Shown piece after piece: positions 1-64,000 of a DNA stretch of 64,000 nt. Origin of the DNA: Peltaster fructicola. Taxonomy: Eukaryota; Ascomycota; Dothideomycetes. Positions within the stretch are counted from its first letter, which is position 1. Each line of letters starts with the position of its first letter. Made by a program: the position numbers and the translations under genes. The notes below the pieces were generated by a model. That model worked only from the letters and a program-made list of their open reading frames with translations, was not told the origin of the DNA and did no database searches. Where the stretch lies: positions 2,480,001 to 2,544,000 of the forward strand of contig CP051139.1 of NCBI GenBank assembly GCA_001592805.2. The letters run 5' to 3'.

Positions 1-76
1 TTGTGGCATCTCTCGGCACTCGTAAGTCGAGTGCCTCACGGATGCATTCGAGTGTTCCTTCCAATAAACGTCCAAG

Positions 77-1638
77 TCAGCCGTTGCTTGCTTTCTCTCT
101 TCGCTGCCGGGTCTTCATCGCAGCTGCTTCGACCTTCTCCTTCCTCCACGAGCACTCTTCGGCAAACTCACAGATTCGACATTTGAAAGCCTCTTCAATC
201 TCTACGCCTTTGGTTGGACGCTTGCCCTGCCACCAGTTGAGCTCATCAAGCACATATGCCTCAAGTCTGCTTGCGTCGAACTCGAACGAACGTTTGCCCA
301 GAAGCTCTCCATTGCTAGCTGTGCGGAACTCTGCGGTAAGAATTGGCGACAGGCATGTTGCCGGCGCAGGTATCGTCTTCGAGAACTCAGCGATCATGTA
401 CGACCACAAAGCGGATAAAGTGTTGTGTGCAAGCAGTTCTGCCACGCTATCTTGAGTATGATTCGTACGGTCGGCAGAGTCGAGATATGAGTCTAGGTCA
501 AGCTTGCTAACCTCCGCAATGAATGTGTCGCTAAATATGGCGTTTCCGTCAAGGTTGTATCGGGTGAAAACCAAGTCCTTGTCAACGGCATCGCATGCTA
601 AAGAGGACAGTAGCCGATGGTAGAGCATGAGTTGCATTTGGGTGGGTCGTAACCTGCCGTCATCAGCTGGCATCGTGCGGGATTGTCGAGTCTTGACGTC
701 TATCAAGTAGACAGTGGCAGGCGGCGTGAGGTCGTGTTCTGAAGCGCCAAACATGGTCGGCAAGGTCATCTGGTTTGCCTCGAGCTCGGGCTCCGTGCTC
801 TTGCGGCCTTGTCTGCCGTGCTGGCGTGCTGCAAGCCTCGACTCAAACGCCTTGTCTGGACATTCTGTTGTGATCATATCGATGATCCCATTGATCACTT
901 GACCATCTAGCACACCCCATACCTCCATCTCTCGAGTGAGTCCAGTGCTTTGAAGAGATCTCAGCCCTTGAATGACATTCCACAGCTTAAGTCCAAACAT
1001 ATCCTCACGACTTTTGACCTCGATGCGGACTGTTGTGTGTACTTGCTCTTCGAGTATCTTGTGTACCTTACTTCCTTGCTTCATAGCAGGTGTTCGACGG
1101 ACGCGGCCATGCTTACTCAGAGAGTAAAGATACTGTTGCTCGCACCAGGCTGGGGAAATTATGTCTGTTACCGACAAAGGCTTCTGGGGATGTGTTCGAA
1201 ATCTCTGAAGAGGTGATCGCCCGCCGTCAAGAACGGCATCTGGTTCAGCTGTGGTCGTCTCACGTGCAGAGCTTGGTCGAGTAGCTGTCAAGCGCTTTCG
1301 TCAGTGCGTCAGTTTCAAGCAGATGAGAAGAGACTACAATACTCACCACCGCTGTACTCGATCTCTGCCTCAATTGTGATCGGCAGACGCTTGCTCGGGT
1401 TATTTGTAGCTTGCTGGACCTCCTGACCAGAAGAAGGCAGATGAATGAGGGCATGCTCCGTCACAGGATCTTGCTCGATGCTTGTGAGCACTATATCGTC
1501 GAGTGGCTGAAAGTCTGCCTTCAATAGCAGGTCATTGATGTCATCATCATCAATGTCTGTACCATAATCGCTTCCGGCGTCAGGAGCTGTCTGCAGTGAT
1601 GAACTATGTCGGTCGGAGACAGCCCATATGGCGGCCAT
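77..1638 (-). CDS. EXO5: Exonuclease V (EXO5/DEM1 family)
   Basis: Single-strand DNA exonuclease of the PD-(D/E)XK superfamily with an iron-sulfur cluster; the yeast member acts in mitochondria and the animal one in nuclear repair. Two exons, 1638-1347 and 1284-77, with a 62-bp intron (GTGAGT...CAG); the joint keeps frame and gives 499 residues. I see the family motif PAWCEQQYLYSL near residue 143, a C-terminal CxxCx5C (Cys466, 469, 475) that with Cys145 would hold the 4Fe-4S cluster, NGIIDMI, and the catalytic LIDVKTR near residue 292. The first 100 residues are acidic and poorly conserved. There is no obvious mitochondrial presequence, so location is open. Its start lies 174 bp from that of GDT1 on the other strand, so the two probably share a promoter. 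Family call very likely; the first exon is inferred. Confidence 0.9.
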
Positions 1639-1812
1639 GCTGCCATGTTGATCGTGCAGGACGAAACGTAACCAGAGGTCGTTGATGGAGCTAACACCGT
1701 CAGGACGACGCGTTCCCCAGGATTTTGATGGAAGTTTAATTCAGGAGAATGCTCAGGCGCATGACTTCGTGGCCACATTGCATTTCTTCATTCATCCTAC
1801 ACAATCTCAAGG

Positions 1813-3512
1813 ATGAAAGTACGAAAATCAGCCCAAATAGCACTGTTGCTCATCGCTTCATGCTCGGCAGCCGCTGTCGAACCTGTCGTAGCGTCAAAGA
1901 AAGTCGAAGCAGGAGGAAAGCTTGAGGATGCTGCAGACGTCGCTGCTCTGGAGCGACAGATTCAGGGCGTCCTAAACACCAAGTCGGCTGCGCCGACTGC
2001 GGCAACACAAACGACTCAACCTGGAAGAGCATATCTAGGCACAGACAGCGCGCCTATAGATGGACTTGACGGCAAGCCTCACGCCGGACCATTCGTCGAC
2101 CTGTTGCCAGACACAACGGTGATCAAGAAAGCAAATGCAGCCGCAACTGCTGGAGCGAAAGCAGCGCCAACTTTACTCGAAAGACTACAAGCAGAGGTTC
2201 CAGATCTACCTCAAAAGAATGACGGTGTGATGAACGATGAGTCGAGACCTGTGCCTCAAGCTGGCAAAACCGGCACAGAAGGAGGCGTTTCCGAGAAAGA
2301 GAAGTCGAAGTCGAAGCAAGGCCCTCTTGTTGAGAACACGCCTCAGACGCCTAAAGTGCAACCACCACTCCCCCATTCAGAACAGGAAAGGATTCGCGAG
2401 CAACAGGAGAAAGACGGCGTAAAGGCACCTGCCGACAGTGATGCGATAGCGAAGACGGGACAAGAGAAGCTGACAGGTAGCATGGGCATTGAGAAGCCAG
2501 AGGATCTGCCTGCCAAGCCAGTAGATCTCCCACATCCAGATGGCAAGGGCTCCAACGGTCGAGGCTGGCTCAAGGATACCATGCCGTACACTGAGGGCCA
2601 GAAGCCTGAACCAACCAAGCACGAGCCGCCCAAGGTTACCAGCAACGATGACGGACATCAACATTCTTGGGAGGAGTGGATGCATTCGTTTGTGGTCTCG
2701 CTGACCATGATCATCTTTACCGAGATTGGCGACAAAACCTTCCTCGTAGCCGCACTGATGGCTATGCGACACGACAGGCTTGTTGTGTTCAGTGCAGCGT
2801 TTTCAGCGCTCATTGCCATGACTGTGCTCTCAGCAGTGTTTGGTCACCTGGCACCAACTCTACTTCCAAAGCGCTTGACCACACTGGCTGCAGCATTGCT
2901 GTTCATTATCTTTGGTGTAAGTATGGCTCTGACATTCTTGCAACTCTACTGACATTCTCCAGGCCCGTATGCTCCGCGAAGGTCTTTCCATGTCGAAGAA
3001 CGCTGGTGTTGGCGAAGAGATGAGAGAGGTTGAGGCCGAGCTCGAAGAGAAGGAACATGATCTTGCACGGAACGCCTCTCGAAAGGATGGAGCACACATT
3101 CTCGAGTCTGGTAGGAAAGATGACTTCCTGCCCAAGGCCAAGCAATCTCCTCTCTCCGGCCTCGCCAATCTATTGGGCCTGGTCTTGAGTCCCGCATGGG
3201 TGCAGACCTTCATCATGACCTTCCTGGGCGAATGGGGAGACCGTAGTCAGATCGCTACCATTGCGATGGCGGCTGGACAAGACTACTGGTGGGTTACGCT
3301 CGGCGCAATCCTTGGACATGCTTTCTGTACCGGACTGGCTGTCATCGGAGGCCGAGCGCTGGCTGGTAAAGTCAGCATGCGTGTCGGTAAGTTATGCTTG
3401 TGACCCTTACGTCTCACCCTCGCTAACTTCAATCGCAGTCACTATCGGAGGCGCCGTTGCCTTCTTGTTCTTTGGTGTGTTATATATGGTTGAGGTCTAT
3501 CTCGAGGGGTGA
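1813..3512 (+). CDS. GDT1: GDT1/TMEM165-family Golgi Ca2+/Mn2+:H+ exchanger
   Basis: Membrane exchanger (UPF0016) that loads the Golgi with Ca2+ and Mn2+ for glycosylation. Exons 1813-2916, 2963-3386, 3439-3512; introns of 46 and 52 bp with GTAAGT donors; 533 residues. Both family signature motifs are present: EIGDKTFLVA near residue 304 and EWGDRSQIAT near residue 458, each starting a three-helix repeat. The protein opens with a signal peptide (residues 1-24, hydrophobic LLLIAS core). It ends GVLYMVEVYLEG, close to the last helix. Unusual is a stretch of about 260 residues between the signal peptide and the first helix, rich in Lys, Pro, Glu and Gly with no folded look; the yeast protein as a whole is only about 280 residues. 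That stretch would face the Golgi lumen. A charged loop (EEMREVEAELEEKEHD) separates the two repeats. Confidence 0.92.
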
Positions 3513-3780
3513 GGATATACTGCATAAGCGTAATATGGCGCGGGCGTTGTCATTGCTGATCGCAGAGCTGATGCTCTCTGCGCGTGTACTTATAACGATC
3601 GGAAAATCATATGCGCGAGTCTTTGGTAGTATCGTTGACTGCGTGAGTCGCGTTCACGTGACCACGCGTCTGAGTGGCTTTTAGCTTGTTTTGAGCTCTG
3701 TGACAACTACCCAGCAATCACTGAACTCACTGAACTCACTCTACAACGCATGCGATCTCTCTCGCGTCCACGTGGTAGCC

Positions 3781-5937
3781 ATGAGCGCGCGAGACGAACG
3801 ATCGGCGAAGAGGCAAAAGATAAAGGCAAAGGAAATACAAGATAATCGCGTGCAGGCTCGACTGCAGCAGCGCAGTACCAAGCAGTCAACACAGAGCAAT
3901 AGGAAGCGTACTCGTTCGCAAGAGCCATCGCGAGGCGACGCCGAACTGAGCGAGCCCGCTAACGACTATGAAGATCGCAACGATAGTCAGAGCCGTACTC
4001 GAGAGCTCTCGCGCGCCAGATCCTCCGCACCACCGACAATAGCTGAAGGACAGCTTATTGACAATGAGGACGCGAGTAATCTAGACCCCGAGCTGATGGA
4101 AGCTGACCTCAAATATCTCGATAGCGACGCAAATGATCTGCTGGACCTCATGCTCCCCGCCGACGATACGCAAGGTCTTCAAGATCCCTACAGCTCGTGG
4201 GACGAGCAGACAAAGCGATTGCTCGACCGCGAGCGCAGCCGGTTCGGGTCGACCACAGAGCATTTCACGGCAGGCGATAGATACATCAATCCTGAAGCTG
4301 TCTCGCAAAAGCTGTTTGCGAACAACGGTGAATTGGCGCACGATTGGCGTCCACATAACATCGTGTACAAGGCGAACCTGGTTCAGCTGCTGTCCGATCT
4401 ACTCCTGCTGGACGGTAGACCCGACCTTGACACGCTCGAGTACGTCGAGAATTGTTTCCCAAAGATGATTGCCGGCTCTGCCTACAACACGGAAGCATAT
4501 GAGCTAGCTATTGAGTTCACCACACAGATGGTACTCGGACGGCTCAAGGCAGTGAGTAGCCCCTCGACTACAGAGTTCCTCATTGAGCTTGTCCGCGACT
4601 CCTTCCTGATCCTCAGTGACGACAGAGAGCTATACAGGCACTGGTCGAGCTTGGGAGCAGACACATTAAGAAATGGCAAACATCCGCAGTCAATGGTTAC
4701 CAACCGCATCAACGAACTCATCAAAACTCTGAGAAGACCCCAGAGGCGATCAGGCAACATGAAGAAACTGCGAGACGACCACTCGTGGGGTGACTTCACA
4801 AGTGCCGTTTTGCAGTACTGCCAAAGCAGACGTCAAGAACTTGAAGCTGGGATCACTCGTGTAGGAGGTTCCAAAGCCATACAGCAAGCTGTGCGACTCG
4901 TATCACAGGGTGACACGCCATGGGTCACCAGCAAATCAGATGATGCTACACCTCAGTCATCTACGAACGCTCTGGTTCCTTCGATGAGGCAGTACAGCTC
5001 TGCAGGAGCATTCTTTGTCAAACAGCAGAATAGAAAGAAGCGACTTGCAGGCGCACAAAATGTTCCAGCAACTGTCGAAGAAGACGTATTCGACCTTGAG
5101 GACGAGCCACAAAGCAGAGACTTTGGCCACATGCCAATCTCAACAGCACGACAGCCTGGCAGCAGTCAGCTTCAGTCCGGGGTCACACCACATCTCCCAG
5201 ACATTGAGCCTACCCAGGATGCTGGTATACAAGACATGGAGCTTCATGTAAACCGCCGTTCCACGACAGCCACTCGTCGCGGCATTTCTCCTGGTCCCTC
5301 TCGACGACATACTCAACTTGCTACGATGCAAGACCAATCGTCGGACAGCTCAAGTATGGAAGAGGAAGACGCCGACTTGGATCAGTGGGAATCAATGGTG
5401 AACGACTTGAACATCAGGAGACCGAATACAAATCTGATTGGCAGGAGGAAACCCCGGCCATGGACGACCAAGGAAGAGGATCGCGTGCGTCTGATAGTCA
5501 GAAAACTAGGACTCACGGCGAAAGGCGTTACAGGCTCTAGCATCAAACAGCTTGACACTGATATCGACGCATACTTCGATGACTTGCAGCCGGAACTGGA
5601 GTCCAGGACGATTGCTGACATCAAAGACAAGGCAAGGCTCATGAAGAGGGATTTGTTGATGTAAGTCAAATACTGCACATGAATCAAGTGCTGACTCGAT
5701 TCGCACAGTAAATGCGGCAGTATTAACGCGCTTCCACCAGGCTGGGATGGCATATGGCTCCCCAAGCAGGAGCTCGATCGTGTTGCGAGAGCAGGCATTG
5801 TCTATGATCAAGAAGCTGCGCAGGAACTCTACAAGGAGAAGCAAGATGAGATCAAAGCCGCTTTAGATCGCAAAGAGCGCAAAGCGAGCAAACGTCAGCT
5901 CAAAAACTTGGCTCAGAAGAATAATCCCGAGGACTGA
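3781..5937 (+). CDS. Telobox-type Myb protein, possible telomere or Tbf1/Taz1-like factor
   Basis: A 702-residue nuclear protein; exons 3781-5660 and 5709-5937 with a 48-bp intron (GTAAGT...CACAG). I start at the first ATG; the frame is open further upstream but without an ATG. Near residue 556 a Myb/SANT-like domain begins (RPWTTKEEDRVRLIVRKLG) and ends with IKDKARLMKRDLL near residue 613, which resembles the telobox helix of Tbf1, Taz1 and TRF (LKDKARNMK). Residues 190-290 form a helical, Leu-rich region (ANLVQLLSDLLLLDGRPDL) that could match the TRF-homology dimerisation domain. The N-terminus is Arg/Lys-rich and likely a nuclear signal; residues 420-540 are low complexity; the end is a Lys-rich helix. 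From the family I infer binding to TTAGGG-like repeats at telomeres or promoters. The Myb call is moderate and the telomere role is inference. Confidence 0.6.
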
Positions 5938-6211
5938 GGAAGTACTGACAGAGCAGCATGTCCGATGCAGTCAGCGAGCGAGAAGAGCAGACAGTTCGCA
6001 AGCTCGATGGTCAAGGAGCGGCGACCTCGGGACCGCACGATTTCGATTAGATAAGATCATCTGATAAGGTTTCGCGAACACCCATTTGTCGCCGTATCGC
6101 TAGGCCTTGGCCTGCATCCTCATCTCCATCGACAAGATCGAGAGAGAGATAGTTCTCTTCGGGCTTCATCGATTTCCAGCATTATCCAGTGCACTCAGCG
6201 CGTTGCGAGAG

Positions 6212-7987
6212 ATGGACCAACTATATCATTCACTTGATATAGTTGACGCTAGCACTTACAGGGACTTCGTTGCAGCTGAGCACAACACTCCTTCGAACGT
6301 CATCCGCGATGGCATGCGATTCAGTCTGGCATTCATCATTACATATCAGTACAGTCTTCTTGCACTTACTGCGCTCTTCACTGCTAGACATTGTCTAAAT
6401 GTACTGAGCAGGACCCGACGAACTCTGTGTCACCAAGTCGATGTATCTATCGAGTCACGAATCCAGCATGGGGATCTCCCTGCGGATACAGAGCATCTCA
6501 AGTCTGCCGTACTTGATGAACACACCTCGCTCTTGGTGGGAAGGAGGCAGAAAAGGCCAGCCTTATACCAACGTACCGCACGACGTTGGAGATCGTTGTT
6601 CATACATCATCCGACCTGGCTTAGGGAACTACCTGGCAACGACATCAGCTTCTTCGTCTTCCTCCTTGCTGGCCTGAACCTCTTCTATGCGCTCTACAAC
6701 GCTCCGCTATCCAGACCTGTGATCTACGTGTTCGCAGATCGGGTAGGTCTTCTGTTCGTCGCCAACCTACCCTGGCTCTATCTCCTAGGAGCCAAGAATC
6801 AGCCATTTCGATTGCTGACAGGATCGTCCTATGAAGGCTTGAACATACTACATCGTAGCCTAGGCAAATGGCTTGCAATACTTGCAGCCTTACATACCGT
6901 AGGCATGGTCATCGTCTGGTACGACTATCTGCTTCCTCGTGGTCTCGGATTGTGGTGGTATCTCACACGAAACATCATCTGGCTTGGTATCTCGGCATTG
7001 CTATGCTATGAGGTTCTGAGCCTGACCAGTCTTGTGAGCTTCCGTCAATGGTGGTACGAGATGTTTCTGGCCTGCCATATCGTATTGCAAGCCGGTGGTT
7101 TAATCTTCCTCTTCTTTCACTTTCCACGGACAAGACCATACGTACTCGTGTCTCTCAGTATCTTTCTACTGGATCGGCTTTGGTATCGTCTCACATTGAA
7201 AACGCGGTCATTCGTCACGGATCTCACCATCATGGAAGACGGGCAGACCGTCATGGTCTCTGCGTCATGGGCTCTACAGCCCTGGTCTCGAGCGTTGTCT
7301 TGGCTAGTACCACGCGATGTGCGCTATGGATGGAATGCAACAGACCATGTGTTCTTGACAGTCCCAGCCCTGTCTGGGAAGCACAAAATGCAAGCACATC
7401 CATTTACGATAGCGTCGGCTGCTCCAGCGAAGGACCACACTCATGCCTGGCTATCTCTCATCATTCGTGTTCGAGATGGTTTCACAAGGGACCTCCTTGA
7501 GCATGCGAAGCTCAACACCACAGCAACTGTTAGGCTGGACGGACCGTATGGTTCTGATCATGCCCTTGAGATGCTGCTTGTTAGTGACCTCTCAGTCGTG
7601 GTCGCAGGCGGTTCTGGCATTGCTGTAGCATTCCCGCTGATATGGGAGCTTCTACACGCTCCACGAGCACGATTGAGCGTGTGTTTGATATGGATTGTCA
7701 ACGATGCACGGCACGTCAAGTGGATAGGTTATGAGCGAATCGATGAGCTGAAGCAACTCGGTTTGAGAGTCGTCATTCCACCGCCCACAGCGAAGGCTGG
7801 TCGTCCCGACGTGCCGCAGCTGCTGAGGCAAACTCTGGTGGATCTCACGGACGGAGACTTGAATTGCAAGACCGGCCTTGTTGTATCAGGACCAGACGCT
7901 ATGAATCGTGCTGTTAGGAACACCTGCGCTCAACTGGCATGGGACGGCATGAACATCAGTGTTGCCGTGGAAGTGTTTGACTGGTAG
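6212..7987 (+). CDS. Ferric-reductase-like transmembrane flavocytochrome b
   Basis: FRE-type metalloreductase, 591 residues, no intron. It moves electrons from NADPH through FAD and two b-hemes across the membrane to reduce ferric iron or copper outside the cell. Several membrane spans fill residues 30-330; paired heme histidines lie in HRSLGKWLAILAALHTVG and in FLACHIVLQAGGLIFLFFHF. The FAD motif HPFTIAS is near residue 395, the NADPH-binding VVAGGSGIAVAF near 462, and VSGPDAM near 555; the end EVFDW is usual for the family. I chose the ATG at 6212 because the frame upstream has only non-ATG starts. Odd: an 11-bp inverted repeat begins 4 bp after this ATG. It converges on NIP1 with 146 bp between the stops. 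An NADPH oxidase is less likely given the sequence around the hemes. Confidence 0.85.
   Translation: MDQLYHSLDIVDASTYRDFVAAEHNTPSNVIRDGMRFSLAFIITYQYSLLALTALFTARHCLNVLSRTRRTLCHQVDVSIESRIQHGDLPADTEHLKSAVLDEHTSLLVGRRQKRPALYQRTARRWRSLFIHHPTWLRELPGNDISFFVFLLAGLNLFYALYNAPLSRPVIYVFADRVGLLFVANLPWLYLLGAKNQPFRLLTGSSYEGLNILHRSLGKWLAILAALHTVGMVIVWYDYLLPRGLGLWWYLTRNIIWLGISALLCYEVLSLTSLVSFRQWWYEMFLACHIVLQAGGLIFLFFHFPRTRPYVLVSLSIFLLDRLWYRLTLKTRSFVTDLTIMEDGQTVMVSASWALQPWSRALSWLVPRDVRYGWNATDHVFLTVPALSGKHKMQAHPFTIASAAPAKDHTHAWLSLIIRVRDGFTRDLLEHAKLNTTATVRLDGPYGSDHALEMLLVSDLSVVVAGGSGIAVAFPLIWELLHAPRARLSVCLIWIVNDARHVKWIGYERIDELKQLGLRVVIPPPTAKAGRPDVPQLLRQTLVDLTDGDLNCKTGLVVSGPDAMNRAVRNTCAQLAWDGMNISVAVEVFDW
6218..6245. 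repeat. Perfect inverted repeat just after a start codon
   Basis: Arms 6218-6228 (CAACTATATCA) and 6235-6245 (TGATATAGTTG) are exact reverse complements around the 6-base loop TTCACT. The repeat lies inside codons 3-12 of the ferric-reductase-like gene, 4 to 33 nt after its ATG. In mRNA it would make an 11-bp hairpin. Whether it acts is unknown. Confidence 0.85.
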
Positions 7988-8133
7988 AAATAATGAGAAC
8001 ATGATTGCACGATGCAACTTTGAACAAATGGCTCATTCTCATGGAACTACATAACCCATTGCCTACTGCTAAGTGCGACTCTTGCCAGCACATGCATTAT
8101 ATGATGCCCACGAACGCCAGACATCTTGAACAT

Positions 8134-10725
8134 CTATTGAGCACGAATAGCGTTGCCAAGGGCACCACCAGTAAAGCCAGCGCCGCCGCCTCGTCGAGGT
8201 GCACCACCCTGTGTGCGACCACCACGAGCACCACCACGACCTCCACGGCCACCACGCTGTGCGCCTTGTCGCTCGAACGCATTAGCTGTTCCTTGTGTGC
8301 GTTGCTCCAGCACCCTCTCGTTAGCCTCGATGAGGTTCTGTGCCTTGTCGCTGAGTGTGAGAGCCAAGCTCTGCAGTCTACTAAGTTCAACACCCTTACG
8401 GAAGATGATGGCAGAGTTGACTTGGTCGAGCGCTGCGGCGAGCTCCTCGTGGTGGATCATCTTGCTGACGATAGCAGCAACCTTGCGCTCATCAAGATCG
8501 AACATTCCGGCGAGCTTGTCTATGCTGAGGGTGTCGTAGAATGGTGCGTATGTGAAGAGATATGTACGCAGACCTTCCTCTTGGATCTGCTCAGTGAGCA
8601 TTTGCTTGATTTCCTGGTCTTTCGGCAGGAGTTCCCAGATCTTGATAGACGTGATGAACTCTGCGGCTTTCTTCCACTCGCCAGCGGCAAGTGCCTTCGA
8701 TGCCTGCATGACGTGATCACGGGTGTTCTCAGGTGGTCCAGTAAAGATCTGTCGCTCGTGATACTCTAGCATTCGGCGGTAAGACTTCGAGATGACTCGC
8801 TTCTTGACATCTGGGCTGGAGCCGACTTGCGCAAGCAGAGGAATCTCAAGCAGCATAGAGCATGTCAGGTAGACACACTCGAGGAGCTCAAGATTGATGT
8901 GCATGTGGAACGGCAGTTGTCGTTGTCTTTCCAGTCGCTCCTGCTCTGGTGTGATCTGGCTGTAACGCTGCATCTGGAGACCTTGAGCCAACAGCTCCTT
9001 CTGTCGCTGGCTACCACAGATATCCTGAAGACTATTCTGGCACTCGTAGATCAGACCGGCGCGGAAAGCACAGAGACCGACCTGCGTCAGCGTCCTGTTG
9101 TAGAGGATCTGTGTAGTGACATCAAAACGCTCGATGTGGTCCTGCAGGTGGGACATGAGCATCATGTCACGAGCCTTGTAGTAATTGTCGTGTAGGGCGA
9201 GGTGGTAGATTTGGCAGAGCATTGCTCGTGCTCGGAAGAGACCGTCGTTGTGCTGATAGATGTAACCACAGAGTGTTTGTACCAACTCTGTGATCTCAAT
9301 GCTCTCGGATCGTGGTGTGATAGCTGAATTGAGTGTCTCGGGAATCGCCTTCCAGGTCTGCTCTTCCAGGATGCGGTCGACTTGCGATGGTTTGAAGTAG
9401 AGGTGCTCAAGACGGCGCATGACGACTCGGTTGACGTTCTCTTGTGTGTTCTCAAGCTTAGGGTTGGCATCAACGCGCTCAGCATACAGCTGACCTCGGA
9501 CGATGTTGAGGTAGAGTGCGCCCTCGTCAGTCAGACGCTCGACATACTCAGCTGTGTGTGGGTCGACGTGCTGCAACACGCGGGTAAGTTCGTCATCTAG
9601 TCGTTCGATGAATGATACGACGCTGCCAGGCATCCTGAACAGCTCGCCACGTGTGATGACTGGCTGCTTCTCGTCGTCTTCCCATTCTTCTGCGCCCTCG
9701 ACCACAGCGATGTCAGGGTTTGACTCAAGTGTCTCAATGAGCTTGGCAATCTCCTGCTGTGCGCACTTCCACTGCTCTTGTGACATTTGCGATCCAGTAC
9801 CGGAGGTAAGGTCAAATCGAGTTGCAATGAGCACAAGGAGTACTCGAATGCGCTGGTAGTCTGACACGGACACATCGAAGAGTTTCTCCATAATCCTGAT
9901 CTGCTCAAGGCGATCGGTGTTCTTGCGACCTCTTGACTCTACAATAGAGCGAAGATGCTTCAATATGCTCTCTGGGGTGTAGACCATGGCCTTTCCGCCA
10001 GCGCCAACCATGGTGAACCCATCGTCTCCAGCATCGAGCGACTCGATATTGGCAGCGAGGAGCGATTTCTTCGGCCGTTTAGCAACTGGAGCAACCTCCT
10101 CGACCACGTCCTCCTTCATGAACTCGTCAGGGTTCTCGCGGTATGCTGTGATGTCGTTGGCGTAGTCTCGGTTGTTCTTGCGGATCTTCTGGCGCAGAGC
10201 GTTGAGTCCCTTCTGTGCGATTGGGTTCATCTTCTTCGGTGTCACCTTCTGTTTGTCGAACGCCTCTTGGACCATATTTTCCAACTCAGCCACCGTCTTG
10301 ACGTAGATCTTGGGTGCTTTGCCATCGAGGTCGCGTATAAGCACAGGCACTTGCCTGTTCATGCGGTCATACTGGTCATTGATGGTGTGCCAGTCTGAGA
10401 TCTTCTCGGCGTTCTCGATCAGACGAATGGTGCCTTCCAGCTCATCGAAGCGCTTGTCCTTTGCGGATTTGACAACTGTGACCTTATTTTCGTCCTCGGA
10501 ATTCTCAGCCTCGCTCTGGTCACGCAAGAACCGCTGTATTCCAGTCTTGCCATCGCCACTGTCGTCGCTGTCACTGTCATCATCGTCCTCGTCGTCTTCG
10601 TCGGAGTCCTCCTCGGAGTCATTCTCGCTATCGTCAGATGCTTCCTGCTCTTCCTCATCGAGATCGAACTCCTCTTCGTCAGAGCTATCGCTGGAGCTAT
10701 CGCTGCCATGAAAGAATCGCGACAT
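8134..10725 (-). CDS. NIP1: Translation initiation factor eIF3 subunit c
   Basis: Core eIF3 subunit that joins the 43S pre-initiation complex and contacts eIF1 and eIF5 in start-codon selection. It is one uninterrupted frame of 863 residues, the usual length. Residues 1-70 are Ser/Asp/Glu-rich ([19 protein letters not shown]), as in other eIF3c tails that bind eIF1/eIF5. The helical body follows ([19 protein letters not shown] near 240, [15 protein letters not shown] near 440). The PCI domain is near residues 620-790 ([19 protein letters not shown], with [18 protein letters not shown]). The tail is an Arg-Gly-rich segment ([13 protein letters not shown]) and ends NAIRAQ. The lack of introns and the even codon use fit a highly expressed housekeeping gene. 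Cytoplasmic. Confidence 0.96.
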
Positions 10726-12593
10726 GTTGATTGCTGGCTCTGGTGATGTACGAGCTTGAAAAACGTAGTGTCAAGCCAGTTGGTTTGTGATGACTGGTTT
10801 AGGCGAGTAAAATGTAAGTGGGGCAGGTGGGAATCTTGGCGCGCTCCTATACTTCTCTACGGTCTCCTCTAGACTTCGACTGCACACCATCAATCGAGAC
10901 TGTGCAGCTATACGATTCCGTCCATGCGCAGTGCGAGCAGTCGTGGCTCTTCGAATGAATGAGACAAGCACGTCTTGATTTCCTGTCCCATCAGTCGCTC
11001 CTTGGAGCAGTCAGTTGAGGGAAAACTCGAACATGAAAGCATGCATTATTGTTGAGAAAAGTCGAACATGGAAGGATGCACTGTGGTCGAACAGAGTCGA
11101 TTCACTCTACTCAGGCTGGCGAACGGTCGCTAATATCTCGCGTCTCTTGCAACGAAGACGTATGTAAGTCTCTTGTTCATACATCATTCTCTTTTCAGGT
11201 TCTGGTCCACTATCTTCTATTGCTATCGTTCCCACATCTCCTTCTGAAGGTTCACAGGATGAGCCATCCCACATCAGAGCCGCCTGAGTTGTACATTGAT
11301 GGCGACGCATTCACCGCTTGCTTCCTAGACAAGAAAGCGACATCTTCCTAGGTATGCGTATCAGTGCACTGGGAGTTTCCAGAGAAGACATCAGCACCGG
11401 CGGTGGTGAGTTGCAAGGTGTTCAAACCGCGTTCATGGCGGTCGTCAGATCAGCAATGACTTCTGTTGTACTGACCTACAAGGACTTTGACTCGGCTCGG
11501 AGCACCCAGCTTCTCTCGTCTAACAAAGTTTTCAACTCTCGCAAACTGAGGCTGGGTTATCTCTGATATGCCTCTCGGTTCATACACTATACACCTCCAA
11601 CAAATCCCCAGGCAGCTCAGCAGAGAAGAACTACTCGAAGCGCTTGGACAATCCTCTGCGATCTCCACATCGATGGAATGTGAGGCCTGGCAGCCTTACG
11701 TGGCCCTACTAAGCACCACAATCTGCACTTCGATACGCACGGTCACGAGCCTAACTCCGGTCCGAATTGTGCGGTCGCACTGTGACAATCGTGACACAGT
11801 CAATTACGTTTTCTGCATCAAGGAGTGTGGCATTCGACTTACGGGAATGTGCGATCGCCTCACAGGCCAGACTATCCACGAAAGTATGCGGGACCTGGAG
11901 GTCAAGGAGCTGGTCAAGACCACGATATCAATGCCTCCGCCCGTGTGCTTCGATGTGTGGGAACGTTTCTAGCGACTCAGGGCCACGCTGGCTACGCCGT
12001 CTGTACACTGGCAATGGCATACGACCCGCTGGACGATCCACTGTGTCAGAGTCGACTGTCAGACAGTGTTCCGCATAGTATCGGGTAACAGCGTGCAGTG
12101 CTGTCTGATGTGTGCCACTATACACTGTACCACCTGTCGAACAGAGTTTCGTCCTAGTCAGACATGCAAAGCTGCCAAGAAGAAGGATGCAACCACAGCA
12201 TTACTGCTTGCGTAAGGAGTCAAGCGCTGTCCATTGTGTGGGACGTTCATCTCCAAGGACAACGGCTGTGGTAAATCCTTATAGATGCCATCTGAAATCA
12301 TTTGCTAATACATGTACTTGCGTTAGGACATATGATGTGTAGTGTTTGTGGGATTTAATTATGTTGGCTGTGCATGCAGACCTTCAAGACCGCCAGCAAG
12401 ACCTATACATATCTGAGAGCCCGCGAGCCTGACGTCTAGGCCAGGCATTGGATATTAGGTATAGTGTCTTTTCTCCGTTGGTGCCATAGCGGAAGCTGTC
12501 GACGTTCCTGAGATGTCCTGGCAAGTAATGTTGGAGCGGCCATCGACGGTGATGTTGAGTAGTAGTTCTTAGCACGATGGCGCAATTTCGAGC
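10726..12593. other. Gene-poor interval with scattered short frames
   Basis: 1.87 kb between the start of NIP1 and the next likely gene. The NIP1 promoter must lie at its left end. Short overlapping plus-strand frames fill 11049-12342; the longest ATG-initiated one is 11568-11972 (134 codons). I recognise no motif in any of them and could not join them with plausible GT-AG introns. This may be a decayed gene or plain non-coding DNA. Confidence 0.5.
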
Positions 12594-13577
12594 ATGTCTG
12601 AAGCAACTCCAACACGTTATGTTTGGCGTCGTTCTGTCCGTGTCACAAAGTGTATGCCTTGCCATGCAAAACAATTACTACATGTCCATCGAGGACTTCG
12701 TAGAGCGCCTTCGACATGGCGAAGTCCACAACCCTGCTTCTCCAGCAGTTCCAGACGTCAGAGAGACCTAAAGACTGACGCTGAAGAAGACGAGCCTCAG
12801 AAGCTGGTCGATGAGCTGAAAGCACAATATGAACAGCAGCAGCAGTATCTCCAAGCGCAAGGTGACAATTCACTACTCTCTATGGTCAGGATCACGAACG
12901 AGCAGATCAGACTACAAGATGCACTGGATCAAAAGCTGAAATCGATGCCGTTGGCGGACTGGGAAGCAGCTGGCCTTGACACTCATCGCATTGCTCTCAA
13001 GCATAGTGATGCTGAGGTCGCCATGCGGGATCTGCGGTCTGTCACCAAAGAAGCGAGAGAGCACATGCTGGACATGTTCCACGACGATTACCCGTTGCTT
13101 GATCCATATCCCTTCAAGAAATATCAGGACAAATGGTCGCAACGCACACGCGTGGAGCAAGAGCAGGAACTTCGACGGCTAAACGGTGTCATTGCTGCAG
13201 ACTCCTCTAGGCTTGACGTGCTACAGGAGGCAGTCCGGGCACTGATAGTTCGGCAATATGGACAAGCGTTTGTCGATGAAGCAGATGCAAAGAAGTCATC
13301 AGTATACTCCCTGGATCCGGATGAGGACGTCTTCGATCTTAATGAAGCATCGATCAATGATGAAGAGGCTGCCTCATCAGAGCGACCGGGTTCTGATTCG
13401 AAGGTCAGGTTTCCTTTCCCAAGATCAGCATCGAATGCAGATGTTATGGAACCATCTTCCGATGCAGCACCATTCCAGATTTCCGCGAAGTCTACGGACG
13501 TCCAAGCCGAAAAGAGTGTCCCAGTAAGAGCAAAATCTCTCAAGGAACAGATGGCAATTCTACGAAGCAAGGCATAG
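12594..13577 (+). CDS. Unknown protein with likely mitochondrial presequence and coiled coil
   Basis: One 327-residue frame that I do not recognise. The first 55 residues are rich in Arg, Ser and His with almost no acidic residues (LRRAPSTWRSPQPCFSSSS), which looks like a mitochondrial targeting sequence. After RRQRDL the composition becomes acidic and helical: a Gln-rich coiled coil (AQYEQQQQYLQAQ) near residue 75, then a well-formed middle part (MRDLRSVTKEAREHMLDMFHDDYPLLDPYPF, shown in pieces across residues 145-175) that looks like a folded, conserved domain. Residues 235-310 are low complexity; the end is basic (RAKSLKEQMAILRSKA). The ATG at 12594 is the first in frame; a later Met at about residue 20 is possible. 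An organelle-located fungal protein is my inference. Confidence 0.6.
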   Translation: MSEATPTRYVWRRSVRVTKCMPCHAKQLLHVHRGLRRAPSTWRSPQPCFSSSSRRQRDLKTDAEEDEPQKLVDELKAQYEQQQQYLQAQGDNSLLSMVRITNEQIRLQDALDQKLKSMPLADWEAAGLDTHRIALKHSDAEVAMRDLRSVTKEAREHMLDMFHDDYPLLDPYPFKKYQDKWSQRTRVEQEQELRRLNGVIAADSSRLDVLQEAVRALIVRQYGQAFVDEADAKKSSVYSLDPDEDVFDLNEASINDEEAASSERPGSDSKVRFPFPRSASNADVMEPSSDAAPFQISAKSTDVQAEKSVPVRAKSLKEQMAILRSKA

Positions 13578-13846
13578 TTGGACACGCAAACCGTCAGATG
13601 TGATGTGCTCACTTGGCAATTTGCCGTGTACACGATGATACCTTAGATATACTGTAATGACCGACTAGAGTAAGAGCTCGCGAAAAATCCATTCATCATA
13701 TCATGCCCCTGGGTGCCCCGAACCGACACTGGTCGTGCTGGATAGTTTCGTGAGTTCCAGGAGCGCAGAGATCTACGGCCATTGCGTGTCATAAGATGTG
13801 TACGGGTGTACAACCCTCTGGATGCAAATCAAGCCACACGATCATG

Positions 13847-16343
13847 CTATGCCGTGTAGCCGCCGCCAAGAGCGCTCTGTGCATCGGTCTGCGGATAGTA
13901 GAAGGCTACCAGTGCAATGATGACATATGCAGCGATCAGAAGAGCTCCTTCCAGGTAGTTGCTTCGACCATCCAGACACAAGAAGTTGACAACGAGGACT
14001 GCAATGAACAGACTGACAGTCTGGAAGATATTGAAGTAGAGACTCATCTCGGCGTGCATGATCCAGCCAAGGAGGACCACTAGAGGCGTGACGAAAAGCG
14101 CGATCTGGATGCTCGATCCAACGGCGACTGCAATTGCCAGGTCCATCTTGTTCTTTGCTGCGACTGTGACTGCTGTGACGTGCTCGGCTGCGTTGCCTAC
14201 GATTGGCAAGATGATGAGCCCAATAAATGCTTCGCTGACCGGACTGTTGGTTAGCATTTCAGGTATGGCATCGACCATGAACTCGGCACAGACAGCGACC
14301 AAGGCAGTACTGACGATGAGCATGACAACAGCTGCGGTGCGGGAGAGTTCAAGCTTCTCTTCGTCGACCTCGTTCTCGCCGGCGACTATGCGAACATGTG
14401 GTGTTGGGACACGCCGAACTTTGTATGGTGGAAGTGTGCCGTTGACCGCAAGATGAACCTCTTCGGCAGGCTGATTCTGCTTGTTTAGCCGGTCCGGAAG
14501 TGAGTTTGTGCGACGAATGGCACCCTCAGACCGCAATCGCGTGATTGGATTAGGATTCGAGGTTGTAGGTTGCGGAGTGACGAACACGTTGTTCGACAAC
14601 ATCTTGGTCAGTCCCGGACGTAGTGTAGTCGCTCGTGAGGACAGGCCACGCATGTTAAACGGTCGCCTCGGGACGGAGTGCTCGGTCTCTACATCCTCGA
14701 CGCTCTGTTGGAATGGAGGAGAAGAGGGCTTTACCAGCTCAACTTCCTTGCCGAGCTCCGCCTTTTCTTCATCTCGGTGTCGATGTTTTCGGTGCTTGTA
14801 CTTATGACGACGACGATGCTTCTTTCGGCCGGAAGATGAACGCAAAGCCTCGCTGTCCAGAGACACGAAGTCGCGAATGCGTGGAGCTGTGGCGCGGTTG
14901 TCCTCTGCATCTGCATCGGCTTCATCACCACTAACGATGACACCAAGAGGAGAAGCTGGCCGTGACGTTTGCTGGCTGCGGTTGTCAAAGTAGTTGTCCC
15001 GATGCTCGACGGATGGAGAGCTGATTGATGGCATGGATACAGTACCAGCAGTACTAGTGCTGGCACTTGACTTGCGTCGACGTGTGTTCCTGATCAAGCG
15101 ACGCAGACGTTTGCCAGCTGTTCCATGAGAACCCGAGGAGTCCGTGGAACATGTGTCGGAGTCACTACCTGAAGACGACGAAGACGAGTTTAGCATGTCC
15201 GCGAGTACACCTGGATGTGACTCCTCGTCGATGACATGCTGCGGAGTGCTCTCGTACAAGTACGCGTGTGACTTCAGTTGGAATAGTAGGTACAGGACGT
15301 ACACCAGCAACAATATGACGCTGGTGCCACGACTGACCTCGAGAATGCGGGTGTTGGCGTCACTCGAGTTCTCCTGGTTGAACGAAGCATGAAAAGCAGT
15401 CTAAGGAAGTGTCAGTGAGGTCAATATGGCTGCCTTGGGGACTTACTGGCAACACGAGACTTCCCACGCTCAACGTGAGAAGGCATGCACTCATCTGAGT
15501 GACGGTATTGTTGTAGACTTGCTCTCTGAAACGTAATCCACCAAGCAGGAAGGCCATTCCCAAGATAAGCAGTAAGTTCGATAGAATAGAGCCTATGATT
15601 GAAGCCTGAACGATCGAGATTTCACCCTTGGCGAGAGCAATAATGAAGATGATCAGCTCGACGGCGTTACCGAAGGTGACGTTGAGCAGAGCACCGATAT
15701 TGCTTCCAAGCTGCAATGCGACCGCCTCAGTGGCAGTGGCGAGGATTGAAGCCAGAGGAACAATCGCGATAGCATTGAGCGCAAAGATGATCGTTGGACT
15801 GAGGTGAGCTGCTTCTGCAGCGATTCCGATAGGTACAAATATCAGCAGGATGTTGATGTAACTAGAGCACAGTGTGTTCTTGACATGTTGTACGAAACGT
15901 TTGGAGCCAGCGATTGCTCGTTGAGGGTAGGTTGGTTTGGCGATGGTTGTCTCTCCATTCTCTATGGTGGTATCTCCAGAGCCCTCAGTTTGGGACTTAT
16001 TCGGAGGTGCAGCTGCAGAAGATGTATTCGCGATTCCATTCTCTCCAGCTTCATCGCTTGTGGCCCAGGCGATGTTAGCGTGGGGAGATGGCTCTCCTGT
16101 GCTGTGAAGGTTGCCATTCGAGACATGGCTTCCTGCTTCTTTGTTGAAGTTGGGCTGACCAGTGGGCGAAATACGCCCGTCGGAGTGCTTTAGACTGCCA
16201 GGATTGCTGGAAGCTCTAGGCTCAGTGATTGGAAGGAGGGTGCCCTGGTTGGCGCCTGAGGTTGGCTCGTTGGTGGAGGAGTACGGATGCTTCCTCAACG
16301 CAGAGCGAATATTGTCTGAAAGATTGTATGAGGTTTCTCCCAT
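13847..16343 (-). CDS. VCX1: Vacuolar Ca2+/H+ exchanger, CAX family
   Basis: Cation/proton antiporter that drives cytosolic Ca2+ into the vacuole using the proton gradient. Exons 16343-15447 and 15400-13847 with a 46-bp intron; the joint restores the family motif LPTAFHASF. 816 residues, about twice yeast Vcx1. A 150-residue low-complexity N-terminus precedes six helices. The first pore motif GNAVELIIFIIALAKG is near residue 221 and the second GNAAEHVTAVTVA near 700, so both cation-binding repeats are present. Between them lies a cytosolic loop of about 280 residues, with a Ser/Asp run and a His/Arg/Lys-rich block (HRRRHKYKHRKHRHR). Such an enlarged loop is not in the yeast protein. The long non-coding stretch upstream probably holds its promoter. 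Family very sure; the symbol is by homology and a paralogue is possible. Confidence 0.93.
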
Positions 16344-17008
16344 CGGCGTATAGGTATCCAGGAGCGATTCGTCGCTTGGAGCGTAGACTGGTCAGAGAGT
16401 GTAGAAAGTGGATAAGGTGGTTATTATTTATCAGATCTCGAAAAAGGGAACGCTTGGGCTCTACACGCGACGGCGGCTCTGACGCAGTGCATTAGCGCAC
16501 CGCTGGTCAATCAGCTGCATGTACCCTCACACACAGCCACACGCATGACGCTTCACATATTCGAGATGGCAAATCTGGCAGCGGAGCTCTCTCCTTACAT
16601 CCATCATTCGCCGTGTATTTGGCATATCGCAGCAGACTGGGGACCACATACAATATGCGGCACATATCAGGAGACCCCCTCTCGTGCCAAGAGAACCTTG
16701 CGTAAGGGAGATCAAGCTAGGAACACAATCGCCTAGACGGATACCAACGGATCGACAAGATGCCGTGATAAGTGTACAGATCGTCTTATCAGTGCTCTTG
16801 CTGTCAATTGCGTATACCGCGGTATGTCTCTGTCGTGTGTCTGCTCCATTCCGAGCCATCGATTCCAGGGTCATGACACAAATGACACGTACTTGTGTAA
16901 TGCCAAGCAGCCAGCTTGGTTAGCTTATAGCAGTGACCCAGGTTCCATGAACGAAGCAAGCGCCAAGAACTCCTCGCCATGTAACAATGATTGTTCTCGC
17001 ATATGCCA
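16344..17008. other. Intergenic, upstream of VCX1
   Basis: 665 bp between the VCX1 start and the DID2 stop, both genes on the minus strand. It should hold the VCX1 promoter and the DID2 terminator. I see no coding frame or repeat that I can support. Confidence 0.6.
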
Positions 17009-17702
17009 TCAACCAGCTCTCAAGGCTCGCAAGCGTTCACCAAGTTTGTCTTCCCGCTCTTCCTCTGGTGCTGCCCTGATATCGTTCGCTGGCGTAGCTC
17101 CAGCCATCTCGGTGGACAATTCTAGCCCTGCCTCGTCTGCTACCTGGCTCATGAGTCTGTCAACGTCGTCCTGAGGCGTCGCTACAGCAGTCGCTGAAGA
17201 TGTGGCATTTTCGTAGTATCCTGTGGCGACGTCCAGGTCTTCGAATTGTGTCTCAAAGCGATCCATGACTGCTGAGATCTTGCTGAACATTAGCGACGCT
17301 CAGCACACACTGTGATTGCGTACCTTCTCGAGATCCATACTCTTCATCGCAGAATCCATGCCTCGAACGACGTTTGCCATTGATCCTGTCACTGACCGCA
17401 TCGTCACCGCCGTCTGCACTCTGGAGCTCACAGCATCTATCCTTGACGCCAGTCGGAGGAGATTGACCTTCTCGTTCTGCTTTCGAATCGCATTCTGCGC
17501 ATAGATCTTCGCGATATCCGCGTGGTTCTGTTGGATCGCTTTCTTCAACTTAGCCTTCTCGGCCTGTTCATCTTTGCCGGCCTTTGCTGCTTGGCGGTTG
17601 AGTTGCTTGGTGGTAAACTGCGAATGTGAGCCTACAAACACTGCAGCGCGCTCGTTTGTGACCGACCTTGAGATTGAAAAGAGCTTTCTCGAGTCCCGAC
17701 AT
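17009..17702 (-). CDS. DID2: ESCRT-III-associated protein Did2/Vps46 (CHMP1)
   Basis: Small coiled-coil ESCRT-III protein that recruits and regulates Vps4 in multivesicular-body sorting and membrane scission at endosomes. Exons 17702-17667 ([12 protein letters not shown]), 17617-17324 and 17278-17009; introns of 49 and 45 bp; 199 residues, the normal CHMP1 length. Basic helices 1-2 ([18 protein letters not shown]) bind membrane; the core reads [21 protein letters not shown], then [21 protein letters not shown] across the second joint. The C-terminal helix [13 protein letters not shown] is the MIM1 motif that binds the Vps4 MIT domain. The second intron has two AGs four bases apart (CAG and AAG); only the second keeps frame, so I use it. 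A perfect 32-bp palindrome lies 230 bp upstream. Confidence 0.94.
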
Positions 17703-17931
17703 TGTGTTGTGGTGTAAGGATTGGTAAGATGCAGCCTGCTCGTGAAGACGATGATCTGCGCCAGAGCTGCCATTACTGCTAGCGGACGCGGGCACGTGTC
17801 ACGTGTGGATGACGTAAAGCATTTTCTTGCATGTGAGATGCACTGGCTCCTGTCTTGCGGCCACTGTGAGCTTGAGGCAACGAATTTGGCTTGCAAGAGC
17901 AGATATTACGCACTACATGTGCATTGGAGCT

Positions 17932-17963
17932 GGCGAGCACGACTTGGCCAAGTCGTGCTCGCC
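17932..17963. repeat. Perfect 32-bp palindrome
   Basis: 16-base arms 17932-17947 and 17948-17963 are exact reverse complements with no spacer; the left arm is GGCGAGCACGACTTGG. It lies 14 bp beyond the stop of the gene at 17978-19111 and 230 bp upstream of the DID2 start. It could sit in a 3' UTR, a promoter, or both. Confidence 0.95.
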
Positions 17964-17977
17964 TGTAGATGCGCACG

Positions 17978-19111
17978 CTATCTGATATCTTCGATCTTTG
18001 CATGTCTGAAGTATTTCATCCCAACCCAAGCAACAGTTATCCACACCCAGGCCACTACTCCTGTGAGCACAATCAATGCGGGATAGTAGCCGACTATGGG
18101 CAAGGTTGGATCGTCCTCGAGTTCAGGTGGAGCATAGGGTGTTTCGCCGATATCCCATGCCCAGCTCCAGATGTCAAGGCATGAGCCCATACCGACTGTG
18201 AACAGCAGCCAGGTCACAACAAGGATAACCCATCCCCAATACTCAGTCTCTGTATATGAGTACGGCTCAGGAGCTGGTGCGTGGACATGCTGCAGAGGCG
18301 ATGGACGCAGTCGACGCGCCGAACGTGTACGATCTCGCGAAGGCTGTGGTGGAAAGTATGAGGTAGCTGTAATAGCTATTGGCGGTGATAGTGCTGCTGC
18401 TTCCGCCACTGGCTTCAGAGGTCGAGTGAATGTGAGTACCTCCTCGTCGTCCTCTGTTGTTGATATGTATCCAGGTGTGTTCCTCTGCTCTTGTGTACCT
18501 GGTGTGCCGCGTGATCGTCCCGCCTGAGGTATTCCCAGCGCATCGACTTGTAGTGTTTTCGATTCAGAGTCCTGACCATCTGTCGCCCCTGCTGCATCCT
18601 GCAAAGAATCTACAATTGGTCTTGTGACTGTATGTTCGTCTCCGGTAGGATCTGACTGCTTCACGTCGTCTTCCAGCGGCTCTCGTAGAGGATTTCTTCT
18701 TTCTTTCGTATCTAAGCCCAGCCTCCTTCCACCTAGTAATGCTGACTTTCGAAGTGATCCCTTACGCGTGCGTTGAAGTATGGCAAGGTGTCGACCGTCG
18801 TCATCACGCGGGCGTCCCGACACCACGCGCGAACGTATTTCGGTGCCATCTTCGTCGTCTATGCTTGTCTTGCTTCGAGGAGCATCTCCTTGTCGCAGCC
18901 AATCGTCGCTATCGGGCTCTGCAGGACGTAGAAAGCTGAACCTAGAGAACAGTCCGCCAGGCACAGTTCTTTTCTGCGCAGGGTTTGTGGAGACGGTGGC
19001 GTTGGCTGAGGACCAAGGCAGTCTCATGGAGTTTGTGAGCTGCACATTGCGCGTGTCCGCTGGAGTCGCCGACGAGATGTCCCCATGAGGTTCGCCATTG
19101 CTCTCGTCCAT
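17978..19111 (-). CDS. Unknown fungal protein with long disordered head and two C-terminal membrane spans
   Basis: 377 residues, no intron. I start at the ATG at 19111, since the longer open frame begins without ATG. Residues 1-285 are low complexity, rich in Ser, Arg, Asp and Pro, with possible phosphorylation and nuclear-type basic patches (RTRSARRLRPSP). The last 87 residues look strongly conserved: TM1 near 291-312 (YWGWVILVVTWLLFTVG), a Trp-rich loop with Pro and acid residues (IWSWAWDIGETPYAPPELE), TM2 near 339-367 (ALIVLTGVVAWVWITVAWVG), and a short basic tail. The shape suggests a membrane-anchored protein with a cytosolic regulatory head. I do not recognise the family and propose no function. 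Confidence 0.7.
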   Translation of the reverse strand: MDESNGEPHGDISSATPADTRNVQLTNSMRLPWSSANATVSTNPAQKRTVPGGLFSRFSFLRPAEPDSDDWLRQGDAPRSKTSIDDEDGTEIRSRVVSGRPRDDDGRHLAILQRTRKGSLRKSALLGGRRLGLDTKERRNPLREPLEDDVKQSDPTGDEHTVTRPIVDSLQDAAGATDGQDSESKTLQVDALGIPQAGRSRGTPGTQEQRNTPGYISTTEDDEEVLTFTRPLKPVAEAAALSPPIAITATSYFPPQPSRDRTRSARRLRPSPLQHVHAPAPEPYSYTETEYWGWVILVVTWLLFTVGMGSCLDIWSWAWDIGETPYAPPELEDDPTLPIVGYYPALIVLTGVVAWVWITVAWVGMKYFRHAKIEDIR

Positions 19112-19466
19112 AGGCAGCTTGTTGTCAAGTGGGAGCGCTGCACGCACGCCTCATGTTGCAAGCAGGCGCGAGCGCTGGCAGTCTAGACTTTTGACAGAAG
19201 ATGCATGACTAGCAATGTTGTTGATACTATTCATCGGTATTGACAAGGAAGAGCTCTAGCGGAAGGACTGCGTGGGGAAATGAGGACAGACGTCAAAGGC
19301 AAATTTTGTCCGGTATATTGCTGGCCTCTTCCAGCCAGCGTACATTTTATCGTTTATCATTATCTGAAGTGGTATCATGTTACAAAGTGAAGGTAAAGTC
19401 GTCGACTGCTAGGCCGTTGCCCAGTAGGGTTGTTCAACGTTGATGCTGCCCAGGATGCCCATCCAT
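19112..19466. other. Intergenic
   Basis: 355 bp between two minus-strand genes, presumably the promoter of the two-span protein and the 3' end of the CsbD-like gene. Nothing else seen. Confidence 0.6.
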
Positions 19467-20091
19467 TCAGGAGGCTTGCTTGTTCACATCTGACTCAACA
19501 CCACGCTGAAGAGTCTTGCCAGTATCGTGCTGGTTCTGGTAAGCATTCTGAGCCTGCTTGTTGCCGGTCAAGCCAGCGACTGCACCACCGACAGTGCCAG
19601 TGACTCGGTCAGAGATACCCTTGCCAAGATCGCTCATCTGACCAGAGGCCTCTTGGCCTTTGCCTTCTGCGTTCTGCTGCTGGCCCTCACGCTTCAAGCC
19701 GTCAGCGCCAACAAGACCACCGACAGCCTCCTTGGCCGATCCGATAGTCTGGTTCCAGGAACCTTCCTGACGGTCTGAGTTGTTGGCAGCGACGCCAGAG
19801 CTGGAGACAGAGACTCCACCGATAGTGCCACCTGTGTGTGAGAGCTGATCCTTTGTATCAGCCTCAGCCTGCTTCTTGTCGGCTTGTGCCTGATCTGGTC
19901 AGTGAGAGTCGCGGAGCTTGTTTCGATGGAGACAAACCTTGTCAGCTGAGTTGCCAGTGATGCTACCGAGAACGCTCTGAGCAGTGGCAGAGGCCTATAT
20001 GCGGTCAGTGGACGATCGAAACACTATGTAGTGCAGCTGGACATACGCCGTCGATGTAGCTCTGGAGAGTGGAAGTGTTCTTGTCAGACAT
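19467..20091 (-). CDS. CsbD-like stress protein (cruciform/mismatch-DNA recognition type)
   Basis: 174 residues from exons 20091-20047, 19994-19938 and 19889-19467, with introns of 52 and 48 bp; all joints keep phase 0. It is Ala/Gly/Gln/Lys-rich and hydrophilic with two CsbD-like repeats: WNQTIGSAKEAVGGLVGADGLKREGQ and the following NAEGKGQEASGQMSDLGKGISDR, then a glycine-rich VTGTVGGAVAGLTG. The fungal family is often annotated as mismatched-base-pair and cruciform-DNA recognition protein after a basidiomycete member, while bacterial CsbD belongs to the general stress regulon. A short unfolded stress protein, LEA-like in make-up, is the safest description. The promoter has a TATATA box about 100 bp from the ATG and an AGGGG (stress-element core) about 257 bp away. 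Confidence 0.8.
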
Positions 20092-20553
20092 CTTGAAGGT
20101 GGGTGTGGATGGATTTTGGTATGCGATTGCTCGGATGTTTTCAGAAATGTGGTTGCTCTGGGAATAGGAGAGAGCAGGCAGAGCTCTATATACCTGAGCA
20201 GGATCAACACGTGGTCCAGATTGCGTGTTTGTCGTTACCTTGACACCCAGCAGTGACTGGTGCTGCATGTGCAACTACGTCAGTGATCAGCCACTACTGG
20301 TGGGCTTCAGCCACCAACATGCCTTTCTGCCTTGGAATGATCGTCGGAGGGGGCCGTCGAGATCGCAGTCTTGCATCATAGTCTGGGCTGGAATCATGAG
20401 CTCGACCCATCACGCACACAGTTTTCATAGGAACGTCATGCTTCATACGCTACCGCTATGCAGAAAGATCATGTACAAACTCCTCCGAGCACCCGCTGAT
20501 TCATGAGACTCCCGAAGATGCTTTGGCATGTGAAAGAACTGGACTCCATCCTC
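20092..20553. other. Intergenic, CsbD-like gene promoter and CDC14 3' side
   Basis: 462 bp. The left part drives the CsbD-like gene; the right part follows the CDC14 stop. I see no coding frame. Confidence 0.6.
20187..20192 (-). promoter_or_regulatory. Putative TATA box of the CsbD-like gene
   Basis: TATATA followed by GAG on the minus strand, about 95 bp upstream of the ATG at 20091, a normal spacing for a regulated fungal gene. An AGGGG at 20348-20352 further upstream matches the STRE core. Sequence match only. Confidence 0.4.
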
Positions 20554-22592
20554 CTACGATGCCTTGTGTGCACGAGTCGTAGATTGTGCAGCAATGCTGC
20601 CAACTCGGCCGCTTGTCTTGCGGACACTGGTCTTTCCCTCTGTGCTGCGCCGGCTCGGAGAAGACCTCTTACCGATGCTGAGAGCACCACTTCCATTGCC
20701 GCTGCGAACATTGGGCGTCTTAGGTCGTGATGGACTCGCGTCATCGAGCAGAAGCTCATTCCCACACATCGGGTTGTTCTCGGAATCACTACCATCGTTC
20801 AGTCCGTCCCACTTAGTCGTCGTGGTGGTTGTAGTGACACACGAGATTGCACGCCGTTGTGAATTGCGGTTTGCTGGCGAGCGTGATGCTCTCAGTGTCT
20901 GCGATCGAGTAGCGTAATCTGATTCGCTCTCTGCAGCCTCGCCGATAGTTGATCGTGCCATTGTGATTATCTCAGTTTCTGGCTTGACACTGATGGACTC
21001 TCCCAACATTTGACGAGTGCTGTAGAGTTTGCTAGTCTTCCTTGGCTGGCCTGGAGTCGGCGCCGGAAGGTTCTCATCTGCTACGCCGACGCTGCTCTTA
21101 TAGTCTTCAACTGATCGGTATGAGCCGTAGGATTCGTTGTTTGTGATCTCTCCAAGCGCAGGTCGTCTTGGACTTGTGTGCTGTCGATCAGCATGTGGTG
21201 GTGTGAAAGTCTGGCCACTGCTGAGGAGACGCTTGCTCGACTGCTGCAGACGTGTTGGTGTTGCTGGCTGCATGCTTGCCATGATCTTCTCTCGCATCGT
21301 GTCTTCGAACCACCACTCTCGGAAAGTGCCCTGGTTCAGGTGAAGCCAGTGTTGCTGTGGACCAACGACCATGCCAGGTCGCATGAATCGCATGAATGAG
21401 ATGACCTCGTTCGCGGTGAATCCATGTCGGTAGATAAGATATGCGCCGATCAGGCAGCCAGTGCGACCTAGACCAGCTTTGCAATGCACAGCGATGCCCT
21501 TCCTCTTGTCATTAATCATAGAATGTGCCATGCCGATGAAGCGGCGTACAAGACTGAGAGTCGGGCACGTGCCGTCATCAAAGATCATGTCATAGTGCTT
21601 GATACCAAGCGCAGAGAAGCTGGACGACGAGTACAGCTCTGAGTTCAGTCGTACAACCATGCCAATGCCACGTTCGACAAAGTGTGTGAGCACATTCTTG
21701 AACGGTGTTGGCATCGTCTTGTCCTTTTGGACCGCGGCAATAGATCGAGGTAACGTGTTGTAAAGAGGATCCGCTGGCGTGATCTCGTGTGTTGGTTGAT
21801 GTTGAGGGCTTGCAAATGCCAGGAATGATGGAGTGATCCAGTTGAAGTCTCCTTGGTCGACACGCTCATATCTCTCGTACTCTTCTAAGCTGAAGTCCTT
21901 GAGCCCTACAAGTCCTTCCTCTTTCGCTTTCCAGACGCCGTACACAACGTCTTGTACAGTCAGACCGTAGTCAGCTTGGCTGTAGCCAGCATCTCTAAAT
22001 GGCATGCATGGTGGATCCATCTGCGCAATGGGCGCAAGAGCAAGATGTGGTGGCCATGATTGGATCAGAACCATGTATGTTGCTAGTAAACATGCCGCAT
22101 TCGCACGACCTGTGACTGTCAGTTTCGCTTCGAGTGCGTTCACGAAGTCACTGACTCTTTGCGTCTGCATCGCTCCAGAACACCACTGGCCGGAGTTCTG
22201 TAGACTGTTCCTGCTGAGCTAGAACTTCATGAAACTGTACAGCGAATCGATACAGGTGACCAATATGCAACGGTCCGAAGTCGGCATGGAAAGCATTGTA
22301 CAAGAGGGATCGATCGACGGAGAAGTATAGCGGTGGTGCCTGAGATTCGTTCTGCGCGACTGGTGCGTCTCGGGTTTTTGCCGATCTCTTGCTTGATCGC
22401 TTCGCTGGATACGGGAATGGAGTGTTCTCGTCTGGCGCATGAGTGTATGAAGCTAGGTACAGTCGATCTATCATGTCAGCGATGGGCATGACGCTGCTTG
22501 CGCCAATGCTTACTCTCAATGTACTCAATGACAGAGCCATAGCTAGTCAAATTGGCGGCATCCTGTACAGATGCTCGAGAGGGGTATGGCAT
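20554..22592 (-). CDS. CDC14: CDC14 dual-specificity protein phosphatase
   Basis: Phosphatase that reverses Cdk phosphorylation at mitotic exit and in cytokinesis. Exons 22592-22514, 22467-22156 and 22109-20554; both introns 46 bp; 648 residues. The first exon (MPYPSRASVQDAANL...GSVIEYIE) is in a different frame from an overlapping longer frame starting at 22540; splicing it gives the family motif IEYIENRLYLASY, so I prefer 22592. The second joint gives DADAKSRANAACLLATYMVL. Then follow WPPHLALAPIAQMDPP, FRDAGYSQADYGLTVQDVVYG, and the catalytic HCKAGLGRTG (Cys near residue 335) with FMRFMRPGMVVGPQQHWLH. The last 250 residues are a Ser/Thr/Arg-rich tail suited to localisation and regulation. 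Starts 372 bp from the SET gene on the other strand. Confidence 0.95.
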
Positions 22593-22964
22593 CGCTGCTG
22601 TGCTGCACAGTATTCGATTGTACTGTAGATGTTATGGTCTCGTGCCTGTTTATGGATTGCGAACAGGGTGTTGATTCGCAAGAAGAATAGAAGCAAGGAT
22701 ATGTTCAGACAGTCGACACCAACATCTGCGAGAGCAGCGACTGCTCCGCTGTGCTATTGTCTTGTTGTTGTAAAACAAGAGATGCTGAAGACGAGCTCGA
22801 GGTTATGATTGATATCCTCCAGTATGTTATGATGCGCACGGGGCATTGTTTTGCGCGATGTCCAACTTGACCTAGCAACGTCAGGACTCCAGATTAGGAC
22901 TAGTCATGTTGAGCTCCAGTGCGCAAGAGTAGCAACAACATTTTTGTTCTGCGTCCATCACACA
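22593..22964. other. Divergent promoter region CDC14 / SET gene
   Basis: 372 bp between two diverging start codons; both promoters must lie here. No motif stands out. Confidence 0.6.
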
Positions 22965-24561
22965 ATGTTTCGACGTGGCAAGACTGAAGGATGGCTGACA
23001 GTGCCGCGAGAGTCGTTCCGCGCATGGAGCGAGCTCAATGATGTTGTGCTCCATGACCTCGAGGTCACGTCGATATCTGGCAAAGGCTCTGCTTTGGCCG
23101 CCGCGAAAGACATCGCTAACACTGAGAACGGAGCCGAGTGTCTTTTGACGGTGCCTAGAGGATTGATCTTGTCGCTGGAGTCTGTAAGAGGACACGCGCT
23201 GGTCGATCAAGACTTCAGAGAGGTGCTCGAGAGTGTCGAAGACTTTGGTAGAGTAGGTAAGCAGTGGTGATGCCAGCTTCAACAGCTGATATTGCAGTCT
23301 GCGAGAGGTGCCATTTTGGTGTTCCTGTTGCTACAAGTCAGCACTGCCTGTGAGTTGGAGACTGGCACCTTTGGCGTGCACAGCCCGTTCACATAGTACG
23401 TCGATCTTCAGACTCGACTCGCCATATCACTTCCCTCCTAACACTTCACCAGCTATGTCAACTCCTTGCCTGCGGAGGCTCTTCCTACTTCTTGGACACA
23501 AGACGAACTGTCTCTGCTAGTCGGCACGACTCTAGCACCAGCGACAGCTTTCAAGCTAAGAAGCCTCCGCAAAGAGTACGATAACCTATGCACAGCCGCT
23601 GCAGCCACACGGTGGTGGAAGCAATACGGCCACATCGTCGACTTCGAGGACTGGATAGGCGTCGATGCCATGTACCGCTCTCGTGCACTCGACTATCCGA
23701 ACGTAGGCCATTGTATGGTGCCCTGTCTCGATATCGCCAATCATGAGTCCGGCGATGCTACGATCGCTGTGTATGACCTCGACAGCAATGGCAATGCTAT
23801 CTTGCTTCTCAGAGATGGCAAGGCTCTGGCTCGAGGTACGGAAGTAACCATCTCCTACGGTGATGAGAAGGGCGCCTGTGAGATGATTTTCTCGTATGGC
23901 TTCCTTGAGTCGGACCGCGAGTCTGCAGAAGCCTTGTTCCTAGATCTGTCGCCTTCAGCAGACGATCAATTTGGTGCTGAGAAGCGCCGTTACGCAGACT
24001 GCGCACCAGGCTTCAAGCTTATTGACGTAGGAGAAGGTCAAGTCGACTGGTCCGGAGACTTCGTGTGGCTACTGTGCTTGTATCCCGAAGACGGCCTTCA
24101 TTTCGATCTCGCAAACCTTGTGGACGGGACGCAAGAGATACAGGCTTTCTTCGGTGAGCACGAGCTGAAAGACGGCGCTGCAGGATTGCGCAGAACACTC
24201 GCCCAAAGTGAGCTTTGGGACGTTTGGAGGCTACGTGCGCTGTCTATCCTACAAACGCGGGTAGCCGAACAGCTGCAGGTCCTGCTCCAGACACAGGATC
24301 ATGTTGAGGATGCAGCCCATTCGTCCGACATCAGCATCGACAAGACTCGGTGCGATATGGCGATGAGGTTGAGAATGTTGGAGTTTCAGCTTCTCAACCA
24401 AGCATACGAAGATTTCGCGGAACAGGTATGTGATCTGCTGTAGAGTGACCCGGTATTGACTAGGACGGCAGATGCAAGGACTTGCACAAAGTACAGTCGT
24501 CGTCCAATACCTCCAGGCTCAGCAAGCCCAGAACCTCAACAGCAGCGAGGACTTCTCGTGA
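22965..24561 (+). CDS. SET-domain protein lysine methyltransferase (Rubisco-LSMT/SETD6/RKM-like)
   Basis: 482 residues from exons 22965-23252, 23298-23395, 23453-24425 and 24472-24561; introns 45, 57 and 46 bp. The SET domain is split by an insert, as in the LSMT/SETD6/Rkm group that methylates non-histone targets such as ribosomal proteins. N-terminal part: LEVTSISGKGSALAAAKDI, then LLTVPRGLILS. Core: VPCLDIANHES near residue 223 (the NH of the SAM pocket) and TEVTISYGDEKGACEMIFSYGFLES near 260 (the catalytic-side Tyr). The Rubs-type substrate-binding helices follow. The first intron donor is GTAGGT by my choice, to give GRSARGAILVF; a GTAAGC four bases on with another acceptor also works. 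The fourth exon (MQGLAQSTVVVQYLQAQ) continues the last helix. Substrate unknown. Confidence 0.83.
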
Positions 24562-25552
24562 AGATGTCTGAGGAGCGCGATCCCAGCCGTGATCACTTCG
24601 CCCAGCCGTGTTACACAGTTCCACTTTCTCAGATATGCAGAGCATGTTCACGCTGGCATGTCAACGGTGCGCGAATACCATCGACGTTGACTCGCCATAG
24701 AGCATTCAATCTCAGATGTTGACCTCATCTCGCGTGTATCACCACCAGTACTTAGCTACATCTACGACAAAAGCACGCACCATATGACAGCACTCGGATG
24801 CATCCCAGCACTACAATCTGGTGGTACATGAACCAGCAAAGATCATAATTGGCGCCGCGGACTCTCTCTTTGCCCCGCCAGAGCTGCGATCTTCACTTCA
24901 GCTGTGCATCTCACAGATCTCCAGCTTGAACGCCTTCGAGATCTTCGAGGATGCTCGTCACAAGCACAACGATATCAGAGCGTCGCTTACCGAGCCTGCG
25001 ATAGATCAGTCACAACGCGAGAAAACACAGAGACTGCCGTCGAGGGAACCGGATTCAACACCCAATTGAGGCGTCATCCCCACAATTCTCACACGAAAGA
25101 TCAGCGAGCATTGACGAACACTTCTCTGCATGAACTCTGTGGCGTGCATACTAGTGACGACCGCGCACTCCTACCACTCTACGAGGCGTACCATCGACGG
25201 GAGCTGGTAGCCTCATAGGTTCGCTAAGAGTGAAGATACCCCAGATTACGGTTCCCCTCTGTTTGGTCACGATTCACAGTCTGTTCATCAGTGCACCTTT
25301 TAACTTTACAAGCGACCTCAAACCTTTCCTTGTCTCACGACTCTCATACAATATCTCTTGAGCTCAAGACTCTTCTCAATCTATCAGTCCAAACCATATC
25401 TGGGACCGTGTGGGCTAATATCGCCACACTAATATCAACACTGAATATCGGCAGTTATACCGGCAAAGCTCGGTCAGGTACCGTTTTTGCCTCGATTAGA
25501 GTGAGCACGACGAGCACAAATGTGCCTGGAGCCAGGCTGAGTAGCCACCATC
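24562..25552. other. Intergenic, upstream of the FacB-like gene
   Basis: 991 bp between the SET gene and the next ATG, on the same strand. Likely the long promoter and 5' leader of the regulator gene. Short frames are present but none looks coding. Confidence 0.55.
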
Positions 25553-28279
25553 ATGCCTGGAATATTGCCTATGAAAGTTATCAAGATTGGTTCTAATGCA
25601 CAGACAAGAATTGCGCAGGCTTGTGACAGGTATGGACGGAGGAGCTCGACCCAAGCCTTACTGACCTCATGAAGATGTCGCAGCAAGAAGATCAGATGCG
25701 ATGGCATCAGGCCCTGCTGCACACAGTGTGCCAATGTCGGCTTCGAGTGTAAAACCAGTGATAAGCTGAGTCGTAGAGCATTCCCTCGTGGGTACACTGA
25801 ATCACTCGAGGAGAGAGTTCGCACATTAGAGGCGGAAGTGAGGGAACTGAAGGACTTACTCGACGAAAAGGACGAGAAGATCGACATGCTCAGTCGCATC
25901 CACTCGTTTTCCACCCAGCCTATACAACTACCTTCGCCACGACGCGCATCTGAAAGCTCTCTGGACCTTGCAAAGGACGACGATCATGATTACGACGAGC
26001 CTGACGAGATCTTCAAGGTGCGACAATCGCCATACCTTCGTGGAGAAGGTTCCGACTCGTACTTTGCCGGTACGTCCAGTGCTCGCAGTCTGGTCGAATC
26101 ATTCCAGCAAAGGGCGAAAGACCAGGGTTACTCTGTAACCACCAGCACATTGCTTGTCGATACCACAGCAAGACTTTCAGCAGATACACCAGTGGTCTGG
26201 AGCGCACCACCACGAATGCTCTCTGACCAGCTCGTGAACATATATTTTCAAGAGTGGGCACCTCTGTTTCCAGTGTTGCACCGTCCGACATTCTTGACGA
26301 CCTATGAGCGCTTCGTAGCCGATCCAGAAATCATCTCGGACAGAGCAGAGCTCGCACACCTCAATCTAGTCTTCGCTATAGCTTCACTGTCAAGCAGCAC
26401 AGGCACTGACGAATTATCGAGTATGGAATCGCAATGGAGAGCAGCCCTGGATGCGATCATGAACGACAACACAATAGAGACGCTTCAAGCTCTTGTCCTG
26501 GCACAGATGTACTGTCTGCAAAAGGGTGACTTGACTCAACTTTTGACTTACAAAGGTCTCTCGACTACGCTCTCTGCTCGTCTCGGTCTACATCAGGTGC
26601 AGAAGTCCTTCTCACTGAACACGCTGCTCTCGCAGACACGAAAGAAGCTATTTTGGACTCTGTACACTGTCGACTGCTTCGGATCGGTCGTCTTAGGACT
26701 GCCCAAGCACATCAAAGACGACGAAGTATCTTGCGAGTATCCTGTTGACGCTGACGACGAGTACGTCTCCGAGAAAGGCTTCCAACCAACACTACCGGGC
26801 GAGTCCACCAAGCTGTCTAGTGCACTTGCGCTGTTCAAAGCAACCAGGATCCTCTCTCGAGTCCTGGAAGAGGTCTTCCCTGCCAAAGCATCATATGAGT
26901 TGTCACTGAAGAGGCTAGCAGACTTCAGCGATGAGCTTGAACTATGGGAGGCAACCTTACCATCGCACCTTCGGCTGAGCTTCGCACAGGACAAGCCAAG
27001 CACTGGTACCATCACAAGCTCGTCGCCGATCCTGGCCTTTGCCTATCACTACATTCGAGCATTGATCCAGCGACCAGCCGTCTCCTCAAAGTCACTTGGC
27101 AGTAAGGCATCGTCTTCCTTAATGTTGCACGCAGCTTCATGCAAGCGGATCGTGCAAATCATGGCTCTGCTTGACGAACGTGGTCTGAGCTTCGCTTTCT
27201 GCCTCAACAAGGACGAGGTGCTTGTGCTGTCGGGTCTGGGTTTGCTCTTCCAGCGCATGCACCTTGAAGCAGGGTCGAAGATGCTCAAGGATAACCAGAA
27301 AACACTTCTTACCATCGCGACCATCCTCGATCGAGTCCAATCTGCGTCATCCGAGCCTCTCAAGAAGTTGCTATTGGCTTTCATCCCTGACCTTGACCTG
27401 GAAGCACCGACGAACAGTACAAGTAAGAGTACAAAGAGATCGAGTAAGCCTAGTATGTCTCGGAACAGCTCCGATCGCGTCAACCTCCCTTCGCCTGCGA
27501 ACGATGCGCAATCCTCGACCAGGAAGCAGCTTAAGGCCATCGCTTCACGCTTCAGTACCAGTGGTAAGCTGCACTCACAACGAGTCAGCGTATCTTCGCT
27601 CGATGGTCTGGATCTATCGATAAACAAGCCTGTCCGCAACAACATTTCAGAATCGCCGGTACTCAGTACTGGTATTTCACTGTCTCCAACGTCTGAGCCA
27701 TCACTGCGGCTCTCGATGTCAAATAGTCCACCCGACTCAGTACTCGCTGATGTTTATAACCCGCGATCCAGCAAAAAGCGGCCAACTATGCCGTCGGTCA
27801 CAAATCTAGACTACCTATCCTTCGGGAACGAGCCTGAGCAGGATCTAACGAGCAACAGAGATAGTTCACAGCCGATCAAGCCTGAGCCCATGCCTACTGA
27901 CTGGGAAAAGCTCCTAGGCAATCTTGATAACGGCACGACGAACATCTTCGATGCTTGCTATGGCGGACCACCTATCGAAGCCTTGACCGATCCACTAGGA
28001 CTTGACTGCGACAGGCCGCTCGCGATCGAGACCAACGATGCAGCACTTGCCCTTGATGCTCGTCTTCTGACACTGCACGACTCAAAGGCTTCAAACGGGT
28101 CCAGCAGGCTGAGCATTCCAGGATCGGCGTCCAGTATTTGGTCGAACTCTTCAGAAGAGGGTGGCAGAAGATCTTCCAGCAGTGATGCACTCGGATCGCT
28201 TGTGCTCTCCGACCTCAGCATCGACTGGAATTTGGTATTGGGAGAAGAGTGGGAAGACAGTCTGGCTGCTAGTGTCTGA
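25553..28279 (+). CDS. facB: FacB/Cat8-type Zn(II)2Cys6 transcription factor
   Basis: Activator of acetate use and gluconeogenesis genes (acetyl-CoA synthetase, isocitrate lyase and similar) in the nucleus. Exons 25553-25629 and 25675-28279, 45-bp intron; 893 residues. The start [13 protein letters not shown] and the splice inside the zinc cluster ([16 protein letters not shown]) are both as I remember for FacB. The binuclear cluster is Cys24, 27, 34, 41, 44, 51. It is followed by [23 protein letters not shown], the linker and coiled coil that mark FacB/Cat8 and set DNA specificity. The fungal-TF middle homology domain spans about residues 240-560 ([36 protein letters not shown]). The tail is Ser-rich with a likely acidic activation segment ([19 protein letters not shown]). 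First ATG after an in-frame stop, with a good Kozak context. Confidence 0.93.
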
Positions 28280-28414
28280 AGAGACATGCTACAGCCTGTT
28301 TGAGTCCTTACCCAACGATACTCCATCTGTGCTGGCGTTCTGTAATGATACGGTAGCAACGACTATTTAATGATAATTGGTATGCTTTTCAATCTGGTTG
28401 AGGTGTCCTCGCTT

Positions 28415-29308
28415 TTAGATGATTCTCCTTACGCTAAACACCATCATCTTGGTACCTTCTTCACGACCGAAGTGGCGGCCAGCTCCAGGCATAATGCCTT
28501 TCATATCGGTGAACTGACCTTCTACCAAGAGATCGATACCAGTTTCTTGGCCGACCTCCTTCCACATTCGTCGCCACGACTCTATGTTATGCCTGAACCT
28601 TGCGCCTTGCCCATCACGCTTGGGCACCTCGCCAGACTCGTCGTTGCCGACCTGTCGACCAATGATAAGGTTGTCCTTGCGGCCTGTCAAGAGCTTGGTA
28701 CATCGGCGAGCGATCTGCTTTTGCTGCTCCCAGCCGAAGAGATGGAAGAATGAACTGGCATTGATGATGTCGACCTTGTGGTTCAGCTGATTTAGCTCAC
28801 TGTCCTCGTCGAAGATATCGGCTTCGATAAAGTGCGTTTTCAAAGTCTCCTTGTCGTTGAATAGTTCATAGCCAAGATCAAGGAATTCCAACAGGAGATC
28901 TGAGCCATAGCATTTCGAGCTGTCAACCCCATCTGCCACCAGTCGCCGTATATCTTGTGCGACGGCACAACCTAGATCTAATAGAATTTGGTCTCCAGTA
29001 CGCATGCGGCGTAGAACCTCTGCGTAGAGAGGATGTCTTCCTATCGCCAAGTGTAAGAAGCGCCAGTGACCGAGACACGGATATGGGTGAGCTTGGAAAG
29101 CTCTTTCGCGCTGGCGATAAGTCAGTGATCAGCTCTCAATCGAGGCATGACGTACGATGTCGATGACGTGGCTCAATACCTGCTCAGGTCGGATCTGACT
29201 GTACGTCTCGAAGAGCTTCTTCGTATCATCTGGCATCTCAGGCGGGTTCGGGTCATAAGCGATCTTCTTCCATTCGTCAGAAGTGAGTGGCGGAGCTTCT
29301 TGAGACAT
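28415..29308 (-). CDS. Class I SAM-dependent methyltransferase, AusD/Trt5-like
   Basis: 282 residues from exons 29308-29156 and 29110-28415, 45-bp intron. The SAM-binding motif I is ILLDLGCAVAQDIRRL near residue 92; YGSDLLLEFLDLGYELF follows with the acidic ribose-binding residue; VDIINASSFFHLFGWEQQ is the motif IV region; LIIGRQVGN follows. The closest group I can name is the small-molecule methyltransferases of fungal meroterpenoid pathways (AusD, Trt5 and relatives), which also begin with a short YDP-type leader and an HPYPC-like segment (AHPYPCLGHWRF here). No polyketide synthase, terpene cyclase or other pathway gene lies near, so a role in secondary metabolism is not supported by context. 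Cytosolic; substrate unknown. Divergent from SPE3, 512 bp apart; the SPE3 reaction uses a decarboxylated SAM, but that link is only suggestive. Confidence 0.82.
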
Positions 29309-29820
29309 CTTAGATCTTATCGTACGCTATGAAATTGAAGACAAGACAGAGAAAAGAGATATGCTTGGGATTTCCTTGAGGGCATGCAAGAAGTGTAGTA
29401 CCGCTGGCTCATGTGGAGGCAAAGGAGGAAGCGAGGTGTTAAGGACTCTCGCACGAGGTTCATGCCGACATCCGGTGATCTGCGCTACAGTGAATAAGCA
29501 TTGCTGTTGCTCGCAGGCTCTGAGGCCATGTCTTCATGACAATGGACAGGCAGAGGTGTTGCATATCACTCCCGGAAGTGAAGTCAACATGCATCTTAAA
29601 GCACTGTCTGTTTGATGTGCCCCACCTTCCTTTGGTGGGGGACGGCTGTGACGATGAGCAGCGCATAAGGTTGCTATTTCTTAAATTTTCTGTTTATTGG
29701 CGAATGCATTGGTTTCGTCGTGTGACTTCCTTCCTCTCAACTCATCAAACGAGTCCTAGACGTCTCTTTCGCCCATCACCGACCCTAGTTCGACCTCACG
29801 CTACACATAACCTCTTCACA
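29309..29820. other. Divergent region methyltransferase / SPE3
   Basis: 512 bp between two diverging starts. It contains a 7-bp-stem hairpin, described separately, that also forms two CreA-like sites. No coding frame supported. Confidence 0.6.
29620..29640. promoter_or_regulatory. Inverted pair of CreA/Mig1-like sites in the SPE3 promoter or leader
   Basis: CCCCACC (29620-29626) and GGTGGGG (29634-29640) are exact reverse complements around a 7-base spacer. Each arm contains GTGGGG, which fits the CreA consensus SYGGRG, in opposite orientations. The site is 180 bp upstream of the SPE3 ATG. It may instead be an mRNA hairpin in the leader. Sequence match only. Confidence 0.4.
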
Positions 29821-30753
29821 ATGGCCGAAATCCAGCACCCAACGATCAAAGATGGCTGGTTCAGAGAGATCAGCGACATGTGGCCTGGCCAGGCTATGAC
29901 ACTGAAGGTCAACCAGGTCGTTCACCACGAGAAGTCCAAGTACCAAGATGTCCTCATCTTCGAATCGAGCAACTATGGCATGGTGCTCGTGCTGGACAAC
30001 GTTATTCAATGCACAGAGCGTGACGAGTTCAGCTACCAAGAGATGATCACAAACCTAGCCATGTTCTCACATCCAAACCCGAAGAAGGTCCTCGTTGTCG
30101 GTGGTGGTGACGGTGGTGTATTGCGAGAGGTGGTGAAGCACGAGAGCGTAGAGGAGGCCATTCTCGTCGACATCGATGAGGCTGTCATCCGTTTGTCCAA
30201 GAAGTACCTTCCCGGCATGAGCGTAGGATTCCAGCATCCTAAGGTCAAGGTCTTCGTCGAGGACGGCTTCAAGTTCCTTGCAGACCGCCAGAACGAGTTC
30301 GATGTGATCATCACAGACAGTTCGGACCCAGAGGGTCCAGCCGAGAGCTTGTTCCAAAAGCCATACTTCCAATTGCTCCATGATGCTCTGAAGGACGGAG
30401 GTGTCATCACCACACAAGGTTGTAAGCCCTGAGAGCCTTGTGGCTGTCATTAATCGCATGCTAACCCGTTCATAGCCGAGAACCCATGGCTGCACCTCAA
30501 CATCATCAAGGATCTGAAGAAGGCATGCCGAGAGGTCTTCCCGGTGTCTGAGTTCGCGTGGACAACGATCCCAACATACCCAAGCGGACAGATTGGATTC
30601 ATGGTCTGCACAAAGGACGCAAACCGCAACGTGAGGAAGCCACTGCGATCGTGGAGCACTGCAGAGGAGGAGAAGAACTGCCGCTACTACAGCAAGGAGA
30701 TCCACGAGGCTGCTTTCGTCCTGCCAAAATTCGCAGAGAAGGCGCTTCGATGA
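29821..30753 (+). CDS. SPE3: Spermidine synthase
   Basis: Transfers an aminopropyl group from decarboxylated SAM to putrescine, making spermidine in the cytosol. Spermidine is also the source for hypusine on eIF5A. Exons 29821-30421 and 30476-30753 with a 54-bp intron (GTAAGC...CATAG); 292 residues, the usual length. Motifs: N-terminal [20 protein letters not shown], the Gln-rich substrate lid [35 protein letters not shown] near residue 90, VDIDEAVI, and the catalytic [14 protein letters not shown]. The second exon continues [24 protein letters not shown] three bases earlier (GTTGTA) would also keep frame and give QAEN instead of QGSEN; I prefer the GTAAGC donor. No saccharopine dehydrogenase fusion, which some basidiomycetes have. 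Confidence 0.95.
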
Positions 30754-31970
30754 GAGTTTTTGGAGTGGCCAGGAGCTTCAGCTATGAAAAGCTTGGAATG
30801 ATGAGAGAAGAGATATACCAACATTATGATGTCGTGAGCAGCATACACACTGCCAATGTACGCCCCATGTGCTTGCTTCTTACTCTCTATGATGTGCGGT
30901 CAACGACAGTATATCGTCGTCTGCGGCCGAGATATAACAACACTTCGTCGTCTCTTGAAATGGCTGGACATAGCGCGCTGTGTAGACTGCTCCTGGGCTG
31001 CGATCGGCATCAGATGTAGGTCTCAAACAGATCATGTGAGCTTTCGAAGGACCACCGGCATGATCAGCTAATGATGACGCCGTTCCCTTTTGATTGTCCG
31101 GCACAACGGCTGTACATGATCCTGTGGCTTGAAAGTTTGTCGATCGCATGGAGAAAACGAAGTCTCCAGTAGATTGGCTCGCAATCATACGCTTATTGTG
31201 TTGCGTCCACGACAACTTGTACAATGAGTGGTCAGCCGACAGTAGGCGGTTCGGCCAGTGCCAGATCGTACGCGAGACTCCTGGCAGCGCGACTGCCGAA
31301 GGTTCCTAGATGCTGTACCGAGCGACGATTCCCGAGGTGATGGGCACCCACACCGGATCGAAGAGCTAGGGATGAGCTAGAAGAAGAAACACGTTTGCCC
31401 CGGTCGCAGGGCAAGCCGCGTGGGAAAGCTTCGAAGGCTGTGCAGAGTTGCTGACAACAAAGAGTCGGTGTCGAGAGATGCGTTGGCCATACGGTGGAGT
31501 CGGTCGTCGCAACAGCTGCAGGAGTAGAGGAGACTGCAACTGTGACCTTGATTTTCCTTGTTCGCGGCACACAGGAACAAAGTGCCAACCTTTTCAAGCC
31601 TTGCGTTTTTATGTCCCTCGCGCTCCTTCCACGTCATAAATCGACGTGTCGGCCGTGGCAAGTCAGCCCGACCCTGGTTCTCTGTCATCACTATTTCCTC
31701 ACTTTCGCACATGACCAGAGCAGCATATCATATCGGCCATCTACGAAATACCGCCGCAGAGAAATTCATCGCCCAGCTGCTCGGCAATCTGTCACCACCA
31801 TCACTGCATCGAAATTCGACCCGTTCTCCTGGTTGAGGTCAACGTTGCAGTCGCAACAACGCCAACCTGCCCCTTAGACACCTTTTGTATTTCTAGGCAC
31901 AGGAAGAGCAGGTATTGGTCGCGAAGCTGTGGATGGCACAATCTGAAGTCGTACGCGGCATGTCGTAAGG
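30754..31970. other. Intergenic, upstream of VAC7
   Basis: 1.2 kb between SPE3 and VAC7, both on the plus strand. Several frames of 100-130 codons overlap on both strands with no recognisable motif. Probably the long VAC7 leader and promoter. Confidence 0.5.
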
Positions 31971-34523
31971 ATGTCGCGCGCAGGTGGTGATTCGAGCGTC
32001 GCCAGCAAGGCAGACGAGAGAGAGGCAGCGAATATCACAGGAGCCATAGACACGACAACGAACAAAGTCGAGCCGAGTGCACAACGACGGACTACTGCTT
32101 CTGCCGCCTTACCTACACTCAAGAAGCAGATCTCTGTGGGTCGACTTCCGTCACAATCCACATCACGAATCGACAATAGTGCTGCGCCGCCAGACCTAGG
32201 ACCATCCTCTGCTCACGCCAGTCCTCGGACTTCCAGGAACACATCACCTTTACGGAAGAGCAATCCTAAGAGTGGTCTTTCGTCTTCGCAACCTTCTGCA
32301 GCTGCCATTCAGCGCGCACTTTCCGCCTCGAATGTATCACAGCTTGCAAATAATGCAGACGGCGCGATACGGCTGCCTAAACCTCTGCGTAGCGTCGGTC
32401 AAGCTGGTGAGACCGTGTCACCTCGACTGAAAAGTCCCTCACCTGGTACTGCACGAGGAGCACATAGTGCGCTAGAGACAAAGAAAACAGAAGGCACTGT
32501 ACCAACGATTCATGTACAGCAGGGCAATACAGTGGAGAAGCAGGGTGTGCAGTCACCACGAGTCGCGGATGGAGCTAAGAACGAGCAGTTGCAAACACCA
32601 GTCAAGTCAGCTTCTCGCGGGCCAAGTGGAAAGTCATTTTTGGCAACTGTGGACGAGGATGGTCTAGACGCCGTCCCTGTCTCTCCTGCGGCGACGCAGG
32701 CTGCAGTCGATCTACGCCCGCTGACCAAGATGACCGACGAAGACAAGACTACCGACAGTGATCGACCATCAAAGGCTGGCGAGAGTGGCAGTGAGAGTGG
32801 TGGCAACAAGAGTGATGGACTCACATCGCGGCGTGCGTCCAAATCGCAGCCGCCAAGTAGGTCGAAGAACAGCTACACGTCACTGTCGAAAGCTAGGCCT
32901 CCCGAGAGCACGCACAACATGACCGTGGAAACAGAAACTGTCCAATCAATCCCTCACTCAGGTCTCACGTCCGGTGAACGTAATGCAAGCAACCGCATGG
33001 ATGGAAGCGGTACCGTCAAGATGAAGTCCAGCAACGAGACCATACGACCAAAGAAAGAGCGAAGACAGCCATCCAGAAAGACGAGGAGCATCACGCAGGG
33101 CAACGCATCATCGAAGGCAGACATATTTGAGGCTCGCGTTGCCAACGCCGTGGACGAGGCCAACTCGTCAGACTCTGACGAAACCTTCGTATACGAATCG
33201 AATCCGCCTGAGCCACGTAGAGCTAGACATCACTCCCGCACACCAAGCGTGACATCAGCACACTCAATAGCGGAGCAAAGTCGAGGCCTACGAAGCTTCG
33301 GCGAAGCCATGGACGAGCGAAAGGTGGCAGGTAAGCGTAGTATGAAGTTCTCGAACAATCCTTTCCAGTCAAACGATAGTCCAGATCGACAAGACGGCTC
33401 TTTAAGGTCACACCACGCGAGGCACTACGGACGATGGGGCAGAGGTGGCAATCATGGATCTATGTTTGAGCCGGACTCGCCCTTCACACAAGCATCAAAG
33501 CTACGCAGTACCACTAACAGCATGCGGCACTCAAGGCCCAACTCACCACGGAGTCCGCAAACAGCACAGATTAAGAACGGATCTGTGTTTGGCAGGAAGA
33601 AAGACGCACCTTTCGACTATGATGTCGAAGCTGGAGATGACGAGCGTACGCCACTCATGAACACAGTACGAACGCCTAGAAGCTTGCGCAGCCACGTGTA
33701 TACCGAAGACAATAGTCCTGATGCGTCGATGGATGAGTACTATGCTCCTCGCCCACAGAAACGATGCGGCACGATTGGCAGCTTTCTGCTCGGTGTGCTC
33801 ATTTTTGTTCTGGTCGTTGTCAGCACGATTGGCGTGTTGGTGGCCTCGAATCAGCCACTTACTGAGGTTCGTGTACAGCGGATCGAAAACGTCCTCGCGA
33901 CCGAGCAGGAGATCTTGCTCGACCTGAAAGTTGCAGCAATCAATCCGAACGCTCTCAGTATCACGATCGGGGACATGGACATCAGCATACTTGCAAAGAG
34001 CAGGTACACACGTCCTCCCAGTCAGGAAGAACTGCTGTCGAGCTCGCTGCTCGACCAGGCCGATCTGGACGCAAAGATGCTCTTCGGCAAGGTACCCAAG
34101 GACGACGAAGATGATGATACACAACCATTGCTCTCCCTAGGGCATATAATGCATTTCGACCAGATGCTGGACTTTCCAGGAACGCCATTCAAGCAACAGC
34201 GACAACTTTCTGTGGGAGAGCTACACCTATCGAAACCAGGCAACAGGACCGGGACTGATGGTAGCGCGCGTTGGGAGAAGATGATACACCATCCTTTCGA
34301 GCTCTTCGTGCGTGGTGTACTCAAGTACAAGTTACCGATCTCTGGTCGCGAAGAGAATATCGAGATAGCCGCCAGCATTATCGTTCACCCCGAGGACGGC
34401 GTTGATGCCATGGGCAGGATGCGGACCGAGCCTGCTGATCACAGCGATCATTGGCAATGGATTGACTGGGACAGGGAGAAGGATATGCTTGGAGAATTAG
34501 CTGACGTTCAGCTGACCACTTAG
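31971..34523 (+). CDS. VAC7: Vacuolar segregation protein Vac7
   Basis: Vacuole-membrane activator of the Fab1 PI(3)P 5-kinase complex, needed for PI(3,5)P2 made on hyperosmotic stress and for vacuole size and inheritance. One frame of 850 residues. Residues 1-595 are disordered, Ser/Lys/Arg-rich, and carry SAAAIQRALSASNVSQL near residue 105, a motif I associate with fungal Vac7. Then come the single membrane span near 600-625 (IGSFLLGVLIFVLVVVSTIGVLV) and the conserved lumenal domain (NQPLTEVRVQRIENVLATEQEILLDLKVAAINPNALS, with later HIMHFDQ and HPFELFVRGVLKYKLPISG), which resembles the LEA-2 fold. The tail is acidic. The ATG at 31971 is the first in frame. No intron needed. Confidence 0.9.
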   Translation: MSRAGGDSSVASKADEREAANITGAIDTTTNKVEPSAQRRTTASAALPTLKKQISVGRLPSQSTSRIDNSAAPPDLGPSSAHASPRTSRNTSPLRKSNPKSGLSSSQPSAAAIQRALSASNVSQLANNADGAIRLPKPLRSVGQAGETVSPRLKSPSPGTARGAHSALETKKTEGTVPTIHVQQGNTVEKQGVQSPRVADGAKNEQLQTPVKSASRGPSGKSFLATVDEDGLDAVPVSPAATQAAVDLRPLTKMTDEDKTTDSDRPSKAGESGSESGGNKSDGLTSRRASKSQPPSRSKNSYTSLSKARPPESTHNMTVETETVQSIPHSGLTSGERNASNRMDGSGTVKMKSSNETIRPKKERRQPSRKTRSITQGNASSKADIFEARVANAVDEANSSDSDETFVYESNPPEPRRARHHSRTPSVTSAHSIAEQSRGLRSFGEAMDERKVAGKRSMKFSNNPFQSNDSPDRQDGSLRSHHARHYGRWGRGGNHGSMFEPDSPFTQASKLRSTTNSMRHSRPNSPRSPQTAQIKNGSVFGRKKDAPFDYDVEAGDDERTPLMNTVRTPRSLRSHVYTEDNSPDASMDEYYAPRPQKRCGTIGSFLLGVLIFVLVVVSTIGVLVASNQPLTEVRVQRIENVLATEQEILLDLKVAAINPNALSITIGDMDISILAKSRYTRPPSQEELLSSSLLDQADLDAKMLFGKVPKDDEDDDTQPLLSLGHIMHFDQMLDFPGTPFKQQRQLSVGELHLSKPGNRTGTDGSARWEKMIHHPFELFVRGVLKYKLPISGREENIEIAASIIVHPEDGVDAMGRMRTEPADHSDHWQWIDWDREKDMLGELADVQLTT

Positions 34524-35051
34524 CGAGCAATGTGGCATTACGCCCGCTCATACACACGACATATTCCATTTGTTATGCATGCGCTTTAGCGAGCAGGATA
34601 CGATTGCGAGGGTTAGAAACGAAGCCTCACTGGCACGGCGATCTTGGGAACGATTTTAGGTGTCGCCATTCACTGGGAGGAGGTTTAAGGATGAGATAAG
34701 CAGCCTTGCAGCATAGAGCCACGAGCATTAGAGCAGAAGTAGTCTCCGAAATGGAGCGATTCTTCTCCTTGAAAGCTCGAAGTCTTGTGATAGCAATCTT
34801 GTGCCCAGCTGTACTGCAACTTCACCTGTCCAAATTCGGAACATCAGCAGCCGACTTCATCTGTACTTCACCTGCAAAATCCACATCGCTATACATTATT
34901 GACTGCTGGCTGATTGCTCCATTATACCTCCTAGTCACTCCCGATATTCACCACCGAGAAATTAGCGATTCCTGACAGTCTTTCCGCTCCACGGATGCAC
35001 CATATACACGTGCAAGCATTGCGGTAGTCGCAACACAACAATACTAGCAGC
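34524..35051. other. Intergenic VAC7 / HFI1
   Basis: 528 bp between two plus-strand genes. The right part should hold the HFI1 promoter. Nothing further recognised. Confidence 0.6.
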
Positions 35052-36342
35052 ATGAATCCCGCAGATCTCAGTCTCCCTGCTATCTCGCCTTCACTTACGA
35101 CTAAGACGCTGTCCCTGAGTACATCTGCACCGCAAAAGAGTGGCAAAGCGCCAGTGCCGCGCATCGATGTTGAGCCTATATACACACAGCTGAAAGGCGC
35201 GCTTGGGAGCTCGTGGCAGGACTACAAAGCAGCGATCAATGCGTTTGTACTAGGTGAGTGACTGTTCTGATGTGTCGTAGCCGTGCTGAGACTGTGCAGG
35301 AAATCTGAACCAAGCTGAGCTGACATGGGTCCTACAACCGCTGCTCTCGAATGCGCCAACAGTCATCACTTCCGCCAATCCCACCACATCGCCTGTCTCC
35401 CTTGTACAACTTCACAATCAGCTTGTCATCTGTCTATATGCGAACATCTCAAGAGATCAACCTCCGTCAGAGGTAGCACCATGGGTTGTCGCAACAGACA
35501 AGCCAAGCACAGCTAAGAATGCTGGAACCATTGGCGCCAGTGACAAGGCAGAAGAGCGGCTCAAGAGAGAGATAATGGCATTACATGCGCGGGACAGACG
35601 CCGTATCAAATCGCTCAAGCCTGATACTATGCTTCAACAAGAAGGACCATTGAAGGATATGCAGGACTATCGTTACGAGTTGACCGCAATATCAGCGGAT
35701 GTGCCGACAGGCGACGCAACAAAGAGCTCGTGGGACATGGAGACACGACGCAAGTATGTGCAGCAATTGGCATCCGAAACTCTTGAGTTTCCATCAACGT
35801 CGGACATGCAGAACCGGATAGAGCCGATATGCTATGATGAAGGCCTCATTACTGGAGCACAAGGCTTACCACAGATATGCGTGGACCTCATGGTTGAAGC
35901 TGCCGAAGCGTACATCAAAACAATCCTTGGTGAGCTACAGACACACGCCCGTTCGAATGGTATTGGCTGCATACAAACAGCCAAATTCAAGCGCCAGCTA
36001 AGGCAAGAGGAGAACGAAGCCGAGAAGGGCACCCTGCAGAGGTCGTCTATCGGACTGCTCCCAGTCGAGATGGAGCTGCAAACTAAGCGTGAGCCTTTAG
36101 ATGAGAGAAGTCTGCGGCTGGCCATGGAGACTGGAGATCCTCTAATATCTCGGAACAAATTTCTAAATGCTCAAATAAGACTCGCACAATGGCCGACGTA
36201 TACTGATCACTCGGCGAACATCACGAACGGAGCGCACCACGAATCAGACGAGATGGACATTGACGACACATGGCAGGGCTCGACGATCGCTGAGCATGAC
36301 AGTCTGTTGAATGTCCTTGACGACTGTCTAGCGCTGGCTTGA
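35052..36342 (+). CDS. HFI1: SAGA complex subunit Hfi1/Ada1
   Basis: Core subunit of the SAGA transcription coactivator; its histone fold pairs with that of Taf12. Exons 35052-35253 and 35300-36342, 46-bp intron (GTGAGT...GCAG) splitting a Gly codon; 414 residues. The family-defining N-terminal box spans the joint: IDVEPIYTQLKGALGSSWQDYKAAINAFVL, then GNLNQAELTWVLQPLLS. The central histone-fold-like segment is TSDMQNRIEPICYDEGLITGAQGLPQICVDLMVEAAEAYIKTILGELQTHAR around residues 255-310. It is followed by LLPVEMELQTKREPLDERSLRLAMETGDPL, typical of the fungal family. Acidic end (MDIDDTW). TAF12 is encoded 11 kb away on the other strand, but such closeness need not mean co-regulation. Confidence 0.92.
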
Positions 36343-36552
36343 GCATTCGGTTTGTCACGATCTGCACGTGTCTGAGAGTTGGATGTTCCGATTTACATTT
36401 CAAATGGCGTTTACAATGAGGAGATGATACCCATGCATGGCAGGACAGGAAAATGTATCGTATAGTTTGCGGCGTTAAGCAGGAGGTCGAGAAGCCTCAG
36501 TCTAAAAAGATACATCATCCACTTAGCGGTGTTCCTACATAGCTCACGCTCT

Positions 36553-37996
36553 TCATGCGTGGCCATTCGTGTGCTCGCCCAAGGACAGCTTCTTATGCAG
36601 GAACTGTTTCTTCCCAGATCCATACATAGCAGCACCCTGGCCTGAGCCAGCAAGTCTATACTCGTGAATCGTCAAACCCTCCAGTCCGACGGGACCACGC
36701 GCATGAACCTTGTTAGTACTAATTCCCACCTCAGTACCAAAACCGAAGCGCATGCCGTCGGCGAAACGAGTACTGCAATTCCAAAACTTGCAAGCTGAGT
36801 CTACGCCATTCTGGAAGCGCTCTGCTACTTCTTGGCTTGCTGCAATGATGCCGTCTGTGTGGTGTGAGCCGTGTTGGTTGACATGATCGATAGCTGTATC
36901 GACAGCTGACGGCTCTGTCGATCCGCCTGCCTTGATAGTCTTGACAGCAAGTATAAGGTCAAGAAACTCCGTATCGTAGTCCGTAGCAGAAGCGTCTTGG
37001 ACTAAAGAAGCCTCTTTCTGCGTCAAATTTGATGTCAGTGCTTGCTTAGACGGTCCATCGCAACGTAATACTACACCCTTAGCCAACAGAGCGGACGCCA
37101 CTGCTGGGAGAACGGTGCTCAAGACTGCTTCATGCACTAGGAGAGTTTCCACTGCGTTGCAAGCCGCTGGGTAGTCGGTCTTTGAGTCGACCACGACGTC
37201 AACGGCAATCTGCTTGTCAGCGTCGGAGTGTATGTACAGATGGCAGAGACCGTCTGCGTGGCCGAGAACTGGCATATGTGCCTTTCTTTGACAATGTCGT
37301 ACAAGCTCGTTTGATCCACGTGGAATAACGAGGTCAATATATTCGCTGAGCTCTAAAAGAGCATCGATGGCATCTCGAGTTGCCACCAGCTGAATCGAGT
37401 CGTTCGGAACTTGTGTTGTGCTCAAGGCTTCTGATATTACCGAAGAAATGGCTTTGAACGATTCAGTGGATTCTTTGCCACCTTTGAGAATGGCAGCATT
37501 GCCCGACTTGATAGCCAAGGATGCGATATTGGCAATAACCTCAGGACGAGCCTCGAAAATGACGAGAAGAACACCAATGGGACAAGTCTGACGTTGTAAT
37601 ATGAGCCCGTTGTCGAGCTCTGTCCGCAGATCGACCCTGCCGACTAATGGCAGTCAGCAGGGCCATAGGAGACGAAGGAAATGTGCATCGCCTACCTGGA
37701 TCAGGGAGATCTCGTACGTCCTTGATACCTTGCAACATATCGTCGAACTTGCCCGTCCGCGAGAGGTCCAATCGCTTCACGATAGATGGATTGAGAGTGC
37801 CATCCTTGGCAGATTTCTGTGCTGATTGTAGATCGCTTGCGTTTGCTGCGAGAATCGTGTCTCGTGCTTGTGCGAGCGCATCGTGAATAGCATCTAAAGC
37901 AGAATTCCTGGCGGATACGGGTAGGACAGCAAGTCTACGAGATGATAGACGCGCTGCTCTCGCAGCCTCTGTAGGAGATGCGTTCGTCAACGACAT
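36553..37996 (-). CDS. PRO2: Gamma-glutamyl phosphate reductase (proline biosynthesis)
   Basis: Reduces glutamyl-5-phosphate to glutamate-5-semialdehyde with NADPH, the second step of proline synthesis, in the cytosol. Exons 37996-37696 and 37643-36553, 52-bp intron; 463 residues, normal length. The joint gives [40 protein letters not shown] in the reading, the family signature, and leads to IKSGNAAILKGGKE. The catalytic Cys lies in PAACNAVETLLVHEAVL; then come ATDYDTEFLDLILAVKTI, and FWNCSTRFADGMRFGFGTEVGISTNKVHARGPVGLEGL (most of it family-constant). The end has LSLGE. Starts 334 bp from the CRH gene on the other strand. Nothing is missing, so the enzyme should work. Confidence 0.95.
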
Positions 37997-38330
37997 TGTG
38001 TATCGTCGGATAGGTCTTTCGAAGTTGTCGACCTGGCGCAGTCATAAGTTTTCTTTACTGACTCAGCATTTGGACCACTAGCGCGAAAGACGACGGCAAG
38101 ACCCGAGCGCCGTCATCCCTCCCAACCTCTCCAGCCTCCATGACAACGCATTGTTCGTACACGCAACGACAGGCCATCACATTGGCGCCGTTCGAAAAAG
38201 ATCTACGTATGACATTACCATGTAGGAGGTTGGTAAAGCAGACACAGGCTGTCATAAACTGCCCTTCCCAGACACAACGCACCTTTCCGGTTCCACCGTC
38301 TTAATCATCACACAGGACCTGTTTGTCAAA
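37997..38330. other. Divergent promoter region PRO2 / CRH-type gene
   Basis: 334 bp between diverging starts. No coding frame or clear element recognised. Confidence 0.6.
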
Positions 38331-39491
38331 ATGCTTACCCTCAGGGATCTTATGTCCATGAGCTCGCCGTATCGTATGGTCTGCATGGCCACGGCGATGC
38401 TCTTGCTGCAAGCACAGCCCTCATTACAGCAAACATACACTACCTGCAACCCAACGCAAGGACAATGTCCTGCTGACACCGCGCTCGGCAAATCGATTTC
38501 TGTCGACTTTCGGACAGGGCAATCCAGCGCCTTCTACAGTCAGGGCAATCCGACATTCGGCTCTGATGGAGCGTCCTTCACGGTTGCCAAATCTGGGGAC
38601 TCGCCTCAACTCAATTCGAAGTGGTACATCATGTTCGGTCACGTAGATATCACGATGAAAGCCGCACCTGGTGCTGGTATAGTCAGTTCCTCTGTGTTAC
38701 AGTCGGATGACTTGGATGAGATTGATTGGGAATGGCTTGGAGCAAAAGGCGATCAGGTACAAAGCAATTACTTCGGCAAAGGACAAACAACATCGTACAA
38801 CCGAGGAGCGGTGCATGGCGTCTCGTCCGCTACCACCTCGTACCACAAATACTCCATCGACTGGACACAGGACCGAATCGTGTGGTCTATTGATGGAACG
38901 ACAGTGCGAGTGCTTTACGCAAAAGACGCCAACGGACAGTTTCCTCAGACACCAATGCAGCTGAAAATCGGCGCCTGGAGTGGTGGAGATCCCTCCAATG
39001 CACAAGGTACAATTCAGTGGGCAGATGGGCCTACAGACTACACCAAAGGACCGTTCACCATGGTTGTCCAGTCTGTTGCAGTCACAGATTATTCAACTGG
39101 CACACAGTACAAGTACGGCGATACGAGCGGTGCCTGGACTAGCATTCAGGCTGTTGGAGGAACCGTCAACGGTAACTCGAACGGCCAGGGTGGCACAGTC
39201 ACTGCACCGGCAATCACATCAGTAGCCGGTGGAGTAATTCCGCTCACGTATGCTGCGCAGACTGCCTCTGAGTGGGTTACGCCGACTGTATATCCATGGG
39301 TTCCACTACAGACTACACTCACCACGGCCACAGGCACGTCCGGCGGTAGCCTGCCATCAGGATGGAGTTATGGAGCTTCAGGAAAGCTGGTTCGACCTAG
39401 TGCGGCAGCTGTCACGGTTGTGCCGACTTATCTCGTGGTGCTGGTGGCTACTTGTGTCAGTAGTGCAGCCTTACTGGGCATCTATATGTGA
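38331..39491 (+). CDS. CRH-type GH16 cell-wall transglycosidase, GPI-anchored
   Basis: Chitin-glucan crosslinking enzyme of the Crh/Utr2 group (GH16), acting in the cell wall. 386 residues, one exon. The signal peptide core is MVCMATAMLLLQAQ (residues 16-29), preceded by a short basic head; an inner Met could be the true start. The mature protein begins QQTYTTCNPTQGQCPADTALG; the paired Cys are usual for the group. The catalytic motif DEIDWEWLG is near residue 128 with the two Glu as nucleophile and acid/base. The lectin-like sandwich follows: YHKYSIDWTQDRIVWSIDG, MQLKIGAWSGGDPSNAQGTIQWADG, YTKGPFTM. Residues 265-355 are Gly/Ser/Thr-rich, for O-glycans. The end is a hydrophobic GPI signal (VVPTYLVVLVATCVSSAALLGIYM). 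No chitin-binding domain. Confidence 0.93.
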   Translation: MLTLRDLMSMSSPYRMVCMATAMLLLQAQPSLQQTYTTCNPTQGQCPADTALGKSISVDFRTGQSSAFYSQGNPTFGSDGASFTVAKSGDSPQLNSKWYIMFGHVDITMKAAPGAGIVSSSVLQSDDLDEIDWEWLGAKGDQVQSNYFGKGQTTSYNRGAVHGVSSATTSYHKYSIDWTQDRIVWSIDGTTVRVLYAKDANGQFPQTPMQLKIGAWSGGDPSNAQGTIQWADGPTDYTKGPFTMVVQSVAVTDYSTGTQYKYGDTSGAWTSIQAVGGTVNGNSNGQGGTVTAPAITSVAGGVIPLTYAAQTASEWVTPTVYPWVPLQTTLTTATGTSGGSLPSGWSYGASGKLVRPSAAAVTVVPTYLVVLVATCVSSAALLGIYM

Positions 39492-41735
39492 TGGGAACTG
39501 TTTTATAGTTGTTATTGAGCGATGCATTGAGCTCCAAGTGCTGGAGGCTCTGGAATGGAAGAAACGACAGCATATACGCAGCAATGTCATGGCATCCTGG
39601 TCGTATACAGAATGAGTCACGTTTCTCGCGCTGCGCTATATGTGTGTTGCCGTCGATACATCGACTTTGCCCGCGCCTGCCTTGTTTGACCGGCTGCAAA
39701 AGCGGATCCTTGCAAAGCACTTTTTGCGTTCAAACACTATCCTGATCGTTGCACACCATACAGCACACCAATGACACGTGCGCAGCCGGGCGAAGCAGAA
39801 CTCATCCGTGTGAGATAGGAGCAAAAGTAAAGCAGCTTCAATGACAAAGCCGATTGACACCGATGTCAAGATCGATCCTACTAAAACGGTATCGAATCAA
39901 CTTCACTGACCGGCAACAGACTCTGCTGCACCGGTTCTCCCTCTCCGCCGTCCACTACAATCTCCGGAGTGGCATTTGCACATCAATAGTCGCTTCGGCT
40001 TTGTGCTTCGAACGAGCCAAGTCGCCGCGACTGCTAGACTTGAATGCGAAGAACGAAGACGCCAATGGCTCACGAAGGATCGCCCATCTAGCAGCCAAAC
40101 ACGAGATCCACCTGGTTGACTCTCGCCTAACGACTACGTGCATATATTCATGAACTATCTGGAGTTTTCACGTGGAATACGGCAGGCATGCTGCGATAAA
40201 CAGGTCGTATATGACGTTGCACACTCGCCTATCTCCAACTCAGATCAAGCATCGAAGACAGATTTGCAATCTTGAATGCATCTTTGACTGCTTGCAATCT
40301 CGAGATAAGAGATGTAATACTCATCAACCAATCTCATCGTCACCCATATCGCCAACCAGTACTGCTCAGAAATGACTATTAACGTACCGCATTACAGGGG
40401 CACGTCGAAGGCGTGGGATCGCTCATCCTAGCCGGAAGCCACAACATCATACAAGGCGTGCGCGACAGCTGCTGTGGTCGCGCGCAGGCTGGACTTTGCG
40501 AAGTCAAGGACTCTTACGCCGAACATCGGATGCTTATGGTCAACGTTTCCATACAACATCAACGCATACTGGCAGCTTCATACAACCAGGTACGATCAGA
40601 GCCCGCTTATCAGCAATCCGAGCTCATGGACGGGTGTTATCTTTCACCATGTGGTTGTAACAACGAAGCCAAGACTTTCCAAGACTACCGTGCATGGAGA
40701 TGGGAAACGAGCGTCTGAACAATCATACAATCGACAGGCATGGTGGGAGGATGCCCAGACTTTAGGCGAAGCTTTGTCGTCGTTGCTATCTATCGAGATG
40801 ACCTTGCACGCGACTCTCAAACTTGCATATTTCCCTTTACGGAGCTGCTTATCTCTGGCCCTGATACAGCCTATGAGATGCGAGAGCTTCGACCTGAGAG
40901 CCAAGCTTTCGAGTAGCTGGGATCCTTGTGGTCTCGAAGAAGCTAAACTCAACGTGATCATCTCGAAGATAAACACCCGTCTTTTGCCCGCAACACATTT
41001 GCGTAATGTGGGCGGATCCTGAGTGACGCAGATGACATGGCTGCAGAGGCTGCTGGCATCCCAGCATATGCATCTGATCTACCGCTGGGCCGCGTTCGCC
41101 GCACAACGATCTGGACATTCGAGAAAGAGTGAAGCTCGACGTCACGCTTGCAGCGAATTTACTGGTACCATTCCGGACAGTCTTCGTCTGGTCCTAAAAA
41201 GCACTTGGCCGCCAATTGGGCGTGGGACGGATGATTTGATGCGTTTGTGTAATTGCCGCGCAAAACCAACGATCCATAGGTGGTTCTCGACACTCGATCG
41301 CCTGCGATTCCTCGCATGTGGGATTACAGCTTAAAGGCGCCACGAGCCAAGACAAATGATGATTGTCGTCCCCTTCGTTATTCTTTTGACTAACCGCGCC
41401 AGATCATCGGCCAAAGCTCTGAGAGCTCTCGACCCAACAAGCGTCTTTCGTCTCAACCTTGCGAGCACGATAAGCTTGAAACCTACGGGGCTGTCTGGTC
41501 TTCTACGTTGTCAGGAAAACGTGCAGATTAGCTTTGCCGAGAGCTCGGGCGTACTGACTGTCTTTCCCTGTTAGACTCTTTACCCTCGTGCTCTTCTTCC
41601 TATCCTTGACATCCACACTTACCCTCTTGCTGGGTTTGTCTTCTTTGCTCTTTGTGTTCTCCTGCTTGATCGACCTTCCAAGCAGTCAAAAGCTGTGACA
41701 TTAGCTTGTCCACAACCCACTGGGCGGTCTCCAAG
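39492..41735. other. Gene-poor interval
   Basis: 2.2 kb between the CRH gene and the ammonium transporter, both plus strand. The longest open stretch is 40474-41022 on the plus strand, about 180 codons, but it lacks an ATG until its last third. A second frame overlaps at 40413-40718. The residues look protein-like in part (WQLHTTRYDQ, NRQAWWEDAQTLGEALSSLL) yet I cannot name a family or build a spliced gene. It may be a gene remnant. The right-hand 300 bp should hold the transporter promoter. Confidence 0.5.
41469..41474 (+). promoter_or_regulatory. Putative GATA-factor (AreA) site
   Basis: CGATAAG matches the HGATAR site of the nitrogen regulator AreA/NIT2, 262 bp upstream of the ammonium-transporter ATG. 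Ammonium transporters are well-known targets of this factor. One short match could be chance. Confidence 0.3.
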
Positions 41736-43504
41736 ATGTCTTACGTCTTGCCTGGAAGTCCAGTGCCATACAATGGCACTGACACATACGGAGGTGACTC
41801 CAGTGAGTGTCTGCAAGAACAGTCGCGAACGTCGCAACTGACAGGATGTAGCTGTCACCAACTTGAACCAATGGTACCAATCTGGTGACCAAGCATATAT
41901 CATCGTGGCCTCCGCTATGGTCCTGGTCATGGTGCCAGGTCTCGGTTTCCTCTACTCTGGTCTTGCACGAAGGAAGTCAGCTTTGAGCATGATCTGGGTG
42001 TGTATGGCTTCGATGTCTGTTATCACCTTTCAGTGGTACTTCTGGGGATACTCGCTTGCGTTTAGTAACACAGGCACCAACGGGTATGTATTCGATGCAC
42101 TGATACTCTTGCATTGCTGACAAGACGCAGCTTCATTGGCGATCTGCAAAAGTTTGGACTTCTCAACACCCTCGGCCACTACTCGCAAGGCTCTCCTCTG
42201 ATCCCAGATCTACTTTACGCGTTCTATCAGGTATGGCGATCGTACCACTTGCTAAGAACTCTTACTGACTCCTTTTGCAGATGCAGTTCTGCGCTGTCAC
42301 TGGAGCTATCGTCGTTGGAGCTGTTGCCGAGCGAGGCCGACTCATCCCAATGCTGGTCTTCATCTGGTTCTGGGCTACCATCGTCTACTGCCCTGTGGCG
42401 CACTGGGCATGGAACATCAATGGCTGGGGCTACAAATACGGCGTGCTCGACTATGCTGGAGGCGGACCTGTCGAGATTGTGTCTGGTATGTCAGCACTTG
42501 CATACTCCCTGGTGCTCGGCCGTCGACAGGAGAAGATGATGTTGAACTTCCGACCACACAACGTTTCACTCATCACACTTGGTACTGTCTTCCTCTGGTT
42601 TGGCTGGCTCGGATTCAACGGTGGCTCCGCCTTCGGTGCTAACCTTCGCGCAACCATGGCTTGCTGGAACTCCAACCTGACCGCTGCATTCGCTGCGGCA
42701 GCCTGGGTCATTCTCGATTGGCGTCTTGCTCGCAAGTGGTCTATGGTTGGCTGGTGTTCCGGCTCGATTTGTGGACTTGTGGCTGCCACTCCAGCATCAG
42801 GTTTTATCACCCCATGGGCATCAGTTATCCTCGGCGTTGTCACTGGCATTGTTTGTAACTTCGCCACCAAGATCAAGTATTGGATTCGAATCGACGACGC
42901 TATGGATGTGTTCGCCGAGCACGGTGTCGCTGGTATGATTGGATTGGTCTTCAACGCACTTTTCGGCTCTGCAGCTATTATCGGACTTGACGGCGTCAAC
43001 ACTGGCGTTGTTGTGAACTACCCAAACAGTGACGACACATATCTGCCAGGAGGATGGCCCGACCACAACTACCGCCAGCTGTACGTGCAAGTCGCATACA
43101 TTGTCGCTTGCACTGCCTATTCGTTCGTTGTCAGCGCAATCCTTGCGTACATCATCAACTGGATCCCAGGTCTCCACCTCCGCGCTTCTGAGGAGGCCGA
43201 GCTTCTCGGTATGGACGATGACCAGCTGGGCGAGTTTGCATACGACTACGTCGAGGTCCGTCGTGATTACCTTGCCTGGACACCTGCGAAGGGCAACCCC
43301 AACGACATCAGTGCAGACGTGCCATCGCATCAACGACATGGCATTGCGCAACACGGACAGATGCTGGAGGGTAAAGAGCCGAGCTTGAGCGATGATATGG
43401 GAGAGAAGCACACTGGTGTTGGAGGTGATCGTCACGGAGTGGCATATGAGAAGTCGGAGCGCGAGCAGAACGCTCAAGGCATCGAGCAAAACGGTTCCAA
43501 CTAG
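41736..43504 (+). CDS. Ammonium transporter, Mep1/Mep3 (MeaA) type
   Basis: Plasma-membrane Amt/Mep/Rh channel for ammonium uptake. Exons 41736-41802, 41852-42083, 42131-42230, 42281-43504; introns 49, 47 and 50 bp; 540 residues. Eleven-helix core with family motifs: MVLVMVPGLGFLYSGLARRKSALSM in the first helices, FQWYFWGYSL, MQFCAVTGAIVVGAVAERG, GWLGFNGGSAF, and AEHGVAGMIGLVFNALFG. At the first twin-His position there is Glu (AGGGPVEIVSG, near residue 197); the second His is kept (AEHGVAG, near 346). Glu here marks Mep1/Mep3, whereas the sensor-like Mep2 has His, so I expect a transporter rather than a transceptor. The cytosolic tail of about 110 residues begins LRASEEAELLGMDDDQLGEFAYDYVE, then is hydrophilic, His/Glu-rich and poorly conserved. 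Confidence 0.95.
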
Positions 43505-44113
43505 ACTTGAGCCGCGAATGCTGCATTGTTGTGTACAAGAGCTTCTTTGTTGAATACCCAGATTTCTAATCATTGAAATATCCTTTTCACAGTGTACCTC
43601 GCTCAGCGTGACATACAGACATGAGGAAGGCATAGCCGTCAGGAAGCGAGCTGATCACACGCTAGTCAGATGTTGACTGCACTGGTAGCTTGGTGCCTTC
43701 CATGTGCACAATGCAGATATTGCACTCATTTCCTGGCGATGCATAGCGACTGTCTCGCCCTGCTATCCCGTGGCCGCAGTTCTTGCCCACTCGACTAGTC
43801 CGTGGTCGGAGCCAGAATGTCATCAGGGTCCCCGTCAACACGGACGATCGTCGTACTCTAGCTCGAACGCTATTCACAGTGGTCGAAGAGCGACCAGGTG
43901 GACCGTGACACCGCGATGCAGAAGGCAAGGTTCATGCTGTGCGACAATCGCAGAGTGTGTGCCGCTGATCAGTCTCCTTGACAACTGCTCGGTACATCAC
44001 GACTTCCACGATACCTTGAAGAGCATTCAATGCCAACAAGCCTCAGCGGCCGCATATAAATACTGCTATACTTGTGTTCAAGAGCAGCGCCTCTGCCATT
44101 GACATAACTCGGT
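43505..44113. other. Intergenic, upstream of hexosaminidase
   Basis: 609 bp between two plus-strand genes. Its right end carries a TATAAATA box. No coding frame supported. Confidence 0.6.
44055..44062 (+). promoter_or_regulatory. Putative TATA box of the hexosaminidase gene
   Basis: TATAAATA 52 bp upstream of the ATG at 44114. This strong match suggests a regulated promoter with a short leader. Sequence match only. Confidence 0.45.
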
Positions 44114-45845
44114 ATGCGCGCTTTTTTGTCGGTTATCGCCAGCGCTATCCCTGTGCTGGCCATCTGGCCTATTCCATCATCGTACTCACACGGTGAGAGC
44201 ACGCTTTGGATCGACGAGAACGTCAAAGTGCTCTACAATGGTGCTCAAAATGTAAGTCAGGTTGGGTCGAGGTGTCAATCAAGCTCACACCTAGCAGCAG
44301 AGCCAGTCGTGTGACATTGTGAACAATGCTATTGAGAGGACGTACGACACTCTATTCAACAAGAACTTCGTCCCATGGAAGTTCCATCCTCGCTTTTCGA
44401 ACTTTCAACCTGCAACAAACGAGAGCAGGACCTTTATCAAGACTATCACGCTCAGCCAGAATGGTACAGATCCAGAGGGCATCAGCAATACCGATGCACC
44501 TATCGATGAGTCCTACACGCTCTCCGTAGCGACCAGTGGAGATGTACGTATCAGTGCTGTCACTTCGATCGGTCTTCTTTATGGTTTGACGACCTTCACA
44601 CAATTGTTCTACAAGCACACCTCAGACGGCGTCTATACGCAGTTGGCACCCGTACAGATTACAGATAAGCCCAAGTTCTCCTGGCGAGGACTCAACGTTG
44701 ACACCTCTCGCACCTTCAAGCCAGTCTCTCTGCTCAAACGCACTATCGATGCACTGTCTTACAACAAGATGAATCGTCTACATTGGCACATCACCGACGC
44801 ACAAGCTTGGCCACTCGAGATCCCTGCACTACCTGAACTCTCTGCCAAGGGTGCATATGGACCAGGCCAAAGCTATAGTCCAGACGAAGTGGAGGAGATT
44901 CAGAACTATGGCGCACTACTGGGTGTGCAGGTCGTACTCGAAATCGATCAGCCGGGACACACTTCCTCAATCGCTTTCAGCCATCCAGAGCTGATTGCAG
45001 CCTTCAATGTCCAGCCCAATTGGGACAGCTATGCTGCTGAGCCACCATCTGGCACGCTCAAGCTCAATTCTCCAGCCGTCAACGACTTCCTGGAAACAAT
45101 GTTCGACGACCTACTACCACGAGTGCAGCCGTGGACCGGTTTCTTTCATCTTGGCGGCGACGAAGTCAATATGAACGCTTACAATCTTGACGATACAGTC
45201 AAATCCAACCAGTCAAGCATTCTTCAGCCACTCATGCAGAAGTTCATGGATCGCAATACTGCGCAGATCGCAGCAAGCGCCCTGACACCGCTGGTCTGGG
45301 AAGAGATGCTGCTCGACTGGAATCTCACACTACCAAGCAACACAATTGTGCAGTCGTGGCTCAGTGACGCTTCAGTGGCCAGCATCGTGGCCAAGGGCTA
45401 TCGCGCACTGGCCGGCAACTACAACTTCTGGTACCTTGACTGTGGACACGGTCAATGGCTCGACTTCAAGCAGAGCACCGCCGCAAGTTTCTGGCCATAC
45501 CTCGACTACTGCTCGCCGCTCAAGAACTGGCGTCTGATGTACAGCTACGATCCTCTAAGTGGTGTGCCCGCTAATGCCACACATCTCGTGCTGGGAGGTG
45601 AAGCACATATCTGGTCGGAGCAGACTGATGCCGTCAACTTCGACCGGAACGTCTGGCCAAGGACTTGTGCAGCAGCAGAGGTGCTGTGGAGTGGTGCAAA
45701 GGATGCGAGTGGATTGAACCGGAGCCAGATCGATGCCAGTCCTCGACTGAGCGAGATGAGGGAACGCCTCCTGGCTCGAGGTGTTGCTGCAGAGCCCATC
45801 CAGATGCCTTTCTGCACGCAGAATGGTACACAGTGTGCCCTGTGA
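44114..45845 (+). CDS. Secreted beta-N-acetylhexosaminidase (GH20)
   Basis: Cuts N-acetylglucosamine from chitin oligomers, for chitin recycling or feeding; secreted or wall-bound. Exons 44114-44251 and 44298-45845, 46-bp intron; 561 residues. Signal peptide MRAFLSVIASAIPVLAIWPIP (shown in part), then a GH20b-type N-domain (ESYTLSVATSGDVRISAVTSIGLLYGLTTFTQLF). The catalytic barrel begins FSWRGLNVDTSR; then NKMNRLHWHITDAQAWPLEI and the active-site HLGGDEVN with Asp-Glu near residues 334-335 (the Asp assists the substrate acetamido group, the Glu is the acid). The barrel ends near GGEAHIWSEQTD and NVWPRTCAAAEVLW. Several N-glycosylation sites. The acceptor is a tandem CTAG-CAG-CAG: all three AGs keep frame and change only the number of Gln after residue 46. 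I use the middle one. Confidence 0.94.
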
Positions 45846-46258
45846 GTCTGTAAAAGCTTATTTGTGTCAGCCAAAATCCTCATGTACGCCTCAAAATGCA
45901 GTCTAAGCTATCGTCAGAGCGAGTGATCGGTCGTGTATGTAGTTTTGGAGCTTCGACAGACGTCATAGCAATCGCTCTCAGCTGAAGATGCAGCTCGCTT
46001 CCTACCTGGATCATATACTTTACGCCCAGAGTGCACATGCCAGTGCACCTGAAGTGGTTCATTTCCAACACTGATACTTTGGCAGTGGAAAGCTCTCCAA
46101 TAGCAGTAGTTACTGGAAGCTTCCTGTTCACGTGTTTGCATGCATACGCCAAGTGGGTAGGCACAGCTCTCTATTGACCATAGACATCCCTCTCCACCTC
46201 GCGTTTTTACACAACACACCTCCTACTCACTTCACGACATCGTCACAATTCAGAAATC
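45846..46258. other. Intergenic, upstream of WW gene
   Basis: 413 bp; promoter of the WW-domain gene. The end is pyrimidine-rich (CCTCTCCACCTCGCG, and CACC/CATC runs), common in fungal leaders. Confidence 0.55.
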
Positions 46259-47000
46259 ATGTACAACCGTCAAAACGAACGCATCCCCGAGACGACTTAC
46301 ACCAATTATGGCGGACAAGGTCAACCTCAACAGGTTCCTCCTCCTTGGGTCTCTCGCTTCGACCAACAATCACAACGATGGTACTTCGTGAACGAGCAGA
46401 CAGGTGAGCGTTCATGGGAACTACCAAGTGGTTTCTACAACGGCGCTCCCAACCGTCCATACGGCGAGACTACAAGCACTGCGACCGTCGATCAGACTAG
46501 AGGTCAGAAGCATCATGGCTCAGGTCTGGGCTGGGGTATGGCTGGAGCTGCTGCTGGCCTAGTTGGAGGAGCTCTCCTGATGCATGAAGGACATGAGATC
46601 AGTAAGAAGAAAGTTGACTGGTAGGACAAGTGGCTAACACAGAAAAGAGGAGCATTGGCGAGAGGATGAGTACCGTGCAGAGGAACGAGTTGACGATGCC
46701 GCACGCTGGACCGGAGACAAGGTTCAAGAGGTTGAGGATATCCCTGAAGATGTTGCTCAGGGCTTCGACAGGTTCGGCAATCGTGTTGAGCGACGCTTCG
46801 ATCGTTTCGGTGATCGCGTCGAGCAAGGCTTCGACAACACAGTCGACTATGTTGAGGACACTCCAGACCGCATTGCCGGAGACATAGGTGAAGATGTCGG
46901 TCGTGTTGAGCGATTCGGAGATGGCATTCAAGACTCCTACGATGAAGGCCGCTACGAGGGTCGAAACGACTACGACGATAGGCGGGACAACAACTGGTAA
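46259..47000 (+). CDS. WW-domain protein with glycine-rich segment and 11-residue repeat tail
   Basis: 231 residues, two exons 46259-46601 and 46648-47000 joined by a 46-bp intron (GTAAGA...AAAAG); the joint reads GHEIKEHWRED. The WW domain is residues 27-56 (PPPWVSRFDQQSQRWYFVNEQTGERSWELP read in part), with both Trp (30, 53) and the Tyr-Phe pair present, so it should bind Pro-rich partners. A glycine-rich hydrophobic stretch follows (GLGWGMAGAAAGLVGGALLMHEGHE). The second exon is charged: VEDIPEDVAQ, then 11-residue units FDRFGNRVERR, FDRFGDRVEQG, FDNTVDYVEDT near residues 154-186, and an Asp/Arg/Asn-rich end. Similar WW plus charged-tail proteins occur in other Dothideomycetes as far as I recall; no function is known to me. 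If the intron is kept, the protein ends at residue 121. Confidence 0.75.
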
Positions 47001-47208
47001 GACGGGTGACGAAACTCCTTGCTGCTCTTAGAGGCCTACACATTGACCCTGCCTTCAGTGTTCGATCAAAACTCACATTGTTGACAGCGTCATGAAAGTT
47101 ATTCGTACCATTATTATACATGAGGGCCAAGATGAACATCATCCTCTGCATGACAGCCCAATTTTCTCGTGCATGTTGAGTCCACAATGCATACTCTTCA
47201 CACGAGGA

Positions 47209-48879
47209 CTACGCATCGCGGTTGCTGCTCATGAGCTTCCCAGCTTGCACAGCTTGTACCTTCGCGATCCAGCCTGCACCTGGCTGAAATTTACGAGCCA
47301 CTCTAGCCTCATCAAGGGAGTAGCCAGGTACACGTATACCATAGTTGCGCTCAAGCACAAGCTGAATGTCACGAATTTCGAGTGTCTGACCTTGACGGAG
47401 CTTGGCCATCTGGCAGGCCTTCGTGATGACATTGTCAACGAAGTCGTCTGTCATAGAGAGGACTGCTTCTTCGACTTCAGGTGTCAGACCATCAGCAGGA
47501 TCTGCTGAGCCGGTGACCTGACGGACAAGCTCATCTAGCTTACGCTTGCTGAGAACATGATCGCCTTCACCCTCGAGTTGGAACGGGGGAATTTTCTGTA
47601 CTCCTGGTGCACCGAGCATGCCACCATGACCCATAGTCGGGCGACCTGGAGCACCAGCGACAGGAGTCTGTATCTGTGCACCGGGTGGTAAGGTCTTTGG
47701 GATGGGTAGCTTATGATTGATGGGCCCATGACCTTGATTTGGAGCAGTAGAGGTCGGTGTTGTGAGGTGTGGGACTTGATTGAAGCCAGTTGACACAGAT
47801 TGAGGTGGCTGAACCTGCTGCTGAGAATTTGCGTTTTGTTGGAAGTTCTGCTCCTGAGCTCTGGCAATTGCTCCTTGCTGACTGAGCGCGTGTGGTCGAG
47901 CTTGAGAGGCAGGATTTGCGCCTGGAGGCATATTGTTAGGATACTGTGAAGGATAATGCGCAGCCGCTGGGTTGATAGGAGGGCGTTGTTGAGGTGCTGC
48001 TTGTTGAGTAGCAGGTCGCGGAGGAGGTTGTGCTGGTTGGTTCTGTACCGACTGTGGTCTTTGAGCGTTTTGTGTCTGTGTAGGTGCAGGAGATGGAGCA
48101 GCCTGGGTATCTTGAAGACCTTGACTAGTTGGTCGAGCCTGTTCAGCATTCACTGGAAGCTGACGATTCACTTGGGCATTCTTTCGTGCCGCAGCCGCTT
48201 GCTTATTCGTCTCATTGGTTGCCATCAGTTGAGCGATGCTGCGATTGCAATTGTCGATCAATTGTTTGAGCTGCTGCGCCTTCTGCTGTATGTCGGGCGA
48301 GGAGATGTCTTGTCCCTGCTGACGTAGCTGCTGGATATGACGTTGTAAAGCTGCTTGGTTCTCCTTTGCCTTGTCTGCCTTGTACTTATACGTGCCCAGC
48401 TGCGTCTTGAAATTCTGCTTGTACTGCTCGAACTGCTGAACGCTATTGGTGTCAGGGAGCGGAAATACTGTGATCTGGTTGACCTCGGTGGTGATGCGCT
48501 GCTTAAGAGCTGCATCCTGTAGCTCGGCCTGCCCTGGCTGCTGTTGCACTTGCGCGTGCTGCTGAGGCTGCTGTGTAGTTTGCGCAGTCTGATTTTGCGC
48601 TGGTTGTTGTGGCTGCACCGTTTGCTGTGTGTTCTGCGGTCGCTGTTGCGCCGCGTTGCCTGCACCTGGTTTGCGCTGATGCTGGCTTATATGCTGCATG
48701 ATCTTGCCGCTGGCTGCAACGAGCCTCTGTCTTGCCTCTTGTCTTGCTTGGCTACCTTCTGCACTGCCTTCAAATTGCGCCCAGAGGTTTGCAAGCCCAT
48801 TTTTATATTGTAGCTTCTGTTGTGCATCGAGGAATGGGAGGGTGTCCACTTGTTGTGGCCGGATAATTGGGGCGGACAT
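47209..48879 (-). CDS. TAF12: TFIID/SAGA subunit Taf12
   Basis: Histone-fold subunit shared by TFIID and SAGA; pairs with Taf4 in TFIID and with Hfi1/Ada1 in SAGA. 556 residues, no intron. I start at the ATG at 48879 (MSAPIIRPQQVDTLPFL) because the upstream extension has no ATG. Residues 10-60 form a conserved helix (LQYKNGLANLWAQFEGSAEGS). Residues 65-430 are Gln/Pro/Ala-rich low complexity, an activator-like region. The histone fold is near residues 437-540: LSKRKLDELVRQVTG, LTPEVEEAVLSMTDDFVDNVI, LEIRDIQLVLERNYGIRVPGY. The end (KVQAVQAGKLMSSNRDA) is usual for fungal Taf12. Compared with yeast Taf12 (539 residues) the length fits. Nuclear. Confidence 0.94.
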   Translation of the reverse strand: MSAPIIRPQQVDTLPFLDAQQKLQYKNGLANLWAQFEGSAEGSQARQEARQRLVAASGKIMQHISQHQRKPGAGNAAQQRPQNTQQTVQPQQPAQNQTAQTTQQPQQHAQVQQQPGQAELQDAALKQRITTEVNQITVFPLPDTNSVQQFEQYKQNFKTQLGTYKYKADKAKENQAALQRHIQQLRQQGQDISSPDIQQKAQQLKQLIDNCNRSIAQLMATNETNKQAAAARKNAQVNRQLPVNAEQARPTSQGLQDTQAAPSPAPTQTQNAQRPQSVQNQPAQPPPRPATQQAAPQQRPPINPAAAHYPSQYPNNMPPGANPASQARPHALSQQGAIARAQEQNFQQNANSQQQVQPPQSVSTGFNQVPHLTTPTSTAPNQGHGPINHKLPIPKTLPPGAQIQTPVAGAPGRPTMGHGGMLGAPGVQKIPPFQLEGEGDHVLSKRKLDELVRQVTGSADPADGLTPEVEEAVLSMTDDFVDNVITKACQMAKLRQGQTLEIRDIQLVLERNYGIRVPGYSLDEARVARKFQPGAGWIAKVQAVQAGKLMSSNRDA

Positions 48880-49296
48880 GTCGAAGGAGAGAAGGAAGGA
48901 GAGCCCTCGAGTGAGGTGAGGTGTACGCGTTAGATCTAGCCTTGCATACGAGGCAATTGCTGCCCTCACTACGCTCCAAGGTGCTCTTCGTGCGATCGTA
49001 TTTGGACGCTGGATATCAGTGTTTCATCTGCAGTCGAGGATAATCTCGCTATGGTGGTTCAGATTGCTGGGTTCAGCGTGACAGCGTCTTGCGTGCTGGT
49101 CTGTATACAGGATAAGCGAGTTATAAGTGACAGAGAGGAGCGGGAGTAGTATTAATGATGGGATGAAGTGAGCTTCGATGTCGCACAAGTCGAAGTTCAC
49201 TCGTATGGAAGTGCGCCAGCCAATCACAGCAGCCTCACACAACGCCCAGAGAATATCACATGTTCTCGATGCTATTTGCTATACATGCATGATCTA
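48880..49296. other. Intergenic, upstream of TAF12
   Basis: 417 bp between two minus-strand genes; TAF12 promoter. No coding frame supported. Confidence 0.6.
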
Positions 49297-50576
49297 TTAA
49301 GGCAGCTCTTGCACTTGAGACGACGGGTGGCTACCTAGCTCAGAGATACGGTGATTGGCAGGCATCTCGAAATGAATCGGGCTGGTAGAATCCAACCCGA
49401 CAACAATGGTGAAGGTACCTGTTGCACTGAATCCTTGGCTCTTTCAGGTTGCCAGCCTGGTTGGTGTGCTGGAGAGGTTTGACTTGAAAATGCCTCGACC
49501 TTCGAAGTGTCTCGCTCGGGCTGAGAGAGCTGTGCTGCCTGATTCTGAGTCTTGCGCCGTCTGTGTCGCAAAAAGCATACTGCTGCGAGGGCTATAATCG
49601 CAACAAGTATGAGGGCGCCGGCAACTCCAATACCAGCGGCGGCTCCAGTGGAGAGACCATGTGAGCTAGTGCTCTGTTGCGTCGCGCCGTCAGTGGTCTG
49701 AGTTATCAGGCTCGATGCTGTGCTCGAGGAGGACAGCGACGAGCTTGTTGATGCGCTTCTCATTGTGGTTGAGCTTGTTGATAGGCTGCTTGTTGTGGCT
49801 GAGCTTGAGGAGGTTGTCGAGCTTGTCAGCACGTTCAACAAACCAGAGGCTATCTGTATAGCTTTTTGAGGCATCAAATATGTCGTGAAAGGAACCACGG
49901 GAGTAGGCGTGACTGTCCATGTCAGTATTCTATCTTGCTTTGAAGCATACTACTGACAGCCTGATACAGCCGTAGAGATCCATGTAAGTGACCCTGATGT
50001 AGTATAGCTACTGTAATATCCAGTGCTGCCTCCTTGTGTCACCGGTAGGGAGACATATGGCGGAAGTGCATCAGGAGCATAGACTGCCACTCTGGCATTA
50101 CTGCCCATCTCGTTACAGCCCACCCTTGCAAGGACGAAGAGACTGGCGTTCCAGTTCCATGTGCATCCACAGCTCTCTGGCGAATGACATGCCCATATAT
50201 TGCTGTAGCCCTCTGTGCTGCAATCGACCATTGCCGACCACGGCGAGAGTGCTTGTGATGTGAGTAGGTTGTCAGCGTTGGACGGAGTTCACATACCAGG
50301 ATCCCAACCGCATTTGTACGGACATGACTGATCTGTGTATGTGATGTCGGTACAGCCATATTGATAGGTATTACCGGTAGCGTAATTGAAGCATGCATTG
50401 CCCGACAGGCATGTATCACCCAGCAGACAACACGCCGAAGTACCACTACTCTGGCATGGTACCAGATTAGAGGGACCACGGTTCGATGCACCTGGGCCGT
50501 AATAGCATTGTTGCTGGGCACTCGACAACGACGTGATAAGGAGAAGTAAGGATAGTGCTGGTAGACGTGCGGACAT
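49297..50576 (-). CDS. Cys-rich secreted-type membrane protein with Ser/Thr stalk and one membrane span
   Basis: Preferred model: exons 50576-50297, 50251-49958, 49912-49419 and 49365-49297, introns 45, 45 and 53 bp; 378 residues. The signal peptide is MSARLPALSLLLLITSLSSA. The ectodomain is Cys-rich: QQCYYGPGASNRG, CCLLGDTCLSGNACF, YTDQSCPYKCGWDPALSPWSAMVDC across the first joint, then ACHSPESCGCTWNW. A Ser/Thr-rich stalk follows (SSTTSSSSATTSSLSTSSTT in the middle), then the span GAAAGIGVAGALILVAIIALAAVCF and a basic stop RHRRRK. This plan is common in Pezizomycotina for surface proteins or sensors; ligand unknown. The last intron is inferred because the spliced end MPANHRISELG matches the usual end of the family; unspliced, the frame runs to 49335 with a different tail. 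Confidence 0.72.
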
Positions 50577-51285
50577 GTTGGCATTCGGAGGGAAAGGAAA
50601 GAGATAGCATTGACAGATGAAGGTAAAGGAAGGCTGAGAGTGCAGATCGCTGCCATCAATGCAGCCACATACCCTTGTTACTGGCAACGAGGCTGACTTC
50701 GTGATCGTGAGACGTAGCTGCAGCCCCGTCCTTTGCACAGGACCCATAAGTGCATACAAACAGCTGCAATGCTTACGCACTGTACGACAAGGTCAGTCAT
50801 TGCTGTTTACGTGTAAGCCATGTAATTTCTGGGAGAGATGTAGCGGATGTTGACGCAGCACTGCTTCATGAACGAACTGGCGAGGAAGAGAACTGCTGTC
50901 TATGCACCCGACCGAAGCAGATTAGTGGAATGAGCGTACAGCATAGATTGGCACAATGCATGTTGCCGGTGGAACATTTGCGGCGTGGTACAATGTGTAT
51001 CGCGGGAGATAAAGTTCGACTTAGATCCTCCTGGTCGGTGTGTGCAATCTCGTGTGTATGCACAGCTGCGGCGTCTTGACTTTTGTCGGAACGTGGAAGC
51101 CTCTTCCGTCACATGGCTCGAGGACTGAAGGTTACTGGAATGCTTATCTTGTTCTGAGCGTGCATACTGGTTGTGGTGATGTAGCATAGGATGGTAGTGC
51201 CGTAACGAGTTCGGGCAGCCATGCCACTGTGACCCACCACATCTGTACGCATTCACTGGCTTGATAGAGCTGTGCAATATCATAT
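50577..51285. other. Intergenic
   Basis: 709 bp between the surface-protein start and the DIM1 stop, both on the minus strand. It holds the promoter of the former. No gene recognised. Confidence 0.55.
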
Positions 51286-52419
51286 CTAGCTGAAGTGAAT
51301 GCCTTCTTGATTGAAGGCGTACAACAGCTTGAGGAAGTCGCCTTCGTCGCACATTCTTGCTCGCTTCTCCACGAGATCTGTGTCTTTTTCCAGAACCTTC
51401 ACAACCTTCCCTCGGACAAGCTCAAAGACTTTGCCTTTCTTCTTGCGCGTGTTCTTCTGTGTCTTCTCTTGCTTGTCTGCCTCTTCCCGGAAGAAGTCAG
51501 GTATATCATCGTCATCCTCAATGTCCATCCCATCGTCTTTTTCGTCGTCAATCATGTCGATGTCGTCATTCGTGAGCTCGTCTGCGGGTCCATCGTCAAG
51601 CGTAATGTCGTTCTGCGCGCAGTACGTTCTGTAGTTTCGTTCAATCATGTCCATCACACTAGTCGTGCCAAGAAAGGCACTCCTGAGCACTCTGTTCTTC
51701 CTCACGAAGCATATCCGTAGCAGCCCGTCCCACTCGTCATAGCTGATCTGCGGTCGTGGATTCTTTGGTGTGATACGAACCACATTGGACTCGACCTGTG
51801 GAGGTGGGTTGAAGTTGTTCCTGCCAACCTTCATGACATGGTCTATCTTAGCCCACATCTGTGCGTTGACACTGAGTCGCGAGTACAGCTTTTCTCCTGG
51901 TCGAGCGAACAAGCGCATGGCGAACTCACGCTGAAACATCAGTACACATGTCCTTGGTGCTGGCGATGTAGCGAGAAGTTTGAAGGTGAGTGGTGAACTG
52001 ATCTGGTAGGGCGTGTTCGATATACAGACATCGAAGTATGGGAACTGAGGCAGTTTAATCGCGTCTCCCAGTATGATCTCGAGACGCTTGGCAGCTGGTG
52101 TGCCCTGGAATCGTTTGGTGACTTCTGCTGCCATGCGAGGATCCTGCTCTACAGCGATGACCTTCTTCGCTTTCTCGAGGATTCGTGTCGTCAAGTTACC
52201 CGTGCCAGGACCAATCTCGAGTACAGTGTCACTCTGCTTGAGGTCAGCCTTTTCGACGATCGCCAGGGCAATTGCTGGGTTTCGCAGGATGTGCTGTCCG
52301 ATGTCTGTGTTGAACTTGAAGACATTGTTGCCACCTTTGCCTTTCCGTGCTGCTGCGCCAGCATATGGGTCTGATTTGGTGATACCACCGCGATCTTGCT
52401 TACGTCCTGCCTTGGGCAT
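51286..52419 (-). CDS. DIM1: 18S rRNA dimethyladenosine transferase Dim1
   Basis: KsgA/Dim1-family enzyme that dimethylates two adjacent adenosines near the 3' end of 18S rRNA; the protein is also needed for pre-rRNA cleavage. One frame of 377 residues. Basic start (MPKAGRKQDRGG), then NTDIGQHILRNP, the SAM motif TVLEIGPGTGNLTTRILEKAKKV near residue 65, VEQDPRM, and the catalytic NTPYQISSPLTFKLL near residue 135. Also present are FQREFAMRLFARPG, KVGRNNFNPPPQVESNVV and ICFVRKNRVLRSAF. An acidic insert (DDIDMIDDEKDDGMDIEDDDD) and a Lys-rich patch lie near residues 280-330, common in fungi. Ends RMCDEGDFLKLLYAFNQEGIHFS, as in yeast Dim1. Nucleolar. Confidence 0.96.
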   Translation of the reverse strand: MPKAGRKQDRGGITKSDPYAGAAARKGKGGNNVFKFNTDIGQHILRNPAIALAIVEKADLKQSDTVLEIGPGTGNLTTRILEKAKKVIAVEQDPRMAAEVTKRFQGTPAAKRLEIILGDAIKLPQFPYFDVCISNTPYQISSPLTFKLLATSPAPRTCVLMFQREFAMRLFARPGEKLYSRLSVNAQMWAKIDHVMKVGRNNFNPPPQVESNVVRITPKNPRPQISYDEWDGLLRICFVRKNRVLRSAFLGTTSVMDMIERNYRTYCAQNDITLDDGPADELTNDDIDMIDDEKDDGMDIEDDDDIPDFFREEADKQEKTQKNTRKKKGKVFELVRGKVVKVLEKDTDLVEKRARMCDEGDFLKLLYAFNQEGIHFS

Positions 52420-52803
52420 ACTGGGCAGTTGAGTATGTGTGAGAAGTTGAAGAAAAGGTGCGATAGGTGGGCTCGAGATTTAGACAAATTTCACGGGACT
52501 GCCGAATTGGGCATGAGAGCATCATCGTGTGCCCATTGCAGTGCTAAGTAGAGATCGAACACGACGATGAGATCTACATTTGCTGCAGAGTGAATGCGGT
52601 TCTTGCGCAGCATGTATACCTCACATTTGCTCCTGAATAGCTGAGGCATGAGACAGTTCTGCTGCCATCTACAGACCACTGGGTATATGATTGTTCAAAC
52701 TCTGCGGCCATGAACTCGATGCTCAAACATGGCTGCTTGCCCGGCTAGGCCTCGATAAGGGCCTTGGTATCGACTGCTCACCATCCGATCCTGCTGTGGA
52801 AGA
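52420..52803. other. Intergenic DIM1 / SYF2
   Basis: 384 bp between two minus-strand genes; the DIM1 promoter and SYF2 3' end. Nothing further recognised. Confidence 0.6.
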
Positions 52804-53715
52804 TCATATGGCGGTTCCTCGCTCAAAGCTTTCTCGTATGTCAGCGGTGTACTTGTTGTAGAATCTTGCCAGCTTCTGGTTGAACTGCTTGTTCTTCTCA
52901 TTGATATAGGTGACATCGCCGTCGTCGTCTCCGCGGCCTCGTTCTCGTCGCTTTTTCAATCGCATCTCTTCAGCTTGTCGTATGTCCTCGACAAGACGAT
53001 CGACAGCAGCTCGATCAGGTTTGTTCTGCACGAACTGCGTTGAGTCTGCAGTCGAGTAGAAGCTGCCATCTTTGTCCACAGCAATAAGTTCGCCGCTCTC
53101 AGTCTCGACGATCTCTAGACCTCCAGACTTGACTGCACGGTCGATGGCATCTCTCTTGTCGCGATCATACTCTTCCTTCCGCTCGCCATGCGCTTTGCTC
53201 AGCCGCTCGATCTGTCGATCATAGACCTTTCCAGCTTCTTGGCGGTAGTCTGCGAAGCCAACATTTTGCTTCCTCTTCGCCTTCTCAGCAAGACGCTCAT
53301 CCCATTTCTCACTCTCCTCGATCGTCCAGTCCCACGCTCTCTTCCGCTCGAAATCTTCGCCAGCAGCTTCAGTATCTGCCTTTAGAAGCTTGTGCGCTGC
53401 TATGTCCCGCTTCCTGTGTAGTGCAGTAAGCTGCTTTGTATCTGTTGATTGTCGTTGCGCCTCCGTCTTGGTTGCTACCAGATTTGATTTACGCCCTTCT
53501 TTATTCCGTGCTCGTAAGGCGGCAAAGCGTGCTGCTCGATCAGTAGCAGCTGCATCTGCAGTGTCGGGTTCTGCTGAAGGACTGGTCTTTGCTATCGCTG
53601 TGTTCTCGAGTCCGTCTTGTGTAGCTGGTTCGGCCTCTGCAAATGTACGTTTATTTGAGTAGTCTGCTTCATCTTCAAGGCCAGGCGACCCTTTGCGCTT
53701 CAGCGACTGGGCCAT
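52804..53715 (-). CDS. SYF2: Pre-mRNA splicing factor Syf2
   Basis: Component of the Prp19-associated complex in active spliceosomes, a nuclear protein. 303 residues, no intron; I use the ATG at 53715 because the frame upstream starts without ATG. Residues 1-60 are variable; TDRAARFAALRARNKEGRK opens the family region. The core is ERKRAWDWTIEESEKWDERLAEKAKRKQNVGFADYRQEAGKVYDRQ in the reading (Syf2 signature, residues 125-170). An insert follows (GLEIVETESGELIAVDKDG), then KPDRAAVDRLVEDIRQAEEMRLKKRRERG and the C-terminal YINEKNKQFNQKLARFYNKYTADIRESFERGTA. The presence of many small introns in the window fits a full splicing machinery. Starts 271 bp from SMC3 on the opposite strand. Confidence 0.95.
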   Translation of the reverse strand: MAQSLKRKGSPGLEDEADYSNKRTFAEAEPATQDGLENTAIAKTSPSAEPDTADAAATDRAARFAALRARNKEGRKSNLVATKTEAQRQSTDTKQLTALHRKRDIAAHKLLKADTEAAGEDFERKRAWDWTIEESEKWDERLAEKAKRKQNVGFADYRQEAGKVYDRQIERLSKAHGERKEEYDRDKRDAIDRAVKSGGLEIVETESGELIAVDKDGSFYSTADSTQFVQNKPDRAAVDRLVEDIRQAEEMRLKKRRERGRGDDDGDVTYINEKNKQFNQKLARFYNKYTADIRESFERGTAI

Positions 53716-53986
53716 GGTGTGCACAGTGTGTCCGGAAGATCGAGGTGGCTTGACAACTACAGAATGCTGTGTAGGTCATACACACGCCAAACCACGTACA
53801 GTTAGTGCCTTTTCTCCGAGATAGTGCGATAGACGCGTGCATCTCGTGTATTACTTTATCGCGTGTCAAGCTAACTTGAATACATCTCGGATTGATACAT
53901 ACACCACTGTGCACGATCGTGTGCTCTCAAACTGGCAGCAATCGCCTACCTGACGCTCGGGTAGCGCCACTGCCTCTTCATACACA

Positions 53987-56900
53987 ATGCATATCAAGCA
54001 GATCATCATACAAGGCTTCAAAAGTTACAAGGACCAGACTGTCGTCGACCCGTTCTCACCTAAACACAACGTGATCATCGGTCGCAATGGTTCTGGCAAG
54101 TCAAACTTCTTCGCAGCGATTCGATTCGTGCTGGGCGACCAGTACACCCAGATGGGTCGCGAGGAACGAAACGCACTCCTCCATGAAGGCACGGGATCAG
54201 CAGTCATGAGTGCTTATGTCGAGATCATCTTTGACAACAGTGACGATCGCTTTCCTACGAATACTCCAGAAGTCGTTCTTCGACGGTCCATCGGTCTCAA
54301 GAAGGATGAGTACACTCTCAACCGCAAGAACACAACGAAGACGGAAGTGTTGAATCTGCTGGAAAGCGCTGGCTTCTCCCGCAGCAATCCATATTACATC
54401 GTACCCCAGGGTCGCATCACGCACATCACGAACATGAAGGATTACGAGCGTCTCAGCATGCTGAAGGAGGTTGCTGGCACGCAGGTCTACGAGCAGCGCC
54501 GCGCAGAGAGTGTGCGCATCATGCACGAAACTGAGAACTCACGACAGAAGACCGATGAGACACTCACTCACATTCGCGAACGTCTGGAAGAGCTGAAGGA
54601 AGAGACGAATGAGCTGAATGACTACTTGGCAGCTGATCGTGAGAGAAGATGTCTGGAGTATACCATCTACCACAGAGAGCAGGAGGCACTGCAAGAAGCT
54701 CTCGACCGACTTGAGGGCGAGAGAGAAGGTGGCATTGAGCAGACCGACGACAGCCAGACTCGCCTGCGAGAAGCTGAAGCACAGTTGGAAAAGCTCGAGG
54801 TCGAAGTCAGCGAGCTTCAAACAAATTTGAAGCTTCTAGCTACGGAGAAAGCACAATTCGAGGTCGACCGGAATGAGGCTGCCAAGGAGAAGGCTGCTGT
54901 AGAGTACGAGGTACAAGCACTACTCGACGGACAGCAGGCGGCTCAATCGAATCGCAAGCAGTACGCCACCGAGTTGCGTGATGTCAAGAGCAGAATCTCT
55001 GAGCGCGAAGCTGAGCTCGCCAATATACAGCCACAGTCCGAGAAAACACGCGAGCAGGCACAGACCCTACAGCAACAGATTCGAGAGGCAGAGTCGACGA
55101 GACAACTGCTTCTCTCTAAACAAGGCAGAAGCGCACGCTATCGTAGCAAACGGGAACGAGATGATGATCTTAAGCAGCAAATCACTCAAGTCTCGACGCA
55201 GCTACGCTCCCGTGAGTCTGCCACTGCCCAATATGCTCGAGAGGCGAACAAGCTTGAAGAGCAGATCCAGCAGCTCGAAGCAGAAATCGCGGTTATGCGT
55301 GATCGCCTCGACAACCGTGGCGATGAGCAGCAGACCATCTCGGCACAGACACAAAGCCTGAAGGACGAGAAGGAGAAGCTAAATGACCGTCGAAAGGGCA
55401 TCTGGCGTGAGGAAGCCAAGCTGGACTCACTGCTTGCAAATGCTCGGCAAGAAATGGATAAGGCCGAGCAATTCCTCAACAAAATGATGGATCAGAATAC
55501 TTCTCGTGGTCTTGCTGCCATGCGTCAGTATGTCCAGCAGCACAACATCCAGGGCGTGCACGGCACCGTTGGTGAGCTCGTTGAATTCTCCGACAAGTAC
55601 AAGACTGCTGTCGAAGTCACAGCTGGTGCCTCTCTGTTCCATGTCATCGTCGACACCGATGAGACAGCCACACGTCTAGTAGAACTGCTGCAGAAGGACA
55701 AAGCTGGTCGAGTGACATTCATGCCGCTGAATCGACTACATCCAAAGTCCATCGACCTTCCCTCTGGTGCTGATGCCATACCCCTGCTGGCTAGGCTAAA
55801 GTTTGATGAGCGCTACACCAAGGCATACGAGCAGATCTTCGGCAAGACCGTCATCTGTCCTGATTTGCGTGCTGCTTCTCACTATGCTCGATCGCACGGT
55901 GTAAGTGCTATCACGCCCGGTGGTGATCGATCGAACAAGAAGGGTGCGCTCAGCGGAGGTTACCACGATACCCGTAGCTCTCGTACTAATGGGCTCCGAC
56001 GAGCCAAAGCTGCCCGTGACGAGCTCGATGATCTCACAAGCCGCCAGTCTGAGCTGCAACGAGAGCGTGAAGCATTGGATCAGCAGATCACCAAATCTGT
56101 GAGCGAACTGCAAAAGATTGAGCATCGTCGTATGCAGGCTGAAGGAGGATATGCACCACTGCGCCAAGAAGCACGAAGGAAGGAGTAGGAGGTCTTCACC
56201 AAGCGCGACGAGCTGCAGCGTAAGCAGATAGCCAAGAACAACTCTGACGACAACTACGCACAGCTTCAACAGCAGCTTGATGAGTATCAAAAGGAGCTCG
56301 GCGGCGTCTTCACCAAAGCGTTGACGGACGATGAGGAACAGCAACTCAAGGTGATAAGCGAGTCTTTGCCAGCAGCACGTGAGCAGTACGCTCAAGTGAA
56401 CGGTGAAGCTACAGAATTAGAGAGTCGCAAGAAGGATATCGAGGTGGAGTTGCGTGAGAACTTGCGTCTTCGACTTGATCAACTTCGTGGCCAGGATGTC
56501 GAAGGTCATGAAGACAGTGGTGACAATGCGCGCCTGAAGGAGCGCAACAAGGACCACGACCGAGCAGTCAAGAAGCTGAAGACTTGGAATGACCGACTTC
56601 GAGAGCAGACTGATGTCATTGACCAGACGCAACAGCAGCTGCACAATCAGGAAGCTGCGCGCGCAGAACAGCAAAAGGTCGCCGAAGACATGACTCGTGC
56701 TATTGCGAATGTCCAGAAGACCTTGCAGAAGTCTGCACAGAAGAAGCGTACTGTGCAAGCCCGACTGGACGAAGTAGCCGCTTCGATACGAGCTCTAGGA
56801 GCACTGCCAGATGCCGCGTTCAATGCACCATACTCCACGATGCAGAACCAGACTGCAACTCTCCGGCTGCACAAAGCGCAAGATGCTCTCAAGAAGTTTG

Positions 56901-57589
56901 GCCACGTCAACAAGAAGGCCTTTGAGCAGTTTGCGCAGTTCAACAAGGACCGCGAAAAGCTCGAGGACACCCGTCGTGAGCTCGGCAATGGCGATGCGTC
57001 CATTCGTGCTCTCATCGAGCATCTGGACCAGCAGAAGGATGAAGCTATCGAGCGCACGTTCCGTCAGGTCAGCAAGGAGTTCGCTCGTATGTTCGAGAAG
57101 CTGGTGCCAGCAGGCAAAGGACGACTCATCATACAGCGCCGTGCCGATAATACGCCAGCAGACGATGCGAGCGATGACGAGGACCGAAACCGAAGTGGCG
57201 CCGTTGAGAACTACACTGGCGTTGGAATCAGCGTATCGTTCAACTCGAAGCATGACGAGCAACAGCGCATACAGCAGCTGTCCGGTGGACAGAAATCGCT
57301 GTGTGCACTGACACTCATCTTCGCCATCCAAGCATCAGATCCAGCGCCATTCTACCTCTTCGATGAGATCGACGCCAACCTGGACGCTCAGTACAGAACA
57401 GCTGTGGCGGATTTAATCGAAGAGAGTGCCGAGACCGGACAGTTCATTTGCACGACGTTCCGACCTGAGATGCTCAGAGTAGCAGACAAATGCTACGGTG
57501 TTAGCTCAAGCAAAAAGGCAAGCTATATCAAGCCAGTGACGACGGAGGAAGCGTTGGAGTTCGTGGAAGGACAAGTCTCAGCTAACTAA
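53987..57589 (+). CDS. SMC3: Cohesin subunit Smc3, with an in-frame TAG
   Basis: ATPase arm of cohesin, which holds sister chromatids together; normally essential. The frame runs 1201 codons including the end stop, the usual length, but codon 734 (56186-56188) is TAG between ARRKE and EVFTKRDEL. Walker A is GRNGSGKSNFFAAIRFVLG near residue 32; the N-head ends ITNMKDYERLSMLKEVAGTQVYE; coiled coil; hinge near 500-680 (GVHGTVGELVEFSDKYKTAVEVTAGASLFHVIV in the reading); second coil; C-head with the signature LSGGQKSLCALTLIFAIQ and Walker B PAPFYLFDEIDANLD. Both sides of the TAG read as good coiled coil with no gap. CAG to TAG is the simplest explanation. A GTGAGC...GTAG pair (56099-56188, 90 nt, phase 0) would remove the stop but also 29 residues of coil. 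The cause is unresolved. Confidence 0.93.
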
Positions 57590-57821
57590 ATACGAGATCG
57601 GTCAGCTGGTCGTCGGTATGTACACGAGGACGTTGGTCGAATGCGTTTCCATCAGTGCTCTCTTGTGTCTGCGTGTCTGTGTGACGTCCAGATGGTAAGA
57701 TACGCTCTATAACCACCAGGTTCTTGCTTTTAGGACCATGGGGCTACTCTGAGCTTGTTGTCATAATCATGGGGAAGTGCTCTTTGTGGGCGTACTCACA
57801 AGAACATTGTCTCGAAAGGCG

Positions 57822-59354
57822 TCAATCATGCTTCTTATTCTCATCTGTCGTCTCACAGATGTCTGCTTCATGCAGCATTCGTGCCTCTCTACAAGCAGCA
57901 AGAGTATCTCCCTTCACTAATCCATCTGTTGCGAATGGGTCAAGGGAGGTCTTCAAGCACTCGTACATGGCTGCCGCGTTTTTCTCCGAGATGACAGCAT
58001 GGCCGGAAGAGTCGACGGCATCCAGCTTACACATCGTTCTGAGTGGCTGTCCGGAGTCCATGATCCTATCGCCATACCTCGCGGACAGAATCATCTGTAG
58101 CTCGACTGCTTTGTCGCCTGCATGGTATGCATCCTTGATAAGGTCAAGTAGGACCCATGACTTCAGTACGTGCAACGACAGGTCGGATTCACGGAATATC
58201 TCCCAAGCCTGGTCGCCGCGACCAGCGAGCTGAAGTGATTCCATGAAGAGATAATCACCCCTTGTTCTACTGTTGACATCAGCGTCAATGTTTCGGAGCT
58301 TCTTTGGCACTCTTCGGGTAAGTGTCTGCTTCCAGATGTTCCATTCCAACCAAAGCTTTTCACTTGCTCTAGCCACTCCAAGAACAGCTATCCATGCATA
58401 CACAAACTTCCATGTCCTTCGATCGAGGTATGTCTCTAGATGACAGCGCTCTTCATCGGGAAGATGCGACTCTGAATAAAATCCACAAACAACCTGCCGT
58501 AGATCGCTTGGTGTCCAGTGGCCGTTTCGAATGGCGCCGAGTCCCCAACGTCCAATTGAACATTTAGCCACGACCGCACGAAACATGTGGTCTGACATAT
58601 GGTGGACGCGTTTCTTGTATATGCTCAGACAGCGCCTCATGAGATTGACATCTCGGCATCGGGCACCAAACTTGACCAGGGTGATGTAATATCTAGGGTT
58701 GATAGAAACATTCGCCATCTCAAAGCGACGTACGAATTGCATTATCGATCTCAGGACCACTCGGTCGGAAACAGCCTGTCGGCAACGATACCAAGCTCGT
58801 GTTATTGGTACTTCCAGCCTGGCTAGTGTTTGTGCCATGCGTGATTGCAGTGGATGAGTCATGACGATTGCGAGGATCTTGAGCATGTCTGCAGGAGTCC
58901 GACACTGGAATAGCTGTGCTGTGATCAGTATTCGACAGTTCTTGTGGTCCGGCGTACGTGTCGCGCGAAGCCTTTCTCGGAAGACTTCTATCGACAATGG
59001 TTGCAGAGTTGCTGCTGTGAGGCTCTGCTTGGCCACGCCTCTCGGCCCTGGTACAGTATTGTAAGGCGTGTAGGTTCTTGCCAACATTCTCCGGCGTGTC
59101 TCTGCTAAGCTGGCAAACATCTGTAAGTCTTGCAAGCCAGCTGCTATCACAGCCTCCTCCGAGACGCCAGATCCTCCATTGTAATTGACAGGACAGCCGA
59201 CGTCGCTGATGGACGCACCGAGTGTCACGGTGCTTTGGCTGGCGCAATGTCGTTTGTGATACACTCTAGACGATTGGACACTCGTGAAGATGGTATGGGT
59301 CATGCGCTGACATCGACAGCAGATGCTTGATGCTGCTGCAATCCGGGATGCCAT
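57822..59354 (-). CDS. Unknown, likely mitochondrial helical-repeat protein
   Basis: 510 residues, one exon, starting at the first ATG. The N-terminus lacks acidic residues, with Arg, Ser, Ala and Cys (MASRIAAASSICCRCQRMTH), and would serve as a mitochondrial presequence. The rest is helical and basic, Leu/Arg/Trp-rich, with spaced segments such as INPRYYITLVKFGARCRDVNLMRRCLSIYKK and DYLFMESLQLAGRGDQAWEIFRES that look like pentatricopeptide-type helix pairs. No PPR consensus can be shown by eye. Fungal genomes hold many such PPR-like factors for organelle RNA or ribosomes, so an organelle gene-expression role is a guess. It is divergent from RIO1, 259 bp between starts. Confidence 0.65.
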   Translation of the reverse strand: MASRIAAASSICCRCQRMTHTIFTSVQSSRVYHKRHCASQSTVTLGASISDVGCPVNYNGGSGVSEEAVIAAGLQDLQMFASLAETRRRMLARTYTPYNTVPGPRGVAKQSLTAATLQPLSIEVFRERLRATRTPDHKNCRILITAQLFQCRTPADMLKILAIVMTHPLQSRMAQTLARLEVPITRAWYRCRQAVSDRVVLRSIMQFVRRFEMANVSINPRYYITLVKFGARCRDVNLMRRCLSIYKKRVHHMSDHMFRAVVAKCSIGRWGLGAIRNGHWTPSDLRQVVCGFYSESHLPDEERCHLETYLDRRTWKFVYAWIAVLGVARASEKLWLEWNIWKQTLTRRVPKKLRNIDADVNSRTRGDYLFMESLQLAGRGDQAWEIFRESDLSLHVLKSWVLLDLIKDAYHAGDKAVELQMILSARYGDRIMDSGQPLRTMCKLDAVDSSGHAVISEKNAAAMYECLKTSLDPFATDGLVKGDTLAACREARMLHEADICETTDENKKHD

Positions 59355-59613
59355 GGACTCCTTTCATCATGTCCTCATAAAGATCTGAAGCTCTTCCGGG
59401 CGATGCTGACAAGGTTGTGATGCACAAAGTGTTGTGAGGCGGTCGGTGAGGTTGGCTAGTGGCACTTCCGCTGTGGCGCAGGTGTGGACTGTGGCGTTCA
59501 TGATGGTCATTCAGAAAGTTTCATGAAGGTCCATTAACACTCACTGTGTGCGAGTACAACCCTTAGCGAAACAAATCCAGACATTACATCCTTCGTAACG
59601 TTCTGCCGCCAGC

Positions 59614-61263
59614 ATGGTCGAGTATAAGAGCCCAGCACAAGGCTTGGAGCCTTCACATACATTCGACAGCAACAAAGGCTATGTACACAATGAGTCCAAG
59701 CAGACGGACAATGTTGAGCACAAGGATCGTCTTCAAGAAGCTCTGAACGACGAATACGACCAAGACGAAGACTACGATGATCTCTTTGAACCGTCAGACG
59801 AGGATTTGTCCGACACCGACCTCTCAGCAGCCAACCCATCAGACTACACCAAGTCGTACAACAGACAGCGGCGACTGAACGATTCAACGATACCAGAAAG
59901 TCAGAAACCTAAAGTCAATCCGCAGCTCAATACTCGTGCGCTCGTTGACGATCACATTCGATCTCTGTCAGCACATACCGCGAAGCTGAAACTCTCAAAT
60001 GTCGAGGCTGGCTTGTCTGGACATCATGGCATGGGAGCCGAGAAGAGTGACAGAGCTACGAGCGAGCAAGTGCTGGATCCGAGGACTCGAATGATTCTCT
60101 TGCAACTTCTGAATCGCAACATTTTGTCAGAGATTAATGGTGTCGTTTCGACTGGCAAGGAGGCGAATGTATATCATGCCGTAACTTTACCTGACAACAC
60201 CTCACAACGGACGTTACAGCGAGCCATCAAAGTGTACAAGACCAGCATCCTCGTCTTCAAAGATCGAGACAAGTATGTGACAGGCGAATTCAGGTTCCGA
60301 TCTGGGTACAACAAGTCTTCAAACCGAGCAATGGTCAAGGTATGGGCTGAGAAAGAGTTCCGAAATCTACGTCGGCTCAAGAGTGCTGGCATCCCTTGTC
60401 CAGATGCCATCTATCTGAAGGCACATGTTCTTGTCATGGACTTCATTGGCAACAACAAAGGCTGGCCGGCACCACGTCTGCGAGATGTTGAGTTGCAAGA
60501 TCAGACAACCTGGCAAACCGTCTATATCACCCTGTTGAGGTATATGAGGAGGATGTATCAGATCTGCAGGCTCGTGCATGCAGATTTGAGCGAGTACAAC
60601 TTGTTGTACTTTGAGGACACTCTTTACATGATCGATGTGAGTCAGAGTGTTGAGCACGATCATCCACGATCTCTGGAATTCTTGCGTATGGACATCAAGA
60701 ACGTGTCGGACTTTTTCGCGCGGAAGGGCGTCGATTTGCTTTCTGAAAAAGCTGTATTCTCCTTCATCCTCGACCCCAATGCTTCGACCGACGACGATGC
60801 TGTTATGAATGCAACTCTTGACAAGCTGTTCGAGCAGCGAGATGAGCAAGGTGATGCTGCTACTGAGCAGGATACTGCCGTGTTCAGACAACAGTACATC
60901 CCTCAGACTCTTGAACAAGTGTACGACGTCGAGCGAGACGCCGATAAAGTCAAACGAGGCGAAGATGGTGATCTGGTATACAAGGATCTGCTAGCAGAGA
61001 AGGTAGTGCCAGGGCATGAAGATGAAGCTGCAGATTCGGAAGATGAGGATGAAGAGGAGGATGATGATGAAGACGATGAAGGCACGTCTGATGACAGAGA
61101 TGAGACGGATAAACGACCACGAGGCAAACGATTCGAAGACAAAGAGGCCAAGAAAGAGCACAAGAAAGCTGTCAAGGAGGAGAAACGTGAGAAGCGAGCA
61201 ACGAAGATGCCTAAGCATGTGAAGAAGAGGCTGATCGGTCAAAGCAGTAGAGGTAAGAAGTGA
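59614..61263 (+). CDS. RIO1: Atypical protein kinase Rio1
   Basis: ATP-dependent kinase/ATPase in the last cytoplasmic steps of 40S ribosome maturation and in cell-cycle control. 549 residues, no intron. The N-terminus is acidic (DQDEDYDDLFEPSDEDLSD). The RIO domain begins TRMILLQLLNRNILSEINGVVSTGKEANVYHA in the reading, with the flexible ATP loop STGKEANVYHA near residue 190; the Lys is in AIKVYKTSILVFKDR; KYVTGEFRFRSGY is typical of Rio1. The catalytic loop LVHADLSEYNLL is near 330 and the metal-binding MIDVSQSVEHDHP near 345. The C-terminus has an Asp/Glu run (EDEDEEEDDDEDDEGTSDD) and a Lys-rich tail (nuclear or ribosome contact) ending SSRGKK. Confidence 0.96.
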   Translation: MVEYKSPAQGLEPSHTFDSNKGYVHNESKQTDNVEHKDRLQEALNDEYDQDEDYDDLFEPSDEDLSDTDLSAANPSDYTKSYNRQRRLNDSTIPESQKPKVNPQLNTRALVDDHIRSLSAHTAKLKLSNVEAGLSGHHGMGAEKSDRATSEQVLDPRTRMILLQLLNRNILSEINGVVSTGKEANVYHAVTLPDNTSQRTLQRAIKVYKTSILVFKDRDKYVTGEFRFRSGYNKSSNRAMVKVWAEKEFRNLRRLKSAGIPCPDAIYLKAHVLVMDFIGNNKGWPAPRLRDVELQDQTTWQTVYITLLRYMRRMYQICRLVHADLSEYNLLYFEDTLYMIDVSQSVEHDHPRSLEFLRMDIKNVSDFFARKGVDLLSEKAVFSFILDPNASTDDDAVMNATLDKLFEQRDEQGDAATEQDTAVFRQQYIPQTLEQVYDVERDADKVKRGEDGDLVYKDLLAEKVVPGHEDEAADSEDEDEEEDDDEDDEGTSDDRDETDKRPRGKRFEDKEAKKEHKKAVKEEKREKRATKMPKHVKKRLIGQSSRGKK

Positions 61264-61718
61264 GCATTGGTGCTCTCGAGAGACAACGAGATCCTTTAAA
61301 GGAGATCTTGCATCGCTGCTACTGGCCGGCTATAGCAGTATGTCCATATGTTTGCACGACTAGAGTAGATCTTGCATCGCTGCTGTTGGCAGGCTATAGC
61401 AGTATGACCATTTGTTTGCACGGCTAGCCATGCAACGATTGAGTGATGAATCGTCGAATGTAAGCCACTCAGCTTTCTGTGTATCGGCATGCTCGTGGCG
61501 CGAGAGTGTTCTTCAGCATCATGTGCTCACGGCACAGGAACATCCCAAGATACCGTATGTCTTATGACTGCAATTCCTCGCTACGTGAATGTCTTCGCGA
61601 CAAGCTCATATGCACTGCGGTGCCATGTCCTTAGATCGACCAATCGCTTGACACTTGTTGAGATCTACGAGCACAGATTGGAGTGTGTTCGTTGTTAATC
61701 TTGGTGTAGTGGCGATAT
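61264..61718. other. 3' intergenic region with a 61-bp tandem duplication
   Basis: 455 bp between the converging RIO1 and RO10 stops. It contains the direct repeat described next; the rest shows nothing recognisable. Confidence 0.6.
61303..61427. repeat. Two-copy tandem repeat, 61-bp unit, 64-bp period
   Basis: Copy 1 at 61303-61363 and copy 2 at 61367-61427, separated by AGT. Both start AGATCTTGCATCGCTGCT and share GGCTATAGCAGTATG and TTTGCACG. I count about six mismatches, so the duplication is not brand-new. It lies 40 bp past the RIO1 stop and probably in its 3' UTR. Confidence 0.9.
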
Positions 61719-62324
61719 TCAAACCGCATCAATCTCTCGCTTCCTCGCCGCTTCCATACGCCTGACAAGTATCTCAACATCTCGGAGACATTCCTCCCAA
61801 TGCGTCCAGCGTTCAGACATGCCCAGAACACCGCTCTGATACCACAGCTCGAGTAGTTGTGCGCTACGAGTCCGTAGGGCTGCTGCCTGTTGTGTCATCT
61901 CTGAGTGCTTGACGGCTACCTTGTCAATGCGAGCTTGCAGATTGACCAGAGGGACTAATGAGGTCGGATCCGGTACACTGAGGTTGCTAAGAGCACTCGA
62001 TTGCTGGGAAAGACGCTGATATGATTGAGCGTGTGCTAGGACGACCGACGCAAGACTCGCCGGCGCCAGTTGATGCCTGGAGGATGTGTCTGCATGGAAT
62101 ACTGATGGGTGTTCATGGTGTAAGGCCAGTACCTGCGCTGCTGTTTGCGACTTGGCTGTTAGGTTGTCTAGCTGCCTTTCGAGTGTCCTCAGACGAGCAG
62201 CGGCAGGTCTTGCGTCTTGAGATAGATCTGTAGCATCGCCTTCGCCCGTCAAAGCGAATCCTATCCGACGCAGTCTTGACTCCAGCAGGTCCAGCGTCGG
62301 TTCGGACACGTTGTCCTGTGACAT
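61719..62324 (-). CDS. ro-10: Nuclear distribution protein RO10 (dynactin p24-like)
   Basis: Small coiled-coil subunit of the dynactin shoulder, which with dynein moves nuclei and organelles along microtubules in hyphae. 201 residues, no intron. The start motif is LDLLESRLRRIGFALTG (residues 11-27), as in Neurospora RO-10. Then come coiled-coil stretches: AAARLRTLERQLDNLTAKSQTAAQVLALHH, and LVPLVNLQARIDKVAVKHSEMTQQAAALRTRSAQLLELWY. The last part, SERWTHWEECLRDVEILVRRMEA, is also family-like. Length fits p24 (about 190-220). Divergent from the amino-acid transporter. I am fairly sure of the family; the sequence is poorly conserved outside these segments. Confidence 0.82.
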   Translation of the reverse strand: MSQDNVSEPTLDLLESRLRRIGFALTGEGDATDLSQDARPAAARLRTLERQLDNLTAKSQTAAQVLALHHEHPSVFHADTSSRHQLAPASLASVVLAHAQSYQRLSQQSSALSNLSVPDPTSLVPLVNLQARIDKVAVKHSEMTQQAAALRTRSAQLLELWYQSGVLGMSERWTHWEECLRDVEILVRRMEAARKREIDAV

Positions 62325-62760
62325 GACAGCTTGCGTCTGAAAATGCTGTCAGTACTTGACAAGGGTCAATCCTTGACCTGCATTTGGTGTTGTGAACTGG
62401 AGCTTCCTTACGTGCCAGCTATCCGACACACCAGATCGTCATTTCTCTCTGCTGGGAAGGGGCTTCTGCAAGGGTTTTGATTCGACCCTGGGGGTCACCA
62501 ACCTTTATTCTTAGCACCAGCGAGGCCTCTATCTTCTTCACACGACCACCACGTCACAACTCTTCTTGTCAGCAGTACGAGACATTATGAATTGAGTCTG
62601 AGCCACGCGCCGTACGGTCCTTCACCTTGCGCATCCTCCCACCTCATTACAAGACACCTTATCCTAGACCTCGGCCACTACACTTACGACTGACAACCAA
62701 TGATGCGGCCATAGACAGGACGACACACTTATCTGCAAGCACGACAGCACATCAAACGTC
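62325..62760. other. Divergent promoter region RO10 / amino-acid transporter
   Basis: 436 bp between diverging starts. The right 150 bp is rich in CA and CT, like a fungal leader. No element singled out. Confidence 0.55.
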
Positions 62761-64000
62761 ATGGCCTCATACGCTGCTATCAATTCGATCGACAGCGAGC
62801 ATGGCTCAAGACCAGCCTCAACCTCGTCCAGTTCGCGGCGAAGATCTCACAGAAAGGCCAGTGGCATGGGAGGATCGGCATCATGGGTGTCGTCTGTTAT
62901 AAACTTGGTGAACACAATAGTAGGAGCTGGAGTACTTGCGATGCCACACGCCATGTCCAACATGGGCATCGTGCTGGGTGTAATAGTAATACTATGGTCG
63001 GGACTCACAGCAGGCTTTGGACTGTACCTTCAAACGCTCTGCGCACGATATCTTGACCGAGGTGCAGCGAGCTTCTTTGCTCTGAGTCAGCTGACTTACC
63101 CGAACGCTGCGGTGTTGTTCGATGCTGCGATAGCGATCAAATGCTTCGGCGTGGGAGTCAGCTATCTCATCATCATTGGCGATCTGATGCCTGGAGTTGT
63201 GAAAGGATTTGGCGACGCCGGAGATGCCACGTACCTGATAGACAGGCACTTCTGGATCACAGCATTCATGTGGGTATTGTATGATCGCTCATGACTGTAC
63301 TGACACCAGACAGGCTCGTTGTGATACCATTATCGTTCTTGCGAAGGCTCGACAGCTTAAAGTACACTTCGATTGTCGCACTGGTCTCGATCGCATATCT
63401 GGTGGTCCTTGTGGTTTACCACTTTGCCTCTGGAGACACGCTCAGCGACCGAGGACAAGTCCATGTCGTAGGCGCACAAGGTGTTGTCGCTGTGCTGGCA
63501 TCGTTCCCAGTGATAGTGTTTGCTTATACCTGTCATCAGAATGTGAGTTCTGATCATGAAGTATGCTTTCAATGCTAATCTGCTAGATGTTTTCGATTCT
63601 CAACGAGATTCGAGACAACAGCCCATTCCGCACGACAGCTGTCGTCACATCATCAATCGGCACAGCTGCGAGCATATACATACTCGTCGCTATTACAGGA
63701 TATCTGTCGTACGGCGACAACGTCCTTGGCAACATCATCGCGCAGTACAAGCCTTCAGTTGCGTCCACAGTGGGTCGTGCCGCCATTGTGGTCCTGGTGA
63801 TGTTCTCCTATCCACTACAGGTCCACCCCTGCAGAGCCAGTGTCGATGCAGTCTCGAAATGGCGGCCAGCTCGGCGACAAGAGCTCAGCCCACCAGCATC
63901 AAGCCCGACCAGACCATCTTCCAATAAGTTGCCCAGCAGGGGAAAGCCCGAGGACATGTCTGAGCTGAGATTCGCGATCATAACGACAGTGATCATCATC
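62761..64000 (+). CDS. Vacuolar amino-acid transporter, AVT/SLC38 family (partial)
   Basis: Amino-acid/proton carrier of the AAAP family; most like yeast Avt5/Avt6/Avt7, which export amino acids from the vacuole. Exons 62761-63269, 63314-63542 and 63587 onward; introns 44 and 44 bp; the gene leaves the window still open after 383 codons. Helix 1 has the family motif INLVNTIVGAGVLAMPHAMSNMG in the reading (unwound GAG turn near residue 57). The first joint gives FWITAFM/LVVIPLSFLRRLDSLKYTS, the second TCHQN/MFSILNEIRDNS, both as in the family. A GTATGA donor nine bases later would also keep frame but leaves a 35-bp intron; I prefer GTGGGT. The loop after YPLQVHPCRASVD is Ser/Pro-rich. The 3' end is outside the window. 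Confidence 0.9.

Follow-up and report, generated by a model that had tools for sequence, protein, structure and literature searches.

Peltaster fructicola and the question of an interrupted cohesin gene

SMC3 is normally essential. In the window analysed here (the whole stretch of Peltaster fructicola DNA, 64,000 nucleotides, whose numbering is used below), a complete SMC3 reading frame is nevertheless interrupted by one TAG codon. How can an essential gene carry a stop in the middle of its frame: is the TAG spliced out, edited, read through or carried only by the sequenced culture, is there another copy, or is the base itself wrong? The genome that holds the locus comprises 18,987,130 bases in 5 contigs.

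A single stop in an otherwise open frame

The frame and its parts are as follows.

53987..57589, + strand: SMC3 frame of 1200 codons with one internal TAG and a terminal TAA (frame translation, Pfam, homologs)
53987..56185, + strand: upstream part, with the N-terminal ATPase half, the first arm, the hinge and the start of the second arm (Pfam, model)
56186..56188, + strand: in-frame TAG, codon 734 (read from the sequence)
56189..57586, + strand: downstream part, conserved, with the rest of the second arm and the C-terminal ATPase half (Pfam, homologs)

Sequence and translation bear out the first-pass annotation, which had reported an otherwise intact SMC3 frame with TAG as codon 734: from the ATG at 53987 to the TAA at 57587-57589, no other stop occurs. 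Pfam families SMC_N and SMC_hinge match before the TAG and SMC_N matches after it, and with both ATPase halves, a hinge, and SMC3/sudA proteins as its best named relatives, the gene is an SMC3. A split gene with re-initiation was rejected, the first methionine after the TAG being residue 902, deep in the downstream part.

In-frame stops were counted across 264 kb of the genome (the 64-kb window and C4:2000001-2200000), where 53 same-frame pairs have at least 100 open codons on either side of a stop. A composition cut-off of 0.1 dropped 50 of the 53. Three pairs look coding in composition on both sides: SMC3, a 70-nt candidate intron, and a Ser-rich gene read off frame. The census is non-exhaustive because this cut-off loses a fair share of true coding stretches, whose scores have a 5th percentile of 0.007 and a median of 0.20. 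A TAG between two coding-like halves, as in SMC3, is more than chance would provide. The second in-frame TAG of the census (C4:2128056) was discarded as the off-frame reading of the Ser-rich gene, and no other substitution-type stop was established in the assembly sample.

Constraint on both sides of the stop

Of 5387 hits, the best 120 were taken as homologs; with the record of the species itself set aside, 119 remain. The 30 residues that end at the TAG (705-734) are ungapped in 119/119 of these listed homologs. The segment is thus not absent from homologous proteins, as the translation of an intron would be, and the earlier remark that nothing seems inserted here holds (a gap in 0/119 rows). 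Segment identity to the nearest listed relative, P0003, is 22/29, and overall identity is 855/1197. Where P0003, P0004 and P0005 agree on a residue, the P. fructicola frame departs from it at 37/418 positions upstream, 1/17 inside the segment and 12/259 downstream. Judging from these sequences, a segment that had been spliced out for long would have drifted. As constraint is kept past the TAG, the stop is either recent or not real. Column 734 holds Gln in the three nearest listed relatives.

P0003, a fungal SMC3 and the closest listed relative (71% identity), is filed under Persea americana (avocado); since the protein is fungal, that plant assembly probably holds fungal contamination.

Possible removal of the stop by splicing

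The public protein AMS68_001080 has 1170 residues and is letter-for-letter identical to the SMC3 frame, except that residues 705-734 are missing. Three features bear on this difference.

56099..56188, + strand: 90-nt segment encoding residues 705-734, excised as an intron in AMS68_001080 (comparison with the public protein)
56099..56104, + strand: GTGAGC donor of the annotated 90-nt intron, scoring under all 44 model donors
56099..56263, + strand: alternative 165-nt in-frame intron, which would remove 55 residues (score 18.21)

A real TAG could be spliced out by the 90-nt or the 165-nt intron, a recent and exitron-like one, which would shorten the SMC3 coil by 30 or 55 residues; we consider this unlikely, although it has several points in its favour. 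The segment that the first-pass annotation had proposed for removal, GTGAGC...GTAG at 56099-56188, is real and is precisely the intron of the public record: phase 0, a multiple of three in length and inside a coding exon. The annotation of the species was made with BRAKER and RNA-seq-derived evidence (PMC7181583), which favours splicing. So does the rarity of such a candidate: only at 5.4% of 766 CAG codons does an upstream in-phase donor allow a score equal to that of the 90-nt intron.

As a working intron, the proposed segment fares worse, since both its conservation and its splice signals speak against it. Splice signals were scored with a model of 44 introns from the same 264 kb, kept from 71 candidates (joined open length at least 600 nt); all were preselected by consensus motifs, so the comparison cannot rule out weak introns. 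Against this set, the annotated intron scores 11.76 bits (minimum among the 44 model introns, 17.64). Its donor and branch point lie under those of 44/44 model introns, its acceptor beats 8/44, and the distance between its best branch-point match and the 3' end is 47 nt, as against 7-27 nt in model introns. The 165-nt alternative has a CTGAC branch-point-like site near 56247 and scores just above the lowest model intron, but among 1500 random codons 4.6% also have an in-frame pair scoring at least 18.21 within 200 nt. For 97.5% of 1500 random codons there is a GT-AG pair, in frame and 40-120 nt long, that would remove the codon (one Ser-rich region was excluded from the random-codon comparison), so a gene predictor can nearly always find an intron.

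Other introns that end in TAG served as a control. Stops occur in 19/139 kinase-domain rows (5 of them TAG), in 0/9 MFS rows and in 1/20 ABC rows (a TAG). Three of the 20 rows with a stop, which are three of the 6 with TAG, were read; the 17 others (three TAG) may be introns or lesions. In L062, L063 and L064 the TAG ends a phase-0 intron of 45-48 nt, a multiple of three, with the branch point 11 nt before the end, the inserted residues being judged by eye. The donor GTGAGC also starts a good intron in L063. In L064 an 84-nt pair scores 20.89, against 18.53 for the preferred 45-nt intron with its branch point 11 nt from the end. Short TAG-ending introns are therefore normal in this genome, which keeps the splicing explanation alive; to judge from their sequences, these control introns look different from the SMC3 segment. 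In a six-frame search, each of the three shows up as one in-frame stop.

Loss of the segment is also predicted to disturb the protein. For the N-terminal half, AlphaFold predicts a single helix over residues 666-732 and gives blocks within 431-460 pLDDT values of 90, 86 and 91. In a model of the public protein, shorter by 30 residues, that helix is interrupted at 702-704, and pLDDT in these blocks is down to 57, 40 and 51. We read this drop as an opposite-arm stretch that would be losing its partner. The comparison is supporting evidence only, because the models differ in length (N-terminal half against full-length deletion) and used 47 sequences each; the heads were poorly predicted. Taken with the conservation and the splice signals, it leads us to doubt the annotated 90-nt intron, which appears implausible and little supported.

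A possible mutation of the sequenced culture

The TAG might instead be real but peculiar to the culture that was sequenced: a mutation carried by some of its nuclei, or one that is recent and poorly tolerated, and in either case atypical of the species. We hold this to be distinctly unlikely. An isolated stop in an otherwise constrained gene is what such a mutation would leave; against it, uniform loss of SMC3 should be lethal, and the culture is described as purified by single-spore isolation (PMC7181583).

Possible correction of the mRNA by editing

A-to-I editing of the transcript, turning UAG into UGG, could also rescue a real TAG; we regard this as very improbable. Equally improbable is the consequence that vegetative cells of this Dothideomycete depend on UAG-to-UGG editing to make an essential cohesin subunit. 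Fungal editing is described as preferring U at -1 and hairpin loops and as often hitting UAG (PMC11156358). The candidate A in the SMC3 UAG has U at -1. With 10-40 nt of flank, 78-98% of sampled folds place it in a hairpin loop; with 60 or 100 nt, the fraction is 0. Three of the 14 UAG sites in SMC3, that of codon 734 included, reach a hairpin-loop fraction of 0.78 at a flank of 30. Shuffled versions of the 61-nt sequence around the TAG fold more stably than the sequence itself (z 1.79), a point against editing, and the local hairpin is ambiguous. Column 734 accepts 17 residue types, a point for editing, but Trp is found there in 0/119 listed homologs. In filamentous ascomycetes, A-to-I editing is described as mainly sexual-stage (PMC11156358, PMC11169179). 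Rare hyphal editing of premature TAG is reported in Fusarium, with hyphal levels averaging <5.5% (PMC11169179), too low for an essential protein. In the available text of the review PMC11156358 no Dothideomycete is named, the word occurring 0 times.

Read-through, suppression and gene copies

Read-through of a real TAG, or its suppression by a tRNA, has a slimmer chance still. The next codon, GAG, is not known to give a strong read-through context. ARAGORN calls one gene, L044 (G000:C1:3016380-3016510), tRNA-Stop with anticodon UUA, which taken literally might decode UAA and perhaps also UAG. The variable arm of L044 is long, in a layout that is presumably like that of yeast tRNA-Leu, and placing the gene in the standard layout yields Leu(UAA). 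We judge that its sequence suggests a tRNA-Leu(UAA) whose anticodon ARAGORN called with a register slip of one base; no other tRNA-Leu(UAA) is present among the 26 typed tRNAs. Anticodon CUA occurs in 0/26 tRNAs typed by ARAGORN, an incomplete set because 44 tRNA genes are reported for the species (PMC7181583). Two further weak tRNA hits yielded no tRNA, and a third fell below the family cut-off. TAG also ends other frames: the one at 7985-7987 closes another open frame of at least 100 codons, and 17/48 long open frames in the 264 kb end at TAG, SMC3 included, although some of these ends may be intronic. TAG is thus in use as a stop, and general reassignment, already thought improbable in the first-pass annotation, is disfavoured.

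An intron is called in 18/26 of the typed tRNA genes (L034-L059, ARAGORN), a large fraction given that the genome is described as compact.

That the locus is a decaying copy, with the second functional SMC3 once suggested lying elsewhere, is scarcely credible: the stop itself is the sole point in favour, a whole-genome protein search gives 7 other places, all partial and 21-40% identical, a DNA search of the genome matches this locus only, and the assembly is described as telomere to telomere (PMC7181583).

A probable base error in the consensus

If the assembly contains residual errors, they are expected to surface as lesions in other conserved genes. Such lesions were found, as frame changes rather than substitutions. 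A census of frame changes in a 200-kb sample, a noisy one, gave 17 junctions, 10 with a joining intron scoring at least 17.7; of the other 7, three were tested against homologs and four were judged by eye, with Pfam run on both pieces of two. A CSF1-like gene changes frame at about L019:4185-4190 (G000:C4:2104185-2104190), where 44/52 homologs matching both frames are continuous; from these alignments, an assembly error in a conserved gene is probable. An RBM26-like gene on the minus strand probably changes frame near its second junction (L018:4097-4127), where 114 homologs match both frames, with 25-50 nt as the commonest spacing, and no joining intron scored better than one of 199 nt (16.7). 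At its first junction, near L018:4955-4985, only 3 homologs match both frames. The CSF1-like and RBM26-like lesions suggest residual assembly errors; being frame changes, not substitutions, they support a base error in SMC3 only indirectly. Against such an error stands the reported polishing with ~256x Illumina coverage, Pilon twice and Nanopolish once (PMC7181583), the Illumina reads being given as from the same isolate, LNHT1506; this favours the TAG base being right. The RNA-seq-derived evidence behind the annotation likewise counts against an invented intron. Apparent frame changes that lack a good joining intron were also seen in an acetyltransferase-like gene (L013:5777-5876, +) and a WLM-domain gene (L013:4093-4151, -).

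On the consensus sequence, we infer that the SMC3 TAG is probably, if by no means certainly, a one-base consensus error, and that the 90-nt intron was invented by gene prediction. This explanation is favoured because only one SMC3 was found in the genome, and because the gene is normally essential and is constrained on both sides of the TAG. The living fungus would carry an ordinary, uninterrupted SMC3, and the TAG would have arisen as a single-base consensus error of the assembly. The predictor, meeting a stop in the frame, would then have inserted an intron, leaving the public protein short by 30 residues. DNA reads would be expected to show no stop, and the annotated junction to be without RNA support.

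If the TAG is an error, the public P. fructicola SMC3 wrongly lacks 30 residues of a conserved coiled coil, and similar scrutiny of further genes in the assembly is warranted. Should the TAG be real, an essential cohesin gene would depend on one codon being spliced out, edited or read through, a clean case open to direct testing.

Comparison with known systems

Exitrons are introns inside coding exons that hold no in-frame stop, so that the retained form codes. The 90-nt segment shares with them a length that is a multiple of three and a position inside a coding exon; it differs in having a TAG at its 3' end, and its signals are weak. A literature search on exitrons returned no paper on fungal exitrons, judged by title.

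The Fusarium gene CHE1 offers a closer parallel (PMC11169179). As in SMC3, an in-frame TAG lies in a conserved gene and a small intron has been annotated over it, in CHE1 in some species. According to that report, automated annotation had wrongly placed the CHE1 intron over the premature TAG, which gives a precedent for an invented intron. In CHE1, however, editing is shown and the TAG is conserved in relatives, whereas the SMC3 TAG is read from DNA and the three nearest relatives have Gln.

Consensus errors described for long-read assemblies (PMC12007338, PMC8812927) likewise produce frameshifts or premature stops that make conserved genes look broken. Errors in homopolymer length are given as the commonest (PMC8812927), whereas the SMC3 case would be a substitution in an Illumina-polished assembly.
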